Assembly (NCBI GenBank): GCA_026991575.1
Contig: JALXBF010000087.1
Location: 1-61,790, forward strand
Direction of reading: 5' to 3'
Origin: Planctomycetota bacterium
GTDB lineage: Bacteria; Planctomycetota; Planctomycetia; JALXBF01
Length of the DNA: 61,790 nucleotides
The position numbers were made by a program, and so were the translations under genes. How positions within the stretch are numbered: the stretch's first letter is position 1; each line of letters begins with the position of its first letter. Under the pieces are notes generated by a model. The model had not been told where the DNA came from. It saw only the letters and a list, made by a program, of their open reading frames with translations, and did not search any database. Of the stretch, positions 1 to 61,790 are shown in pieces.

Positions 1-1
1 G

Positions 2-118
2 TGGGAGGCCGAGCTCGAGGAGATTGGGGCTGGCGTCGGCCGGCTGTCGTGGGACCAGTTCCGCCATTACTTCGAAGACACGCACATGGCGTCACGGTCG
101 CGCTCGTACTGCCGAACC
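2..118 (+). pseudogene. Integrase-like N-terminal fragment (partial, cut by window edge)
   Basis: Frame 2 from the left edge reads WEAELEEIGAGVGRLSW, then DQFRHYFEDTHM and RSRSYCRT. The pattern of a WEAEL stretch followed by a short linker and SWDQFRHYFEDTH resembles the start of the SAM-like core-binding domain of tyrosine recombinases common in planctomycetes. Family membership is recalled from pattern, not searched. The reading becomes proline-rich and meaningless after about position 118, where it runs into the xylulokinase gene on the other strand. The start would lie outside the window. It is either the remnant of an integrated element or the product of a misjoined contig end. Confidence 0.4.
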
Positions 119-873
119 ATGCCCGCCCGCCGCAGCCCGCCCCCGCCACCGACCACCGGAACCCCCTCGGGCAGCCCCAGCTCCTGCGCAGCCTTCCTGG
201 TCAGCGTCCCGGTGACGTCCTCCGATTCGTAACACTTCGGCAGCAGCGAAGCGTCGAGCTGCAGCTTATCCAGAAGCGGCTGGCACCAGCGTCGGTTGAC
301 CACGTCGAGCAGCAGCGTGCCGGATGCGTCGCTGACCTCGGTAGCATACTCACCGGTCATCCGGTAGCGAATGTAGTCTTTCGGCAGCAGCACCTTGCGT
401 ACACGATCGAACAGTCGTGGCTGGTGCTTGCGCAGCCAGAGGATCTTCGGTGCGGTAAAGCCGGTATGGGCCGGGTTAGCGACCAGCTTGATCAGTTCAT
501 GGCGTCCGCCAACAGCCTCCTCGATCTCGACGCACTCCTCGGCCGTCCGCTGATCGTTCCAGAGGATGGCCCGACAGACAACCTTGCCCGTGCGGCTCAG
601 GAACACGGAGCCGTGCATCTGGCCGCTCAGCCCGATGCCCGCCACCGGACCGTACTTCTTCAGCGCGCCGGCGCGGCGGGCAGCATTGACCGCCGACCGC
701 ACGGCTTTTACGGTTGCCTGCCACCATTCCTCCGGTTCCTGCTCCGACCAGCCGGGCTTGGGATGGAGACTTGTGTGGGGGGCCGTGCCCGCTCCAACGA
801 TTTTGCCTTCTACGGTGCAGAGCAGCGCGCGGGTGCCTGACGTTCCGATGTCGATGCCAAGATACAACGCCAT
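119..873 (-). pseudogene. xylB: Xylulokinase, 3'-truncated and frameshifted
   Basis: FGGY-family sugar kinase that would phosphorylate D-xylulose. The N-terminus is typical: YLGIDIGTSGTRALL (ATP phosphate loop), then GLSGQMHGSV and LWNDQRT of the substrate-binding region, and DYIRYRMTGEYATEVSDASG. About 250 residues are present, whereas the family is usually near 500. Homology breaks at about 138-141. The expected GGGDQAA nucleotide-binding stretch reads GGGGLRR there, but a one-frame shift restores GCT GCG GCG (Ala-Ala-Ala), as if about four bases of the Asp-Gln codons were missing. The reading then hits the integrase-like fragment and the C-terminal ATPase half is absent. The start codon at 873 fits the family N-terminus. 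Confidence 0.75.
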
Positions 874-1320
874 GACTCGCCTCTGCTAAGCGGTCATCCG
901 GTCTGCTGAAGCGGAGACCTCACACCCCGCGGACCACCGCACGACGCGGCCACCGCTCGTCGCCCCCCGCCGGGCTACTTCTTTATCCTTATGCTCTCGC
1001 CGTGTGCGTTTCAAATCAGGTGCCCGGCCCAGTGCGCCTCGAAGCGCACTGGCGGTGCGTTGCCACGGCCAGCCACGGCGTAGACGGAGCGCGGTCTGGT
1101 CCCGACCGCGTGTCCTTTGCCAGTCTGCCGACAGTTTGGTAGAAGGGCCTCCCGGGGGAAGCGGTGACGAGCGGGCCTGACGGACGGCTGCTCGAGGATG
1201 GGGGGCTGCCATGAGCCCGCCTGGGCGACCGTGTGAGCGGGCCAGCGCACGGCTAACCGGGAGGCAGGACGGCGGGAGAAACAGGAGGGCACCGCTGAAT
1301 GCTGCTGGCCAGAGACGCAG
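874..1320. other. Intergenic region between xylB and tex
   Basis: No convincing gene was found in this 447-base stretch; the open frames are low-complexity shadows. It holds the upstream region of xylB, whose promoter I could not define, and a GC-rich hairpin at 1029-1052 downstream of tex. Confidence 0.6.
1029..1052 (-). terminator. Hairpin downstream of tex
   Basis: A perfect 9-bp stem (CCAGTGCGC pairing with GCGCACTGG) encloses a six-base loop, about 270 bases beyond the tex stop. There is no T-run on either side, so a terminator role is only a guess. Confidence 0.3.
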
Positions 1321-3897
1321 CTATTCCTGCGAGTGGAGCTTCTCCCACAGTGCCTTCAGCTCACTGAAGCTGCGCAGCGGCTCCTTGCCAGTGAGTGCTT
1401 CCTCGGTAAGCTCGATCGGCTGTTGCGGCTTGCTTTTGCGCTGGCGGCGCGGCCGAGCGGTTGCCGCCTTCTGCTGTCGTTGTCGGGACCGTTCGGTTCG
1501 CGAACCCTCGTCTGCGCCACCGGTCACGGTGGCCTGGGCGGTGGCAGCGGCCACCGCGGTCGCCTCGACCGGCTCAGCCGGCTGCTGCTCTGCGGCGGCG
1601 GGGCGACGAGGCGGACGCCCCGGGCGCGATGAGCGGCCCGAGCCGGGTGCGGCGGCGGCTGCGCGGCGGGGTCTGCTACGGCCGGCATGCGGTCGCGCTG
1701 CCTGACGCCGCTGGAGCTCCTCCGGTGGCACCATGGACAACGACAGCCGACCGCGTTCCAGATCCACTTCCACGACCCAGACGCGCACCAGCTGGCCCGG
1801 GAAAACCAACTCACGCGCATCCTGCACGTACTCGGTCGTCATCCGGCTGACATGCACCAGCCCGGCCACCCGCACGCCGACATCGACAAACGCGCCGAAG
1901 TCCACCACGTTACGGACCACGCCGTCCAGTTCCATTCCCGGCGAGAGCGTCTCCAGCTTGATCGGCGTCCGGTGGAATACCGGAGCGGGCCGCTTCGCCC
2001 GCGGATCATCATGGGGCTGTTTCAGGTCACGGATCACGCTGCGAAGTACCGTCGTGCTGACCTGCAGCTCATCAGCAATGTGCTCCAGCCGCATGCGGCT
2101 CAGCAGATCGTCAATCCGCGTGGTGACAGCTGGACCAAGCGGTTCGCCTGGATCGACACCTGCCAGCTCCAGCAGTCGCTGGGCCGCGTCATACTGCTCT
2201 GGATGGATCGGCGTGGCATCCAGCGGGCTTTCACCGTCCGGGATCCTCAAGAAACCGGCGCACTCGATGAACCGCCGTTCATCCACGGCGTCGACCAGCA
2301 GCAGTTGGCGCCGGCTGCGGAACGCACCGTGTTTGTTCCGCCACTGCACGATCTGGCGTGCCACGCTGTCGTTCAGGCCAGGCACATAGCGAAGCAGCCA
2401 GCGCGACGCCTGATTGACGTTCACACCCACCTCACTGACGCACGACTGGACCACCTCTCTGAGGTAGTCGGCCACTTTCCAAAGCCTAAAGTCGTTCGGA
2501 TCCAACCCGTCGCACAGCTCACGGGGCACCATCTTGACGAGCTCACCGAGCGGATCGATGACCCGCCGACCGATCGAAACGGCGCTGCGAAAGACGGGCT
2601 CTTTGTCCGGGAATTCTTCTCGACCGATGGGGCCCTCGGCATAACTGTCCGCGCCCGCTTCGCTGACGACCGTGTACTTTAGCCCCGGAGCGCCGCCGGC
2701 GATGATCTCAGCAATCAGCTCCTGTGTCTCCGCGCTGCCTGTACCGTCGCCGATGACCGCCAGCGTCAGCTGGTGCTCCTTGATGAACTCGATAAGCTTT
2801 GCCTTTGCCTCGTCGCGCTGGTTCAGCGGCTCATGCGGGTAGACAAGCAGGAAGTCCATCGGATTGCCTTTCTCGTCCAGCGCGACGCACTTGCAGCCGG
2901 TGCGGTAGCCAGGATCAATCGCCAGGATCCGCTCGCCCTGGACACCGCGACGCAGCAAGATCTCTCGAAGCTGTCGGCCGACCAGACACAGCGCGTGCTC
3001 CTCGGCCCGATCGGTCAGCTCCTGCCTGACCTGCTTCGCAACGGCAGGGAGGATCCAGTCCTTGATCGCACCAGCAAACCACTGCCGCAACCTCTCCGCG
3101 TGCCGATGCTCGGCAGGCAGCCCGACAGCGTTCCACACTGCGGGTACCGCCGCGTCGACGTCGATAGTCAGTTGGACGCGTAGCGCCTTCTTGCGCTCAC
3201 CCCGATTGATCTGGAACACGTCATACGGGGCAGCTTCTGCAACGCGCACCGCGTACTGTCGGTACTCGCTGTAGACGCGGGCAAGGCCACTGCGCTGGGT
3301 GCAGAGCCGGCTGCGTAGTTCGCCGCGCTCCCAGACGTAGCGCCGCACGGCAGCGCGGGCATCGGCGTTGCGGGCGACGCGGTGGCCGATCAGCTGGCCC
3401 ACAGCGGCCAGCACGGCCTCAACGCTCTCCAGCTCCGCGTCGGGCTTGACGTATTTTTGCGCCGCCTGCTCCAGGTCAGCTGCCTCCTCGGCGTCGTTCC
3501 AGATAGCGTCGGCTAGTTCTCCGAGGCCGGCAGCAAGCAACCGTTCGATGCGTGGGTCGCGGCGCGTCCGGTACGGCAGGTACAAATCCAGAACGTAATG
3601 CGGGTCGTCGGCTGCAAGGATCCGCTCCCGCAGCTCCTCGCTCAGCACACCCCGCGCCTCTAACGACTTCAGCACCGTTGCCTTCGTCTTCGCCAGGGCA
3701 CGGGCCTTCTCGGCCGCTCGCCGCAGTCGCCGGATTTGCTCTTCGTCCAGCCCGCCAGTTTGCTCGCGGCGGTAGCGCGCAATGAACGGCACAGCGTAGC
3801 CTTCATCCAACAGCGCCAGCGTACGCTGCACCTGTTCGATGCCCAGACCTAACCCTCGGGAAATACGCTCTACGTCGCCACTGGCAAGCGGTTGCAT
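1321..3897 (-). CDS. tex: Tex family RNA-binding transcription accessory protein
   Basis: An 858-residue Tex protein, a nucleic-acid-binding factor linked to transcription and RNA metabolism. The helical N-terminal region has the family signature around FIARYRREQTGGLDEEQI (about 38-55). A YqgF/RNase H-like domain follows from about 322 (RILAIDPGYRTG), then helix-hairpin-helix segments near 490-560 (VGVNVNQASRWLLRYVPGLN), and an S1 domain at about 650-722 (GVVRNVVDFGAFVDVGV). After S1 comes a tail of about 135 residues rich in Arg, Ala, Pro and Gln, longer than in most Tex proteins, ending in a short acidic and hydrophobic segment. The tail may add RNA-binding charge. The start is the first Met of the conserved N-terminus. 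It has no close operon partner. Confidence 0.96.
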   Translation of the reverse strand: MQPLASGDVERISRGLGLGIEQVQRTLALLDEGYAVPFIARYRREQTGGLDEEQIRRLRRAAEKARALAKTKATVLKSLEARGVLSEELRERILAADDPHYVLDLYLPYRTRRDPRIERLLAAGLGELADAIWNDAEEAADLEQAAQKYVKPDAELESVEAVLAAVGQLIGHRVARNADARAAVRRYVWERGELRSRLCTQRSGLARVYSEYRQYAVRVAEAAPYDVFQINRGERKKALRVQLTIDVDAAVPAVWNAVGLPAEHRHAERLRQWFAGAIKDWILPAVAKQVRQELTDRAEEHALCLVGRQLREILLRRGVQGERILAIDPGYRTGCKCVALDEKGNPMDFLLVYPHEPLNQRDEAKAKLIEFIKEHQLTLAVIGDGTGSAETQELIAEIIAGGAPGLKYTVVSEAGADSYAEGPIGREEFPDKEPVFRSAVSIGRRVIDPLGELVKMVPRELCDGLDPNDFRLWKVADYLREVVQSCVSEVGVNVNQASRWLLRYVPGLNDSVARQIVQWRNKHGAFRSRRQLLLVDAVDERRFIECAGFLRIPDGESPLDATPIHPEQYDAAQRLLELAGVDPGEPLGPAVTTRIDDLLSRMRLEHIADELQVSTTVLRSVIRDLKQPHDDPRAKRPAPVFHRTPIKLETLSPGMELDGVVRNVVDFGAFVDVGVRVAGLVHVSRMTTEYVQDARELVFPGQLVRVWVVEVDLERGRLSLSMVPPEELQRRQAARPHAGRSRPRRAAAAAPGSGRSSRPGRPPRRPAAAEQQPAEPVEATAVAAATAQATVTGGADEGSRTERSRQRQQKAATARPRRQRKSKPQQPIELTEEALTGKEPLRSFSELKALWEKLHSQE

Positions 3898-4109
3898 CGA
3901 AGAACTGTACCTCGATCGTCGATGGCTGGAATAACCCCACTTGGACTCGGGCAGCCTCGCAGCAAAAAGGCGGGTAGGGGTAATTTAGCGCTGCGACCGA
4001 CCAATTGTCAAGCGCAGCCGCAGCGCGCCCCCGGGAGCAGATGCCCACTGCTGGGCGGCCAAGCCGCCGTCGGGCCCGGGTTTTCCGCGCGACCAGATCC
4101 GCTGGCAGA

Positions 4110-5216
4110 TCACATCAACGCGGCCAGCGCACCACAAATGGTATCGACCATCGCACGCCGCGCATTGTAGCCCATCAGGCCGATCCGCCAGAGCTTGTCC
4201 TTCAGCTCACCAAGACCAGCGCCGACTTCGATGTTGAACTGCTCCAAGAGCGCCCGCCGCACCGCTCCGGCATCCACGCCTTCAGGCGGCAACACTGCAG
4301 TGAGCATCGGCAGCCGATAGCCCTCGGCCGCAAACAACCTGCAGCCCATCTCCTGAAGCCGCTGTTGCAGCAACTGGCCAACCTCGCGGTGCCGCTGCCA
4401 GCGAGCCTCGAGCCCTTCGGCGAAAATCAGCTCCAGCGCAGCCTGCAGGCCGTAATACAGCGTCGAACACGCGGTGTGGTGGTAGATCCGCTTCTCACCC
4501 CAATAGTCCAACAGCACGTCGATTCCCAGATAGAAACTGGACGGCGGACTCTTGCGCCGCCGTACCACATCGAGCGCCTTGGCACTGAACGTCACCGGCG
4601 CCAGGCCAGAGACCATGCCGATGCACTTCTGACTGCAGCTATACGCCAGGTCAATGTGCCAGCCGTCCACCTCCACCGGCGCACCACCCAACGACGTGAC
4701 ACAATCGACCATGAACAACGCCTCAGTGCCGGAGACCGCTTCCCCGATCTCCTCCAGCGGCTGCAGCACGCCGGTCGATGTCTCAGCGTGCACCACCGCC
4801 ACCACCCTGGCATCCGGATGAGCCTTAAGCGCATCGATCATCTTGCCTGGGTCCAGCGGCTGACCCGGCTCGTACGCGACCTCAACAACCTCCGCGCCCA
4901 GCCGCGCGGCCACCTGGCAAATACGGCGACCGAAGTAGCCACCAACACCAACCAGCACCTTGCTGCCCGGCTCAACAACGTTAACCAGGCAGGTCTCCAT
5001 GCCGGAGCTGCCCGTTCCGGAGATCGCCAGCGTAGCGTCGCTACTGGTGCGGAACAGGCGCTTCAGGCCAGCCCGGATCGAATCCAGCGTGGCCAGGAAC
5101 TCTGGATCCAGATGTCCCTGGACCGGGGTCGCCAACGCCTGCAGCACCCTGGGGTCGACATTCGCTGGGCCGGGACCGAGCAGCAAGCGTGGGGTTGCCG
5201 TGACGACTTGAGCCAT
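4110..5216 (-). CDS. Alanine-glyoxylate / serine-pyruvate aminotransferase family protein
   Basis: PLP-dependent class V aminotransferase of the AGXT/PucG type, 368 residues, probably cytoplasmic, transferring an amino group from alanine or serine to glyoxylate or pyruvate. The N-terminus has LLLGPGPANVDPRVL and GHLDPEF. SGTGSSGME (about 67-75) binds the PLP phosphate, MVDCVTSLGGAPV supplies the cofactor Asp, and SCSQKCIG carries the predicted Schiff-base Lys197. The C-terminal GAGLGELKDKLWRIGLMG is typical of the family. A longer reading begins at 5249, but the ATG at 5216 is preceded by a GGAG-type ribosome site and begins at the family N-terminus. The exact substrate cannot be told from sequence. 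Confidence 0.92.
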   Translation of the reverse strand: MAQVVTATPRLLLGPGPANVDPRVLQALATPVQGHLDPEFLATLDSIRAGLKRLFRTSSDATLAISGTGSSGMETCLVNVVEPGSKVLVGVGGYFGRRICQVAARLGAEVVEVAYEPGQPLDPGKMIDALKAHPDARVVAVVHAETSTGVLQPLEEIGEAVSGTEALFMVDCVTSLGGAPVEVDGWHIDLAYSCSQKCIGMVSGLAPVTFSAKALDVVRRRKSPPSSFYLGIDVLLDYWGEKRIYHHTACSTLYYGLQAALELIFAEGLEARWQRHREVGQLLQQRLQEMGCRLFAAEGYRLPMLTAVLPPEGVDAGAVRRALLEQFNIEVGAGLGELKDKLWRIGLMGYNARRAMVDTICGALAALM

Positions 5217-5829
5217 CGGTTCATCTCCTGCCGTTTTCGCATACGCCAACAGAGCAATGGTAAGCGCTGCGGGAAGGAGTTTCGAGGGGCAGCAGCAACG
5301 CGTGCAGCTCGATGCGACGCCAACCGGTCAAACGTCGCCGGCTCAGCCGAGCTTGCTTCCGCTTGCCCGCACCGGCGACCAGACGTACGCAGTGGCCCCT
5401 CTGCGGCCTCGCCTGGCAGAAACGGCTGCTTACGCGCGACGGCGCGGGACAACTCGGAGATCGAGGCCGCTTCGACACCGTCCGCGCTCAGGGAACGGTC
5501 CAGGGCCGTGGTCACTCGGGGAAGACATCGCTCGATCGTCGACGCGTGGCCAAAGTGCGACCGTAGCCACCTCCGTGTCGAATGACCGCTCGACACGGTC
5601 GGTGCGAGTGCCCGCTTAAGGGGCGACGCGCTGTCTCCTGACCGCGCTGCGCCGTTAAGGTCGAGGTCGCGGGTACCGGCCAGCCTCCGGCCGGCCGGAG
5701 CGACTCGCCGTGCCGCGGGCCCGGTCCCAGCGCATCCGGCTGGTGCCGGTTCGCCACAGACTGTTCCCGTCGTCGTGCCGTGGCACGGTCCGCCGGTTGC
5801 GCACCAGGCGCGCGGCAGGCCTGGGGCAG
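5217..5829. other. Intergenic region upstream of the aminotransferase
   Basis: About 610 bases with no supported gene. The open frames are arginine/proline-rich shadows without recognisable motifs. It contains a 16-base palindrome, CTCCGGCCGGCCGGAG, near 5686, which is not remarkable in such GC-rich DNA. No tRNA-like sequence was seen. Confidence 0.55.
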
Positions 5830-6690
5830 CTAGGCGATCTGGACTAGATGCGACTGGAGGACGTCCATCGTGGCTTTCGAGCCCAGCGGAATCAGGCACC
5901 CGTAGGCGGGTTGTCCGGAAGCATCAACAACCAATCGAAACCCATCGATAACCGCATAGCCTTCCGGACAGGCAATGTGCCCGGTCACAGCCAGGTGACA
6001 TCCCAATCTTTCTAAGAATCGCTCTCCCCAGGCGCGACTGGTGCGCCGCCCCCACAGCATCCGATACAGGGGAGATCCGTACACGAGCAGATCTTCGCTG
6101 AGCTGGTCGCGGTCGAAAACGGCATACTCGAAGCCATCGCGGATGACGGCGTCGGCCGGCAGGCTGTGGCAGACGAAGACGCCATTCTCCGTGCGCAGCG
6201 CGACCGGCAAGGCAGCAAACAGCAGGCGGTAGGCCCGGTGGATCTCATCGGCTCGGCTGCCGTAGGCATGCTCCAGCCCGGCGCGGAACGCGACGTCCTG
6301 AGATTCGCCGTTTTTCAGGATCCGCGTCTGACGCAGCTCGGCAACCTCATGATTGCCGGGAATGTAGTGGACCCTTTCCGGATACTGGCACTTCAGCGCA
6401 GCGATCAGGTCAACGAGCTGGTGTGAGATGCAACCGTCGTTGGGGTAGCGGAACGGCCCGTGGACGACTTCCTGGAAAACGACATGTCGTTGGCGGTGGG
6501 CGGTGAGATCGGCAAGGCGAAGGACGGTCCGGAAGTTGCGGACGTTTCCGTGCAGATCACCTACCACGAAAAGCTCGGTGGCACCGGCCGCAACGGAAAG
6601 GTCTACGATCAGGCCGTTGCGGCCCGGTTGCTGCCGGAAGTAGTCGGCTGCTTTCAGCACGGTGCGGAGGATCAGGTCGGGGTCTGCCAT
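5830..6690 (-). CDS. Calcineurin-like metallophosphoesterase
   Basis: A 286-residue protein of the Ser/Thr phosphatase-like metallophosphoesterase fold. Visible metal-site motifs are VVGDLHGN (about 42-49), IPGNHE, VCHS and AVTGHI. The second canonical motif, GDxxDRG, is not present at the expected place, which reads VVFQEVVHGP, so one metal ligand position is altered or supplied differently. There is no signal peptide, so it is probably cytoplasmic. It lies upstream of no obvious partner on the same strand. Substrate is unknown; nucleotide or phosphoprotein hydrolysis are both possible. Confidence 0.85.
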   Translation of the reverse strand: MADPDLILRTVLKAADYFRQQPGRNGLIVDLSVAAGATELFVVGDLHGNVRNFRTVLRLADLTAHRQRHVVFQEVVHGPFRYPNDGCISHQLVDLIAALKCQYPERVHYIPGNHEVAELRQTRILKNGESQDVAFRAGLEHAYGSRADEIHRAYRLLFAALPVALRTENGVFVCHSLPADAVIRDGFEYAVFDRDQLSEDLLVYGSPLYRMLWGRRTSRAWGERFLERLGCHLAVTGHIACPEGYAVIDGFRLVVDASGQPAYGCLIPLGSKATMDVLQSHLVQIA

Positions 6691-6936
6691 CGGGGCTGCT
6701 GCCGTCTGCTGGGCTCACCGCGACGCGGCCGGCGGTGCGCGGCGCGATCGGGGCCGTCAGTGCCGGTGCTGACTGAGCCGGAGGCGGCAACGGGCACTGC
6801 GGCGGCTGCTGGCCGCGCATCGAAGAGCGGCGGAGCCTCAACCAGATGGTGGCACCAACGGTCGAGGCAGCTAGTTTCGGGCCGGTCCGCAGTTTGCCCG
6901 GTTCGCGGTCGGGAGCAAGCCCGATGCGGCTCGCGT

Positions 6937-7374
6937 CTACGGAACGGTGTGCTCGGCAGGTGCCGCAGGCGCGGTTCCGGTGAGCTTCTGGTCGATTCTG
7001 TCCAAAATCACAATCGAGCGGGCCTTGTCGCCGAACAGCCCAACGCGTACTTTGACGACCGTGGCCATCGGCCTTGCCTCCAGGCGAATGACGACCTTCT
7101 TTCCGTCGGCCGTGCGGCTCTCGAGCCTTCCTCCCAGATCATCTACCGACTGGCTGATGACCGGCATGCCAAGCTCGCGGACCGATTCGACCACGGCGGG
7201 CCAGCATTGACCGACCGAGACCGGGTAGCTTTTCTCGAGCTCGCCGTTCATGTAAGCATAGCCCGCGGCCCCGGCAGCACCCGCGCCGACGACCATCAGC
7301 GCCGTGCAGCCTGTGCCGGCCAGGCACACGGTGAGGAGTGCAAGCATTCGCAGCCAAGGACGGTGTGGCAACAT
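6937..7374 (-). CDS. DUF3568-like lipoprotein
   Basis: A 145-residue exported protein. The N-terminus has a charged start, a hydrophobic core and a lipobox ending LAGTGC, so it should be lipid-anchored. A Gly/Ala-rich segment (VVGAGAAGAAGYAYMNGE) follows, then the ESVRELG and RTADGKKVVIRLEA region seen in DUF3568-type proteins. Function is unknown. The reading extends upstream to 7629, but the ATG at 7374 is preceded by GGAGAG and begins a proper signal peptide. It sits 67 bases after the HEAT-repeat lipoprotein and is probably co-transcribed with it. Confidence 0.82.
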   Translation of the reverse strand: MLPHRPWLRMLALLTVCLAGTGCTALMVVGAGAAGAAGYAYMNGELEKSYPVSVGQCWPAVVESVRELGMPVISQSVDDLGGRLESRTADGKKVVIRLEARPMATVVKVRVGLFGDKARSIVILDRIDQKLTGTAPAAPAEHTVP

Positions 7375-7441
7375 CGGGCTCTCCGTGAATAGTGCCTCGC
7401 AGGATGAGAGCGCGGTTTGCGGGCCGCAACGGCCGCCGCGC

Positions 7442-8173
7442 TCAGAACAGCCACCGCCGCCAGCCTCGCCGGCGCGTCTCCGTGAAGCTGGCCTGTTCAA
7501 TCGCGCTTTGCCACTGGTCCATATCAAAGCCGTGGTCCTCGCCCACCAGATTGGCGAGTGCCTCGCGGGCACGGTATCGGATCGCCACGTCCGGGTCGGC
7601 CAGGTGGGCGTATAGGGCCTGGGCCGCACGCCGCGAGGGGATCTTGCCGAGCGATCGAGCTGCTGCCAGACGGACGTCTATGCTGGCGTCGTTCTGCAGC
7701 CGGTCGATGAGCACTTCGAGGACGCGCTCATCGTGCCAGCGCGCAAGCTGCTCGCATGCGGCCTGTCGGACCAGCGGGTCTGGGTCGTCGGCGGCGCGGA
7801 GCAGCGGGTCGAGCACGCGCGGGTCGTCCAGGGCACCGAGCAGCATCACGACATTGGCTCGCTCGATGGCCTCCGGCTCGCGCAGGCCCGTGTCCGCGAC
7901 GCTCTGCAGCACGTCATCCGGAATCCGCTTTTCGGGGAAATGGTCCGGATCGAGCAGGAAGCGGTAGGCCGAGAGGCGTTCGGCAGGATCGACACTGTCG
8001 CGCAGCGTGGCCAACGCGTCGGCGACGCTGTCCACACGCGGCGGCCGCGCCACCAGCGCCCGAATGCTCGTGCAGCCGCAGAGGACAAGCCAGCAGAGCA
8101 ACCACAGCAGCGTGACTGCCCGACCGGCCCGCCAAACTTGCCCGTCCGTGCCGACGTAACTCACAGCAGGCAC
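7442..8173 (-). CDS. HEAT-repeat lipoprotein
   Basis: A 243-residue protein with a hydrophobic N-terminal segment and lipobox-like LVLCGC near residue 33, then tandem HEAT/PBS-lyase-type helical repeats from about residue 90 to 215. Repeat cores visible include [50 protein letters not shown] and [15 protein letters not shown]. Such repeats form a curved scaffold for protein contacts, and no enzyme motif is present. The likely start is GTG at 8173, which leaves a long n-region; an internal GTG at 8164 is also possible. It is divergent from the GT2 glycosyltransferase. Confidence 0.85.
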
Positions 8174-8273
8174 CTTGTGCGCCTCGACCGTCCATGAATC
8201 CCACCACGGGTGGCCTTCGCCGCGGCGTCACCGTAGCAAAACACCAATCGCGTGCCAAGACAGGCCAGTGCCG

Positions 8274-9176
8274 ATGGACACAGCAGAAGACTCCGCCCGG
8301 AAAGAACTCCTGGAACAGACCGGTCCGGAGCAGTCCGAGCCCACTGGGCCCACGTTGCTGGAACAGATCATCAGCGGGCCCAGGAGCCTGCCACCCCGCA
8401 AGTGCAAGGTGCTCGTGGTGATGCCCGCCTACAACGCGGAAAAGACGTTGGAAGCGACCCTGCGCGAGATCCCGCCCGGCAGCGTCGACGACATTCTCCT
8501 CGTCGATGACGCGTCGCGCGACGGGACAGTCCAGAAAGCACGGCAACTTGGTCTCAGGGTGATCGTCCATCCCGAGAACCGTGGCTACGGTGGCAACCAG
8601 AAGACCTGCTACCAAGAAGCACTCAACAGCGACGCAGACATCATCGTCATGGTCCACCCGGACCATCAGTACGATGCTCGCGTCCTGCCACACCTAGTCG
8701 CGTTCATCGAACTGGGCATCTGCGACGTGATGCTTGGTTCCCGCATCCGTACGCGAAAGGAAGCGCTTGAGGGCGGCATGCCGCTGTACAAGTACCTCGC
8801 CAACCGGCTGCTGACCGTGTTCGAGAACGTGCTGCTCGGGCAGAACCTTGGCGATGCCCATACCGGACTGCGCGCCTACCGGCGTGAGGTGCTGGAGACG
8901 ATCCCGTTCGAAAACAACTCGGACGATTTCGTCTTCGACAGCCAGTTCCTCGTGCAGTGCGTTCACTTCGGTTTCAAGGTGGGTGACGTCCCGGTGCCGG
9001 CCCGTTACTTTGCCGAGGCGTCCAGCATCAACTTCTGGCGTAGCGTCAAATACGGGCTCGGCACCATCTGGGTGGTGTTCCAGTACTGGCTGAATTACCT
9101 GGGCATCTGGCGGTTTCCCCACCTGTTCCAACGCCGGCAGCCGGCAGGGCGTGACAGCTCGGACTCTGGCTCATGA
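8274..9176 (+). CDS. Family 2 glycosyltransferase (dolichyl-phosphate mannose synthase-like)
   Basis: A 300-residue inverting GT2 enzyme expected to move a sugar from a nucleotide donor to a lipid phosphate at the membrane face. The GT-A fold is clear: [19 protein letters not shown] (about 45-63), [30 protein letters not shown], and HPDHQYD (about 128-134), which stands where relatives have DxD. The GSRI and [13 protein letters not shown]...[14 protein letters not shown] stretches match polyprenyl-phosphate glycosyltransferases. No C-terminal membrane helices are evident. The start at 8274 removes an Arg/His-rich upstream extension, though its ribosome site is weak. The stop overlaps the next start by four bases (ATGA), so the two are translationally coupled. 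Confidence 0.9.
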
Positions 9177-11200
9177 GCCGCCAGCCCATCCAGTCACAGT
9201 TTGCCTGGGCCGTGCTCCAGCTCTTGCTTGCCGGGCTCCTGGGTTGTCTCTGGGCATTCCACTGGGACTTGCTTCTGCACGACCCGGTGCTTGGTGAGGC
9301 AGGCCTGTTATCGGAGCTACTCAGAGGGCGGCTGGCTGCTCGGCTCTCGTTCAGCCGCCTGGTGCTGCCCGGTGTTTTTGGCGCACCGGCCCTGTGGGCG
9401 CTGACCGCGGTGGCAGCCAGGCTGAGCGGTCTGGCCGACTCGTTTTGGAGCGCCCTGCGAATCGGCACCCGCGCCGTGCTCCCGCTGGTCGCCTACGCAA
9501 CGTTCGATTCCCTCTGGCTCTTCAGCCGGTTGGCCGGGACAGTCGGGCTGCAGGCCGGCCTGCTGCTTGTGCTACCGACCCTGCACCAGCTCGTGCCCGC
9601 AGCCATCCTCGCCACGCTCTTGTGGGCGGCGGCCGCCCGTTGGCTGCGTGCAGCCCGCGGCCGCTCGGCGCTGGCTCTCGTGGCGATAGCCTCTCTGGCG
9701 TACGGCATCACGTTCGCGACGCTGAGCGTGCTTCAGTACCAGGCCCTGATGGTGCCCCACGGGGACACGGCGATGTACGAGGAGCACCTGTGGAATCTGC
9801 TGAACGGCAAGGGGTTTCGCAGCCAATTGGATGGCGGTCGCCTGTTTCTGGGTGAGCACATCGAATTCATCCACGTGTTCCTCATTCCGGTCTACGTGCT
9901 TAAGCCCAGCTTACCCACATTGAACGTGGTCTATTCGTTCGCGCTGGCGGCGGGGGGTCTAGCCACCTACGCGCTGGCGCGTTCCGTGGGCCTGGCTGCT
10001 GCTCCCGCGGCGCTGCTGGCGGTTGCCTACCTGCTGTATCCCCCCCTGCAGTACTTGAACCTGGAAGCTTCGCTGAAGACGTTTCGTCCCGAGAACCTGG
10101 CGGTACCGCTCGTCCTGGCCGCCCTCTGGGCAGTGGAAACGCGGCGAGCCGGTTGGTTCATCGCACTGCTGGCTCTGGCACTGACCGCCAAAGAAGACTA
10201 CGCCATCCTGTATACGGGAATCGGTCTGTTCCTACTGGCAGCACCGGGGTCGCCCCGCAAGTGGCGGCTGTTGGGGGGCGCGGTCGCCGTGGCAAGCGTG
10301 GCATATCTCTGGTTCGTCCTGAAGGTGGCCATTCCCTGGTTCCGCGGCGGCCCCCCTCACTACCTGGCCTACTACCCGTCACTGGGGCAGACACCCGGCG
10401 AAGTGGTAGCAACGATGGTAGATCGGCCGTGGACCGTGGTCAGGCTGCTGCTGGATCCGGCCAATGCTGCGCTGTTGCTCGGGCTGCTTGCTCCCCTGGG
10501 CTTCGCGCCGCTGCTAGCTCCCGCGACGCTGGCAGCCGCTCTGCCCTCTGCAGCTCCCCTTCTGCTGGGCGAATTGCCCGGCCTGAAGCAGCCGATCTTC
10601 CATTTCCACGCGCCTTTAGTTCCCGTGCTTTTCTGGGCAGCCGCCCGGGGGCTAAAGGGCCTTAGCCGCGCCGTTCAGCCCTCAGGGCGGCCCTGCTGGT
10701 GGCCGTGCTTCGTGGCGTGCGCCGCGTTGGCCTCCGGCTTCTGGCAGGGCAAGTCACCGCTATCGCTGGCCTTTTACGACCCGGGATCTGACCTGGGCGG
10801 CTACTGGCGCAGGCTCTACGTGCCCGGTGAGCGGGTCCGCCGCTTCGAGCAACTCTACCGGCTTGTACCGCGGACGGCGTCGGTGGCCGCGACCGACTAC
10901 GTGCGGCCGCGATTTACGCATCACCGTGCCTGCCACGAAATCGGCAGCAACGGACTCAAGCCCCACGTGCGACCCGAGGAGGTGGATTACCTGGTGATCG
11001 ACCTGCGCGGTCCATACTCCGACCCGGTCGCCGGCCTCCGCGTGCCGCTGAACGTGCGTCATCCACGCGGTTGGGAGACCGTATACCGGGACGAGTTCTT
11101 TCTGGTGACCCGAGCACGGTCGGCGGAACCCGCACCGGAACCCTCTCGGCCAACGCATGGTGCGATTGACAGCCCCGCCGGCCAGGACCAGAATCAATAG
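9173..11200 (+). CDS. DUF2079 multi-spanning membrane protein
   Basis: A 675-residue integral membrane protein with many hydrophobic helices and a soluble C-terminal part. The first loop contains the DUF2079 signature region ([36 protein letters not shown]). DUF2079 proteins resemble GT-C fold glycosyltransferases that use polyprenyl-phosphate sugars. It overlaps the GT2 gene by four bases, which fits a pair in which the GT2 makes the lipid-linked sugar and this protein transfers it outside the membrane. That functional link is inference. The C-terminal soluble segment includes [19 protein letters not shown], as in relatives. Confidence 0.88.
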
Positions 11201-11299
11201 GGGGACGGGGTTGCGGGCGACACATTTGGCAGAGCTGGAGGAGCCTCCCGCCCAAATCGCAGACACGCGTGTCAGGTTAGGTTTTGGCTGGAGAGTTGT

Positions 11300-11851
11300 A
11301 TGGTTCGGCAGATACCGCCAACGCACCCGCTCGGGCGGTTATTCGCAGCACTCACGGAACACACGTTTATCGGCGAACTTGGCATCGCAGACCCGAGATT
11401 AATCGACTACATCTCCCGGCTCTTGCTCCGCTTCGTCCACATGGACGCGATCTTCCCGTTCCGTTCGCTGGCAGGCAAGCGGCTGGAGGAGGTGGCGGAG
11501 ATGTTGGCCGAGGCTGAGGAGGAGAACCGCTCAGCAGCCTCAACTCGCGAGCTCCATCGCCACATCGGCGACTTCACGCTGTTCTGGAGCGGCGTCTACC
11601 CGGAAGCCCTCAAGTGGCTGCGGGCACCGACCCGCAAGGACCACCTTGTCGACTACTGCGCCCAGGGGAAGCGGTCTTACTGGATTGCCAGCCAGTACGA
11701 CGATGAGCCGTATCGCCAGGAAGCCCCCGTGCTGCGGCGGCTCAGTGAGCAGTTCGAGCTGTGCGTCTACGGGCTGCATCGTGTACGGCAGGAGTGGGAG
11801 CAGCTTGATCAGAGCGGGGCGGCGTCGTTTCGCCGACGGCTGATCCAGTAG
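11300..11851 (+). CDS. Conserved hypothetical protein
   Basis: A 183-residue soluble protein with no signal peptide. It is charged and probably all-helical (RLEEVAEMLAEAEEE; SEQFELCVYGLHRVRQEWEQL). Trp and Tyr residues are frequent in the middle (FWSGVYPEALKWL, RSYWIASQYDDE). I do not recognise a catalytic motif or domain. The ATG is preceded by GGAGAG at good spacing, and codon use matches neighbouring genes, so it is likely real. It lies 99 bases after the DUF2079 gene and ends before a strong hairpin. Confidence 0.75.
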   Translation: MVRQIPPTHPLGRLFAALTEHTFIGELGIADPRLIDYISRLLLRFVHMDAIFPFRSLAGKRLEEVAEMLAEAEEENRSAASTRELHRHIGDFTLFWSGVYPEALKWLRAPTRKDHLVDYCAQGKRSYWIASQYDDEPYRQEAPVLRRLSEQFELCVYGLHRVRQEWEQLDQSGAASFRRRLIQ

Positions 11852-11914
11852 GGCTCCTGGTCCAAGAGGGCTGTCCCATCGAGCGATACGTCCGCCGACC
11901 GGTGGTTGCGGGAA

Positions 11915-11956
11915 TGGCCAACGGCGCGGGCAGCCTTCTGCCCGCGCCGTTGGGCA
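11915..11956. terminator. Strong hairpin between convergent genes
   Basis: A perfect 16-bp stem (11918-11933 with 11938-11953) closes over the four-base loop CCTT, and three more pairs (ATG with CAT) extend it past a G-G mismatch. It sits between the ends of two convergent genes and could terminate both. It lacks a T-run. Confidence 0.55.
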
Positions 11957-11984
11957 TGGTGTTGATCGCTTTCGGCAGCGGCCG

Positions 11985-13394
11985 CTAAGACCGTGCGGCG
12001 ACCTTCTGCGTGTTCGGCAAGTACTCGCGGTCTGTGACGATGCCGGGCATCGGCACCGGGTAGCGACCGTGCTCGTCCGGCACGACCGGCGGTGCCTTGT
12101 CGTAGTCGAGCTTGTCCACGTCGGGCGCGAACTCGTAGCCGATCTTCAGGTACTCGTCCACCGTGATCTTGCGGCCGGTATGGCACGCGAAGCGGCCGAC
12201 TGCGCAGAGCAAGCTGGCCATCGCCCCGCGGTGCACTTCGCTGTATGGCTTGTCCTGGCGGATCGCTTCGATGAGATCGTCCCACTCGGTCTGGTATGGA
12301 TTCGGTTCCTTGCGGCCGAACTTCCAGACCACCTTGTCGCGATCCGGGCTCTGGCCCTTGTAGATGCGGCTACGGGCAGGGTAGTGTGCCGAAGTCGACA
12401 CGCGCGCCAGCCCCTTGGTGCCGTGTACCCAGGTGGCGAACTCGTTGTAGCAGCCCGGCATGCAGCGGCCGTAAAGCAGCAACTTGGTGCCATCGGCCCA
12501 GGTGTACTCGGTGACGTATGTGTCGAAGTTCTGGTCGACGTAGTCCTCCCGATAATGGCGGCCACCGAAGCCTTTGGCCTCTACCGGGAATTCCCCTTTC
12601 ATCCAGCAGGCTTCGTCGAGGTTATGGATGAGGAAGTCGCTGAATGCGCCGCCGCTAGCCCACAGGAACGCGTGGAACTTGCGGATCTGGTACTCAAGGT
12701 CGCTCTTGCCCGTGGTGTTCTTCTTCACGAACGCGCTGCCGGTTGGCCCAACCACGCGGTAGGCGCGAGCCAAGATAATCTCGCCAATCTCGCCGTTGTG
12801 CACCCGATCGGCCAGTTCCATGCGGCAGCGGCAATGGCGGCACATCAGCCCGACGGCAACCTTCAGGTTCCGCTTTTCGGCCTCTTTGCCCAGCTCGATC
12901 ATGCGCTGCGACGTGGGGCCATCGACGGAGATCGGCTTTTCCATGAAAACATGCAGCCCCTTCTGGATGGCGTAGCTGAAGTGCACCCAGCGGAATGCCG
13001 GCGGCGTCGCGAAGATGACGACATCGCCCGGGCGCAGACAGTCCATCGCCTTCTTGTACGCGTCGAACCCGACAAACCGGCGCTCCGGCGGCACGTCCAT
13101 CTTGTCGCTGAAGCGATGCTCCAGCTGCCTGTAGCTGCCGGCCAGCCGATCCTCGAAGACGTCGGCCATGGCCACCAGCTTCACCGGACCGTTCTTGACG
13201 CTCATGGCATTGGCCGCCGCGCCGGTGCCGCGACCGCCACAACCGACTAAGGCCACCTGGATCGTGTTGTCTTCGCCAGCGTGGACGAACGGCACGCTCA
13301 TGCCGGCAAACGCCGAAGCACCGGCGACCGTCCCTGCCGTAGCCAGGAATTGGCGGCGCGACGCTTTCGGGGCGGGGGATTGCTTCTCGGACAT
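11985..13394 (-). CDS. Tat-exported Gfo/Idh/MocA family oxidoreductase
   Basis: A 469-residue NAD(P)-binding oxidoreductase exported in folded form. The twin-arginine signal has SRRQFLATAG at about 13-22, with a hydrophobic core ending near VHAGE. The Rossmann motif follows (VALVGCGGRGTG), then VFMEKPISVDGPTSQRM, which carries the EKP motif, and a C-terminal substrate domain with H and D residues (DFLIHNLDEACWMKGEFP). Planctomycetes carry many such periplasmic paralogues, often tied to sugar metabolism; the substrate here is unknown. The start has an AGGAGA ribosome site. It is transcribed alone. Confidence 0.93.
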   Translation of the reverse strand: MSEKQSPAPKASRRQFLATAGTVAGASAFAGMSVPFVHAGEDNTIQVALVGCGGRGTGAAANAMSVKNGPVKLVAMADVFEDRLAGSYRQLEHRFSDKMDVPPERRFVGFDAYKKAMDCLRPGDVVIFATPPAFRWVHFSYAIQKGLHVFMEKPISVDGPTSQRMIELGKEAEKRNLKVAVGLMCRHCRCRMELADRVHNGEIGEIILARAYRVVGPTGSAFVKKNTTGKSDLEYQIRKFHAFLWASGGAFSDFLIHNLDEACWMKGEFPVEAKGFGGRHYREDYVDQNFDTYVTEYTWADGTKLLLYGRCMPGCYNEFATWVHGTKGLARVSTSAHYPARSRIYKGQSPDRDKVVWKFGRKEPNPYQTEWDDLIEAIRQDKPYSEVHRGAMASLLCAVGRFACHTGRKITVDEYLKIGYEFAPDVDKLDYDKAPPVVPDEHGRYPVPMPGIVTDREYLPNTQKVAARS

Positions 13395-13966
13395 TGGCTA
13401 TTCTCCTGCTTAGACCAACCCTGACACCACAGACAAAAAGAGGCGGGATTCTAGCAGTTAGTATGCACAAAATCGGTGTAGCTGGCAACCGGCAGTGCCG
13501 GTGCGGGTCCGCCTAGGCTCTTGCATCCGGTCTACTCTTGGGGGGCTCGCCGCATGTGCTAGCGAGAAGTCGATGGAGACGCTCCCCACGCGACTGGGGC
13601 ATCTCCCGGACCCGGAGGCTCGTACCGCGGGCCACTTGCTTGAGCGGGCGGGGGGTTCGGCCCCGCCGCCCGCAGGGCTGTCGAACAGCGCGGCGGGTTG
13701 AGGGAACGTCTTCTTCGGCCGTGCCGCGGACGCACCTCAACCAACATCCGACCGGGGGGCGTAAAGCCCCCCCGGCCCGTGGGAACCAGGCTGCCCGACC
13801 AGTTCGTGTCCCGCTTGGCCGGCCACCACGGCGACGCCGGGCACCAACCCAGCCGGTGACACGACCCGACGCTGAACGACCGCGTGGCAAAAGGCTCCAT
13901 CGGCGCGGCCTACAATGGCCACGATCACATGCGGTTGATAACGGAGCCGGGCCGAACGAGGGTACT
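13395..13966. other. Intergenic region between Gfo/Idh/MocA gene and hpt, with several hairpins
   Basis: About 570 bases without a supported gene between divergent genes. Three inverted repeats are visible. GGGCGGGGGG pairs with CCCCGCCGCCC near 13650. GGTTGAGG pairs with CCTCAACC about 35 bases downstream. CCGGGGGGC (13752-13760) pairs with GCCCCCCCGG (13766-13775). A possible -10 TACAAT lies at 13911-13916. A structured leader or non-coding RNA is possible, but no known RNA family was recognised. Confidence 0.45.
13911..13916 (+). promoter_or_regulatory. Possible -10 element for hpt
   Basis: TACAAT lies 50 bases before the hpt start. A well-spaced -35 element is not obvious, so this is tentative. 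Confidence 0.25.
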
Positions 13967-14506
13967 ATGCCGACGGTGGGCCGGATCCTGGTGGACGAAG
14001 TGCAGATCAAGCGGCGTGTGGATGAGCTGGCCGCTGAGTTGGGCAGCGCCTTCCAGAGCCGCCAGCCGATGACTGTGCTTGCCGTGCTGACGGGCAGCTT
14101 CATCTTCGTGGCCGACCTGTGCCGTCGTCTGCAGATCCCGCACCGCATCGGCGTCGTGCGCGCCTCAAGCTACCGCGGTGCCACGGTCGACCCGAGCGAC
14201 CTGCACACCGACCTGTCCCTGGCGCCGGACGTCCGCGGCCGCCATGTGCTGCTGGTCGACGACATCCTGGACACGGGTGCTACGCTGGCTCGCTTGGTCC
14301 GAGAAATCGCCGCCCTGCAGCCAGCCTCCATCACGACGGCCGTGTTGCTTCGCAAGATCGGCAGGCAGACGGTTCCGATCGAGCCGGACTACGTCGGCTT
14401 CGACATCCCGGACCTGTTCGTCGTCGGGTATGGCCTGGACTATAACGACGACTACCGCCATCTGCCCTACATTGCTGCTCTGGAACAAGAGACTGCGGCA
14501 ACCTGA
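13967..14506 (+). CDS. hpt: Hypoxanthine phosphoribosyltransferase
   Basis: A 179-residue purine salvage enzyme joining hypoxanthine or guanine to PRPP in the cytoplasm. The PRPP-binding loop VLLVDDILDTGAT (94-106) is intact. AVLTGSFIFVADLCR (about 39-53) and ASSYRGATV (flexible catalytic loop) are also typical, as is the C-terminal PDYVGFDIPDLFVVGYGLDYN that binds the purine. The reading is open far upstream, but the ATG at 13967 has a GAGG site and begins at the family N-terminus. It ends six bases from the convergent PIG-L gene. A purine permease is encoded about 8 kb away. Confidence 0.95.
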   Translation: MPTVGRILVDEVQIKRRVDELAAELGSAFQSRQPMTVLAVLTGSFIFVADLCRRLQIPHRIGVVRASSYRGATVDPSDLHTDLSLAPDVRGRHVLLVDDILDTGATLARLVREIAALQPASITTAVLLRKIGRQTVPIEPDYVGFDIPDLFVVGYGLDYNDDYRHLPYIAALEQETAAT

Positions 14507-14512
14507 GCGGTG

Positions 14513-15244
14513 CTAAAAGGTGGCCAGGGGGTCTTTTAGCAGCAGCGGCGTGCGCAGGGCAAACGGCTCGGCGTGTGTCGTGCGTGCAAGCCATCCCCAG
14601 TACCGTGCGGCAACCTCTAGATCCTCCGCCGTCACCGGCACGTCGGGACCGCGCACCGCAGGGTCCAGCTGCGACCGGTAGCAGCGCAGTGCGGCCAGCT
14701 TGGTGGCAACTGTCTTGCTGATGTCGACCAGGAACGCGGGCCGGTGAGCGTCGCGGAGGTGGATCGAGTAGTAGTAGACGATCCGTTGCACGCGATGTGG
14801 CTCGCCCGGTATGTCGCTGCGGCTGAGCCGCGCCCAGAAGCAGGCCGCCTCACCGAGCTGTGCGCCGGCCACGTGGTCCGGGTGGTAGTCGACCCAGTAG
14901 GGCAGCGCGACGGTGCGGGGGCGCAGGCGGCGAATCCATCCGGCCAGCAGCCAGCGAGCCTCCAGGTCAGGGACCACGGCCCGGTTGCGCAGCCCCAGGC
15001 AGCCGCGCCAGCAGACGCCGAGCACTTCGGCCGCCTCACGCGCCTCCTGCAGCCGCCGCGGTGGGTCCCCGACCGGAGTGGGCTCACCGTCCGTCAGGTC
15101 CAGGATGCCGACCCGCCGGCCACGCTGCGCCAGCAGCGCCATGGTCCCCCCCATGCCGATCTCCGCATCGTCCGGGTGGGGTGAGATGACAAGCAGATCG
15201 ACGGGGCCGGAACCGAACAGTAACCGAAAGCCGCCTTCGGTCAC
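14513..15244 (-). CDS. PIG-L family deacetylase (BshB1-like)
   Basis: A 243-residue zinc-dependent N-acetylglucosaminyl deacetylase of the LmbE/PIG-L fold. The metal motif SPHPDDAEIGMGG (H23, D25, D26) and the second ligand region WVDYHPDHVAGAQL are present. The family includes BshB1, which deacetylates GlcNAc-malate in bacillithiol synthesis; LTDGEPTPVGDP and RNRAV fit that subgroup, but the exact substrate is unproven. GTG start at 15244 overlaps the deoC stop by four bases (GTGA), giving translational coupling. Confidence 0.88.
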   Translation of the reverse strand: MTEGGFRLLFGSGPVDLLVISPHPDDAEIGMGGTMALLAQRGRRVGILDLTDGEPTPVGDPPRRLQEAREAAEVLGVCWRGCLGLRNRAVVPDLEARWLLAGWIRRLRPRTVALPYWVDYHPDHVAGAQLGEAACFWARLSRSDIPGEPHRVQRIVYYYSIHLRDAHRPAFLVDISKTVATKLAALRCYRSQLDPAVRGPDVPVTAEDLEVAARYWGWLARTTHAEPFALRTPLLLKDPLATF

Positions 15245-15936
15245 GGCGCCGACTCCCGCACAAGCCGTTCACGCAACGTGTCCAGGATTTGTGCCGTGCG
15301 GCTGGCCCCAATGCGGCTCGCTCCCGCCTGCCGCATCGCTAGCAGCGCATCCAGTGTCCGAATGCCTCCGGCCGCCTTTACCTGCACGTGTGTCCCCACG
15401 TTCTCTCTCATCAAGCGGACGTCCTCGACAGTGGCCCCGGCAGAGCCGTAGCCGGTGGAGGTCTTCACGAAGTGGACGCCCAGGTCGGTGCAGATGCGGC
15501 ATAGCTCGATCTTGTGCGCGCGCTCCAGGTAGCAGTTCTCGAAGATCACCTTCAGGATCGCCGATCCGCTCTGACAGAGCCTCAGCACCGCTTCGATGTC
15601 CTCCGCGACAAACCGCCAGTCACCGCTGAGCACCTTGCCAATGTTGCAGACCATGTCCAGCTCTGTGGCCCCGTCGGCCAGCGCCTGCTCCGCTTCAAAG
15701 ACCTTGACCGCCGTCTTGTGCCCCCCGTGCGGAAAGCCGACCGTCGTACCCACGGCCACGCCCGTGCCGCGCAGCAGCTCGGCGGCGCGCGCGACGAAAT
15801 AAGGCTTGATGCAAACGCTGGCAACACCGTAATCAGCCGCTAACCGGCAGCCGGCTTCAAGCTGCTCGTCCGTCAGCACCGGCTGCAGCAGTGAGTGGTC
15901 GATCATCTTGGCAATCTGCTCGTAGCTCACCACCAT
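15241..15936 (-). CDS. deoC: Deoxyribose-phosphate aldolase
   Basis: A 231-residue class I aldolase cleaving 2-deoxyribose 5-phosphate to glyceraldehyde 3-phosphate and acetaldehyde in nucleoside breakdown. The catalytic Lys158 lies in VHFVKTSTGYG, and the accessory residues are in TELDMV (Asp94) and VQVKAAGGIRT (Lys187). Length matches the bacterial family. It lies 20 bases after the exported hydrolase and overlaps the PIG-L gene, so the three probably form one transcript. Their shared role is not obvious. Confidence 0.95.
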   Translation of the reverse strand: MVVSYEQIAKMIDHSLLQPVLTDEQLEAGCRLAADYGVASVCIKPYFVARAAELLRGTGVAVGTTVGFPHGGHKTAVKVFEAEQALADGATELDMVCNIGKVLSGDWRFVAEDIEAVLRLCQSGSAILKVIFENCYLERAHKIELCRICTDLGVHFVKTSTGYGSAGATVEDVRLMRENVGTHVQVKAAGGIRTLDALLAMRQAGASRIGASRTAQILDTLRERLVRESAP

Positions 15937-15956
15937 GGCATGCCCCCGCAGTGGGC

Positions 15957-17252
15957 TTACGCGTCACGGAGGTAGCGGTCGAAGAAGGCGAACGCCTCCG
16001 CTTGCATTTCCCGGTTAAAGCGATGCGGCACAGGGTAGTAGGAGCAGCCGAATCGGTCCGCGGCACCGGCTTTGGCATACACGGCGCGTAGGATCTGTTC
16101 TGCTCGCTTCATTTCCGGAAGTGTAAACAGGAAATCCTTCTCACAGTTCAGCACCAACGCCGGCTTGGGCACCATAAGCCCCAGGATCTCGGGATAGTCA
16201 AGGTAGCGCGGAAGATGGGGGATGTAGATCATCCACGTATGCGTAAAGCACTTGTTCAGAAGATAGTCGCGCCAGGTGGTCATCATGCCCACGCAACAGG
16301 CACACCGGATTCGCTGATCCAGACCGCTGAGATAAACGGTGCGCAGGCCACCGCCGCTCAGTCCGGCGCAGCCGATGCGACCGGCATCGACGTCAGACCG
16401 GGAGCACAGGTATTCCAGCGCACACTGGTCTTCGTACGTGAAAACGCCCGGCCAGGTGATGCCCGCGCAGAACAGACTCTTTGCCACCAGGTGCTCATGC
16501 TCGGCGGCAAACCGGTTATAACGGCGGATCTGGTCGTCGGAGTCGGGGTCCACTTCGTCCAGGTCACCGACTCCGAGTCGGCGGCGCACGATCTCGGGGA
16601 TGTCCTTCAGCCGCACACGGCGACTGCCGAACAGGAAGGTATCGTGCACGAGGACCGCATAGCCGCGCTTGGCCAATTCATTAGCCCACGCGACCCCTCC
16701 GTAGTAGAAGTCTTGATGCTTGCGCATCAGAGGGTGCTGGTGCGGCACCCGGGTGATCTTTTCCTTGCCAAAGTACTTGACACCACCGTGGTCATGCAGT
16801 GCCAGCACGGCCGGCAACCGGCCCGTGTGGCCGGCCGGCTTCAGAAAGAGTGCCTCCGTTGCCGGTCCGTATGGCAGCTGCCACCGCAACCGCTCGATCG
16901 CCACCCCCTCGTACTCCAGCTCCTCCACCACCGTGGCCTGCGGCGTATATGGTTTGGCGGGCTGGGCGAGTAAATCGACGTAGTGCCTGTAGGCCACGCG
17001 GCGCCAGGCGTCCAGATCGCGCCACTGGGGCCGCCGGAACGATGCCAGCGGCAGCTCATCGCTCACCAGCACCGCCGCCCACGGCCCGTACGCGCCGAGC
17101 ATGTTGGGTGCCACACCTGAAGCCACAGCAATCGCCCCGAACGTCACCTCACCCGAAGCCGGCCCGCCTGATCCACGGACCAGTGCCGGGCCAGCCGCTA
17201 GCGATGCCATCTGCCAGAGAAACTCGCGACGCGACGCAGAAGCCTCGCCCAT
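15957..17252 (-). CDS. Exported alpha/beta hydrolase (dienelactone hydrolase-type)
   Basis: A 431-residue protein with a Tat-like signal (SASRREFLWQMASLAAGPAL). The hydrolase core begins near AVLALHDHGG; the nucleophile elbow is CAGLSGGGLR, and the acid and base are suggested by NCEKDFLFT and YPVPHRFN. It resembles planctomycete exported esterases often annotated as acetyl xylan esterase-like or dienelactone hydrolase family proteins; substrate is unknown. The reading opens at 17300, but ATG at 17252 starts the signal and follows a GAGG stretch. It is first in a run with deoC and the PIG-L gene. Confidence 0.87.
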   Translation of the reverse strand: MGEASASRREFLWQMASLAAGPALVRGSGGPASGEVTFGAIAVASGVAPNMLGAYGPWAAVLVSDELPLASFRRPQWRDLDAWRRVAYRHYVDLLAQPAKPYTPQATVVEELEYEGVAIERLRWQLPYGPATEALFLKPAGHTGRLPAVLALHDHGGVKYFGKEKITRVPHQHPLMRKHQDFYYGGVAWANELAKRGYAVLVHDTFLFGSRRVRLKDIPEIVRRRLGVGDLDEVDPDSDDQIRRYNRFAAEHEHLVAKSLFCAGITWPGVFTYEDQCALEYLCSRSDVDAGRIGCAGLSGGGLRTVYLSGLDQRIRCACCVGMMTTWRDYLLNKCFTHTWMIYIPHLPRYLDYPEILGLMVPKPALVLNCEKDFLFTLPEMKRAEQILRAVYAKAGAADRFGCSYYPVPHRFNREMQAEAFAFFDRYLRDA

Positions 17253-17308
17253 CCCGCGCACCTCAACTTCCGGTTTGCCCGATTGTAGCGATCGGTGCAC
17301 CGCGGCGG

Positions 17309-17338
17309 TTGAGCCGGTGGTGTCCTACAGGCTACACT
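17309..17338 (+). promoter_or_regulatory. Candidate sigma70-type promoter for the kinase gene
   Basis: TTGAGC (17309-17314) and TACACT (17333-17338) are separated by 18 bases and lie just before the kinase start at 17362, giving a leader of about 15-20 bases. Confidence 0.4.
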
Positions 17339-17361
17339 ATCTTGGTAACTGGCGCCGGCCC

Positions 17362-18441
17362 ATGAGCAGTCATCCGCACGCACAACGATCTGACTCTGGT
17401 CGGGAAGCGGGACAGCAACCGCTTGTGCCACGTCAGCAAGAGGCTAGTGGACCACGGGTCCCACCCGCCAGCACTGACCCGAGCGGTGTGACCCAGCCGG
17501 CAGATGGGCTGGAAGCGGCACCGCCTGCCGCGCTGGAGAGCACTGAGTGCGCGCCACCGGAGCCTTCGGTCCGGGTCGAGGCTGACCTGACGACTTCGTC
17601 CGACCACGCCTGGACCAGCGGCTTGCACGTCGGGCGCTACCAGCTGGAGCGGCTCATTGGCCGCGGCAGCTGTGGCGAAGTCTGGGCAGCGCGTGATCCG
17701 GTGCTTGGCCGACCCGTGGCCATCAAGCTGCCGCGGCCGCAGCGGATCCGCCAGTGTCCCTGGCTTCCGCACGCCATCTGGTCCGAAGCGCGGATCGCCG
17801 CGCGCGCCGCTTCGCTGAACTGCTGCGTCCCGGTCTACGACTTCGGCTGGGACGACGGGACCACGGTCTACATCGTGATGCAGCTGATGGAAGTCAGCGT
17901 CGCCGAGCTGATGGCCAACGGGCCATTGCCCGTGCCGGTCGCCTGTCGGCTGACGTACGCGGTCGCTCGCCGCCTGCACCGAGCCCACCTGGAAGGGCTC
18001 GTCCACTGCGACCTCAAACCGTCCAACCTGCTGCTGGACACGAACGGCGATCCGTACCCATCCGACTTCAGCACGACGATGCCACGGGCGCTGCTGGCCG
18101 CGGAGCGTGAGCTGTTCGTGGGCACGTTGCCGTACATGGCCCCGGAACAGCTCGAGGGGCGCGCCTTCGAATACGACTGCCGCACGGATTGCTACGGGTT
18201 AGCCGTCGTGCTTTATGAGATGATCGCCGGTCAGCGGCCATTTCACGGCGAGACTCCTGAGGAGCTGGTCGTTGCGATCCGCCGGGGCAAGATCAAACCG
18301 CTGGCAGAGCTGAACCGCGACGTGCCCGATCAGCTGGACCGGGTCGTGCGTGCCGCCCTGGGCTACTACCGCCACCAACGACCACCGGACCTGCGTGCCT
18401 TTGGCCAGGCGATCCGCCGATCCATCCGACCGCGCGGCTGA
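17362..18441 (+). CDS. Ser/Thr protein kinase with altered HRD and DFG motifs
   Basis: A 359-residue Hanks-type kinase. A disordered Pro/Ala-rich N-terminus (1-90) precedes the kinase domain: glycine loop IGRGSCGEV (99-107), VAIK Lys122, helix C Glu142 and APE (260-262). The catalytic loop reads HCDLKPSN, Cys216 replacing the usual Arg while Asp217 and Asn remain, and the magnesium loop reads SDFST, Ser237 replacing Gly. No transmembrane or sensor domain follows the kinase, so it is probably cytoplasmic. Activity may be reduced but the essential Lys and both Asp are kept. The start has a candidate promoter close upstream; a longer reading from 17101 is rejected. Confidence 0.9.
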   Translation: MSSHPHAQRSDSGREAGQQPLVPRQQEASGPRVPPASTDPSGVTQPADGLEAAPPAALESTECAPPEPSVRVEADLTTSSDHAWTSGLHVGRYQLERLIGRGSCGEVWAARDPVLGRPVAIKLPRPQRIRQCPWLPHAIWSEARIAARAASLNCCVPVYDFGWDDGTTVYIVMQLMEVSVAELMANGPLPVPVACRLTYAVARRLHRAHLEGLVHCDLKPSNLLLDTNGDPYPSDFSTTMPRALLAAERELFVGTLPYMAPEQLEGRAFEYDCRTDCYGLAVVLYEMIAGQRPFHGETPEELVVAIRRGKIKPLAELNRDVPDQLDRVVRAALGYYRHQRPPDLRAFGQAIRRSIRPRG

Positions 18442-18496
18442 CGCATCGTGCTGCGGGCGGCCTGGCTAAGCCCGGAAGCACCGGCATTTACGCAGG

Positions 18497-19450
18497 TCAC
18501 CTCGCGGAGCTTTCCTCCTCGTGCGCGGCGGGCCTCTTGGCACCGGCCCCCCCGCGTGCAGCCGTCAGGGTCTCTTTCAGGAACGCGACCATGCGCGGTG
18601 CCACACGGGGGTCAAACGGAGCCGTAATGTGACCGGCCCCCTCGATTAGCATCAGCTCCGCGCGCACGCCTACTGAGGACAGCTTCGCCACGTAGCGACG
18701 CACCGGCCCGACCGGCACCAGCCGATCCGCGGTGCCGTGGTAGCAGAGCGTCGGCGCATCGCCAGGATCGACGTGGCTGATCGGTGAGGCGCGCACGTAC
18801 AGCTCGGGCGCTTCTGCCCGCGTGCGTCCCAGCCAGTAGACGAGCCAGCGGGCACGGGGGGGCACCACCGTGAAGTCGCACGGGGTTCCGCCCGCAATCA
18901 CCGCCTGAACGCTGCTGTCACCAGGATGAGCAGGATCCTCGAACCCGTCCTCCGGGCCCGTTGTACCGAGCATGCACGCCAGGTGGGCGCCGGCGGAATA
19001 GCCGTAGGCGGCGACCCAGTCGGTTCGCAGGTTGTAGCGGGCGGCGTTGTTGCGAAGCCATACGACGGCCGCTTTGCAATCCAGCAACTGAGCAGGCCAC
19101 TTGTGCTCGGGGGCCAGCCGGTACTGGATGCAGAATGCGGCAAAGCCGGCCCGGGCCAGCGCGGCAGCATGCAAGGCAAGCTGGGCCTTGTTGCCCATCC
19201 GCCAGGCGCCTCCGTGGATGACCAGCACGGCCGGATGTAACCCGGGACCTTGCGGCACGTAGGCATCCAAGAACAGCTTCTCGCCGTCGCGCACCACGTA
19301 GGGCACGTTGAACTGCACCCGATACCGGCGCCGTGAACCGGCGCGGTCCTCGTCGGCGCCGGCAGCAACCGTGGCACCGCATATCCCGTACCAGATGGTG
19401 ATGGCCGTGACTAAGGTGACCGCCGCAAAGCTGCGTGCCGGCCAGCTCAT
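18497..19450 (-). CDS. Exported alpha/beta hydrolase (BD-FAE / carboxylesterase-like)
   Basis: A 317-residue esterase-type enzyme with a cleavable signal peptide (about 1-32). The oxyanion motif HGGAW (79-83) and nucleophile elbow GYSAGAH with Ser152 are intact; HGTADRLVP and GAGHITAP supply the likely Asp and His. This arrangement matches the hormone-sensitive lipase/BD-FAE group that removes acyl groups from polysaccharides or small esters outside the cytoplasm. The start has an AGGGAG ribosome site and lies 23 bases after the upstream exported gene, so the two are probably an operon. Confidence 0.88.
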   Translation of the reverse strand: MSWPARSFAAVTLVTAITIWYGICGATVAAGADEDRAGSRRRYRVQFNVPYVVRDGEKLFLDAYVPQGPGLHPAVLVIHGGAWRMGNKAQLALHAAALARAGFAAFCIQYRLAPEHKWPAQLLDCKAAVVWLRNNAARYNLRTDWVAAYGYSAGAHLACMLGTTGPEDGFEDPAHPGDSSVQAVIAGGTPCDFTVVPPRARWLVYWLGRTRAEAPELYVRASPISHVDPGDAPTLCYHGTADRLVPVGPVRRYVAKLSSVGVRAELMLIEGAGHITAPFDPRVAPRMVAFLKETLTAARGGAGAKRPAAHEEESSAR

Positions 19451-19473
19451 CGCCCGCTCCCTCCGCGCGCTTG

Positions 19474-21495
19474 CTAGTTGCCGTTCGTCTCAGGCTCGAC
19501 CGGCCGTCGAGGCTCCAGCACCAGGCGTAAGGCCCGGCTGGAGACTTCTTGCCAGTGCTTGGCCTCCGCAACACGGGCCACGACCACTGCCGTAGCCTGA
19601 ACCGGCTCTGTCACCGGGCGGCCGTACAACAGCAATCGGACTCGGTCCACCGACCGGTGGATGGTCAACGGTGGGCAATCCACCCATTGCTCGGCACCTC
19701 TGAGTTCCAGGACCACCGGACCGGTCGAGCCGTCAGTCCGGTGCAGGTCGACTTCCAGCACGGCGGTCTGACCGCTGCGCAGCCGGACAACGTCGGTCGT
19801 AGGACGCAGCCGCAACGGGGCCGACTCGACGACTGCCACGGCCAGGCCCGCTTCCGCCAGCGGCCGCGGCGCGAAGGTCATGCCCAGCTCTTCGGCCACG
19901 GCGGCAGAACAGTCCAGCCGGCGGCGGAGCACCCGGCCATCTGCGATGCCGTATCCAACGAGCTGGCAAGCGACCGCTCCCAGTGGGGCATCCTCCTCGG
20001 CGGTCAGCGTTACCAGGGTCTGGTCGACACCAGGGGGGATGCGAAGCGGATCCAGTTGGACGCAGGAGGGTAAGCCGACCGCGCGGAGTTCGACCGGTCC
20101 GCCGTAGTCCCGCCGCTGGACCGTCAGCCAACAGCGTGCGCTGCCGCCGCGGGGCACGGCCAGCTTGGCCAGTGGCCGCCGCGTGGGGTCGTCCGCTTCC
20201 AGTCGCAGCGAGAAGTCCGGTCCGTACGGAACGACCCGCACACGGTAGGGCAGGTCGCCGGCCACCCGAAAGCTAAGCGCGGCAACCACCAGTGCGTACC
20301 AGCCCGTGCGGGGGGCAACGAAATCCAGGGCGGCATCGTCCACGCCACGATCGTCACAGAAGGCAAGTTCCCGGCCGGTCAGGTCGCGGACCGTCAGGGT
20401 CAGATCGGCCGGGCTGTCCAACCAACGGCTTGTGGTCTGGATCCACAGCCGCGTGCCGCGGGTGGCGCGAAAGAGGTACACGTCCTCATCACCGCGCAGC
20501 CCGATCGTGCCGTTGACCGCCCAGCCGACGCGGATCCGGTTGGCACGCTCTACGGTGTCGTTCGGCTCACGCTCGACAAACTCATGCAATTCGTCGACCA
20601 GCACCGGGAGGAAGCCGCGGAAGGGACTGCGCCGCGCCGGCACTGCGGCAAAAAACGCCCGCTGCTCGCCGTCGGAAGGGCCGCGCAGCCGGACAAACCG
20701 CCGCCCGGTTCGGTCCAGCAGCAGGACGCTGGCAGCCTTGCCGCGGGGCACAGCCATCGGCAGCGTGAACGACGCGTCGGGCAATTCGCCGACGCGCAGC
20801 CAGTAGGTTGCTCCCTGTCCCCCCTGCAACCGCACGTCCGACACCTCGATGAGATAGTCGCCATCCTTGGCAAAGACGTGATGGACACGGCAGTCCTGCC
20901 ACAGTCCTGGCGTGTCGTCCGCAGCGGCCAGCACGTGCTTGCCCGTGCTGTCAAGTATTCTGACCTGCGGGTCGAAGTCGGAATCCAGCCGCCGTCCGAT
21001 GACTTCCACAGCCACGTACTGGCCACCGCGGACGCGCACTCGGTAGTAGTCGCGCCTGCCGTTGTCGCCCGCGGCGGCGATGGCAACGTTCAGGGGGATC
21101 GGCTGTGCCGTTCGGGGCGAATCGTTCGGCTCCCGCTCCCCCACAACGGGCAGGTCATCGACAACGAGTGGTTTGAGATTGCTGATGCCGTTGGTCGTTG
21201 CCAGCCGAAGGCCTACCAGTCGCGGACCGGTGCCGTCGGGGAACAGGACGGTCAGCCGCACCGTGCGACCGTCCTCGCCGGGCTGCACGCTGCTGACGGT
21301 TGCTTCGGGTAGCAGCACCTGAGTTGGTTCGGCCAGCCCGAGACCACGAACCGTAAGCCGAACCTCAACGCCTGCCGGCACACCAGGAGGCTCGATATGG
21401 TGAATCACCTGCGCGTCGGCAGACCGGATAGCCAGCGCAGCGGGCGCGGCCAGGCAACCCAGCACCGACCAGAACAGCGCCTTGTGCGATTTCAT
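19474..21495 (-). CDS. Large exported protein with pre-peptidase-type domains
   Basis: A 673-residue secreted protein. The signal peptide spans about 1-28 (ALFWSVLGCLAAPAALA). An Ig-like/IPT-like region (PPGVPAGVEVRLTVRGLGL) is followed by at least two beta-rich modules beginning with the EREPNDSPRTAQPIPLN and EREPNDTVERANRI motifs, typical of bacterial pre-peptidase C-terminal (PPC) domains. Later segments are further beta-sandwiches. No catalytic motif is seen, so it is probably a cell-surface or periplasmic binding protein. The ATG at 21495 is preceded by GGGGAG. It is followed at 23 bases by the esterase gene. Confidence 0.85.
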   Translation of the reverse strand: MKSHKALFWSVLGCLAAPAALAIRSADAQVIHHIEPPGVPAGVEVRLTVRGLGLAEPTQVLLPEATVSSVQPGEDGRTVRLTVLFPDGTGPRLVGLRLATTNGISNLKPLVVDDLPVVGEREPNDSPRTAQPIPLNVAIAAAGDNGRRDYYRVRVRGGQYVAVEVIGRRLDSDFDPQVRILDSTGKHVLAAADDTPGLWQDCRVHHVFAKDGDYLIEVSDVRLQGGQGATYWLRVGELPDASFTLPMAVPRGKAASVLLLDRTGRRFVRLRGPSDGEQRAFFAAVPARRSPFRGFLPVLVDELHEFVEREPNDTVERANRIRVGWAVNGTIGLRGDEDVYLFRATRGTRLWIQTTSRWLDSPADLTLTVRDLTGRELAFCDDRGVDDAALDFVAPRTGWYALVVAALSFRVAGDLPYRVRVVPYGPDFSLRLEADDPTRRPLAKLAVPRGGSARCWLTVQRRDYGGPVELRAVGLPSCVQLDPLRIPPGVDQTLVTLTAEEDAPLGAVACQLVGYGIADGRVLRRRLDCSAAVAEELGMTFAPRPLAEAGLAVAVVESAPLRLRPTTDVVRLRSGQTAVLEVDLHRTDGSTGPVVLELRGAEQWVDCPPLTIHRSVDRVRLLLYGRPVTEPVQATAVVVARVAEAKHWQEVSSRALRLVLEPRRPVEPETNGN

Positions 21496-21877
21496 GGACA
21501 AGCTCCCCGCGCAGCTGTGGGCTAGCGAGGTTAGTGCTCCAGCGCGCCGCCGCCTGGAACATGTTACCACTCGGTGCTGCCGGCGGCTTGTAAGGCTTGC
21601 AGCAGCCGCGGCGGCAGAGGCGCGCGGCGGCGCGCCCCGTATTGTACGGAATCGCTTGGTAGGCTTGCTGTTGGGACCAGCAACCCAGAAGGGTCAGCCT
21701 TTGGCACGCTTGTTGCTAGCCGGCCTGTGCGGAACGGAGACTGGGTCGAGGGCACGTGCACGATTGGGATCCGGTCTCACGTCCTCTGTTTCGCCGACCG
21801 TAACGGCTCGCCGGTCCGGCACCGGCGCCGAAGGCAACTTTCGGCTGACGTGGTCACCTGGAAGGAGGTTAGCGCTG
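21496..21877. other. Divergent intergenic region
   Basis: About 380 bases between the exported PPC protein and the HPr-like gene. An open frame runs through it in phase with the HPr-like gene but is Arg/Ala-rich and lacks motifs, so I treat it as non-coding. No clear promoter was identified. Confidence 0.5.
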
Positions 21878-22162
21878 ATGGTATGCCGCACCGTGTTTCA
21901 GCTTGATCGGTACGAGGGGCTGTCTGAGCGGAAGGCGCGTCTGATCGCGCAAGAGGCCGCGTACTTTCCGGGTGAGATCCGGGTTCGCTTCGGCATGCGG
22001 TACGCCGATGCACACGCAGCCGAAGACCTGCTGGCGCTGGACATCCCCCCCGGCGCCTGGATCTGCGTAGAAAGCGACCGCTTCGACGCCGGCTATGTCA
22101 TCGACCGGATTCGCCGGATTGCGACGGGTACCGCACACGTAGCCGTATCCATGGTTGCCTGA
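21878..22162 (+). CDS. HPr-like protein lacking the phosphorylated histidine
   Basis: A 94-residue protein that aligns by eye with HPr of the sugar phosphotransferase system along its whole length. GLSERKARLIAQEAAYF stands for the usual GLHARPA helix, then EIRVRFGMRYADAHAAEDLLALDI for the second strand and helix, PPGAWICVES for the GD/GT strand and an ending helix. Ser16 occupies the place of the active-site His, so phosphotransfer by the usual route is not possible. It may be a regulatory relative. The ATG has a perfect GGAGG at 21864-21868, and a strong terminator follows. Confidence 0.62.
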   Translation: MVCRTVFQLDRYEGLSERKARLIAQEAAYFPGEIRVRFGMRYADAHAAEDLLALDIPPGAWICVESDRFDAGYVIDRIRRIATGTAHVAVSMVA

Positions 22163-22194
22163 CGGTGGAGTGTTGTGTCGCGCCCCCATGCCGG

Positions 22195-22230
22195 GCCGCC
22201 CGGTCGATCGTGCGACCGGGCGGCTTCTTT
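22195..22230 (+). terminator. Rho-independent terminator after the HPr-like gene
   Basis: A perfect 12-bp GC-rich stem (22195-22206 with 22213-22224) with loop ATCGTG is followed directly by TTCTTT. This is the best classical terminator in the window, 32 bases after the HPr-like stop. Confidence 0.85.
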
Positions 22231-22255
22231 GTGCGCGGGCAAGCAGCCTGCAAGA

Positions 22256-22286
22256 TAAGATGCTAGGCTCGGTCAGCTGACCGAGC
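22256..22286 (+). promoter_or_regulatory. Possible -10 element and 20-base perfect palindrome before the purine permease
   Basis: TAAGAT (22256-22261) resembles a -10 box. It is followed by a perfect 20-base palindrome at 22267-22286 with half-site GCTCGGTCAG, where transcription would begin. The position suggests an operator for a dimeric repressor, or a leader hairpin, controlling the permease 40 bases downstream. Confidence 0.45.
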
Positions 22287-22326
22287 GGCCCGTCGCTGGT
22301 CACGGCCAACGCAACCAAACAGACCG

Positions 22327-23688
22327 ATGGCAGACTGGCTCCTGCGCCGCTTTCAACTGGTCGAACGGGGGTCGCGTCCCGGTCGCGAGCTGCTGGCCGG
22401 GGCCACCACCTTTCTGACCATGTCCTACGTGCTCTTCGCCCAGCCGGCCATACTCAGCAACGCGGGCATGCCAGCGGCGGATGTGTTTTTCGCCACGTGC
22501 GTCACTTCGGCTGTGGGCTGCTTTCTGATGGGCTGGCTTGCCAACTACCCGGTGGCTCTGGCGCCGGCCATGGGACACAACGTCTTCTTTGCGTTTACTG
22601 TGTGCGGCGTCCTGGGCTACAGCTGGCAGCAAGCGTTGGCGGCTAACCTGCTGGCCGGTCTGTTCTTCCTGTTGACGGCGCGCGTTGGTCTGCGTGAGCA
22701 GGTGATGGCCACGGTGCCTGCCCCCCTGCGGTATGCCATCGCCGCGGGCATCGGTATGCTGATCGCTTTCCTGGGCCTGCAATGGGCCCACTTCGTACGG
22801 GACGATCCGGTCGTGCTGGTTGGCCGGGCGGAACTGGGCAACCCGGTGGCGATCGCTGCGCTGGCCGGCCTAGCCGTGGCGGCCGGCGGTCTGGCGCTCC
22901 GCCTGCCGGGCGCTTTTCTGGCGGGCATCGCCGCGTCAGCGGTGGTCCTCCACGGCTACGGGCTCTTGAAGACGGAGGGCCTCCGTCACCCGCTTGCGCT
23001 GCCGTCCCCGTCCGGGACGACGCTCTTTGCCTTCGACTTCACGGCGTTCTTCGCCGACCCGGCCGCCGTGCTCCGGGCCACCGCCATCGTGTTCGTCTTC
23101 CTGGTGCTGGACCTGTTCGACACCGTGGGCACGCTGCTGGGTCTATCGCATGCGGCCGGCCTGCTTCGCGGCGATCGACTGCCGCGGGCGGGTCAGGCGC
23201 TGCTGGCTGATGCCGCCGCTACCGTCGTGGGCTGTTGCGTGGGCACCAGCACGGTGACCTCCTACATCGAAAGCAGCGCTGGCATTGCTGCCGGGGGACG
23301 CACCGGCCTGACGGCAGTCACCGTTGGCGCCCTGTTCCTGGCGGCGCTCTTTCTGTCCCCCCTGGCAGCCGTGATCGGAGCACCGGTTGAGTTGGACGGC
23401 ACGAGCTACTATCCGACGATCGCCCCGGTCCTGATCCTGGTCGGTGCTCTCATGGCCACCGGGCTGCGCGAGGTTCGCTGGAATGACCCGTCCGAGGCGA
23501 TTCCGACCTTCCTGACAGTGATCGTCATGATGAGCACCTTCTCGATCACTGACGGCATCGCCTGGGGCTATGCCAGCTACGTCGTGCTGAAGACGCTGCA
23601 GCGGCAACGTCTGCCCATGCCGCTGTACGCGGTCAGCGGGCTGTTCTTCGTGTACTTCGTGGTCATCGAATGGCTGGCCGGTAGCTGA
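22327..23688 (+). CDS. NCS2 family purine permease (AzgA/GhxP-like)
   Basis: A 453-residue inner-membrane transporter with about 12-14 helices, expected to import hypoxanthine, guanine or adenine with protons. Family motifs include GATTFLTMSYVLFAQPAILS near the N-terminus, ALAPAMGHNVFFAFTVCG (helix 3 signature, with AMGHN where many relatives have GMGLN), VFLVLDLFDTVGTL and GTSTVTSYIESSAGIAAGGR. The substitution in the helix 3 motif may affect substrate choice. An adjacent palindrome and possible -10 suggest specific regulation. Hpt, elsewhere in the window, would use the imported base. Confidence 0.92.
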   Translation: MADWLLRRFQLVERGSRPGRELLAGATTFLTMSYVLFAQPAILSNAGMPAADVFFATCVTSAVGCFLMGWLANYPVALAPAMGHNVFFAFTVCGVLGYSWQQALAANLLAGLFFLLTARVGLREQVMATVPAPLRYAIAAGIGMLIAFLGLQWAHFVRDDPVVLVGRAELGNPVAIAALAGLAVAAGGLALRLPGAFLAGIAASAVVLHGYGLLKTEGLRHPLALPSPSGTTLFAFDFTAFFADPAAVLRATAIVFVFLVLDLFDTVGTLLGLSHAAGLLRGDRLPRAGQALLADAAATVVGCCVGTSTVTSYIESSAGIAAGGRTGLTAVTVGALFLAALFLSPLAAVIGAPVELDGTSYYPTIAPVLILVGALMATGLREVRWNDPSEAIPTFLTVIVMMSTFSITDGIAWGYASYVVLKTLQRQRLPMPLYAVSGLFFVYFVVIEWLAGS

Positions 23689-23856
23689 CCGCTCGCCGGG
23701 CATCCAGCTGACAAAATCGATTCATCTGGGAAAGACTGGGCGTTTTCCGCCGAGAACGCATCAAGTTTGTTGACCAGGGCGGACCGGGTTGTTTACAGTG
23801 CAAGAGGTTCGCACCGACTCCGGGTGCAGCCGCCTCCTTTGCAGAGGTCAGCGACG

Positions 23857-24618
23857 ATGCCTCAGAAGAAGCCCGGTCAGAAGCTGCCTGAGGGGGTCTT
23901 TCACGCGACCCTGCCGCGCGGTGCCTTTGGCGTGTATGTGCCGGAAGGGTACGAGCCAAACTATGCGTACCCGTTGCTCGTGTTGCTACACAACCGCGGT
24001 GCAAACGAGCACCAGATGATGCGGCTTGCGCCGCGACTGAGCCGACGAAACTACATCGCCGTGTCGCTCCGCGGCACCGATCGCATCGGGATCCGCCGCA
24101 CAGGCAGGGCGGCCTATTCGTGGAGCCAGTTTGCTGAGGGGGAGCTAAGGGCAGACGGACCGTGGCGCATCCATCGGCATCTGGCGTGCGCTTCGCGAAC
24201 CGCGCAGTTCCTGGATGAGTATGTCGCCGAGGTGGTGGCGCTGCTTTCGGAGGAGCTGAACATCGATCGCCACCGGATCTACCTAATTGGCTATGGCGAA
24301 GGGGCCGCGGCCGCGTATCGCATCGGCCTTGGCGCGCCGGCCCGCTACGCCGGCATCGCCGCACTGAACGGCTGGCTGCCGGCTGTACCAGGTCCGTGGC
24401 TTCGTTGGCCCGAAGCGCGTCGGCTGCGGGCGCTGGTCCTTCATGGGGCCGAAGACGATCGCGTGCCGGTGGCTGAGTCGCTGCGTGCGGCACGGCTGCT
24501 GTACACCGCCGGTCTGAATGTGAGCTACTACGTCACGCCCGGCAGCCACCGTATCAATCGCCATATGCTGCAACTGTTGAACCGCTGGCTGATCGCCGGC
24601 TGCCGGCACCCTTCCTAG
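23857..24618 (+). CDS. Phospholipase/carboxylesterase-fold protein without nucleophile Ser
   Basis: A 253-residue alpha/beta hydrolase-fold protein, probably cytoplasmic. The core order is typical: YPLLVLLHNRGANEHQMM, then YIAVSLRGTD, IDRHRIYLIGYGEGAAAAYR, VLHGAEDDRVPV with Asp200/Asp201 and GSHRIN with His231. The nucleophile elbow, usually GxSxG, reads GYGEG with Gly147 (24295-24297), so a serine-based reaction is excluded. One base change (AGC to GGC) could explain it, or the protein has another role. The ATG at 23857 follows a GAGG stretch; the longer frame upstream lacks motifs. Confidence 0.8.
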   Translation: MPQKKPGQKLPEGVFHATLPRGAFGVYVPEGYEPNYAYPLLVLLHNRGANEHQMMRLAPRLSRRNYIAVSLRGTDRIGIRRTGRAAYSWSQFAEGELRADGPWRIHRHLACASRTAQFLDEYVAEVVALLSEELNIDRHRIYLIGYGEGAAAAYRIGLGAPARYAGIAALNGWLPAVPGPWLRWPEARRLRALVLHGAEDDRVPVAESLRAARLLYTAGLNVSYYVTPGSHRINRHMLQLLNRWLIAGCRHPS

Positions 24619-24644
24619 CGCCCCGCCGTTGCCAGCAGGCATGG

Positions 24645-26153
24645 TCAACTGAGCCGTTCGATCAAGTTGCGTGTGATCCGCTGCACGCGCGGATCGGGCC
24701 CGTGCGGGCGCGAGTAGTGTGACCAGGGGATCCAGTGGCCGGGCGGGCTGGCAAGCCCCTGGGCCCAGTAGATCGTGGCGCTGTTGAAGACCCAGTTGCC
24801 CCGCGGTCCGGGGTAGATTGTCGCCGCATACCGACCCGCTCGGGTGCCACCGGCCCAGACCAGGCCTTCAGCCAGAACCACGAGCCCTTCGCGGTGCAGA
24901 TCCGGGTCGCCGTGGTACTCCCAGCCAACCAAGCCCGGGATGCTCTCCCCCGCACGCATGCCGGTGCCCTCGAACACCCAGTGGTCGGGTCGGACACAGG
25001 TCCAGTCCCCCCCGCCGTTGAACGGCACCACCGTCCGCGCCCCGATGATCGTCCGCTCATCCGGTCCCACCCCCTGGAGGCCGTCGTAGACGTCTGCGTA
25101 AGCAGCCCGCTCCTCAGGCCGAAGTACCCCGTACGCCCCAGCGCGCGTCAGGATCCGGTTCGGGCGGCCGTCGGAGGAAGGACTGAACGGCGCGACGATA
25201 AAGACCGAATTGGCACTGAGCCATAGCACGTTCACCCCCCGCTCGATCGCCTGCCGCACCGCCTCGTACTGGCGCAGGTCCCAGTACTCGTCATGTCCCA
25301 CGCTGATGAAGATCTTCACCCGTTCCAGGAACGAAACGCCGAGCACATCACTGTTGGAGCAGTACGTGACGTCGTAACCGTGCTGTTCCAGCCAGTAGCA
25401 CAGCGGGAACTCCCAGAGCAGGAACTCGCCCGAGCCGAGGCTGAGCGGATTGCGCATGATCTGCGGATACAGTCCGTAGGGCCGATCGAAGCTGACCTGC
25501 ACGCCCGGATAATGAGCGGCTTTCGGGTGAGTGTACAGGGAGTCGTTCTCTGGCCAGCGGTTGTACGCCTGCCAGGTGTTGTCGCTGCATTGAAAGAGAA
25601 TCTGAGCCCGGCGGCCGTCACGGACAATGAAGATCACGTAGCTCTGCCAGTACGGCTCTGTGCGGCTGCGGGGCACCGTGGTCAGCTTGCCCAGGTAGAC
25701 GCCCGACGGCCAGTCCTCCGGAATGCGCAGCGTGACCGACGGCTCCCACCGACACTCCCGGAGGCGGCCGGGGTCTGGGCCTCGGGGGGGCACCGGCTGA
25801 CGTCGCCCGCGGATCGGGCCAAGTCGAACCATGTGCCGCGCCCCTTTGCCGCCGTACCAGCCGCAGCGGTAGATGTCCACCAGGAAGGCACGCTCCGGAT
25901 CGGTGCTGACGCAGATGCCCAGCTCCTCGCCGGCTGCCACCGACTGCCGCGTGCAGTAGCCCTCGATCAGACTCGTGCGGTACGGACTGGCGTTGGGCCA
26001 GACGCGCGTCAGCTGCCAGTCCGTGGTACCGGGCCGACGGTTCTCGTCACGGATCAACGTCGGCTGAGGATCGCTTGCGGCCCGGGCCGTGGTAGGCCAC
26101 AGTGCACCGGCGACCGCCCCAACCGCCCCGCGCAGAAGGTCGCGGCGATTCAT
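24645..26153 (-). CDS. Tat-exported N,N-dimethylformamidase beta subunit-like protein
   Basis: A 502-residue protein with a Tat-like signal (MNRRDLLRGAVGAVAGAL). The remainder matches the pattern of the large-subunit-like C-terminal domain of N,N-dimethylformamidase: DIYRCGWYGGKGARHM, LFQCSDNTWQAYNRWPENDSLY, SNSDVLG, FISVGHDEYWDLRQYEAV and the C-terminal GNWVFNSATIYWAQGL. In bacteria many such proteins have no tested activity, so amide hydrolysis should not be assumed. It ends 27 bases from the convergent esterase-like gene. Confidence 0.83.
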   Translation of the reverse strand: MNRRDLLRGAVGAVAGALWPTTARAASDPQPTLIRDENRRPGTTDWQLTRVWPNASPYRTSLIEGYCTRQSVAAGEELGICVSTDPERAFLVDIYRCGWYGGKGARHMVRLGPIRGRRQPVPPRGPDPGRLRECRWEPSVTLRIPEDWPSGVYLGKLTTVPRSRTEPYWQSYVIFIVRDGRRAQILFQCSDNTWQAYNRWPENDSLYTHPKAAHYPGVQVSFDRPYGLYPQIMRNPLSLGSGEFLLWEFPLCYWLEQHGYDVTYCSNSDVLGVSFLERVKIFISVGHDEYWDLRQYEAVRQAIERGVNVLWLSANSVFIVAPFSPSSDGRPNRILTRAGAYGVLRPEERAAYADVYDGLQGVGPDERTIIGARTVVPFNGGGDWTCVRPDHWVFEGTGMRAGESIPGLVGWEYHGDPDLHREGLVVLAEGLVWAGGTRAGRYAATIYPGPRGNWVFNSATIYWAQGLASPPGHWIPWSHYSRPHGPDPRVQRITRNLIERLS

Positions 26154-26351
26154 CGCAGCTGCTCCCCGCTAAGGACCACACCGACCATGAGAGCCGCCTC
26201 GGCGGCAGGCGCGCAGAGAAGAACCGCCCGCACTCCGAGTCCCGCACGGCTGCGATCTTACCGCGCCCGGGAATGTCGTGCCGAAGAGGGACTCAGACCG
26301 CAGGCGGTCTAGCGCAGATCGTTCCGGTCACCTGATGCACGCCGGCCAGCC

Positions 26352-26828
26352 CTAACCGCAGGTCTGACGGATCGCCTCCACGATCTCGTCATCACTGCGC
26401 TGCTGACCAAGATCGTTGACCTTGACCCACTTCACGATGCCGTCCTTGCCGACGACGATCGTTGCCCGAGCGGTGAAGCCCTGGTCGTCAAGGTACACGC
26501 CGTACTTGCTGGCCACCGCACCCTTGGGATGGAAGTCGGCCAGCAGTGGGTAGCTGATGCCACCGAGCTTCTCGGCAAACGCCTTCAGTGTCGGGACCGA
26601 GTCCACACTGATGCCCAGGACCTGGGCATCCACGCCCGCGAACTTCTCGGCATCCTGTTCGCAGGCGGGCAGCTCGCGGCTTCAGACCGGGGTGAACGCC
26701 AGGGGGAAGAAGAACAGGACCACGTTCTTCTTGCCCAGGAACTCGTTCAGCGAAACGTCACGGTCTAGCGTCGATGGCAGCGAGAAGTCGGGTGCCTTCT
26801 CGCCCACCTTGATCGGGTTCAGCGACAT
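26352..26828 (-). CDS. Peroxiredoxin with predicted selenocysteine at the peroxidatic site
   Basis: AhpC/TSA-fold peroxiredoxin of 158 residues if TGA at 26682-26684 is read through. Residues 1-48 run from MSLNPIKVGEKAPDF to FFFPLAFTPV; the frame continues unbroken as SRELPACEQD and AQVLGISVDSVPTL to GIVKWVKVNDLG. The TGA falls at residue 49, the Cys of the PxxxTxxC motif (P42, T46), and the helper Arg121 is present in FTARATIVV. A possible resolving Cys56 lies seven residues on. There is no signal peptide, so it should reduce hydroperoxides in the cytoplasm. Its ATG follows AGGAGG; the in-frame Met at 26864 is rejected. A hairpin starts 15 bases after TGA. A simple nonsense mutation is the alternative. 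Confidence 0.85.
26633..26667 (-). promoter_or_regulatory. Candidate bacterial SECIS hairpin of the peroxiredoxin
   Basis: An uninterrupted 11-bp stem (26667-26657 with 26643-26633, one U-G pair) encloses a 13-base loop beginning AGG. The loop starts 26 bases after the TGA. Bacterial SECIS elements typically have an apical loop 16-37 bases from UGA, of 3-14 bases, with a G in the first two positions; all of these are met. Confidence 0.7.
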
Positions 26829-26903
26829 AGCTGGCTCCTCCTTTCTCAGTTCCGCCCAAAGCACCGATGCCGGACATCCCGGGCGCTGGCGTACGGTTCT
26901 CAG

Positions 26904-26909
26904 ATTCTA
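26904..26909 (-). promoter_or_regulatory. Possible -10 element for the peroxiredoxin
   Basis: TAGAAT on the minus strand lies about 75 bases before the peroxiredoxin start. No well-spaced -35 element was found, so this is tentative. Confidence 0.2.
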
Positions 26910-27023
26910 CGCCACCGTCAACGGCCAGGCGGCCCAGTCCGGTTGGCCGGGGCGCTTGATACTCAGAGGAGCCGACTCCCCGCAACTGTTGCCCCCGGCA
27001 GTCAGCGATCCGGAGGCCCAACC

Positions 27024-28445
27024 ATGCACCGCTTCTCGGCCACCATGAGCACGGTGCTCGTCGCCACGACACTGCTGGCCGCAACCGATCCGGCAGGCTA
27101 CGCTCAGCAGCGGGAACGCCCCGACAATGAGACGTTCCTCCACCAGTCGCCCCGCGTTGGCGAACTCATTCCGGACGTGATCGGTTACGACGAGCAAGGT
27201 GAGCCGTTCCCGCTGCGAGCCAGGCTACGCGGCAGCTATACGGTACTGGTCTTCGGCTGCCTGACGTGACCGCCTTTCTTGCGAAAGGTCCCCGGTCTGG
27301 AGGCCCTCCAACGCGACTACGGCCCGAAAGGCGTCAAGTTCTACTACGTCTACAAGGCGCTGGCACACCCGGAACTGCACGGCTATGTCACGCCTTACAC
27401 GCTCCAGGAGCGGCTCGCACACGTACGCGAAGCGCGCCGCCGGCTACGCACGCAGATCCCCTGGATCGTGGACGCCATGGATAACCGGATCAAACACGCC
27501 TTCGGCGACCGTCCCAACTCGGAGTTCCTGATCGACCCGGAAGGCATCGTGCTGGTGAAGCGAGCCTGGAGCAATCCGCAGGCGTTACGTGCCGATCTGG
27601 AACGCATCGTCGGCCCGGTCGCGCAGCGTACCGACCCGGACGAGCTCGAGCTCGGCCGGTTGCCCGGCCGCTCCGAAGCGCGACCGGCAGAGCTGCCACG
27701 GCTGGAGCTACCGGCGGCGCTGGTACCGGTCCGCGTTCGCCCCCATCTGGCCACGAGCACGGAGCCGTTCTACGCGAAGCTCCGCGTCGAGGCCGAGCGG
27801 TCCGTGCTTCGCACCGGGTCCGGAAAGCTGTACTTTGGCCTGCGCCTGGACCCACTCTACGGCGTGCACTGGAACAACCTGGTCGGCCCAGTGAAGGTCT
27901 CGATCGACGCTGCCGACAGAATCCGCGTCTCCAAGACAGCCCTGGTCGCGCCTCGGCCAGAGCAGGACTCGGACGCCGCGCCCCGCGAATTCCTGCTCGA
28001 CGTCACGGATGCACAGCGCGGCGCAACGCTCCGCGTGACCGTGCACTACGCGGCGTGCCACGGCAAAGAAGGCTGGTGCAAGATCCTGGCCCAGCAGTTC
28101 ACGATCATCCTGGAGCGGGACCCGGATGCGGGCCGCGTCCTACGCGGCCGAGCACGCCGGCCAGTCCGGTCCGAACGGGCGACAGACGGCGACCAGGCCG
28201 CTCGCCGCAGCGGGCCACTGCTACGCGGCACGGTCGTGCAAGTCGGATCCGGCCAGCTGCTGCTCCGCACCGCCGACGGCGATACCATAAAGCTGCGGCT
28301 CCTGCCCGGCTCCTACGCCGTGCAGCGTGGCAAGCGGGTGGCGTTGCAAACGGTGCGTAGCGGCCAGCGGGTCGCAGTGCGGACGATCGCAACCGGGGCA
28401 ACCCCAGCGGTACGCTACGTGCTGCTGTTGCCGTCCGAACCGTAA
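27024..28445 (+). CDS. Exported deiodinase-like selenoprotein with DsbD-alpha-like domain
   Basis: A 473-residue protein if TGA at 27267-27269 is read as selenocysteine (Sec82). A signal peptide (about 1-28) suggests export. The thioredoxin-like domain (about 38-200) has VLVFGCLTUPPF, matching the GSCTUPPF site of iodothyronine deiodinases, AHP at 114-116 where deiodinases have EAHP, and VDAMDN (149-154) with a following AFGDRP, like the deiodinase MDN and AYG segments. A second domain (about 240-365) resembles the DsbD N-terminal domain and has VTVHYAACHGKEGWCK with Cys345 and Cys352. A beta-rich C-terminus (about 400-473) follows. The frame is intact before and after TGA. The start has GGAGG at 27012. 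Substrate is unknown; thyroid hormone is not implied. Confidence 0.85.
27268..27310 (+). promoter_or_regulatory. Candidate SECIS region of the deiodinase-like gene
   Basis: Two hairpins follow the TGA. The first pairs GACCG (27268-27272) with CGGTC (27293-27297) around an inner CCTTTC/GAAAGG stem (27273-27288, loop TTGC). The second is TGGAG (27298-27302) with CTCCA (27306-27310) around loop GCC, whose G starts 34 bases after TGA and fits the bacterial SECIS pattern. Which is used cannot be told by eye. Confidence 0.5.
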
Positions 28446-28480
28446 GATGCGGCAGCGGTTCTCGTCGGAGGAACCAGACC

Positions 28481-29482
28481 GTGCGGGTAGCGGTTCTTGG
28501 CGCAGGCGCCATGGGCACGGCGTGCGCCCGGCTACTGGCGACCAAAGAGACGGTCTCGGTGCTACTGTGGTGCCGCCGCGGCGAGTTGGCCGAACAGCTG
28601 CGCCGACGGCGTGAGAACCACGTGTACCTGCCCGGGGTCCGACTGCCTGAACAGATCACGATCACCGCAGAGACCGCGCCGCTGCGCGAAGCCGACCTGT
28701 ACGTGGTGGCAATCCCCTGCGTGCACCTGCGCAGCGGCCTGACCCCCCTGGCCGGTTTGCTACGCGCCAACCCGGCGCCGGCCGTCAGCGTGATTAAGGG
28801 CCTGGAACGGGAAACATTCTTGCGCCCTAGCCAGATCATCTGCGAGGTAGCCGGCCAGCGCCCTGTTGCCGTGCTCAGCGGGCCCAGCCACGCGGAGGAA
28901 TTCAGCCGAGACCTGCCGACCACCGTCGTGGTTGCCTGCCAGGACGAGCGACTGGCCCGACAGATCCAGCAACTGTTTGCCACCCGTCGGTTCCGCGTGT
29001 ACACCAATCCGGATGTCGTCGGGGTTGAGCTGGCCGGAGCATTGAAGAACGTCATCGGCATCGCCGCAGGCGTGTGTGACGGGCTGAAGTTCGGAGACAA
29101 CGCCAAAGCCTCGCTGCTGACCAGAGGCCTGGTGGAGATCACGCGCTTCGGAACCGCACTCGGGGGTCTCCGGGAAACGTTCTGGGGCTTGGCCGGCCTG
29201 GGTGATCTGATCACCACCTGCGTCAGCCCCTACGGGCGAAACCGGTCGGTGGGCGAGGCGCTGGGCCGCGGCGAGCCGCTGGATCAGATCCTGGCCCGAA
29301 TGCAAGCCGTGCCCGAAGGCGTCTGGACGTGCAAGACCGTGCACGATATCGCCCGCGCACGGGGCATCGAGATGCCGATCACCGAGCAGGTCTATCGCGT
29401 GCTCTACGAAGGCGCCGACCCGCTGGCCGCCGTCGACGCGCTGATGACCCGCGAACTCAAAGCCGAGCACGCGGCCGACTGA
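28481..29482 (+). CDS. gpsA: Glycerol-3-phosphate dehydrogenase [NAD(P)+]
   Basis: A 333-residue cytoplasmic enzyme reducing dihydroxyacetone phosphate to sn-glycerol 3-phosphate for phospholipid synthesis. The nucleotide loop is VAVLGAGAMGTA (3-14). Substrate-domain motifs include LSGPSHAEEFSRDLPT, VELAGALKNVIGIAAGVCDG with the catalytic Lys, and GLAGLGDLITTCVSPYGRNR. Length matches the family. It uses a GTG start preceded by CGGAGGA. It begins 35 bases after the deiodinase-like gene and could be co-transcribed with it. Confidence 0.96.
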   Translation: MRVAVLGAGAMGTACARLLATKETVSVLLWCRRGELAEQLRRRRENHVYLPGVRLPEQITITAETAPLREADLYVVAIPCVHLRSGLTPLAGLLRANPAPAVSVIKGLERETFLRPSQIICEVAGQRPVAVLSGPSHAEEFSRDLPTTVVVACQDERLARQIQQLFATRRFRVYTNPDVVGVELAGALKNVIGIAAGVCDGLKFGDNAKASLLTRGLVEITRFGTALGGLRETFWGLAGLGDLITTCVSPYGRNRSVGEALGRGEPLDQILARMQAVPEGVWTCKTVHDIARARGIEMPITEQVYRVLYEGADPLAAVDALMTRELKAEHAAD

Positions 29483-29565
29483 AGCGGCCCTACGCGCCGG
29501 CTCAGGGCCGGGCAGGCCGCTTCCCCGCAAAGGCCGCCGCCGCTGCCGGTCGGGCACCAGCCGGC

Positions 29566-29571
29566 TACAAT
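29566..29571 (+). promoter_or_regulatory. Possible -10 element for the small exported gene
   Basis: TACAAT lies 40 bases before the start at 29612, with a weak CTGCCG about 17 bases upstream as a -35 candidate. Confidence 0.3.
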
Positions 29572-29611
29572 CGAACGTATAGAAATCGGGGATTGCTCGG
29601 AGTGCGACAAG

Positions 29612-29923
29612 ATGCCTCGACTGCTAGCTCTCGTAGCCACAGGGCTTGCGCTGGTCGGTTGGTCTGCCGCTGTTCTGGCCTCAACGCCGGCACACTCGCC
29701 CGGTAGAGCTCACGTCATCTGGTCGGTCCTCGCGCAGCAACAACCGCAGCAGCAACAACCGGCGCAGGGCGCGCCGCCAGAACGGCCCGGCAAGCCGCGC
29801 TGGAAGGGCCACCGGCTCAAAGGGCACGAAAAGCCGGTGACGCAGACGATCCTGACCATGTTTGCCTTGATCGGCGTGCTGTACACGATCGCCCGCACGG
29901 CCCGCCGCGCATACGGCGACTGA
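29612..29923 (+). CDS. Small membrane-associated hypothetical protein
   Basis: A 103-residue protein with an N-terminal hydrophobic signal (LLALVATGLALVGWSAAVLA), a Gln/Pro-rich linker (AQQQPQQQQPAQ), a basic stretch (KPRWKGHRLKGHEK) and a C-terminal hydrophobic segment (ILTMFALIGVLYTIA). It may be anchored in the membrane by the C-terminal helix. Function unknown. The start follows the possible -10 element, and composition fits a real gene. Confidence 0.6.
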   Translation: MPRLLALVATGLALVGWSAAVLASTPAHSPGRAHVIWSVLAQQQPQQQQPAQGAPPERPGKPRWKGHRLKGHEKPVTQTILTMFALIGVLYTIARTARRAYGD

Positions 29924-30205
29924 CGCTGCCCACCGGCGCGCCGGTGCTGCCCATCAGATCCTCGCCCTCGCAAATGCGCCTGCGGCAGAGTTCCTCTGCA
30001 CCGGAGCCATGACATCATCTCCGCCCTGCCCGGCCCGTCGCGGCCACGCCCCGGCGGCGCCCGGTGTCGCCACCATCGGCTGAGGCACGGCACAACAGAC
30101 ACCCCCCTGCCAGAGACTGGTGTTCGGCTGGTGCATGCTCTAGACTAGCACCCGGAGCCCGAAGCACGGGTGGCCGTGAACACTGTCTCAGGAGTCAGCA
30201 GCACC

Positions 30206-30901
30206 ATGACCGGCATCGTCCTTGCCCTGTTGGCCTCTGGCACCTGGCTTGCCCCCCTGGCCGACACCGAACCGAACGAACCGATCCTGGAAGCGATCGA
30301 GTGGACCGACATCTGGGTGCCCCATGCCAACGAGAACAAGCTACCCCGTGTCCTCCTAGTCGGCGACTCGATCACACGCGGTTACTACCGGGTGGTCGAG
30401 CGTGGCCTGGCGGGCAAGGCCTACTGCGCGCGGTTTGCAACGTCGATGTTCCTGTCAAACCCGGACTACCTCGACACGCTGAAGATCCTGCTGCGACGCT
30501 ATGACTTCGCAGTCATCCACATCAACAACGGGTTGCATGGCTTTGGCTACAGCGAGCAGGCCTACGCGGCCGGCTTAGAGCAGCTGCTGAGAGTCATCCG
30601 CAGCTACGCTCCCCGCGCCGTTGTGATCTGGGCCCAGACGACGCCCGTGCGCACGCGTGGCAAGTTGCAGGAGCTCGACGAGCATCTGACCGCACGGGTG
30701 CGGCGCCGCAATGAGCTGGCGCGGGCCGTCATGCAGCGGCACGGCATCGCGGTCAACGACCTGTTCTCCGTTGTCGCGGACCATCCGGAGTACTTCCGAC
30801 CAGACGGGGTACACTACACGGCACGCGGGTACGAGATTCTCGGCGCGCGGGTCCGCGCGGCCGTGCTCCAGGTGCTGGAGCAGGCCAACCGCCAGCCTTG
30901 A
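30206..30901 (+). CDS. SGNH/GDSL-family hydrolase
   Basis: A 231-residue esterase-type enzyme. Block I is VLLVGDSITRGYY with the nucleophile Ser; Asn of block III lies in IHINNGLHGFGYSEQ; and block V is YFRPDGVHYTARGYEI with Asp and His. A short hydrophobic N-terminus may be a signal peptide, suggesting action outside the cytoplasm on acylated sugars or lipids. The ATG at 30206 is preceded by AGGAG, though a GTG at 30170 is also open. It lies 96 bases before the peroxidase gene on the same strand. Confidence 0.88.
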   Translation: MTGIVLALLASGTWLAPLADTEPNEPILEAIEWTDIWVPHANENKLPRVLLVGDSITRGYYRVVERGLAGKAYCARFATSMFLSNPDYLDTLKILLRRYDFAVIHINNGLHGFGYSEQAYAAGLEQLLRVIRSYAPRAVVIWAQTTPVRTRGKLQELDEHLTARVRRRNELARAVMQRHGIAVNDLFSVVADHPEYFRPDGVHYTARGYEILGARVRAAVLQVLEQANRQP

Positions 30902-30927
30902 TCGGCGCGGCACGGTGTTCGTAAGAT
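30898..30927 (+). promoter_or_regulatory. Candidate promoter for the di-haem peroxidase
   Basis: TTGATC (30898-30903) and TAAGAT (30922-30927) are 18 bases apart and lie about 70 bases before the peroxidase start. The -35 overlaps the end of the SGNH hydrolase gene. Confidence 0.4.
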
Positions 30928-30997
30928 GTTGCAGTTGGCACCTGATACCAACTAGCTGGTCCTCACCGAGCGGGTCTGTAGCGAAGGGAGTAGAGCG

Positions 30998-32437
30998 ATG
31001 GTCGTGGTAAGACGGTTTCGCTTCGTCGGCCTGGTTGCTGTGGCACTGGGCGCGTGGCTGCTGAGCGGATGCGGCGGGGGTGGCGGAGAAGGGGTTTCAG
31101 CGCCGGAGCCGTCGGCTCCGACCGAAGGGGCTGCTGTGAGCGGTACTGAGGGGGAGGCGGAGGTGACGGACACGGCCGAAGCCCCGGCCGAGGAGGCTAA
31201 GCCGGAGGCTGCCGTCACGAAGGAAGCCGAAGGGGCGCCGGCTGCTGAGAAAGCAGCCGCGCAAGCAGCCGCCGAAGCGGAGCGCGCTGCCGGTGGTTTG
31301 AAGCGGATCCCCATCGAGGACTTTTTCGTTCTGGGCGGTCGTCAGGAGGGCAAGGAGACGTTGTCGTTGGAGGAGATCAAGGCGTTCCTGGACAATCCTG
31401 CTCACCATGAGCCTGTCCTGCCGGTGGTGCCGCTTGGGCTGGACCAGAACATTCAGGATTACATCCCGAGTGACAACCCGCTGACGATCGCCAAGGTGGA
31501 GCTGGGTCGTCAGCTGTACTTCGATGCCCGCCTGTCCAAGAACAACACCGTCTCCTGCGCCACCTGCCATGACCCGGCGAAGGGTTTCTCCGACGGGCAG
31601 CCGGTTTCGACTGGCATTAACGGTCAGAAGGGCACGCGGAACGCTCCGACGGTGTTCAACCGGGTCTATGGCAAGACGCAGTTCTGGGATGGTCGTGCGG
31701 CGAGTTTGGAGGAGCAGGCGCTGGGACCGATTCAGAATCCGATTGAGATGGGTTTCACGCTGGAAGGCGTCGTCGAACGTCTGAAGGGGATTGAGGGGTA
31801 CCGGATCCAGTTTGAGAGGATCTTTGGCGACGTCACGCCCGATGCGATCGCGAAAGCGATTGCCAGTTTTGAGCGGGTGATTCTGGTCGGCGGCTCGCCG
31901 TACGACTACTACGTCGAAGCGCAGCGGTTTGCCGACTTGACCGACGAGGACCTGGCGGAGGATCCGGAGCTGAAGGCGCGGGTGGAAGCGGCCCGGAAGG
32001 CAGCGGCGGAACGGCCGATGTCGGAAGCGGCGATCCGCGGCATGAAGCTGTTCTTTGGCAAGGCCCGGTGCACTCAGTGCCATGTGGGCCCGAACTTTAC
32101 GGATGAGCTGTTCTGGAACCTCGGTGTCGGCATGGACAAAGAGAACCCGGACCTGGGGCGGTACAACGTGACCAAGCAGGAAAAGGACAAGGGTGCGTTC
32201 AAGACGCCGACGGTGCGCAACGTCACGCTCAATGCCCCCTACATGCATGACGGCAGCGAGAAGACGCTGATGGATGTCATCGAGCTGTACAACAAGGGGG
32301 GCATCAAGAACGAGTGGTTGAGCGATCGCATGGTGCCGCTGAACCTCACCGAGCAGGAGAAGAAGGACCTAGTTGAGTTCCTGAAGGCTCTGGAAGGCGA
32401 AGTCCCAAAGATCCCCTTGCCTCGGTTGCCCCAGTAA
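30998..32437 (+). CDS. Di-haem cytochrome c peroxidase family lipoprotein
   Basis: A 479-residue exported haem protein of the CcpA/MauG family. The lipobox is LLSGC (Cys25). A linker of about 70 residues rich in Ala, Glu and Pro spaces the enzyme from the membrane. Two c-haem sites are intact: SCATCH (Cys187-His191) and CTQCH (Cys358-His362). NAPTVFNRVYGKTQFWDGR and the later FKTPTVRNVTLNAPYMHDGS are family-typical. It should take electrons from a small cytochrome and reduce hydrogen peroxide in the periplasm. A GGGAG ribosome site precedes the ATG. A cytochrome c gene lies 5.4 kb downstream. Confidence 0.95.
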   Translation: MVVVRRFRFVGLVAVALGAWLLSGCGGGGGEGVSAPEPSAPTEGAAVSGTEGEAEVTDTAEAPAEEAKPEAAVTKEAEGAPAAEKAAAQAAAEAERAAGGLKRIPIEDFFVLGGRQEGKETLSLEEIKAFLDNPAHHEPVLPVVPLGLDQNIQDYIPSDNPLTIAKVELGRQLYFDARLSKNNTVSCATCHDPAKGFSDGQPVSTGINGQKGTRNAPTVFNRVYGKTQFWDGRAASLEEQALGPIQNPIEMGFTLEGVVERLKGIEGYRIQFERIFGDVTPDAIAKAIASFERVILVGGSPYDYYVEAQRFADLTDEDLAEDPELKARVEAARKAAAERPMSEAAIRGMKLFFGKARCTQCHVGPNFTDELFWNLGVGMDKENPDLGRYNVTKQEKDKGAFKTPTVRNVTLNAPYMHDGSEKTLMDVIELYNKGGIKNEWLSDRMVPLNLTEQEKKDLVEFLKALEGEVPKIPLPRLPQ

Positions 32438-32581
32438 ACCGCGTGCCGCGTTTCTGGTAAGCTAGCAGGCAGTCTGGACGCAGCCGGTGCTGGCCTGAGA
32501 TCGTCCGGCCGGGCCCGCTGCGTCCTTTCTGTTCCTGGCCAATCCTGCCCTGGCTCATGGGTCTGTCGATCGGTTCTCCCG

Positions 32582-34009
32582 ATGGCTCTGACACCCGTTT
32601 GCCTCATCAATGTGGTCGGCCTGACCCGCGGGCTGCTCGGGCCTCACGCACCAAACCTGATGGCTCTAGCCGAACGGGGCGTGGTGGCATCGCTGGAAGA
32701 GGCGCTGCCAGCGGTGACGTGCTCGGCCCAGGCAAGCATGCTCACGGGCTCGCTCCCCACGGAGCACGGCGTCGTCGGCAACGGTTGGTACTGGCGTAAC
32801 CTGGGCGAGGTCCGCTTCTGGCTTCAGTCGAACCGGCTGATTCAGCGACCGACACTGTACCGCGTCGCGCGACGGCTGGCGCGGCAGCGCGGCGAACCGT
32901 TTAGCTGTGCCAAGCTGTTTTGGTGGTTCAACCAGGGGGCGCCGGTTGAATGGAGCGTCACGCCGAAGCCGTATTACGGCGCGGATGGCTCAAAGGTCTT
33001 CGCCATTCATGGCTGGCCTCAGGAGTTGCCGGCGTGGCTGGAACGCGCGTTGGGCCGGTTCCCGTTCCATGCGTTCTGGGGGCCGTTGTCCGGGATCGCA
33101 TCGAGTCGGTGGATTGCTGATGCTACGGCGCTGGTAATCCGCCGTTACCGGCCGGTGCTCACTTTGTGCTACTTGCCCCATCTGGACTATGACCTGCAGC
33201 GCTTCGGCCCGGAGCCGGAGCTTGTTCATCGGGCGGTCGGGCAGGTGGACGAATGCGTGGGGGCCGTGGTGGCGGCGTGCCGGGACGAAGGCATTGAACC
33301 GGTGGTCGTCTCCGAGTACGGACTGGTTCCTGTCCGCAGGCCGGTGTACCTGAATCGTCTTCTGCGTGAGCGTGGCTGGTTGGTGGTGCGCGATGGTCCC
33401 TTCGGTGAGACGTTGGAGACCTTCCAGTCGCGTGCGTTCGCGGTGGTGGACCACCAGGTGGCTCACGTGTACGTGCGGCCGCCTGGTTTGCGAGCCAAGG
33501 TTGCCGAGGTGCTGGCGGCGACCGATGGCGTCGACCGGGTGCTGGTGACCGTGGCGGAGAAGCAGGCGCACGGGCTGGCACACCCGCGTGCTGGCGATCT
33601 GGTGGTGCTGGCGGAGCCGGATGCGTGGTTTGCGTATCCCTACTGGCTGGAGGACCGCCGCGCGCCGGACTTCGCACGTACGGTCGACATCCATCGCAAG
33701 CCCGGGTACGATCCTTGCGAGTTGTTCTTTGACCCGGCGTTGCGTCTGCCCAAGCTGCGGGTTGCCCGCCGGCTTCTGGCCCGTAGGCTTGGCTTCCGGA
33801 ACTTGATCGACGTCGTGCCGTTGGATGCCACGCTGGTGCGCGGTAGCCACGGGCTACGGGCTACGCGCGAGGAAAGCCGGCCGGTGTACATCGGACCGCG
33901 GACCGAGCCGCTGCCGCGGCGGGTCACCGACGTTTACAGCACGGTGCTGCGCCTCCTGGGGCTGGAGCCTACCGAAGCGGAGCGTGCGCTCGAGGGCAAG
34001 CGTTACTGA
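32582..34009 (+). CDS. Alkaline phosphatase superfamily / nucleotide pyrophosphatase-like protein
   Basis: A 475-residue protein of the phosphodiesterase/nucleotide pyrophosphatase group. The nucleophile region LPAVTCSAQASMLTGSLPTEHGVVGN is recognisable (Thr nucleophile). The first metal site, usually DG(L/M), reads INVVGLT, and the later SDHGM reads SEYGL, so metal ligands differ from classic members. This variant may be a distinct subfamily. There is no signal peptide. The stop overlaps the NhaC-like start by one base (TGATG), so the genes are coupled. The ribosome site is weak. Confidence 0.8.
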   Translation: MALTPVCLINVVGLTRGLLGPHAPNLMALAERGVVASLEEALPAVTCSAQASMLTGSLPTEHGVVGNGWYWRNLGEVRFWLQSNRLIQRPTLYRVARRLARQRGEPFSCAKLFWWFNQGAPVEWSVTPKPYYGADGSKVFAIHGWPQELPAWLERALGRFPFHAFWGPLSGIASSRWIADATALVIRRYRPVLTLCYLPHLDYDLQRFGPEPELVHRAVGQVDECVGAVVAACRDEGIEPVVVSEYGLVPVRRPVYLNRLLRERGWLVVRDGPFGETLETFQSRAFAVVDHQVAHVYVRPPGLRAKVAEVLAATDGVDRVLVTVAEKQAHGLAHPRAGDLVVLAEPDAWFAYPYWLEDRRAPDFARTVDIHRKPGYDPCELFFDPALRLPKLRVARRLLARRLGFRNLIDVVPLDATLVRGSHGLRATREESRPVYIGPRTEPLPRRVTDVYSTVLRLLGLEPTEAERALEGKRY

Positions 34010-35997
34010 TGCGTTCTGCTGCAATCGCTAACCTGGTTCCTCTCCTGGCCCCCCTTCTCATGGCCTTCTCCGTCCCTGCCCGCTGTCTCGCGGAGTCGTC
34101 CGGATGGCGGCTGGAGCTTGTGCCGGAGCGAGCGTACGTGGTTGGTGACGTGGCCACGACGCTCCGGCTGCGGGTCCTGGACCAGCGCGGCAACCCTAGT
34201 GATCGGTTCGATGGTCGGCAGCCCGAGCTCACCGGACTCGGCCGGCGCCGACCCGACGGCTCCATTGAACCGTTGACGACTGGTCCCCCGCTCCGCCGGG
34301 GCAGCGCCGTGGTGCAGGGCATCGTGATCGCCGATCGCGTGACCGTTCGGCTCGGGGACTTGCAAGCCCACTGGCAGCCGCGGCGGATCGCGGGCTGGTG
34401 GTCGCTGGTCCCGCCGGCGGCGGCCATCATCCTGGCGCTGGTGACGCGACAGGTCCTGTTAGCCCTGTTCGTCGGGATCTACATCGGGGTGCTGGTGGTT
34501 GAGGGCTGGCATCCTCTGGTGGCCTTCCTCCGCACGTTGGATCGGAACTTGCTGGATACGGTCGCCGACAGCGGCCACGCGGCCGTGCTGTTGTTCACGG
34601 CAGCCCTGGGGGGGATGATCGGCGTGATCAGCCGCAGCGGTGGCATGGAGGCACTGGTCACGTTGCTTGGCCGCAAGGTGCGGACCCGGCGGGGGGGCAT
34701 GCTGGTTTCCTGGCTCATGGGCGTGTTGGTCTTCTTTGACGACTACGCCAACTGCCTGCTGGTCGGCTCCACTCTGCGGCCCTTTACCGATAAGCTGCGA
34801 ATCTCACGCGAGAAGCTCTCCTTCATCGTCGACTCGACTGCCGCGCCAGTAGCCACCCTCGCACTGGTATCGACCTGGATCGGCTATCAGCTCAGCCAGA
34901 TCGAGACCGCTCACGTGGTCCCTGCTAACCAGGTCTACAACCTCTTCCTGCACTGCCTGCCATACAGCTTCTACAGCATCTTCGCCATCTTCTTCGTCTT
35001 CCTCGTCGCGTCGTCCCAGCGCGACTTTGGCCCGATGTACGCCGCGGAACTGCGCGCAGTCCGCGAGGGTCTGGTGCTCCGCGACGGCGCCCAGCCGCTG
35101 TCGGAGACGGAGCTGGTAAGCCGCGTGGCGCTCGCACCGGAGGACCTGCGCCGGGCCACCTGCGTACCGCTCGGCGCCATCCTCACGGTGCTCCTCACCG
35201 TGACGATCGGTCTGTACGTCAGCGGCCGGGCTGCGCTGGGACCAGAAGCTGGCACGGCCGATCTGCGTACGATCATCGGCAGCGCGGATCCCTACCAGGC
35301 GCTTCTGTGGGCGTCTTTCGGTGGGGGCTTCGTAGCCATCGGTCTGGCAACATTGCTGGGACTGACCAGTCTCTCCGAAGCCATGGAAGCATGGATCGCG
35401 GGCTGCCGCTCGATGATGCTGGCTCTGATCATCCTGGTGCTGGCCTGGACCATCGGCGACGTCTGCCGCGAGTACCTGCTTACCGGTCCCTGGCTGGTGA
35501 ACCGCTTGCATCCGCCCCCGCAACTGATGCCCGTGGCTGTTTTCATCGCCTCCGCGGTGATCTCCTTCTCCACAGGCACCTCCTTCGGCACCATGGCGAT
35601 CGTCATTCCGGTAGCGGCTCCCATGGTGTGGGCGGTTACGGGGGAGGCATCCGGCCTGTCGCCTGAAACAGCCGCGACGATCCGTTACGCAGCGCTGGGC
35701 AGCGTGCTCTCCGGCGCCGTCTTCGGTGACCACTGCTCGCCACTGTCCGACACGACGATCCTCTCGTCGATGGCCTCCGCGGCCGATCACATCGACCACG
35801 TACGGACTCAGGCCCCTTATGCTCTACTCACCGCCCTCGTCGCAGCCCTGACGGGCTATATTCCCGCAGGCTTCGGCCATCCGGCGCCGGTATCGCTGGT
35901 CGCCGGCGCGGTGGCGCTGGTGACGATCATCCTGCTGGTTGGCCGCCGCGTCGCGCCCGCGGCAGCTGCAGCGCGCGAGCCGGGAGGAAACCCGTGA
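34009..35997 (+). CDS. NhaC family Na+/H+ antiporter with exported N-terminal domain
   Basis: A 662-residue membrane transporter. Residues 1-28 resemble a signal peptide, and 29-125 form a small domain outside the membrane (ERAYVVGDVATTLRLRVLD). About a dozen helices follow. Family motifs are GMIGVISRSGGMEAL, VFFDDYANCLLVGSTLRP, IVDSTAAPVATLALVSTWIGYQ and SGAVFGDHCSPLSDTTILSS. It should exchange Na+ or another cation or anion for protons. The extra N-terminal domain is unusual for this family. It is coupled to the phosphatase-like gene upstream and the CPBP protease downstream. Confidence 0.9.
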   Translation: MRSAAIANLVPLLAPLLMAFSVPARCLAESSGWRLELVPERAYVVGDVATTLRLRVLDQRGNPSDRFDGRQPELTGLGRRRPDGSIEPLTTGPPLRRGSAVVQGIVIADRVTVRLGDLQAHWQPRRIAGWWSLVPPAAAIILALVTRQVLLALFVGIYIGVLVVEGWHPLVAFLRTLDRNLLDTVADSGHAAVLLFTAALGGMIGVISRSGGMEALVTLLGRKVRTRRGGMLVSWLMGVLVFFDDYANCLLVGSTLRPFTDKLRISREKLSFIVDSTAAPVATLALVSTWIGYQLSQIETAHVVPANQVYNLFLHCLPYSFYSIFAIFFVFLVASSQRDFGPMYAAELRAVREGLVLRDGAQPLSETELVSRVALAPEDLRRATCVPLGAILTVLLTVTIGLYVSGRAALGPEAGTADLRTIIGSADPYQALLWASFGGGFVAIGLATLLGLTSLSEAMEAWIAGCRSMMLALIILVLAWTIGDVCREYLLTGPWLVNRLHPPPQLMPVAVFIASAVISFSTGTSFGTMAIVIPVAAPMVWAVTGEASGLSPETAATIRYAALGSVLSGAVFGDHCSPLSDTTILSSMASAADHIDHVRTQAPYALLTALVAALTGYIPAGFGHPAPVSLVAGAVALVTIILLVGRRVAPAAAAAREPGGNP

Positions 35998-36635
35998 GCC
36001 AACGTCGCAGAGACTGGGCCCTGTTGGTCAGCCTGACAGGTTTCGAGCTTGCCGTGGGTGCGGTGGCCCTGCTGCTTGCCTGGCTGCTGTCCGTGCCGCT
36101 GGCCGGGTTCTGGCACCCAGACCCGGCTGCACTGCTGACCGGCGCGCTGGCCGGTGTCGCGATGTTTGGCCTTCTGCTGGTTCTGATCCGCCTGCCGTTC
36201 GGGCCGTTGCTGCGGCTGCTCGAGGTGGTACGCCGCCTGGTGGGTTCCCTCTTCCAGGGCCGCCCGATTCTTGACTTGGCTCTGATCGCTGCAGCAGCGG
36301 GTGTGGGTGAGGAACTTCTCTTTCGCGGCTTCCTGCAGCAGTGGCTGACAGTTCACTGGGGCGATCCGGTCGGTATCGTGGTGGCTGCGGTTCTCTTCGG
36401 CGTGCTCCACCCACTGACGCTCAGCTACGCGGTTGTGGCCAGCCTTTTCGGCCTGATCCTGGGTGTCCTGGTGGTGGCGACTGGCAACCTCTGGTCGGCC
36501 ATCGCCGCGCACGCCCTTTATGACTTTCTGGCCATCCTCTACCTGGGTCGCACCTCGGGCGGCTCCCCCAGCTTGCCGGAGGCTGGCTCGGTCGCGGGCA
36601 CGGCCGCGGCCGCGCCCCCGGAAGCGGAAAGCTAG
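35994..36635 (+). CDS. CPBP family intramembrane metalloprotease
   Basis: A 213-residue membrane protein with about six helices. The CPBP motifs are AGVGEELLFRGFLQ (Glu106, Glu107), FGVLHPL (His139) and AIAAHALYDFLAI (His near 173). Such proteins cleave prenylated or signal-bearing peptides within the membrane. It starts with GTG overlapping the NhaC stop by four bases. The site-2 protease gene begins 51 bases downstream on the same strand. Its substrate is not known. Confidence 0.9.
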   Translation: MSQRRRDWALLVSLTGFELAVGAVALLLAWLLSVPLAGFWHPDPAALLTGALAGVAMFGLLLVLIRLPFGPLLRLLEVVRRLVGSLFQGRPILDLALIAAAAGVGEELLFRGFLQQWLTVHWGDPVGIVVAAVLFGVLHPLTLSYAVVASLFGLILGVLVVATGNLWSAIAAHALYDFLAILYLGRTSGGSPSLPEAGSVAGTAAAAPPEAES

Positions 36636-36686
36636 AATTGGACGAAATCCGTCTCGGTCCGACACAACCTACCGAATTGCCTCCCG

Positions 36687-37664
36687 ATGACGCTGGATTC
36701 GCACGAACCGTTACCGAACGACGGAAGGAACCGACCCGTTCGACTTGATCCTCCCGAGCCGCACGTTGTGGTTCTCGGGCCCGCGCAGTCCGAGCGACAC
36801 TCCGAGCCCACGGTGCCGGCGGGTCAGCGGGAGTACCGTCCGTCGCTTCTCTGGGCAGTGGTTCTGTTTCTGCTGACCTGTCTGTCGCTGTGGCTCGTTC
36901 AGGGTCCGGTCTACACGGCCACGCTGCTGACGATTCTCCTCTGCCATGAGATGGGCCACTTCGTGCAGGCGCGGCGCTACGGCGTGCGGAGCTCATACCC
37001 GCTGTTCATTCCGATGCCCCTGTCCCCCATTGGCACAATGGGCGCGATCATCCTGATGCGCAGCAACATTCCGAACCGAAAAGCCCTTTTCGACATCGGC
37101 ATTACGGGCCCGCTGGCCGGCCTAGTTCCGGCGCTGGCCGCCTGTGTGATCGGCATTTACCAGTCGCCCATCGTGCCGGTATCGGACCTTACTGGTGGCG
37201 AGTACATCATGCTGGGCGAGCCGCTGATCTTCAAGGCGCTAACCTGGCTGATCAAGGGCCCACGGCCGGAGGGCCACGAGCTCGTGCTCAACAGCGTTGC
37301 GTTCGCCGGCTGGGTGGGCATTTTCATCACGGCACTGAATCTGGCGCCGATCAGCCAGCTGGACGGAGGTCACGTGCTCTATGCGCTGCTTGGCCGCCGG
37401 TCGCGCTGGGTTGCGCTGGGGCTGTACCTGGCCGCGCTAGGAACGATTGGTGCGGAAGGGCTGCTGTGGCAACTGGGGTTGGTCGAAAGAACGCATTTCG
37501 GATGGCTCGTCGTGCTGATGCTCATCCTGGTCATCGGTCCGGTCCATCCGCCAACGCGTGACGACCGCCTGGAGATCGGGAGGGCTCGCCGGGTCCTTGG
37601 TTGGTTGACGCTACCGTTTTTCTTCCTGGGTTTTACCCCTGATCCGCTCCAGCTCGGCCCGTAA
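36687..37664 (+). CDS. Site-2 protease family (M50) metalloprotease
   Basis: A 325-residue multi-spanning zinc protease that cuts transmembrane substrates. The zinc motif is LLCHEMGHF (His87, Glu88, His91) and the third ligand lies in APISQLDGGHV (Asp226). GTMGAIILMRS and DIGITGPLAGLVPAL are typical of the subfamily. The disordered N-terminus of about 45 residues is polar. It follows a CPBP protease by 51 bases, so two different intramembrane proteases may share a transcript. No anti-sigma factor is next door. Confidence 0.92.
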   Translation: MTLDSHEPLPNDGRNRPVRLDPPEPHVVVLGPAQSERHSEPTVPAGQREYRPSLLWAVVLFLLTCLSLWLVQGPVYTATLLTILLCHEMGHFVQARRYGVRSSYPLFIPMPLSPIGTMGAIILMRSNIPNRKALFDIGITGPLAGLVPALAACVIGIYQSPIVPVSDLTGGEYIMLGEPLIFKALTWLIKGPRPEGHELVLNSVAFAGWVGIFITALNLAPISQLDGGHVLYALLGRRSRWVALGLYLAALGTIGAEGLLWQLGLVERTHFGWLVVLMLILVIGPVHPPTRDDRLEIGRARRVLGWLTLPFFFLGFTPDPLQLGP

Positions 37665-37716
37665 CGCTGCGGGGGCGCTCTGTCACGCCGCCTGCAGGCG
37701 CGGTAAGATGTAGAAG

Positions 37717-37733
37717 CGGGCCAAGCTGGCCCG
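37717..37733 (+). terminator. Weak hairpin after the site-2 protease gene
   Basis: A 7-bp stem (CGGGCCA with TGGCCCG) and loop AGC lie about 50 bases beyond the stop, without a T-run. Confidence 0.3.
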
Positions 37734-37829
37734 TCCCCGCCAAGGTGCTCTTCCCTGCCATCCGAGGGTGTGCAGGCCCACCACCGTAACCGGCAACCGA
37801 TTGGCTAGCGATATCCGGAGGCTCATGCG

Positions 37830-38603
37830 ATGCGCACGCGCCTTGCAAGCCCCATGCTCCTTGTTGCCGTTCTTGTGGCTGCTCCGCTACTGGCGCTGGA
37901 CCTGCCAGAGCTGGCCGCGGTGCTTAAGGCCACGGACATTGACCCGCTGGTCGAGAAAGTCATCGGCTCGCTCGAGCGTGACACCACGGACGCGGCCACC
38001 TACCGCCAGGCCAAGACGCGCGTGGAGCACGCCGCCTACACGCTGGCGCTTTACGCGGAGGCCGTTGCCCGGGCCGACGGATCGGTGAGCTGGAAGCAGA
38101 ACGCACGCGCCATCCGCGACTTGGCCATCGAACTGGCCAAGGCGACCAACCAGACAAAGGCCCGCCAGCTGCTGGAGAAGATCAAGCAGGGCCTGGCAGG
38201 CGCCAGCCTTGGACAGAACGGCGCAGAGAAGAGCTGGGAGGACGTTGCTCCGCTGCTGCACGTGATGAAAGAGGTCAATCTCGTGAACCGGTCCCTTCGT
38301 CGCTACGTCCGGCGCGAGCGATACTTCAAGCGGTACCACGACCGACTTGAGGCCGCGGCGGTCGCCATGACGTTGCTCTCCTACATAGCGGCTCACGACA
38401 ACTCCCCTGCCAAGGAGGCCAAGGACGTACCCAACCCGGAGGCTAAGTACGATGACTACTCGGTGCAGTTCTTCAATCTCTCGCGCGAGACGCTGCAGGC
38501 CGTACGTGCCAACGACTTCAAACAGGCAGCGGCGAAGGTGAAAGCCATGCAGAAGGTGTGCTCAAGCTGCCACGAGGATTTCCGACCGGACATTGAAATC
38601 TGA
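37830..38603 (+). CDS. Exported cytochrome c with C-terminal CSSCH
   Basis: A 257-residue protein with a signal peptide (PMLLVAVLVAAPLLA) and a single haem c site VCSSCH (Cys244-His248) close to the C-terminus. The rest is helical. The C-terminal haem position recalls class II cytochrome c', though the protein is about twice as long. It should be a periplasmic electron carrier or sensor of small ligands. GGAGG precedes the start. It may donate to the di-haem peroxidase 5 kb upstream, but that is a guess. Confidence 0.85.
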   Translation: MRTRLASPMLLVAVLVAAPLLALDLPELAAVLKATDIDPLVEKVIGSLERDTTDAATYRQAKTRVEHAAYTLALYAEAVARADGSVSWKQNARAIRDLAIELAKATNQTKARQLLEKIKQGLAGASLGQNGAEKSWEDVAPLLHVMKEVNLVNRSLRRYVRRERYFKRYHDRLEAAAVAMTLLSYIAAHDNSPAKEAKDVPNPEAKYDDYSVQFFNLSRETLQAVRANDFKQAAAKVKAMQKVCSSCHEDFRPDIEI

Positions 38604-38820
38604 CCGGCCGCTGCCGGTCGGGCGGCGATCCCCCCGCATGTGGTCATCTCGGCGTCGCGACCCGCGCCGCGGTCAGCCGCTCAGTTCGATGCGACGCGGC
38701 GCGCTCCGGTGCTCCGCGCACGCCGTGCCCAGCACCTGCTACGAGCCTCCGGCCCACCGACCACCCCATCCCGCGGCGACATCCGCCGTCGGCGGCTCGC
38801 CCACTGACGGTACCGCGATT

Positions 38821-38829
38821 TGCTATAAT
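38821..38829 (+). promoter_or_regulatory. Extended -10 promoter of the MFS gene
   Basis: TGCTATAAT contains a perfect TATAAT (38824-38829) with the upstream TG of an extended -10 element, 60 bases before the start. A -35 box is weak, as expected for this class. Confidence 0.65.
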
Positions 38830-38888
38830 CCTCCCCTTGCACGCGTTCGACTCCCCACGAAACCCGACCCGGACGGAGAAGCGCACCG

Positions 38889-40487
38889 ATGGCGACTGCT
38901 GCGGCTCCGGCGACTCCTGAAATCCACCGCGGTCGCGTCTTCCTCGGCTGCTTCATGGCCCTGGTCGCTACGGCGTTCGGATTCATTATCCGAGCGACCA
39001 TCATCGATGACTGGCGTGTGCAGTTTAACCTGAGCCAAACTCAGATTGGCTACATCCAGGGCGCGGGGCTTTACCCGTTCGCGATCTCCATCATCCTCTT
39101 CAGCCTGGTGGTCGACAGCATCGGTTACGGGGTGTCGATGATCTTTGCGTTCGTCGGACACTTGCTGTCACTGGTTATCACGCTCACGGCCCGCGATTTC
39201 GCCCAGCTCTATGCCGGCCAGTTCCTCTTTGCCCTCTCCAACGGCGTGGTGGAAGCTGTCATCAACCCGGTCGTCGCCACGATGTACGAGAAGGAAAAGA
39301 CGCATTACCTGAACATCTTGCATGCCGGCTGGCCCGGCGGCCTGGTGCTCGGCGGCTTGCTGGCGCTCTTGCTGGGCGCCGTGCCTTTGGACGTCAGCAC
39401 CGCTGTCATGTGGCGTCTGAAGATGGCACTCGTAGCGCTGCCCACCGTAGCGTACGGCATCCTGCTCTTCGGCCAGCGCTTCCCGGTTCAGGAGCGGGTT
39501 GCGGCGGGCGTTTCCTACCTGGAAATGCTCAGCGAGTTCGGTACTGCGAGCTGCTTGATCACGTGTGCTTTGTTGGTCACCGGGCTGAATCAGATCCTGG
39601 AAGTTTTCGGCATCGCTTTCCCGCTATGGCTCGCCGCGGTGTTGGTCGTGGTGCCAACGGCATTGTTTGCGGCTGTGGTCCGCAGCTTTGGCCGTCCGAT
39701 GTTCGTCCTGCTGCTGCTGGTCATGTTCCTGCTGGCGACCACGGAACTGGGCACCGACAGCTGGATTGCCGACATCATGGGTAGCGTCCTGCAGAGCGAA
39801 AACGCCGGCGACTTGGTTCTGGTCTACACGTCGCTGATCATGTTCGTTCTTCGCTTCTTCGCGGGCCCGATCGTGCACGTGATTTCGCCGCTGGGGCTGT
39901 TGGCCGTCAGTGCAGCGCTGGCCACTGTCGGGCTCGTGTCCTTGTCGTACGCGGGTGCGGCTGCTGGCATGGTGTTCGTCGCTGCAACCATTTACGGCGT
40001 GGGCAAGACGTTCTTCTGGCCAACCACGCTCGGCGTCGTTAGCGAACAGTTCCCCAAGGGGGGTGCCCTGACACTGAACGCCATCGCCGGTGTGGGCATG
40101 CTTGCCGTCGGCACGCTGGGCAACCCGCTCATCGGCATGCTCCAGGACCGCAGCATCGACCGCCTTCTGGCAGAGCGGGCTCCGGAGCTCAGGGAGAAGG
40201 TGCTGGTCGAAAAGTCGGCCATGCTGGGTAAGTACTACGCACTGGACGAAAAGAAACTGGGTAGCCTGCCACCACAGCAGCGCAAGAAGGTAGACGCCAT
40301 TGTCCGCGAGGCACGTCAGGCAACGTTGCGGCAGATCGCCGTGCTGCCTGCCATCATGTTCATCTGCTACGTCGGGCTGATCGTCTACTTCATCCAGCGC
40401 GGCGGTTACCAGGCGCAGGTGCTGACCGGCCACTCAGCCGAGGATGAGGAGTTCGTCGGCGGCACGGAAGGGCCGATTGAGGGTTGA
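38889..40487 (+). CDS. MFS transporter
   Basis: A 532-residue permease of the major facilitator superfamily with 12 predicted helices and a soluble segment between about 425 and 490 (DRSIDRLLAERAPELREKV to LPPQQRKKVDAIV) before the last helix. FGFIIRATIIDDWRVQFNLSQTQIGYIQ near the N-terminus and GVGKTFFWPTTLGVVSEQFPKG later are characteristic of a subgroup in planctomycetes. Substrate is unknown; sugars are possible. The start has CGGAGA and an extended -10 promoter. Its last 98 bases overlap the convergent glycosyltransferase gene. Confidence 0.88.
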   Translation: MATAAAPATPEIHRGRVFLGCFMALVATAFGFIIRATIIDDWRVQFNLSQTQIGYIQGAGLYPFAISIILFSLVVDSIGYGVSMIFAFVGHLLSLVITLTARDFAQLYAGQFLFALSNGVVEAVINPVVATMYEKEKTHYLNILHAGWPGGLVLGGLLALLLGAVPLDVSTAVMWRLKMALVALPTVAYGILLFGQRFPVQERVAAGVSYLEMLSEFGTASCLITCALLVTGLNQILEVFGIAFPLWLAAVLVVVPTALFAAVVRSFGRPMFVLLLLVMFLLATTELGTDSWIADIMGSVLQSENAGDLVLVYTSLIMFVLRFFAGPIVHVISPLGLLAVSAALATVGLVSLSYAGAAAGMVFVAATIYGVGKTFFWPTTLGVVSEQFPKGGALTLNAIAGVGMLAVGTLGNPLIGMLQDRSIDRLLAERAPELREKVLVEKSAMLGKYYALDEKKLGSLPPQQRKKVDAIVREARQATLRQIAVLPAIMFICYVGLIVYFIQRGGYQAQVLTGHSAEDEEFVGGTEGPIEG

Positions 40488-42144
40488 CGGAGTCGACGGC
40501 CGGTGCGGAACGTGCCGTTTGGTGCGTCCGCGCATCGTTGACTGACCGCTCCGTCGCTTCCTGCGCCGCCAGGACCACTGGACAACCCTCCGCTTCTTTG
40601 GTCGCGGCAGCCAAGCTGGCCGGATCCAGGAAGCCTTGGACGCTGTTGACCAGCAACAGCGCACCGATGGCATGCACGGCTAGCACGCCGGACCAGCGTG
40701 CCGGAGTCATCCGAGCCCCGGGGGCGGCCGCCAGCAGCAGAAACGGCGCAAAGATGAGCCACAACCGGGCGACTTCGCCGCGGTTCTTCCCCGACAGCCA
40801 CAGCAGTACCCACACCGCCAGCACAGCGAGCAGGGTTCTCAACGCGATCGACCGGCGCGCCCAGCCACGACATAGGAGCCAGGGTAGCGAGATCAATCCA
40901 ACCGTCGCCAACGGGGCACCGGCGGCCATGACCAGCTCCAGCGGATTGATCAGCAGCCACGCCAGATAGCTACGCGGGTAGCGCACGTTGAACTCAGCGT
41001 GGCGACGGTAGGCGACGAACCAGCTCTCAACCAGGTTCAGACCTGTCAGCAAGTAGAACGCAGCTGTCAGCGCCGCGGCGACGGAGATTGCCACAGCAGC
41101 CGCTACGAGCAGCGTTCTTCGGCTCTGCTGATTAGCCCAGGCGTGCGCAACCCAGGCCAGGCCTATCGCAACGGCGACCGGCGCGTACGCCAGACTGAAG
41201 AGCATCCCCCCCCAGAGCACTCCGGCCGTTGCCGCAGCGGCAACCAGGGCACGGCCACACTGGGACCGAACTGCCGCTTCGCCAACCGCCACGGCGGCGG
41301 TGACCGCCAGCAGCGCAAAGAACGGATAGAGGACGTCCGACTTGGGCGCAAAAACCGCCACACCAGGGCAAAACCACCAGGAACAGGCCAACAGCCACGC
41401 GTTTGCCCGGTCAACCAGCCGTACCGCTAATCGCCACAGCGGCAGCCAGGCGGCCGCGGCGCAGGCGACCGACAGGTAGGCAACCAGGTCCAGCGCCGCC
41501 CGCTCCGCTCGGCCCGGCGGCGGCTTCAGCAGCTGGTAGCCTGTTTGCAGCTGGGCTGGCTCCAGTTCCAACACAAAGCGGACGACTCCTGGGTGCCCGT
41601 CACAGAACCGCAGCGCGGCGTAGTGAAGCATGACCAGTCCGGGGGGGTGGGTGGCAAGGTGGAAGGGTTCAGGCTGGCTGCGTTGGAAATCGGCATATCG
41701 GGCTAGGAACTGCTGCAAGCCCTCTTCAGCCAGCTCATCTCGGGCCACCGTGTGGTAGCCGCTGATCATGGGCCAGTACAACACGTTCGGCCATTTCGCG
41801 AGATTGAACGGGGCGGGTGGGCTGGTCTGAAGCACCAGATTGCCGGCAAGCGCACCGGTAAGCCCAAGCACCGCCGCGCCCCAGGACCATGCACCGCCCC
41901 ATCTGGCCATTTTGTAACCGGCGCACAACAACGCGACCAACACCGGCGCGGCGACCAGCACGGGGCCGACGCTCGCCAGGTCCAGCGGATGATCCAGGAT
42001 CCCCCACTGCCACTGGCCGTCGATGCCCGCCGGGAGCCGGCCGGCGCGCAGCGCCAGCGGCAGGGCGACGGCAAGCATGCTGCCCGCGATCAGGGCTGCT
42101 GTGCGGACCGCCGCGGGGACCACGGCGGTTTCGGTGTCGGCCAT
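40390..42144 (-). CDS. Multi-spanning membrane glycosyltransferase-like protein
   Basis: A 584-residue integral membrane protein with about 11-13 helices. A periplasmic loop after the third helix (NLAKWPNVLYWPMISGYHTVARDE; FHLATHPPGLVMLHY) and a segment FAPKSDVLYPFFA recall GT-C glycosyltransferases of the GT39/ArnT type, though a clean DE motif is not seen. Substrate is unknown. The first Met of the frame at 42216 is rejected for ATG at 42144. The last ~50 residues are polar and antisense to the MFS gene, an unusual 98-base convergent overlap. Confidence 0.75.
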   Translation of the reverse strand: MADTETAVVPAAVRTAALIAGSMLAVALPLALRAGRLPAGIDGQWQWGILDHPLDLASVGPVLVAAPVLVALLCAGYKMARWGGAWSWGAAVLGLTGALAGNLVLQTSPPAPFNLAKWPNVLYWPMISGYHTVARDELAEEGLQQFLARYADFQRSQPEPFHLATHPPGLVMLHYAALRFCDGHPGVVRFVLELEPAQLQTGYQLLKPPPGRAERAALDLVAYLSVACAAAAWLPLWRLAVRLVDRANAWLLACSWWFCPGVAVFAPKSDVLYPFFALLAVTAAVAVGEAAVRSQCGRALVAAAATAGVLWGGMLFSLAYAPVAVAIGLAWVAHAWANQQSRRTLLVAAAVAISVAAALTAAFYLLTGLNLVESWFVAYRRHAEFNVRYPRSYLAWLLINPLELVMAAGAPLATVGLISLPWLLCRGWARRSIALRTLLAVLAVWVLLWLSGKNRGEVARLWLIFAPFLLLAAAPGARMTPARWSGVLAVHAIGALLLVNSVQGFLDPASLAAATKEAEGCPVVLAAQEATERSVNDARTHQTARSAPAVDSVNPQSALPCRRRTPHPRLSGRSAPAPGNRRAG

Positions 42145-42548
42145 AGGCACGGGTTCTCGCTCAGGGACGAACGGGGCCCGCTTGCGACAAGAAGTCGAAC
42201 CGTCGGAGCGGAACACTTCCGTTTTGCCCGGACGTATGGTATGCTAGAGCTGTGGATGTCGCCGCGTTGTCCGTCGCGGTCGCCAGCGTCTGGTGCCACA
42301 GGTGACCGCGGGACTGCCGTTCGAGGAGGCGACCATGGCGCTGGTACTGTCCGCAGGGCATTTCGTGCACACGCAGGCATCGCGCCGTCGTACCCCTTCC
42401 CGGAGACGTGTCACCCTGCTGGTATATGACGGACCGTGGTTTAGCCGGTCGCGGCGCTAAGCCACGGTCCGAGCTTGCTCGGGATTTCCGGTTCACTTCG
42501 CTGGTGTGAACGTGCAGGTGCTTATCGATTCGCAGAAGGAGGATACTC
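42145..42548. other. Divergent intergenic region before the ACT-domain gene
   Basis: About 400 bases with no supported gene. It holds a strong hairpin at 42431-42470 and the upstream regions of two divergent genes. Confidence 0.55.
42431..42470 (+). promoter_or_regulatory. Strong hairpin in the leader of the ACT-domain gene
   Basis: A 15-bp stem (42431-42445 with 42456-42470, one U-G pair) closes on a ten-base loop, 78 bases before the ACT gene. Without a T-run it may be a leader structure, an operator or a dispersed palindromic element. Confidence 0.45.
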
Positions 42549-43004
42549 ATGGAAAGCCGCAAGCAGTTCACCGCCTGGCTGGAGAACAAGCCCGGTCGCC
42601 TGGCCAAGATCTGCAGCGCGCTGGCCAAAGAGAAGGTCAACATCACGGCGCTGACAGTGATGGACACGCGCGAGCAGAGCGTGTTGCGATTGGTCACGGA
42701 CAACATCGACACCACGAAGCGGGTGTTCACCGAACTGGGCGTCCCCTATCGGGTCAATGATGTGTTGGTTGTAGAGATGACCAACCGTCCCGGTGCCTTG
42801 GCACGGGTCTGCGAGCGGCTGGCCGAAGAGCACATCAACATCGAGTACGCTTACTGCTCGGCGGGTGCCAAGAACGGCAAGACTGTTGGCGTCTTCAAGG
42901 TTTCGAATCTGAGCCGGGCAATCCGCGTGCTGAGCAACAACGGTGCTTCGGGGACGCGACAGCGGCGCAAGCCAGGGCGGCTGCCTGCGTATGCTCGTGG
43001 CTAG
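42549..43004 (+). CDS. Double ACT-domain protein
   Basis: A 151-residue protein of two tandem ACT domains, about 5-70 (FTAWLENKPGRLAKICSAL) and 73-135 (VVEMTNRPGALARVCERLAE), and a short basic tail. Free-standing ACT pairs bind amino acids and regulate metabolism, usually by contact with another protein. There is no catalytic domain. A strong AAGGAGG ribosome site precedes the start. It lies 76 bases before an NtrC-type regulator. The ligand cannot be read from sequence. Confidence 0.92.
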   Translation: MESRKQFTAWLENKPGRLAKICSALAKEKVNITALTVMDTREQSVLRLVTDNIDTTKRVFTELGVPYRVNDVLVVEMTNRPGALARVCERLAEEHINIEYAYCSAGAKNGKTVGVFKVSNLSRAIRVLSNNGASGTRQRRKPGRLPAYARG

Positions 43005-43036
43005 AGCTGGTGGCTGGCTGGAGCCGCCGCCGGCCA

Positions 43037-43058
43037 CCGCAGCGGTCGGCCGCTGCGG
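43037..43058 (+). terminator. Hairpin between the ACT gene and the NtrC-type gene
   Basis: A perfect 9-bp stem (CCGCAGCGG with CCGCTGCGG) with loop TCGG lies 33 bases beyond the ACT stop. It has no T-run and could be a weak terminator or leader hairpin. Confidence 0.4.
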
Positions 43059-43080
43059 GCAGGGCAGATAATTACGCGAG

Positions 43081-44505
43081 ATGAAGGCATCGATCCTGAT
43101 CGCGGAATCTGCCCAAGATGCCGCTTCGTGGCTTCGTGAAGAACTGCGCAGTTGGGGGCTGCTGGTCCGCTCGGCCAACAGCGTGGACCAGTTACGGACC
43201 AGCGTCAGTACGGAGCCAACCGACATCGTCCTGTTGGATACGGCACTGAGCCCGGACGGCTGGCCCGAGCTGCTGGATGAGCTGCACCAGGTCCGGCACG
43301 CGTTGGCGATCGTGGTCGCGTCCGCCTCGCCGGATGTGCGCACGGCCGTGGAGGCGATGCGGCGTGGTGCGTTCGATTACGTCCAGAAGCCGTACGATCT
43401 GTCCGAGCTCCAGGTCATCCTGAACCGGGCTGTGGGCCTGGCCAAGATGCACCGCGAGCTCGAGGCGCTACGCCGCGGCCAGGTCAAGTGCGCTGGCCTG
43501 CTGGGTGTTAGCCCCGCGATGGCCCAGGTATTCGCCGTCGTCGAGAAGATCGCCCGCAGTCCGTACACTACGGTGCTGATCACGGGCGAAAGCGGCACGG
43601 GCAAGGAGCTCGTGGCCCGCGCGATCCATAATGCCTCGGAGGGAGTCTCCGGTCCCTTCGTGGCCATCTCGTGCACGGCGTTCCAGGAGACCCTGCTGGA
43701 GAGTGAACTCTTTGGCCACGAGCGGGGCGCGTTCACCGACGCACGGGAACGCAAGCTTGGCCTGTTCGAAGTCGCCGACGGCGGCACCCTGTTCCTCGAC
43801 GAAATCGGCGACATGGATCTGAAGGTGCAGGGCAAGCTCCTGCGCGCGCTGGAAGAGAAAGCCATCCGGCGCGTGGGCGGCACGCAGGCCATCCGGATCA
43901 ACGTCCGCGTGATTGCAGCCACGAACCGCGACCTGGAGCACCTCGTCCGCGAGGGCAGGTTCCGGGAGGACCTCTACTACCGGCTGCGCGTGGTCCCGAT
44001 CCACTTGCCCCCCCTCCGTGAGCGTGTCGAGGACATCCCGCTGCTGGCCAACGAGTTCCTCCGTGAGTTCGCTACTCAGTTCGGAAAGGCAATGCAAGGC
44101 TTCACGCCTCAGGCCATGGAGGTCTTAACCAGCTACCCCTGGCCCGGGAACGTGCGCGAGCTACGGAACGTCATCGAACGGATCGTGCTGCTGGAGGAGT
44201 GTCAGTGGATCGACGTGCCGAATCTGCCCCGCGAGCTCCTGGCGCACACAGGGCATGCGTCCCCCCGTGAACCGCTCCCCGGGCCGCTCTCCGATCAGGC
44301 CCTCTGGCGGTTGCCGTACCGGGAAGCAAAGGGGAGGATCATCGAGGATTTTGAGCGGCGTTACCTCATCGGGCTGCTGCACGCCCATCAGGGCAACGTC
44401 ACGCGCGCCGCAGCTGCAGCCGGCATCCCCCGCGGTAGCCTCCAGCGGCTGCTACGCAAGCACGGCCTGCGTTCGGAGACGTTCCGCCGCGATGGCAATC
44501 GCTGA
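43081..44505 (+). CDS. NtrC-type sigma54-dependent response regulator
   Basis: A 474-residue transcription activator. The receiver domain (1-120) keeps phospho-acceptor Asp53 and Lys103, but the usual acidic pair after strand 1 reads AES, so magnesium binding may be weak. The AAA+ domain has Walker A GESGTGKE (169-176), the sigma54-contact GAFTDA (216-221) and Walker B GGTLFLDEIG. A Fis-type helix-turn-helix lies at the end (NVTRAAAAAGIPRGSLQRLLRKHGL). No sensor kinase is adjacent. The ribosome site is weak. Its targets should have -24/-12 promoters. Confidence 0.95.
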   Translation: MKASILIAESAQDAASWLREELRSWGLLVRSANSVDQLRTSVSTEPTDIVLLDTALSPDGWPELLDELHQVRHALAIVVASASPDVRTAVEAMRRGAFDYVQKPYDLSELQVILNRAVGLAKMHRELEALRRGQVKCAGLLGVSPAMAQVFAVVEKIARSPYTTVLITGESGTGKELVARAIHNASEGVSGPFVAISCTAFQETLLESELFGHERGAFTDARERKLGLFEVADGGTLFLDEIGDMDLKVQGKLLRALEEKAIRRVGGTQAIRINVRVIAATNRDLEHLVREGRFREDLYYRLRVVPIHLPPLRERVEDIPLLANEFLREFATQFGKAMQGFTPQAMEVLTSYPWPGNVRELRNVIERIVLLEECQWIDVPNLPRELLAHTGHASPREPLPGPLSDQALWRLPYREAKGRIIEDFERRYLIGLLHAHQGNVTRAAAAAGIPRGSLQRLLRKHGLRSETFRRDGNR

Positions 44506-44519
44506 GCACTCGCCCGCAC

Positions 44520-45527
44520 TCACGGCTGCTCGTCGGCACAGGCGACCGGTACCAGCTCCACATCGTCCACCCACATCTCCCCGACGTCCGACCCGGTCAT
44601 CCGGAAGTCGACCGCAATGGCCGTCGTCTCCGGTCCCACCCGGAACCGCCGCTGGAACAGCCGCCACTGCCCACCCGCCTGTAGCCGCTGGTCGAAGCCA
44701 CCGCCGAGCCGTCGCCAGTAGCGCGGCGACTCCTGATACTCGACGACCCGTACCCGGCAATCCGCCATCGTGCCACGCGCGATCGTGTAGCGGAACCGCA
44801 GCAACCATTCACTGTCATATCGGACCGCCACATCCTCGAACCGGTAGTACTGGTAGCCCGGCAGATCGGCGGCCAGGTAGAGACTGCCCGGAGGTGAGTG
44901 GTAGTACTCCGGATCCTGGCGCGCGCGCGACGGCTCCAACACCAGCCGCCGGGGACGGCGGAGCTGGTGGCCCGACTCGAAAACCACTCGGTCCGTCACC
45001 GTGATTGGTCCCCACCGGATCGTCACTTCGCGTGGCCCGAGCAGCGGGTCGTGTGGACCGTAGAGGAAGTGATCATGTCGAAAGCTGATGTTGACCACCG
45101 CCCGCTCGGACCGGCGCAACGTCAGGTCGCCACTGTCCTTGGCCAGCTCGAGTGTCTCGCTCGAACGCCCCACCTTCACCACGATCTGCTCCCGGCAACG
45201 ATCCTTTTCGCTGCGCCCCTCACGCACGGGCAGGATCGCCCGCGGCTGCCGCTGCGGCTGAAGCTCGCCACGGACTGACACGGGCGTGACGTGAGCCGGG
45301 CATGCGGCGTTGGAGAGGGTTCCGCGGTAGGTGATGCGCAGCGCTCCGGCCAAGAGGGTCACAGGCTCGCGGCCGAGCCACTGGAGGGTGTAGCTGACGT
45401 GGCACGTGCCGCCGTCGATCCACAGTTCCCGCCTCGTGACCGCGAACGGTGGCTGATCCGTGGGCTCTCCCGCAAGCAGCGTCTGGGCGTGCAGTGCCAG
45501 CGCGACTGCCGCGACTGCTGGTCGCAT
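44520..45527 (-). CDS. Exported hypothetical protein, beta-rich
   Basis: A 335-residue secreted protein with a signal peptide (1-19, ending LLAG). The C-terminal half looks like a carbohydrate-binding-type beta sandwich (YQYYRFEDVAVRYDSEWLLR; WRLFQRRFRVGPETTAIAV; GEMWVDDVELVPV), the last stretch being typical of such folds. No enzyme motif is seen. The start has GGAGG. It is convergent with the NtrC-type gene, 14 bases away. Confidence 0.75.
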   Translation of the reverse strand: MRPAVAAVALALHAQTLLAGEPTDQPPFAVTRRELWIDGGTCHVSYTLQWLGREPVTLLAGALRITYRGTLSNAACPAHVTPVSVRGELQPQRQPRAILPVREGRSEKDRCREQIVVKVGRSSETLELAKDSGDLTLRRSERAVVNISFRHDHFLYGPHDPLLGPREVTIRWGPITVTDRVVFESGHQLRRPRRLVLEPSRARQDPEYYHSPPGSLYLAADLPGYQYYRFEDVAVRYDSEWLLRFRYTIARGTMADCRVRVVEYQESPRYWRRLGGGFDQRLQAGGQWRLFQRRFRVGPETTAIAVDFRMTGSDVGEMWVDDVELVPVACADEQP

Positions 45528-45683
45528 GATGGTGGCCTCCGTCCATGGCCAGCCACCGGCGGTGCGGCATCAGGGATGTGCTCTCCTCTGCCAGTGACCG
45601 CTCGCCCTACGTGCGTGGTCGAAGCTTGCTCGGGAGGGTGAGCGTTACCTTCCTAAACGATCGGCGACCTAACCGTCCCTGCC

Positions 45684-46211
45684 TTAATGATTTTGGCCGG
45701 GGGTCGTCCCTTGCCCATGGCGCTTAGCCAGCCAGCCCTCAACCTCCTCCAGCACCCGCCAAACGGCCTCCAGGTCATCGTCAGCAGTCGCCTGGAACTG
45801 CCGTGTGATGAAGGCGTTCTCATCCAGTGGGACCCAGCAGGTGAACCGGTAGCGGGCCGGTCGTCCCCAGGTCTCCAGACGGAACTGAGCGACGCCGAGT
45901 TGGTCGAGCCTCCGCCGCGCGGCTCGCCAAGTTCGCCCGGTCATAGCGGCTTCTTCTACGACGGGCTGCGCCGCTGGGTTGGTCTGCTGCTCCGGGCGAC
46001 GCTCCGCCACGGGCGCCTCCTGCTCCGTCGCCGTCACCTGCAAGGACGCCGGGTCGGGCAGAATGCCGGCCGTTGTGTCCAGCCAGGCGCGACGCGGGGG
46101 CAGGGTAGAATTCCTTGCCGACAGCCGTGAGTGCGTGTTGACGGAAGAGGAGAGGGGTAGCAAGAACAGAATCAGGAGAGCGAAGATAATCAGGATGGCG
46201 GTCCGTGCCAT
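45684..46211 (-). CDS. Membrane-anchored hypothetical protein
   Basis: A 175-residue protein with an N-terminal hydrophobic helix (AILIIFALLILFLLPL), a polar Pro/Gln-rich linker and a small C-terminal domain (QFRLETWGRPARYRFTCWVP; DDDLEAVWRVLEEVEGWL). Function unknown. A GGCGGAGG site precedes the start. It is divergent from a small membrane protein gene. Confidence 0.65.
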   Translation of the reverse strand: MARTAILIIFALLILFLLPLSSSVNTHSRLSARNSTLPPRRAWLDTTAGILPDPASLQVTATEQEAPVAERRPEQQTNPAAQPVVEEAAMTGRTWRAARRRLDQLGVAQFRLETWGRPARYRFTCWVPLDENAFITRQFQATADDDLEAVWRVLEEVEGWLAKRHGQGTTPGQNH

Positions 46212-46313
46212 GGCCAGCCTCCGCCGGTTGCCACTCGCCGGCGCTTTTCGGCAGTTTCGACCTTCTGGCAGCTATCGTACCAGCCGCAGCGGTTCCGGCA
46301 AGGCCACTTTTCG

Positions 46314-46517
46314 ATGAAGCTGCTCGTGGCGATCCTAACCTTCCCGTTCTGGCTGGTCGGCGTGCTGCTGTCGCTGGCCGGCCGCGTTATGCTGGCTCTG
46401 CTGGCAATCGCGCTGATGGCCTGCGGCACCGCGCTGTGGTTGCACAGCAGCTACGTCGCCGTTGGACTGGCCCTCTTCGTCGCCGGCCTTGTGCTGCTGG
46501 TCCGCGCGGTCATCTGA
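46314..46517 (+). CDS. Small two-helix membrane protein
   Basis: A 67-residue protein almost entirely hydrophobic, with two or three membrane helices (FPFWLVGVLLSLAG; MLALLAIALMACG; VAVGLALFVAGLVLLV). Function unknown. It ends 16 bases before the cysteine desulfurase and is likely co-transcribed with it, although its ribosome site is weak. Confidence 0.55.
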   Translation: MKLLVAILTFPFWLVGVLLSLAGRVMLALLAIALMACGTALWLHSSYVAVGLALFVAGLVLLVRAVI

Positions 46518-46533
46518 CGGGCCGGCTCGCGCG

Positions 46534-47667
46534 ATGAAACGCGTATACCTCGACAACAACGCGACAGCGCCGCTGCATCCCCGCGTGGCTGATGCCCTGG
46601 CACGCGCCCTGCGCACCCTGCACGGCAACGCCTCAAGCGCCCACCTTGAGGGCAGGGTGGCGCGCGCGATGATTGAGGATGCACGCGAGCTGATCGCCGA
46701 GCTGCTGGATGCCGAACCGCAAGAAGTGCTCTTCACCTCCGGGGGCACCGAGGCCAATAACCTGGCCCTCCACGGTCTGCTCACCCTAAGACGCGCATTC
46801 GACGCGCCGCTTGCGGTCTCCGCCATCGAGCACCCCTCCGTGCTCGAGCCCGCCCGTGCGTGGGCGTGCCGCCAGCTAGAGCTGATTCCCGTGACCGCCG
46901 ATGGTGTCGTGGACCTCGAGGCAGCTCAGACCCTGGCCGCAACCCCCGGCTCGGTCCTTGCCGTCATGATGGCCAACAACGAAGTGGGCACGCTGCAACC
47001 GGTAGAGCGGATTGCCGCGGCTCTCGCTCCGCAGAGCCTTCTGCACGTGGATGCGGTTCAAGCGGCAGGCAAGCTGCCCATTTCTTTTCACTCCCTCGGG
47101 GCTTCGACGTTGAGCCTCAGCGCGCACAAGTTCCACGGCCCGATCGGCATCGGAGCGCTGCTTGTGCGTCGAGAGCTCGAGCTTGTGCCGCTGCTACGCG
47201 GCGGCCATCAGGAGCGTGGCCTGCGGCCGGGCACCGAGCCGGCGCCGTTGATCCATGCGCTGGCTATCGCCCTGCAGGTTTGCCTGCAGGACGGCCAGCA
47301 CCGCGAACAGATCACACGCCTTCGCGATCGCCTGGAACAGGGCTTACTGGCAGCATGGCCGCAAGGGTGCGTTCACGCCCGGAATGCTCCGCGCGTCTGC
47401 AACACAACGAACATCTGCTTTCGCGGGCTCGACGGCCAGCAGTTGCTGCTCGCGCTGGACGCACGCGGCGTCGCCTGCTCGACCGGCTCTGCCTGCAGTA
47501 GCGGTGCCCCCGGCCCGTCCCACGTGCTCCTGGCCATGGGCGTCAGCGAGGTCGATGCCCGCGCGTCGCTCCGATTCAGCCTGGGCCTGCTAACGACCCC
47601 AGAGGAGGTCGACCTAACGATCGAACGCTTCCACGACGCCGTCAATGCAGTCCGCCCGCCTGCCTAA
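46534..47667 (+). CDS. Cysteine desulfurase (NifS/IscS family)
   Basis: A 377-residue PLP enzyme taking sulfur from cysteine for Fe-S clusters, or selenium from selenocysteine in some relatives. Motifs: YLDNNATAPLHPRV, FTSGGTEANNLALHG, HVDAVQAAGK, Lys199 in SLSAHKFHGP, and the mobile-loop catalytic Cys321 in STGSACSSG. It is preceded by a small membrane protein and precedes the dnaN region. The first in-frame Met at 46462 overlaps that gene and is rejected. A role in supplying selenium to the selenoproteins in the window is possible but unproven. Confidence 0.93.
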   Translation: MKRVYLDNNATAPLHPRVADALARALRTLHGNASSAHLEGRVARAMIEDARELIAELLDAEPQEVLFTSGGTEANNLALHGLLTLRRAFDAPLAVSAIEHPSVLEPARAWACRQLELIPVTADGVVDLEAAQTLAATPGSVLAVMMANNEVGTLQPVERIAAALAPQSLLHVDAVQAAGKLPISFHSLGASTLSLSAHKFHGPIGIGALLVRRELELVPLLRGGHQERGLRPGTEPAPLIHALAIALQVCLQDGQHREQITRLRDRLEQGLLAAWPQGCVHARNAPRVCNTTNICFRGLDGQQLLLALDARGVACSTGSACSSGAPGPSHVLLAMGVSEVDARASLRFSLGLLTTPEEVDLTIERFHDAVNAVRPPA

Positions 47668-48148
47668 CGGAGCCGGGCCAAGGCGAACGATATTTGTCGT
47701 TAGTACAAGGACTTACGATCACGCCACGGCTGCGCCCGATTCGCGGCCGGCCTTTCAACGGGGGTCTGTTTCCGCTAGAATTCCCATGTGCGGGCTATCG
47801 GCTGCCGTCCGGCTCTGAATCTGGGCTTCGAGCCCTTCGTTTGGTCGTCGGGAACGCCGTTCGCTCGGTGTGCACAACGTTGACGCTGATGGTTCACCGG
47901 AAGCACACCAGCAACGTAGGGCGGGAACGCTTGCTGCTTGTGACCTGCCGTGGGCTATCCGCACACGCCCTTGTCGCCATCTTGTGCACGGCGCGTGGCA
48001 GCCGCCGGCCACTACCGAATCGTGGCAGGTCAACGGCTTCGGTACCCGCGCCACCGGCTATGAACAACCGAACATTCTCTGATGCTGTAGAAGGTGTTTT
48101 CTTTTAGGAACTGACTACAGCCGTACAGCAGGCACGGGAGCACCACAG
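47668..48148. other. Intergenic region upstream of dnaN
   Basis: About 480 bases without a supported gene between the desulfurase and dnaN. An AT-richer patch (48090-48110) lies just before dnaN. Two sites, CTATCCGCA and TGTGCACAA, each differ from a DnaA box at two positions, too weak to claim an origin. The promoter of dnaN should lie here. Confidence 0.5.
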
Positions 48149-49300
48149 ATGAAGGTTGTCTGCAAGCGTGAGCCGCTGTTGGCCGCGGTCCAAGTGGCTG
48201 CCGGTGTGGTTCCCTCCCGGACACCGAAAGCTATCCTCCAGTCCCTGAAGCTGGTGGCCGAAGACGGCATCACGCTTTACGCAACCGACCTGGAGGTGGG
48301 GCTTCAGTGCCCGGTAAAGGATCAGGAAGCGGAAATTGCGGAGCCGGGCGTGGCGTTGTTGCCTGCAAGCCAGGCAGCCTCGATCCTACGCGAGATGCGA
48401 GACGAGACGGTCAAGCTGTCGACCACGTCTCGCGGCACGCTGATTGAGGGGACCAGGAGCCGCTTCGAGCTGGCGACCGAGGACCCAGCTGATTATCCGG
48501 AAGTGCCTGCGTTCAAGGGCGAGCGGTTCCACCGCATCGAGAGTGAGCTCTTGCGCATCATGGTGCGGCGGACCGTCTTCGCAACCGATCCGGAGAACAC
48601 GCGCTATGCCCTTGGTGGTGTGCTGGTGGAGCTGGACGGCGAAACCGTCCGGTTGGTTGCCACCGATGGCCGACGGCTGGCGTTGATGGAGGGCAGCGGC
48701 GAGGCGATCGGGGATCATAGCACGGCGGGAATGACAACCGTTGTGCCTGCCAAGGCGATGAACTTGCTTGAGCGCCATCTCTCGGGGGAGAAGGAGGCGA
48801 CGCTCGTGAGCGTCTCGGAAACGCGTGTCGTGTTTGCCACGCCCAAGGCGACGATCATCAGCCGACTGCTGGAAGGCCGCTTCCCTGCGTACGAAGCGGT
48901 CATTCCGAAGCGGCACACTGGCCAGATGAGTGTGCAGGCGGGCGAGCTGATGCGAGCAGTCCGGCAGGCGGCGGTGGTCACGACGGAAGAAAGCCGAGGG
49001 GTCACATGGGAACTGGATGGTACCGAGCTGAAGATCATCGGATCGTCGCACGAGGTTGGCCGCTCTGAGGTGTACGTAACAGCTGCGTACGAAGGGCCGC
49101 CGCTGAAGGTAGCGTTCGACCCCCGGTACCTGCTGGACATGCTGAAAACGTTGGACGAGGGGATCACGGTGCGGCTGGATCTGATCGATTCCGAAAGCGC
49201 GGCGGTTTTCCGCACCGACGACGGGTACGTCTACGTGCTCATGCCGCTAGCCCTGGAAGAGGAGCCCTCCGAGAGCGCAGCCGAGCAGGTGGAGGCGTGA
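48149..49300 (+). CDS. dnaN: DNA polymerase III beta subunit (sliding clamp)
   Basis: A 383-residue ring-forming clamp that holds DNA polymerase on the template. The three repeated clamp domains are visible, with FELATEDPADYPEVP, RYALGGVLVELDGETVRLVA, GRFPAYEAVIP and the C-terminal YVYVLMPL. Length is as usual. GGGAG precedes the start. It heads a block with DUF721 and gyrB, a common replication gene order, but dnaA is not next to it here. Confidence 0.97.
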   Translation: MKVVCKREPLLAAVQVAAGVVPSRTPKAILQSLKLVAEDGITLYATDLEVGLQCPVKDQEAEIAEPGVALLPASQAASILREMRDETVKLSTTSRGTLIEGTRSRFELATEDPADYPEVPAFKGERFHRIESELLRIMVRRTVFATDPENTRYALGGVLVELDGETVRLVATDGRRLALMEGSGEAIGDHSTAGMTTVVPAKAMNLLERHLSGEKEATLVSVSETRVVFATPKATIISRLLEGRFPAYEAVIPKRHTGQMSVQAGELMRAVRQAAVVTTEESRGVTWELDGTELKIIGSSHEVGRSEVYVTAAYEGPPLKVAFDPRYLLDMLKTLDEGITVRLDLIDSESAAVFRTDDGYVYVLMPLALEEEPSESAAEQVEA

Positions 49301-49307
49301 GCTGGGG

Positions 49308-49628
49308 ATGGCAGAGCCACGTGGTAGCCGCGGTAACGGGCGAACCGTCTGGCGGGTCGCGGACGTCCTCCACGAGGTTCTTGCTGGTTATGGCCTGAAT
49401 CGACGTCGTGGGCAGCTGGAGCTGGAGCGGGTCTGGGCCAAGGTGGCCGGTGCGGAGCTGGGTGCGCGGACCCGGGTGGGGCGGAAGTGTCGCGACCAGC
49501 TGGAGATCCTGGTGGACGACGCCGTGTTGCTGCATGAACTGGTCGGCTTCCGCCTTGAAGAGCTCCAGCAGAAGATGCAGGCGGCGACAGGGGGCCGCAT
49601 CCGCTCACTGCGCTTTCGGCTCGCTTGA
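49308..49628 (+). CDS. DciA/DUF721 family protein
   Basis: A 106-residue protein of the DUF721/DciA family, a helicase loader or partner in many bacteria without DnaC. The pattern DVLHEVLAGYGLNRRRG, then ELERVWAKVAGAELGARTR and LEILVDDAVLLHELVGFR, is typical. It begins seven bases after dnaN and its stop touches the upstream edge of gyrB, so the three are one operon. Confidence 0.88.
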   Translation: MAEPRGSRGNGRTVWRVADVLHEVLAGYGLNRRRGQLELERVWAKVAGAELGARTRVGRKCRDQLEILVDDAVLLHELVGFRLEELQQKMQAATGGRIRSLRFRLA

Positions 49629-49657
49629 CAGACAGTACGTGCGAGGAACGACGGACG

Positions 49658-52132
49658 ATGTCAGCACCAAGTAGACGAGAAGAAGAGCGAGGCCAGCCTG
49701 AGGCCGCGTCCGGAGCCGAGTACACGTCGAAGGACATCCGCGTGCTGAAGGGTGTGGAGGCCGTGCGTAAACGGCCGGCGATGTACATCGGCGACACGGG
49801 GATCCGCGGCCTGCACCATCTCGTCTACGAGCTTGTGGATAACTCGATCGACGAGGCCATGGCCGGGTACTGCACCCGGATCGTGGTTCGCCTGCACCCG
49901 GACGGTAGCGTGACGGTTGCCGACGACGGCCGCGGCATTCCCGTGGACATCCATCCGACCGAAGGGATTCCGGCTCTGGAGCTCATCCTCACCCGCGTTC
50001 ACGCTGGCGGCAAGTTCGACCGGACCGCGTACAAGGTTTCCGGCGGGCTCCACGGTGTGGGGCTGACGGTGGTGAACGCGCTCAGCGAGTGGCTCGAGGT
50101 GGAGGTCTGGCGCGACGGGAAGGTGTACGCGCAGGAGTACGAGCGCGGCAGGCCGGTGAGCGAGCTGCGTGTGATTGGCACCAGTAACAAGCGCGGCACC
50201 AAGATCTGCTTCAAGCCCGACCCGGAAATCTTCCCAGACACCCGATTCCGGTATGACATCCTGGAAAACCGCCTGCGTGAGCTGGCGTTCCTGAACAAGG
50301 GCGTCCGCATCCGGATCGTGGACGAACGGGATCAGAAGGAAGCGGAGTTTTACTACGAGGGGGGCATTGTTGAGTTCGTCAAGTACCTGAACCGTACGGA
50401 AACCCCGCTTCATCCGGACGTCATCTACGTCAACCGTGAGCGTGATGGCATTCGTGTCGAGGTCGCCCTGCAGTACAACGAGGGGTTCAAGGAGACCGTC
50501 TACGGCTATGCGAACAACATCCGCACCGTGGAAGGCGGCACGCACGTCAGCGGCTTTCGCGCGGGGCTGACGCGTGCGCTGGCCACCTACGGCCGCAAGG
50601 AGGGCCTCTTCAGCAAGGTCACTCCCTCCGGAGAAGATTTCCGTGAGGGGCTCACGGCGGTGATCAGTGTGCTCGTGCCGGAGCCGCAGTTCGAGGGCCA
50701 AACGAAGACGAAGCTGGGCAACAGCGAGGTGGAGGGCTTGGTAGCATCGGTTGTGCACGAGCATCTGACAACGTACCTTGAGGAACACCCGGCAACGGCC
50801 AAGAAGATCATCCAGAAGGGATTGCTTGCAGCTGAGGCGCGCGAGGCGGCACGCAAGGCACGTGAACTAACGCGGCGGCAGGGGGCGCTGAAAACGAGCA
50901 AGCTGCCCGGAAAGCTCCGCGACTGTACGAGCGAGGAGATCGAGGGCACGGAGCTGTTCCTGGTCGAGGGGCAGTCGGCGGGCGGGACGGCCGACTCGGC
51001 CCGTAACCGCCACTTTCAGGCGATCCTGCCCCTGCGCGGCAAGATCCTGAACGTGGAGAAGGCCCGTCTGGAGAAGGTGCTCCGCAACGAGGAGCTCACC
51101 TGCATCTTCCAGGCGCTCGGCGTGCTGCCCGGCGAAAACGGCAATGCCAAGCCGCGCTACGGCAAAGTCATCCTCATGACAGACGCCGACGTAGACGGCA
51201 GCCACATCCGCACGCTGTTACTGACGTTTTTCTTCCGTCAACTGCCCCAGCTGCTGGCGGACGGCATGGTCTACGTCGCCCAACCGCCGTTGTATCGAGT
51301 GCGGCAACGCAAGAAGAAGTGGTATGTGCACACCGAGGAGGAAATGCGCGAGCAGCTCATCCGCCTGGGTCTGGAAGGAACCACTGTGGAGAGGCCGGGC
51401 GGCAAGCCGATTGAACCAGAAAAGCTGGAGCGACTGGTGCAGACGTTGGCTAAGCTCGAGGAGCCGCTGCAGGCGGTTGAGCGTCGCGGTATCTCGTTGC
51501 GCCTGCTGCTGGAAAAGTACGATCCGCAGACAGGCAAGCTGCCGGTTTTCCGCGTGCGGCACGGCGCGGAGGAGCGGTGGTTCGCGACGATCGACCAGGT
51601 CGAGCGCTATGTCGAGAACCTTCGGGCGCAGCGAGGGGATTCGGTGGAAGTTGCCGACGAGGAGGCTCCCGAGCAGGAAGACGGCGCCACCGACGACGCC
51701 GTACGGGTAAGTGAAGTTCATGAGGTCCGCACCATCAACCGGCTGCTGCCCACCCTGGAGGAGTGCGGGGTCAGCATCGCAGAGTTGCTACCCGGTGAGG
51801 CGCCCATCGGCGAGGAACCACCGCCGCTGTTCTTGGTCAGACGAGGAAAGGACGAGATTCCCGTCGACTCGCTCCGCGGGCTTGTCGCTGCGGTCCGCAA
51901 GCTCGGCGAGAAAGGGCTTGATGTCACCCGCTTTAAGGGTCTCGGCGAAATGAACGCCGACGAGCTGTGGGAGACAACCATGGATCCGCAGCGGCGCGTG
52001 CTGCTTCGGGTGAGCCTGGAGGATGCGCAGGGAGCAGACGAGTTGTTCCGCGTCCTGATGGGCGACCAGGTCGAACCGCGGCGCGAATTCATCGAAACGC
52101 ACGCCCTTGAAGTGAAGACACTGGATATCTGA
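49658..52132 (+). CDS. gyrB: DNA gyrase subunit B
   Basis: An 824-residue ATPase subunit of gyrase. The GHKL ATP site has ELVDNSIDEAMAGYC, VADDGRGIPVDIH and GGLHGVGLTVVNALS. The Toprim domain has FLVEGQSAGGTADSARNRHF (EGQSAGG, where most have EGDSAGG) and MTDADVDGSHIRTLL. An insertion of over 200 residues separates RVRQRKKKWYVHTEEEM from RFKGLGEMNADELWETTMDP, as in the long GyrB type of some Gram-negative bacteria. A TTG at 49625 overlapping the DUF721 stop is possible, but ATG at 49658 with a GAGG site is preferred. Confidence 0.95.
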   Translation: MSAPSRREEERGQPEAASGAEYTSKDIRVLKGVEAVRKRPAMYIGDTGIRGLHHLVYELVDNSIDEAMAGYCTRIVVRLHPDGSVTVADDGRGIPVDIHPTEGIPALELILTRVHAGGKFDRTAYKVSGGLHGVGLTVVNALSEWLEVEVWRDGKVYAQEYERGRPVSELRVIGTSNKRGTKICFKPDPEIFPDTRFRYDILENRLRELAFLNKGVRIRIVDERDQKEAEFYYEGGIVEFVKYLNRTETPLHPDVIYVNRERDGIRVEVALQYNEGFKETVYGYANNIRTVEGGTHVSGFRAGLTRALATYGRKEGLFSKVTPSGEDFREGLTAVISVLVPEPQFEGQTKTKLGNSEVEGLVASVVHEHLTTYLEEHPATAKKIIQKGLLAAEAREAARKARELTRRQGALKTSKLPGKLRDCTSEEIEGTELFLVEGQSAGGTADSARNRHFQAILPLRGKILNVEKARLEKVLRNEELTCIFQALGVLPGENGNAKPRYGKVILMTDADVDGSHIRTLLLTFFFRQLPQLLADGMVYVAQPPLYRVRQRKKKWYVHTEEEMREQLIRLGLEGTTVERPGGKPIEPEKLERLVQTLAKLEEPLQAVERRGISLRLLLEKYDPQTGKLPVFRVRHGAEERWFATIDQVERYVENLRAQRGDSVEVADEEAPEQEDGATDDAVRVSEVHEVRTINRLLPTLEECGVSIAELLPGEAPIGEEPPPLFLVRRGKDEIPVDSLRGLVAAVRKLGEKGLDVTRFKGLGEMNADELWETTMDPQRRVLLRVSLEDAQGADELFRVLMGDQVEPRREFIETHALEVKTLDI

Positions 52133-52163
52133 GTGAACGCGGCACAGCCCAGGGAGGGATCCG

Positions 52164-53675
52164 ATGGACACGGCGGAAGAGCGCATCGGAGTGCGCCCCG
52201 TCTGGCAATACACGTGCCTGGCCCTGCTGTGGGCGGCGCTGGTGACGGTGCGCGCCACCGCACCGGCAGACCTAGCGGACAACGCCCAGCACCGACAGGC
52301 GGCATACGTAGCGGACCTGTACTACAACGGCTCTTGGCTGTACCAGCGCGACGCTGACGGGTCATTCCAGTCCAAGCCCCCGGTCTACAACTGGCTCGCG
52401 GGGGTCGTTGCATGGTGCCGCGGTTCGCTGGACGAGGTCTCTCTGTATGCCCCCTGCGCGCTAGCCGCACTCGCAACGGCGTTGACGACAACGGCCGTGT
52501 GCTGGAAAGCGGGCCTGCCGGCTGAGGCCGCGCTGTTGGCCGGTGTGGCCTGCCTAGCGTCACCTTTGGGAATCAAGCTTGTCTGGCTGGCCCGGACCGA
52601 TACGCTTTTCGCCGCGCTGAGCTGGTTCACGGCCCTGGCAGGCTTCGCGGCGCTGCACGGCAAGAACTGGCTGATATTCTGGACCGTTGCGGCGGCGGCA
52701 ACTTTGACGAAGGGGCCACTTGCCGTTATGCTTGCCGGCGTCGGCATGGCGGGCTATACGTGGTGCCGGCGGCAGAGCGTGCGCCCGGGGTGGCGCGGCA
52801 TGGTGACCGGTTTCCTGCTGTTCTCGGCGATCACACTGGGCTGGCTCCTGTCGGCGGTTGCCGTCGGGGGCAGCGGCATTGCCCGCAAGCTGCTCGGGCA
52901 GGAGCTCGTGCAGCACGCTCTCTTCGGTGTCGAACGCCGGGTGCCGTTCTACAGCTTCTACAAGCCTCCGATGAGCTTTCTGGCGCGCTTCTTCCCGTGG
53001 TCGGTTCTGGCGATAGCAGGTGGGATCCGCTGCTGGCGACTGCGTGATCGGGTGCATCCGCTGCTGCTGTTCGCGGCAGCCTACGCCGCGCTCGGCCTTG
53101 CGCTGCTGATGGTCTCCCCCCACCACCGCGCCGACCACTTGGCCCCGCTGCTGCCCGCCGCTGCGGTGGTTGCCGCCTGGTGGCTGTCTGAGCGACTGGC
53201 CGACAGGAACCGAGCTCTGCTGATCGGAGCGTACGGTGCCGGCGCGCTTGCGACGCTGGCTGCCTACGTCCACTACGGACTGGTCCGCCCGAACGACCCG
53301 GCCGTGCAACGCTCGATTGCGCTGAAGGCGGCAGCCGAAGTGCTCCGTTCATGGCGTGGGCACGTCCACGTGGTGCCATACCGGGCCACCGGTGCCTTCC
53401 AGTTCTATTCGGGTAGCTTGTCAGTGGATACCACGGTGGAGCCGCTTCTGGAGGCACTCGCCACGGGCAAGCCGGTCGTGGTTGTCACAACGAACAGCGA
53501 CGCGCTGGCACGTGAGCTGCAGTTCGTGGACCCTCAGGGTTGGCTGGCCGGCCTATTGCGACCGCTAAAGCTTTCCTCGGCCCCCGCTGCCCCAGAGGTA
53601 CGCCTCTACGCAGCGGGCCCCCGCGATCGCCTGACCGTTTCACGGGCCGATCAGCCGGATCGCGCACGCCGCTAG
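52164..53675 (+). CDS. GT39/ArnT-like membrane glycosyltransferase
   Basis: A 503-residue membrane protein with about 10 helices. The first loop reads ADNAQHRQAAYVADLYYNG and GSFQSKPPVYNWLAGVVAW, as in ArnT/PMT-type glycosyltransferases that use polyprenyl-phosphate sugars; the usual DE pair is replaced by DN. The SPLGIKLVWLARTDTLFAAL stretch is also typical. A small C-terminal soluble domain follows. GGGAGGG precedes the start. It sits 31 bases after gyrB and may share its transcript. Confidence 0.87.
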   Translation: MDTAEERIGVRPVWQYTCLALLWAALVTVRATAPADLADNAQHRQAAYVADLYYNGSWLYQRDADGSFQSKPPVYNWLAGVVAWCRGSLDEVSLYAPCALAALATALTTTAVCWKAGLPAEAALLAGVACLASPLGIKLVWLARTDTLFAALSWFTALAGFAALHGKNWLIFWTVAAAATLTKGPLAVMLAGVGMAGYTWCRRQSVRPGWRGMVTGFLLFSAITLGWLLSAVAVGGSGIARKLLGQELVQHALFGVERRVPFYSFYKPPMSFLARFFPWSVLAIAGGIRCWRLRDRVHPLLLFAAAYAALGLALLMVSPHHRADHLAPLLPAAAVVAAWWLSERLADRNRALLIGAYGAGALATLAAYVHYGLVRPNDPAVQRSIALKAAAEVLRSWRGHVHVVPYRATGAFQFYSGSLSVDTTVEPLLEALATGKPVVVVTTNSDALARELQFVDPQGWLAGLLRPLKLSSAPAAPEVRLYAAGPRDRLTVSRADQPDRARR

Positions 53676-53708
53676 GCGGCTGCGTGCGGCGGCGCAGCGA
53701 GCCGCCAG

Positions 53709-54353
53709 TTAGCGTCGGGGTGCCCTGCGGCTGACAAAGCGGCTGTCGCGTAGGAGAAACCGCAGCGGGAGCTCCTTTGCTGAGGTGACACCGATCCGTG
53801 GCGTGCAAGCGACAGCCTGCGCGGGGATCTGCTCCCCGGCGGCCAGCCAGAGCCGGAGGGGGCGGGTAAGGTCTTCGCCGTCCAGACGCCGGTCGATGGC
53901 GAATGCCTCGCACAGCCGGCCCGGCCCGGTAGTCAGCTTGGTCGGGTCGGCTGTGCAGCGCAGTCGACACATCTGCTCCACGCCCACCAGCGGCTCGACC
54001 GCCCGAATCAGCACCGCGCTCGGAGTGCCGATCGGCTCGGTCACAACATTCAAGCAATGGCGGCTGTGAATGGCGTAGACGTACGCGTGTCCGGGTGGGC
54101 CGAACATTGAGCGGTTTCGTGGTGTCTGGCCGCGGTGGGCGTGGTTGGCGCTGTCCCCCCGTGCCAGGTACGCTTCTGTCTCCGTGATGCGCCCCACGAG
54201 CAGCGTTCCGTCCTCAAGTCGCCGGCAAAGAAGCGCGCCCAGGAGCGAGCGGGCCACGACAATTGGATCGCGATCGTAGTACGGCCGCGGGATGGGGGGG
54301 TAGAGTGACGGGTCGTTGCGTGGGTCTTCTGCCGCCGGCCTGCCGCTAGCCAT
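53709..54353 (-). CDS. mpg: DNA-3-methyladenine glycosylase (AAG family)
   Basis: A 214-residue base-excision repair enzyme removing alkylated purines. Motifs include GRITETEAYLARGDSANHAHRGQTPRN with the catalytic Glu region, MFGPPGHAYVYAIHSRHCLNVV and LTTGPGRLCEAFAID. Its start overlaps the acyl-CoA ligase stop by eight bases, so it is translated from the same message. Confidence 0.95.
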   Translation of the reverse strand: MASGRPAAEDPRNDPSLYPPIPRPYYDRDPIVVARSLLGALLCRRLEDGTLLVGRITETEAYLARGDSANHAHRGQTPRNRSMFGPPGHAYVYAIHSRHCLNVVTEPIGTPSAVLIRAVEPLVGVEQMCRLRCTADPTKLTTGPGRLCEAFAIDRRLDGEDLTRPLRLWLAAGEQIPAQAVACTPRIGVTSAKELPLRFLLRDSRFVSRRAPRR

Positions 54354-56061
54354 AGAGCTCCTCGATCGTCCCCGCGTAGCGCTGCTCGATCACATTGCGT
54401 CGCAGCTTCAGCGTCGGCGTGAGCTCATCGGCGGCGATGCTGAACGGCCGCGACAGCAGGGCGAACCGTTTGATGCGCTCCCAGCTCGCCAGCTCGGCAC
54501 ACCGCTGCTCGACAACCCTTCCAACCAGCTCCCGCGCCTCGGGCCGCCGCACCAACTCTTCAGGCAGCACGTTATCGGCTGCGCCCAACCGCTGGCGAAG
54601 CTCAGCAAAGTTCGGCACGATGAGCGCGGCAAGGTAAGGCCGGCCGTCGCCGACGACGGCGACCTGCTCGATGAGCGGGTCGGTCAAGAGCGCCCCCTCG
54701 ACAGCGACCGGGGCAACGTTCTTGCCGGTCGACAGCACGATCAGCTCCTTCTTGCGACCGGTGATCGTCAGGTATCCGTCGGCATCCAGTTCGCCGAGGT
54801 CGCCGGTGTGGAGCCAGCCGTCTACGATCGCCTCACGCGTCGCCGCCTCGTTGCGCCAGTAGCCGGCCATCACGTGTGGCCCGCGCGTGAGCACTTCGCC
54901 GTCGTCGGCAATCGCCACGTCGATTCCCGGAATCGGTCTCCCGGAGGAGCCGAAGCGGTTCTGTTCCGGTGTGTTCACGGAAATGACCGGCGAGCTTTCC
55001 GTCAGCCCGTAGCCCTGGAGCAAGAGGATGCCCGCGTTGCTGAGTCCCTCGGCGATCTCGCGCGGGAGAGCGGCTCCGCCGGAGATTGCCCACAGGAAGC
55101 GGTCGCCCATCAGTTGCCGTGCACGCAAGCGGCGCTGCTCGGCGGGCAACGCAGCCAGTTCAGCCCAGATCTTCTCATAGAAGCGCGGCACGGCCGTTAG
55201 GTGGGTCGGCTGCGTTGCAGCGATGTCGTCGAGCAGCTCCGGCAGGCCGCCGCTGATGGCGACCGTCGTACCGGCAAGCATGGGCTGGTAGTGATCCGCC
55301 AGCCGCGCGAACACATGGCTGTATGGCAACCAGTTGAGTTGGAGGCCGTCTGTCGGGTGAGGCAGGATCTGGAGTGTGGCCAGTGCATTGAAAAGGAAGT
55401 TCCCGTGGGTCAGCATCACGCCCTTCGGTTCCCCGGTGGTACCTGACGTGTAGAGAATGGTGGCCAGGCTTTCAGGGGTCAGCCCATCGACACGGCTGCG
55501 CAGGCTTCCTGCCAGGTGGGCTAGCCGTCTTCGCCCTCTCAAGCGCAGGGCCTGCCAGGACAGGACTCGCGCCAGGTTACGGCTGGCCAGCGTCTCGGCC
55601 GCCGATTGGTCGATCGCGATAACAGCTTCTAATGATGGCTGGGACAGGCGGCCGATAGCTTCGGCCAGGCGATTGGCTTCGTCCCGGCCGGCGACCACCA
55701 CGAAGCGGGCCTCGGAGTGTTCGATCTGGAAAGCGATTTGGCTTGGCGAAAGCGGCGGATGGATCGGGACGGTCACGCCGCCGGCGGTGAGAATGGCCAG
55801 GTCGTTGACCAACCACTCGAACCGATTCCTGCTCAGCAGCGCGACCCGTTCCTGCGGCTGGAGTCCCGCGTTAACCCAGCCGGCAGCGGTCTCTTCCACC
55901 AGCGCGCCGTAGTCTTGCCAGGAGAGCGCGTAGAAGTAGCCGTGTTGTTTCCAGAGCAGAGCTGGCCGTGCGCCGGAGGAGCGGACGCGGTGTCGGAATG
56001 CCTCCGGGATAGACGGCCAGCGGATCGGGTCGCGCAATGGCTCGCCGGAAACGACTCGCAT
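54346..56061 (-). CDS. Long-chain fatty acid-CoA ligase (AMP-forming)
   Basis: A 571-residue adenylate-forming enzyme activating fatty acids to acyl-CoA. The AMP-binding signature ILYTSGTTGEPKGVMLTHGN is intact, with GYGLTESSP, and GWLHTGDLGELDADGYLTI then GRKKELIVLSTGKNVAP of the C-terminal subdomain. Start ATG at 56061 lies two bases after the thiolase stop. It pairs with that thiolase in fatty acid breakdown; the ligase subgroup resembles FadD15/ACSL-like proteins. Confidence 0.93.
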   Translation of the reverse strand: MRVVSGEPLRDPIRWPSIPEAFRHRVRSSGARPALLWKQHGYFYALSWQDYGALVEETAAGWVNAGLQPQERVALLSRNRFEWLVNDLAILTAGGVTVPIHPPLSPSQIAFQIEHSEARFVVVAGRDEANRLAEAIGRLSQPSLEAVIAIDQSAAETLASRNLARVLSWQALRLRGRRRLAHLAGSLRSRVDGLTPESLATILYTSGTTGEPKGVMLTHGNFLFNALATLQILPHPTDGLQLNWLPYSHVFARLADHYQPMLAGTTVAISGGLPELLDDIAATQPTHLTAVPRFYEKIWAELAALPAEQRRLRARQLMGDRFLWAISGGAALPREIAEGLSNAGILLLQGYGLTESSPVISVNTPEQNRFGSSGRPIPGIDVAIADDGEVLTRGPHVMAGYWRNEAATREAIVDGWLHTGDLGELDADGYLTITGRKKELIVLSTGKNVAPVAVEGALLTDPLIEQVAVVGDGRPYLAALIVPNFAELRQRLGAADNVLPEELVRRPEARELVGRVVEQRCAELASWERIKRFALLSRPFSIAADELTPTLKLRRNVIEQRYAGTIEELYG

Positions 56062-56063
56062 GG

Positions 56064-57221
56064 TCAGATCGCCTCGAAGACCGTGGCGATTCCCTGGCCA
56101 CCACCGATACACATGGTAGCCACGCCGATGGCGGCGCCGCGCGCGCGCATGGCGTGGAGCAGGGTGGTTGCGATCCGGGCGCCGCTAGCGCCGAGCGGGT
56201 GGCCGATCGCGATGGCACCGCCACATACGTTTACCCGCTCCAGATCGATACCCAACTGGTTGATGACCGCCAGCGTCTGCACGGCGAATGCTTCGTTGAT
56301 CTCGAACAGTGATACGTCGTTTACTGTCAGGCCGGCTCGCTCCAGGGCTTTCAGCGTTGCCGGGACGGGTCCGATCCCCATGACGCCCGGGTCGACGCCG
56401 ACGACCGCGTCGGTCAGCACGCGGGCCATCGGCTCGTAGCCGAGCTCGCGCGCCTTTTCTGCGGACATGACCAGCATGGCAGCGGCGCCGACACTGATCT
56501 GCGAGGAGTTTCCGGCGGTGACGGTGCCGTTGACCGGGTCGAAGGCCGGAGGCAGTTTGGCGAGGATCTCCAGGCTGGTGTCTTTGCGAATGCCCTGGTC
56601 CCGGGTAATGACCTGCTTGTGACCCTCCGGGTCACGGCCCCAGACGGGCACGATCTCGCGCGCGAAGTGGCCACTTTCGGTGGCCTCGTCTGCGAGCCGA
56701 TGGCTTCGCAGTGCGAACTCGTCCTGCTGGCGCCGGTCGATCCGGTACTTCCGCACCATGTACTCAGCCACGATGCCCATGTGCAGCGTACCCGGACTCC
56801 ACTTGCGAAACAGCGCCGGTGGTGGGTCGAAGTCCTTGTCCATCGGCAGATGGTGCATATGTTCTACACCGCCGACAACGACGATCTCCGCCGCTTCGGC
56901 ACGGATCGCATGCACTGCTTGGTTGAGCGCCTGGAGGCTGGAGCCGCAGTTCCTGCTGACGGTCACGCCGGGCACCTGGATGGGCAGCCCCGCCAGCAGG
57001 GCGATCGTCCGGGCCACGTTGTAGCCCTGCTCCCCCTGCTGCTGGACGCAGCCCCAGATGAGATCGTCCACGAGGTCGCCGGGCAGCTGGGTGCGTTCCA
57101 GCAGTGCGCGTACCAGCGCGGCGCTGAGATCGTCGGCGCGCACGTCCCTGAAGTACCCGCGCTCCGGATCGGCTTTCGCGATCGGGGTGCGCACGCAGTC
57201 AACCACCACGACGTCACGCAT
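56064..57221 (-). CDS. Acetyl-CoA acyltransferase (thiolase)
   Basis: A 385-residue thiolase cleaving 3-ketoacyl-CoA in beta-oxidation or joining acetyl-CoA units. The acylated Cys92 lies in VSRNCGSSLQALN; the C-terminal AIAIGHPLGASG and CIGGGQG carry His and Cys. GVDPGVMGIGPVPA and NEAFAVQ are also typical. ATG at 57221 has a GGAG site and sits two bases after the TreS-maltokinase stop; a Met at 57293 is rejected. It is followed closely by the acyl-CoA ligase. Confidence 0.95.
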   Translation of the reverse strand: MRDVVVVDCVRTPIAKADPERGYFRDVRADDLSAALVRALLERTQLPGDLVDDLIWGCVQQQGEQGYNVARTIALLAGLPIQVPGVTVSRNCGSSLQALNQAVHAIRAEAAEIVVVGGVEHMHHLPMDKDFDPPPALFRKWSPGTLHMGIVAEYMVRKYRIDRRQQDEFALRSHRLADEATESGHFAREIVPVWGRDPEGHKQVITRDQGIRKDTSLEILAKLPPAFDPVNGTVTAGNSSQISVGAAAMLVMSAEKARELGYEPMARVLTDAVVGVDPGVMGIGPVPATLKALERAGLTVNDVSLFEINEAFAVQTLAVINQLGIDLERVNVCGGAIAIGHPLGASGARIATTLLHAMRARGAAIGVATMCIGGGQGIATVFEAI

Positions 57222-57223
57222 GC

Positions 57224-60829
<3,606 letters not shown>

Positions 60830-60896
60830 CGTTGCTGACAGCTTCCTACCGGCTCTCTCTTGCCCGGTGCAACCATCGATCGCGTGCCCGACAGGC

Positions 60897-61739
60897 TCAG
60901 GCACTGAGCGAAGGCGGACTGGCCAGGAGTTGCTGAGCGAGGCGTTCGGCACAGGCTAGGTCGTCACAACGTGGCACCACGGTCGCACGCAACCGCGTGC
61001 GCAAAATGACGCCCTTTTCCAGATCCAAGCCGAACAGGCCGAAGGCCCAGCGCAGTCTGCAGCCACGCCTTCGCACGATGATCCGGGTCACATCCATGGG
61101 GTGTCCCAGCTCAAGGTAGCTCCACGATAGACCGTTCGGCCGGTAGACGACAACGGCAAGTCCGTACTGGCCGAGCACCGCCGCACGAGCCGCCGCCGGC
61201 CAGCGACCGTCGCGCAACAGGCCGCTGACCTGCTCGTCCCGTACCAGCGTTTGCCACGTGCGGGTCTGTTCCGAGAGCTCGAGCCAGCGGACGCTCCGTT
61301 CACCATCGGCCACGGCTGCCAGCAGCTCACCGCTGGACACCTGACCAACGGTGAACAGCTCGAAACCGCGCAGCGGCGGCACGATGCTCGTGCTGACGGA
61401 GACCTCCAACTCCAGCAGTGACGACTCCAGCACGCGCCAGCGAAGCTCGTAACGTGTCGGGTTCGCGGGTCCCTCATCGAAGCAGGCGACCACCTGCTGC
61501 TCTCTTGACCAGTGCTGCCAGGTCCCGCCCCGGGCCGGCGCCGGGCGCGGATCTACCCCCTGAGCCAGCCACTGGCTCACCGCCAGTACTGGCCCCGGGA
61601 TCACCAGCCCGTGGCTACTCAGGCGACGCAGACCGGCCGGTCCAGCATGCAGCAACAGAGATGCGGTCAGCTCCGGCAGTCGTAGCCGATATGCACGTTC
61701 TCGAACGCGTTCCCAGTGCTGCTCGGTGGCTTGCTCCAT
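60897..61739 (-). CDS. Unknown protein upstream of treS
   Basis: A 280-residue soluble protein with no signal peptide. I recognise no domain. It begins with a charged helical segment (TEQHWERVRERAYRLRL), then beta-rich stretches (ELRWRVLESSLLELEVSVS; LSWSYLELGHPMDVTRIIV) and a Cys-Arg-rich region (RRRGCRLRWAF). GGAAGG precedes the ATG at 61739; an earlier GTG at 61784 is possible. It precedes the treS fusion by 67 bases and probably shares its transcript, suggesting a link to glucan or trehalose metabolism. Confidence 0.65.
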   Translation of the reverse strand: MEQATEQHWERVRERAYRLRLPELTASLLLHAGPAGLRRLSSHGLVIPGPVLAVSQWLAQGVDPRPAPARGGTWQHWSREQQVVACFDEGPANPTRYELRWRVLESSLLELEVSVSTSIVPPLRGFELFTVGQVSSGELLAAVADGERSVRWLELSEQTRTWQTLVRDEQVSGLLRDGRWPAAARAAVLGQYGLAVVVYRPNGLSWSYLELGHPMDVTRIIVRRRGCRLRWAFGLFGLDLEKGVILRTRLRATVVPRCDDLACAERLAQQLLASPPSLSA

Positions 61740-61790
61740 GACGCCTTCCAGCCTCTCTTCGGGCTTGCGCCGACGCGGCACCACGGCCTG

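Follow-up and report, generated by a model that had tools for sequence, protein, structure and literature searches.

A predicted AhpE-type selenocysteine peroxiredoxin in a Planctomycetota genome with a complete selenocysteine machinery

The window analysed here is a 61,790-nucleotide stretch of a Planctomycetota draft genome (contig JALXBF010000087.1). Twenty-one PSCyt2 matches point to the same phylum. A gene located at 26352..26828 on its minus strand, a strand left unstated in the first-pass annotation, almost certainly encodes an AhpE-type peroxiredoxin with selenocysteine (Sec) as residue 49 of 158. This reading is based on the placement of an in-frame TGA, homology that extends across it, the Sec machinery of the genome, relatives with TGA at the same codon, constraint after the TGA and covariation in a downstream hairpin, all of which are sequence data. 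The gene adjoins a second Sec candidate, and both belong to a genome with the full set of Sec machinery genes. The reading frame starts with ATG (26828–26826), is broken by a single TGA (26684–26682) that leaves 48 residues before and 109 after it, and ends with TAG (26354–26352). A likely ribosome-binding site, AGGAGG, is found 8 nt 5' of the ATG (26837..26842, minus strand).

The read-through product matches the Pfam AhpC-TSA family with 125 bits (cut-off, 26), and the match spans the TGA, in agreement with the earlier claim that frame and homology run on for 109 residues past it. The surrounding motif, FPLAFTPV-U-SREL, contains the PxxxT/SxxC(U) signature; therefore, the TGA (26682..26684, minus strand) occupies the position of the peroxidatic Cys. 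The first-pass annotation had placed it exactly at the catalytic Cys of PxxxTxxC and had proposed an alignment with Cys-containing homologues, and the codon alignment with relatives bears this out: TGC or TGT is found at this codon in the aligned Cys homologues. A scan of the window for TGAs between open frames gave three, of which two seem to be ordinary gene ends. A looser scan returned 10, among which homology support was obtained only for those at 26682 and 27267, while the rest were judged by context.

Searches of increasing breadth were used to place the gene among its relatives. The near-genome search (59 genomes; E ≤ 1e-20) gave matches in 11 genomes, with TGA in the window gene only, and the class-wide search (397 genomes; E ≤ 1e-27) returned no close relative besides the window gene, its two other matches (40–42% identity) both having Cys at the site. 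In the phylum search (392 genomes; E ≤ 1e-24), 50 genomes had a match, and one in-frame TGA was present in 22 of the 51 match rows. The aligned codon was read in 30 fetched rows of these 51, and it is TGA in 21, including the window gene, and TGC or TGT in nine. It is the TGA at this codon in 20 further fetched genes that lifts the observation above chance. The nearest relative, from genome G417, is 63% identical. Over all the loci examined, 55 sites were read (29 TGA, 25 Cys and one AGC). A relative from Geothermarchaeota (L036, 5004–5471) carries AGC (Ser) at the peroxidatic codon, and this protein is possibly inactive or has another function.

In a tree of 53 rows, from which L038 and the second match in L062 were left out, the 21 Sec genes group together with one Cys gene (L062; support, 89/94), although the tree program warned of long branches for L062, L082 and elsewhere in the tree. 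Over these rows the Sec label requires three changes, compared with a mean of 17.8 changes after shuffling. Selection was assessed for nine Sec gene pairs over the 39 codons that follow the TGA. All eight pairs that differ in amino acids have dN below dS, the ninth pair has no amino-acid change, and dN/dS is roughly 0.01–0.3 in seven of the nine; for the window gene and G417, dN is 0.35 and dS 1.11, the latter near saturation. Such values point to protein-level constraint (purifying selection) that persists past the TGA. These results bear directly on the possibility that the gene is a pseudogene, or that a sequencing or assembly error has produced a TGA from a Cys codon. The TGA is indeed one base away from TGC and TGT, and an error at this codon of a 191-contig draft would be compatible with one genome alone. 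However, a broken codon is very improbable given the TGA at the same place in the further fetched genes, which come from many genera and families, the frame that stays open for 109 codons, the relatives' dN below dS past the TGA, and the presence of the whole Sec machinery in the genome.

The source genome (4.96 Mb, 97.8% complete) was searched as a whole for selA, selB, selD and tRNA-Sec, a check suggested in the first-pass annotation, and all four were found, each over its curated cut-off. They are encoded on one strand of contig C184 within 4.8 kb (25019–29790), in the order selD (25019–25945; 358.5 bits, cut-off 125), selB (26206–28098; 383.5 bits, cut-off 242.25), selA (28188–29546; 559.2 bits, cut-off 267.9) and tRNA-Sec (29695–29790; 73.3 bits, cut-off 47). 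The last was also called as tRNA-Sec by ARAGORN, with the anticodon tca (UCA). The tRNA-Sec family also gave one match just above the 47-bit cut-off, at 47.6 bits, and 15 weaker ones; these are probably other tRNAs. The selD gene itself contains one in-frame TGA, which sits in CAG-U-AGK, a site we take to be the place of the catalytic Cys/Sec, and is followed by a hairpin. Within the phylum set, selA exceeded the cut-off in seven of nine Cys genomes and, of the 20 Sec genomes whose loci were fetched, in 18; none was found in G417, the genome of the nearest relative (80% complete). As selA occurs in Sec and Cys genomes alike, it fits Sec use without discriminating between the two.

A TGA that is read through leaves by itself the inserted residue unspecified, and a genome-wide reassignment of UGA (e.g., to Trp or Gly, as in codes 4 or 25) would also account for an open frame. 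This is extremely improbable, since other genes of the window, among them the permease at 23688 and gpsA at 29482, appear to terminate in TGA, the Cys of homologues aligns with the TGA, and tRNA-Sec, SelA, SelB and SelD are all present.

Downstream of the TGA, a SECIS-like hairpin was identified by folding and covariation (26633..26667, minus strand). It begins 14 nt past the TGA, pairs 26667–26657 with 26643–26633 in an 11-bp stem (−18.6 kcal/mol), and carries a 13-nt loop, AGGAUGCCGAGAA, at a TGA-to-loop distance of 25 nt. The stem, the 13-base loop and the early loop G are as described earlier. A hairpin of SECIS geometry and at least this stability occurs at 21 of 8569 in-frame codon positions of 18 other window genes. 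The total folding energy of the region is unremarkable against dinucleotide shuffles (z, −1.20 and −0.79), and against synonymous-codon shuffles the window gene alone is not significant (z, −0.88; p = 0.18). Across genes, the same synonymous-codon control gave a mean z of −1.47 for 29 TGA sites versus −0.27 for 26 others (Mann–Whitney p = 3.7e-5, an overstated value because the compared genes are related and not independent).

When the window hairpin register was applied to the alignment of 21 Sec genes, 69.7% of the cells were paired, versus 28.6–49.4% after sliding by 1–3 columns. Nine pairs have changes on both sides, and the covariation score is 0.297 versus 0.162 in shuffles, none of 500 shuffles scoring as high. 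With the window gene removed, 68.2% of the cells are paired in the remaining 20 Sec genes (53.6% for the next best of 13 offsets), whereas the register is weaker in 10 AhpE-like Cys genes (46.4%). RNAalifold returned no consensus structure for the 21 Sec genes; naming the register and counting pairs succeeded where it failed, partly because the stem edges vary between genes. According to the available part of PMC13188914, the bacterial SECIS consensus has an apical loop of 3–9 nt located 16–37 nt from the UGA, a stem of 4–16 bp, an energy of −7.5 kcal/mol or lower, and a G within the first two loop positions. The hairpin agrees with these published values in distance (25 nt), stem (11 bp), energy (−18.6 kcal/mol) and loop start (AGG...), but its 13-nt loop in the best fold exceeds the apical-loop limit; a GG/CC mini-stem would make a 3-nt loop at a cost of 1.2 kcal/mol. 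The hairpin had been called a matching SECIS, and this stands as regards the register common to other Sec genes and the remaining constraints, but not the loop size. Taken with the TGA of relatives and the Sec machinery, the shared register supports the selenocysteine peroxiredoxin proposed in the first-pass annotation. In every one of the 21 Sec genes from the phylum set, the sequence at the Sec codon is TGAAG (window 26680–26684; alignment A1, columns 1–5), and the residue after Sec is always Ser (AGC in 19, AGT in two).

A structure model of the protein, built with Cys replacing Sec, reached a pLDDT of 95.5 and a pTM of 0.91. Its best PDB match is AhpE of M. tuberculosis (TM, 0.91–0.95; 37% identity), which is also the best sequence match. 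We infer actual Sec insertion, peroxidase activity and reduction as follows. SelB with Sec-tRNA(UCA) would bind the hairpin just past the UGA, and the ribosome would put selenocysteine at residue 49 in place of stopping. Pro42, Thr46 and an almost invariant Arg (R121; alignment A2) would prime the selenolate, which would then attack the peroxide and turn into selenenic acid; in a 1-Sec cycle, this acid would be reduced by a thioredoxin-like partner or a low-molecular-weight thiol.

Judged from the distribution of Cys residues, the most likely course is a 1-Sec cycle completed by an external reductant, because a second Cys is not conserved across the Sec clade. The alternative departs from it in the last step only: Sec would be inserted, and the cycle would run via an internal selenenylsulfide to a Cys residue of the window protein, either Cys56 (+7) or the C-terminal Cys157 (+108). 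It is consistent with the Cys at +7 that the window gene has in common with L059 and L062, with the Cys at +6 in seven of the eight AhpE-like Cys relatives listed (L062, with +7, being the eighth), and with a Cys near +104 to +108, which is frequent among Sec members. Nevertheless, such a cycle is rather unlikely, as no Cys position conserved across the whole Sec clade was found, the Sec member L072 has no other Cys within the examined span, and the title of the closest structure describes AhpE as a 1-Cys peroxiredoxin. In the window member, residue 56 or 157 may serve as a local resolving Cys. The family tree can be regarded as a natural experiment on the change from Cys to Sec, in which a second Cys is retained nearby in the listed Cys relatives but not in most of the Sec clade.

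Bacterial Sec-peroxiredoxins (Prx, PF00578, TxxU) are already known, according to the part of PMC13188914 that was available; the first-pass annotation likewise noted peroxiredoxin selenoproteins in some bacteria. Both these TxxU proteins and deiodinase-like selenoproteins are published in the consulted portions of PMC13188914, PMC1794560 and PMC1088965, and planctomycetes with Sec machinery in that of PMC4807772. The window protein resembles the bacterial Sec-peroxiredoxin, as far as that is described in the same part of PMC13188914, in the PxxxTxxU motif, the AhpC-TSA domain, the UGA at the peroxidatic Cys and the hairpin right after it. Unlike it, the window clade is AhpE-like, and the window protein is over no NCBIfam Prx cut-off, including that of PrxU NF040737 (75.7 bits; cut-off, 270); none of three tested Sec members (the window gene, L059 and L063) reached the NCBIfam cut-offs. 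Compared with AhpE of M. tuberculosis (Rv2238c; 1xxu, 1xvw, 5id2), the best match in sequence and fold, it has the same single-domain length, but AhpE has Cys where the window gene has UGA/Sec. The addition made here is a Sec clade of the AhpE type that spans several families of the phylum. Since no NCBIfam Sec-Prx model scores over its cut-off on the tested members, standard annotation would probably leave a truncated gene; as it tends to split such genes, a real antioxidant enzyme would be missed. A broader reading, held with somewhat less than even confidence, is that this clade represents an old AhpE Sec form of the phylum, in which Sec may be the sole redox residue in some members, the resolving Cys at +6 was lost upon the gain of Sec, the SECIS register is centred about 31 nt after the UGA, its loop being long and open in this lineage, and annotation probably leaves the gene truncated.

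The second Sec candidate of the window (P0002; 27024..28445, plus strand) is a divergent, exported-looking, deiodinase-like gene, with 195 bp between its start codon and that of the peroxiredoxin gene. It matches T4_deiodinase just over the cut-off (27.8 bits; cut-off, 27), and codon alignment places its in-frame TGA (27267..27269, plus strand) at the deiodinase-like Cys/Sec position, VFGCLT-U-PPF. Matches were found in 16 of 392 phylum genomes (E ≤ 1e-12), its own included; at the aligned codon, 15 of the 16 have TGA and one has TGC. In the synonymous-codon folding control, the window copy was flat (z, 0.05). The TGA before PPF and the T4_deiodinase match liken it to bacterial deiodinase-like selenoproteins, which are known (PF00837; PMC1088965, as far as its available text goes). 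However, it is longer, exported-looking, and its C-terminal stretch is weakly DUF5818-like (below the cut-off); against NCBIfam deiodinase_rel it scores 56.2 bits, far under the cut-off of 250. The literature search listed no work on deiodinase-like proteins in planctomycetes. A conserved pairing of the two genes was considered and rejected, as no deiodinase-like match flanks the 29 peroxiredoxin loci (about 1.5 kb on each side). Weak peroxiredoxin matches were seen at four of 15 deiodinase-like loci, three inside the deiodinase-like gene and one beside it (L044, 22% identity). One deiodinase-like relative (L058) has both TAG and TGA in frame, the TAG reflecting either decay or an overlong match.

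In the whole genome, 14 AhpC-TSA matches were found, five of which contain TGA, always at a redox site. Besides the window gene, these are four thioredoxin-fold genes (L094, L098, L099 and L104; contigs C65, C166, C190 and C67), with the sites STPG-U-TIEA (exported-looking, PrxQ-like), WGAW-U-PVC, SFLQ-U-GGC and RHLN-U-IAC. At least six thioredoxin-fold proteins of the genome appear to contain Sec. Hairpins follow the TGA in the four genes, and those of L098, L099 and L104 have GGUC or GUU loops. For formate dehydrogenase alpha, no internal stop was found in 12 match rows of this genome, and the over-cut-off match has no in-frame TGA.

Four contigs of Poribacteria (L037, L039, L040 and L041; about 4890–5915 each) carry an exported-looking frame whose two PrxQ-like domains each have a TGA at the peroxidatic site (FTGG-U-TTEL and FGRG-U-TAQV types). 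The frame is a candidate double-Sec peroxiredoxin; the literature search listed no work on Sec-peroxiredoxin in Poribacteria. Three of the four Poribacteria genomes with the two-TGA frame have selA over the cut-off.

Follow-up and report, generated by a model that had tools for sequence, protein, structure and literature searches.

Predicted export and a DsbD-alpha-like partner domain in a deiodinase-like selenoprotein family of Planctomycetota and Acidobacteriota

Deiodinase-like selenoproteins of bacteria were described in 2005 from the Sargasso Sea (PMC1088965). In the accessible text of that report they resemble the protein treated here in a Sec/Cys pair at the catalytic position, a bacterial-type SECIS and the PF00837 fold, whereas neither a DsbD-alpha domain nor export is mentioned there. 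Deiodinase-like/EF-hand and Prx-like/PF11412 fusion selenoproteins were reported in 2021 (PMC9402790, Fig. 2B and Fig. 2D, respectively). In the available portion of that paper the EF-hand is the only domain named for the former; the latter has, like our protein, a Sec redoxin and a DsbD_N/'DsbC' domain in one chain, but with a Prx-like U/CxxC motif against our deiodinase-like CxxU. A 2026 review (PMC13188914) lists TsoB, a rhodanese/DsbD fusion-like double selenoprotein, and counts the deiodinase-like family with those of largely unknown function. That review was also the only text with both words in a literature search for deiodinase together with DsbD, and in the literature searched we found no description of a deiodinase-like domain fused to DsbD-alpha. 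The original prediction had taken the architecture to be new; this stands for the DsbD-alpha fusion, while the 2021 fusions were already known.

The window is the whole stretch of DNA analysed, 61,790 nucleotides, from a Planctomycetota genome of 4.96 Mb (191 contigs, 97.8% complete). On its forward strand, one conserved 473-codon gene (27024..28445; ATG at 27024, TAA at 28443-28445) is split by an in-frame TGA at 27267-27269, in the context ...VLVFGCLT-TGA-PPFLRKV..., and homology runs through the TGA. A Shine-Dalgarno-like GGAGG, read from the sequence, lies at 27012..27016 on the same strand, with the ATG 7 bases further on. Because standard ORF calling breaks them at the TGA, genes of this kind readily escape notice. 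With the TGA taken as selenocysteine (Sec82) the product has 473 aa. The codon at 27258..27260 (+ strand) encodes Cys79, an invariant residue three positions before Sec (CxxU) and the predicted resolving Cys. The site had been likened to the SCTUPPF of deiodinases: Sec and PPF were borne out, but the motif reads GCLTU, with Cys at -3, whereas the SCTU of animal DIO1 and DIO3 has it at -2. The segments AHP (114-116) and MDN (152-154), also proposed as deiodinase-like, are present, as is CHGKEGWC (345-352).

The family set holds 16 distinct proteins, the window's included; the 15 relatives, from Planctomycetota and Acidobacteriota, are 38-52% identical to the window protein. A scan of contigs gave 13 full relatives, one partial thioredoxin match being left out, and L037 and L066 (Cys form) were added; L022 and L068 are one gene. 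Members are rare, with 4 of 392 genomes sampled in the phylum carrying one, and no relatives were found in the viral contigs scanned. Alignment of the relatives spans the TGA codon over ~340 residues, with GCLT and the Sec/Cys position invariant. Codon 82 is TGA in 14 of the 16 genes, that is, at exactly this codon in 13 relatives besides the window gene, and Cys (TGT or TGC) in two; no other residue occurs there among the 15 relatives. Between relatives, dN/dS on the 3′ side of the TGA is 0.09-0.19, which together with the alignment across the codon puts the reading frame beyond chance.

Full Sec machinery lies within 5 kb on one contig (C184) of the window's genome: tRNA-Sec (73.3 bits; anticodon TCA by ARAGORN), selA (559 bits), selB (384 bits) and a Sec-type selD with its own TGA. 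The order there (L017, G000:C184) begins with a SelW-like ORF (FCSVUNYE) just upstream of selD, itself a selenoprotein gene (SCAGUAGK), after which come selB, selA and tRNA-Sec. In every genome with the TGA form selA was found above its curated cut-off, and it was absent from the complete genome G437, which carries the Cys form. The second Cys-form genome has a selA fragment cut by the contig end and is therefore no clean negative; both Cys forms group together in the tree (support 100/100) and so may represent a single event. In a Phycisphaerales relative (L022:4660-6149), selA, tRNA-Sec and the deiodinase-like selenoprotein gene stand in series on one strand.

The TGA/Cys exchange among homologues, the complete machinery and the downstream selection strongly support the reading of codon 82 as Sec, as had been predicted. 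Reading the TGA as a genuine stop, an artefact of sequencing or the mark of a pseudogene is scarcely credible: a TTG start at 27279 could open a downstream ORF, but the same codon is TGA in 14 distinct genes from independent assemblies and Cys in two, and strong purifying selection downstream is accompanied by complete Sec machinery. Termination, error and pseudogene were rejected on the conserved TGA, the co-occurrence of selA and dN/dS.

A SECIS-like hairpin lies at 27287..27305 (+ strand), with the apical loop GGUCU; a single C-A mismatch interrupts the window copy. All 14 TGA genes have such a hairpin of 7 bp, with a five-base loop containing an invariant G, located 20-38 bases past the T of the TGA; across them 91% of hairpin cells are paired, against 38-64% with the partner slid, and the outer pair is altered on both sides in four sequences. 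Stability exceeded that of synonymous recodings at p <0.05 in 10 of the 14 (one further gene at p = 0.05), and the hairpin is lost in both Cys genes. Taken alone, the window hairpin does not differ significantly from its synonymous recodings (p 0.29, z 0.09), and Rfam at gathering thresholds gave no match in the window. Its apical GGU resembles that of E. coli fdhF.

Residues 40-200 (27141..27623, + strand) make up a deiodinase-like domain of thioredoxin fold. PF00837 (T4_deiodinase) scored 27.8 bits on the window protein, narrowly above the gathering cut-off of 27.0, and matched all 15 members scanned at E <=0.1; Redoxin and AhpC-TSA match too. The best PDB sequence for the family profile was DIO3 (E 1.1e-6), and the NF038285 profile scored the window protein at 56.2 bits, below its curated cut-off of 250. 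In an AlphaFold2 model with mean pLDDT 80 (mostly >90 over residues 41-200), the best structural match was DIO2 (9h48; Z 19.3, rmsd 2.1 over 157 residues), followed by DIO3 (4tr3; Z 18.6, rmsd 2.8 over 160), and the best other chain reached 17.0. The thioredoxin fold expected under the original prediction is strongly matched, and model and profiles give strong support to a thioredoxin fold of the deiodinase/peroxiredoxin type in which Sec occupies the catalytic position.

In the alignment, Ser167-Cys168-Thr169-Sec170 of DIO3 (numbering after PMC7506546) become Cys79-Leu80-Thr81-Sec82, and T-U-P-P, Tyr110 and His115 correspond to Thr169, Sec170, Pro171, Pro172, Tyr197 and His202. Glu200 is replaced by Leu113 and, in a hand alignment where loop D is shorter, His219 by the invariant Glu129. 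The DIO3 active-site network thus retains Thr169, Tyr197 and His202, with Ser167, Glu200 and His219 replaced. Compared with DIO1-3 as a group, the window protein shares the fold, the Sec position, T-U-P-P, Tyr197, His202 and the loop-D position, but has its proximal Cys at -3 instead of -2 and lacks Glu200 and His219; animal DIOs are membrane-anchored homodimers, whereas it is predicted to be exported and has an extra redox domain. DIO3 activity requires Glu200 and Thr169, and Glu200Ala and Thr/Tyr network mutants are inactive (PMC7506546). With Glu200, His219 and Cys168 replaced, thyroid-hormone deiodination by the window protein is unlikely, so that the proposed name, deiodinase, holds for fold and ancestry but not for activity. 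Reductive dehalogenation of environmental iodinated or brominated aromatics would fit a protein whose two best structural matches are DIO2 and DIO3 and whose T-U-P-P, Tyr110 and His115 correspond to DIO3 active-site residues; we nevertheless hold it very doubtful, given the four substitutions at Ser167, Cys168, Glu200 and His219 and the inactivity of the DIO3 mutants, and none of the neighbour genes scanned was noted as a dehalogenation gene.

A true peroxiredoxin-type peroxidase, its DsbD-like domain a structural or dispensable docking module, is an unlikely reading, though the AhpC-TSA and Redoxin profiles match the family (sub-threshold in the window copy), many Prx structures rank after DIO in the structural list, and the divergent neighbour gene encodes a Sec peroxiredoxin. 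Deiodinases rank above Prx by structure, and the Cys pair of the second domain is invariant (16/16). The peroxiredoxin active-site motif is P-x3-(T/S)-x2-C/U, and the window protein departs from it: the Thr at -3, seen in FTPVU of the neighbour, is the invariant Cys79. That neighbour (26352..26828, - strand), noted as context only, has its TGA (26682-26684, in AFTPV-U-SREL) at the peroxidatic position and scores 125 bits with AhpC-TSA; the two selenoprotein genes stand back to back. A shared Prx neighbour was sought in the other family loci and not found.

We hold it less probable than the peroxidase that the protein resembles ResA, TlpA or CcmG and serves in the periplasm as a thiol-disulfide reductase or isomerase of proteins. 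ResA-type matches turn up in sequence and fold, DsbD-alpha-partner complexes are among the structural matches of the second domain, and E. coli DsbD-alpha normally feeds ResA/TlpA/CcmG-like proteins; however, the second CxxC residue is Phe85 or another non-Cys, the redox pair is a CxxU placed before the helix, and the invariant His115 in AHP is deiodinase-like.

The second domain, residues 232-368 (27717..28127, + strand), is a DsbD-alpha-like (PF11412-like) Ig-fold domain. Sequence searches with it were unproductive: Pfam and PDB searches with the domain alone gave no usable match, and the PF11412 profile did not match the window domain and matched 2 of the 16 members weakly (best E 0.012). 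Structure and profile-profile comparison were therefore used. For the domain modelled alone (pLDDT 88), the first four Foldseek matches were E. coli DsbD-alpha, weak at E 0.006-0.01; its Z of 7.9 (1vrs) was tied with adaptin ears and other Ig-like sandwiches, so the fold alone is not specific. Profile-profile comparison with 31 DsbD_N domains, drawn from the window's genome and its relatives, gave a probability of 93% (P 2.5e-7), the controls (one reversed, eight permuted) all staying at <=1.7%, and the alignment pairs both cysteines and the HWNN / WH-N segment with DsbD_N. The cysteines, Cys345...Cys352 (28056..28079, + strand), lie across a beta hairpin, in the model at a strand end and a strand start, respectively, and are invariant in 16/16. 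Like nDsbD (PF11412), the domain has a YxxC-x(4-6)-C hairpin towards its C-end and the aligned HWNN/WH.N motif, and it is modelled with an Ig-like fold, a type that adaptin ears match equally well; it falls below the Pfam cut-off and is fused to a deiodinase-like redoxin, not to the DsbD membrane domain. The DsbD-alpha-like partner with CHGKEGWC proposed at the outset was upheld; its identification as a DsbD-alpha module, divergent but with the Cys pair invariant, is strongly supported. Elsewhere in the genome another protein (L071, G000:C126) has a DsbD_N domain at its C-end, a further unusual DsbD_N fusion whose partner we take to be a YyaL/DUF255-like protein.

Export is predicted from a Sec-type signal peptide at residues 1-28 (27024..27107, + strand), a basic n-region and then a hydrophobic stretch, in keeping with the signal-peptide-like N-terminus initially noted. 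An AxA-like site followed by AQ is seen again in relatives, most of which, where the N-terminus is intact, have a comparable leader often ending xAxAQ; model pLDDT is <50 for residues 1-30.

We think it probable that the protein is an exported Sec redoxin with its own reductase domain, in which Sec82, Cys79 and Cys345/Cys352 form a relay. In the periplasm the Sec82 selenolate would reduce a small oxidised substrate and become oxidised; the invariant Cys79 of CxxU would attack oxidised Sec82, giving a selenenyl-sulfide; the fused domain would reduce the Cys79-Sec82 bond in cis through its Cys345/Cys352 dithiol; and the membrane electron carrier DsbD would recharge the dithiol. The Cys79-Sec82 bond is suggested by human DIO1, where the proximal Cys bonds the catalytic Sec/Cys and an external thiol then reduces the bond (PMC9141512); by analogy, the fused DsbD-alpha-like dithiol may stand in for the external thiol of DIO1. 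DsbD is present in the window's genome, and DsbD-like matches were found in 15 of 16 genomes searched. As to the substrate, our single likeliest guess, and a tentative one, is a hydroperoxide; a protein or mixed disulfide is appreciably less likely, and a carbon-halogen bond less likely again.

The DsbD gene of this genome (L103:879-3398, G000:C127) encodes DsbD_N, a membrane domain and, in tandem, a pair of thioredoxin domains of gamma type; both of these contain WUxxC (TGA at L103 2568 and 3102), and the gene product is apparently a double-Sec DsbD. Near-identical, stable SECIS-like hairpins follow both TGAs; the loop GGUCU recurs after the first, and the second has GGUCC. Among the DsbD matches of the remaining family genomes, a single one contains a TGA.

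The C-terminal part of the family is, by sequence comparison, exchangeable. The window copy, without EF-hands, ends in a DUF5818-like beta domain (28218..28433, + strand; PF19135 23.1 bits, below the cut-off of 27), and 9 of the 16 members have EF-hands in the C-terminal place. The deiodinase-like/EF-hand fusion, as far as the available part of its report goes, resembles these members and is possibly of the same family (PMC9402790). Identity is unproven because the NF038285 paralogue has EF-hand-like repeats too. In NF038285 (NCBIfam), too, the deiodinase-like domain carries a pair of CxxC/U type (GCFSC), but the EF-hand-like part precedes the redoxin, so that the domain order differs from that of the window protein.

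A second deiodinase-like gene adjoins the family gene in two loci (L027:1666-2871 and L028:5846-7063); that in L027 is an NF038285 member (325.8 bits; EF-hand-like part first, GCFSC), and the L028 gene is homologous. The L027 contig (CAMAVB010000303.1) is labelled Candidatus Kuenenia stuttgartiensis and its protein falls within a fully supported Planctomycetia-type clade; perhaps the contig is misbinned. In the EF-hand subgroup one conserved gene precedes the family gene and another lies close by, which we take to be lipoprotein-like and DUF1559-like prepilin genes, respectively; they do not cluster with the window's genes and so were not used.

Sequences of bacterial deiodinase-like proteins have been known since 2005; here the partner domain points to an electron source, the DsbD system, and to a compartment. 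The family is small enough for testing, and natural Sec and Cys forms exist. We can envisage, as a long shot, a selenium-based periplasmic electron line from the double-WUxxC DsbD through the DsbD-alpha-like domain to Cys79/Sec82, which would make the protein a self-contained exported reductive enzyme whose target is an electrophile outside the cytoplasm, possibly a carbon-halogen bond, and also a possible model for the origin of animal deiodinases from redoxins. For the evolution of the thyroid-hormone enzymes, the family contributes a CxxU branch that is predicted to be exported.
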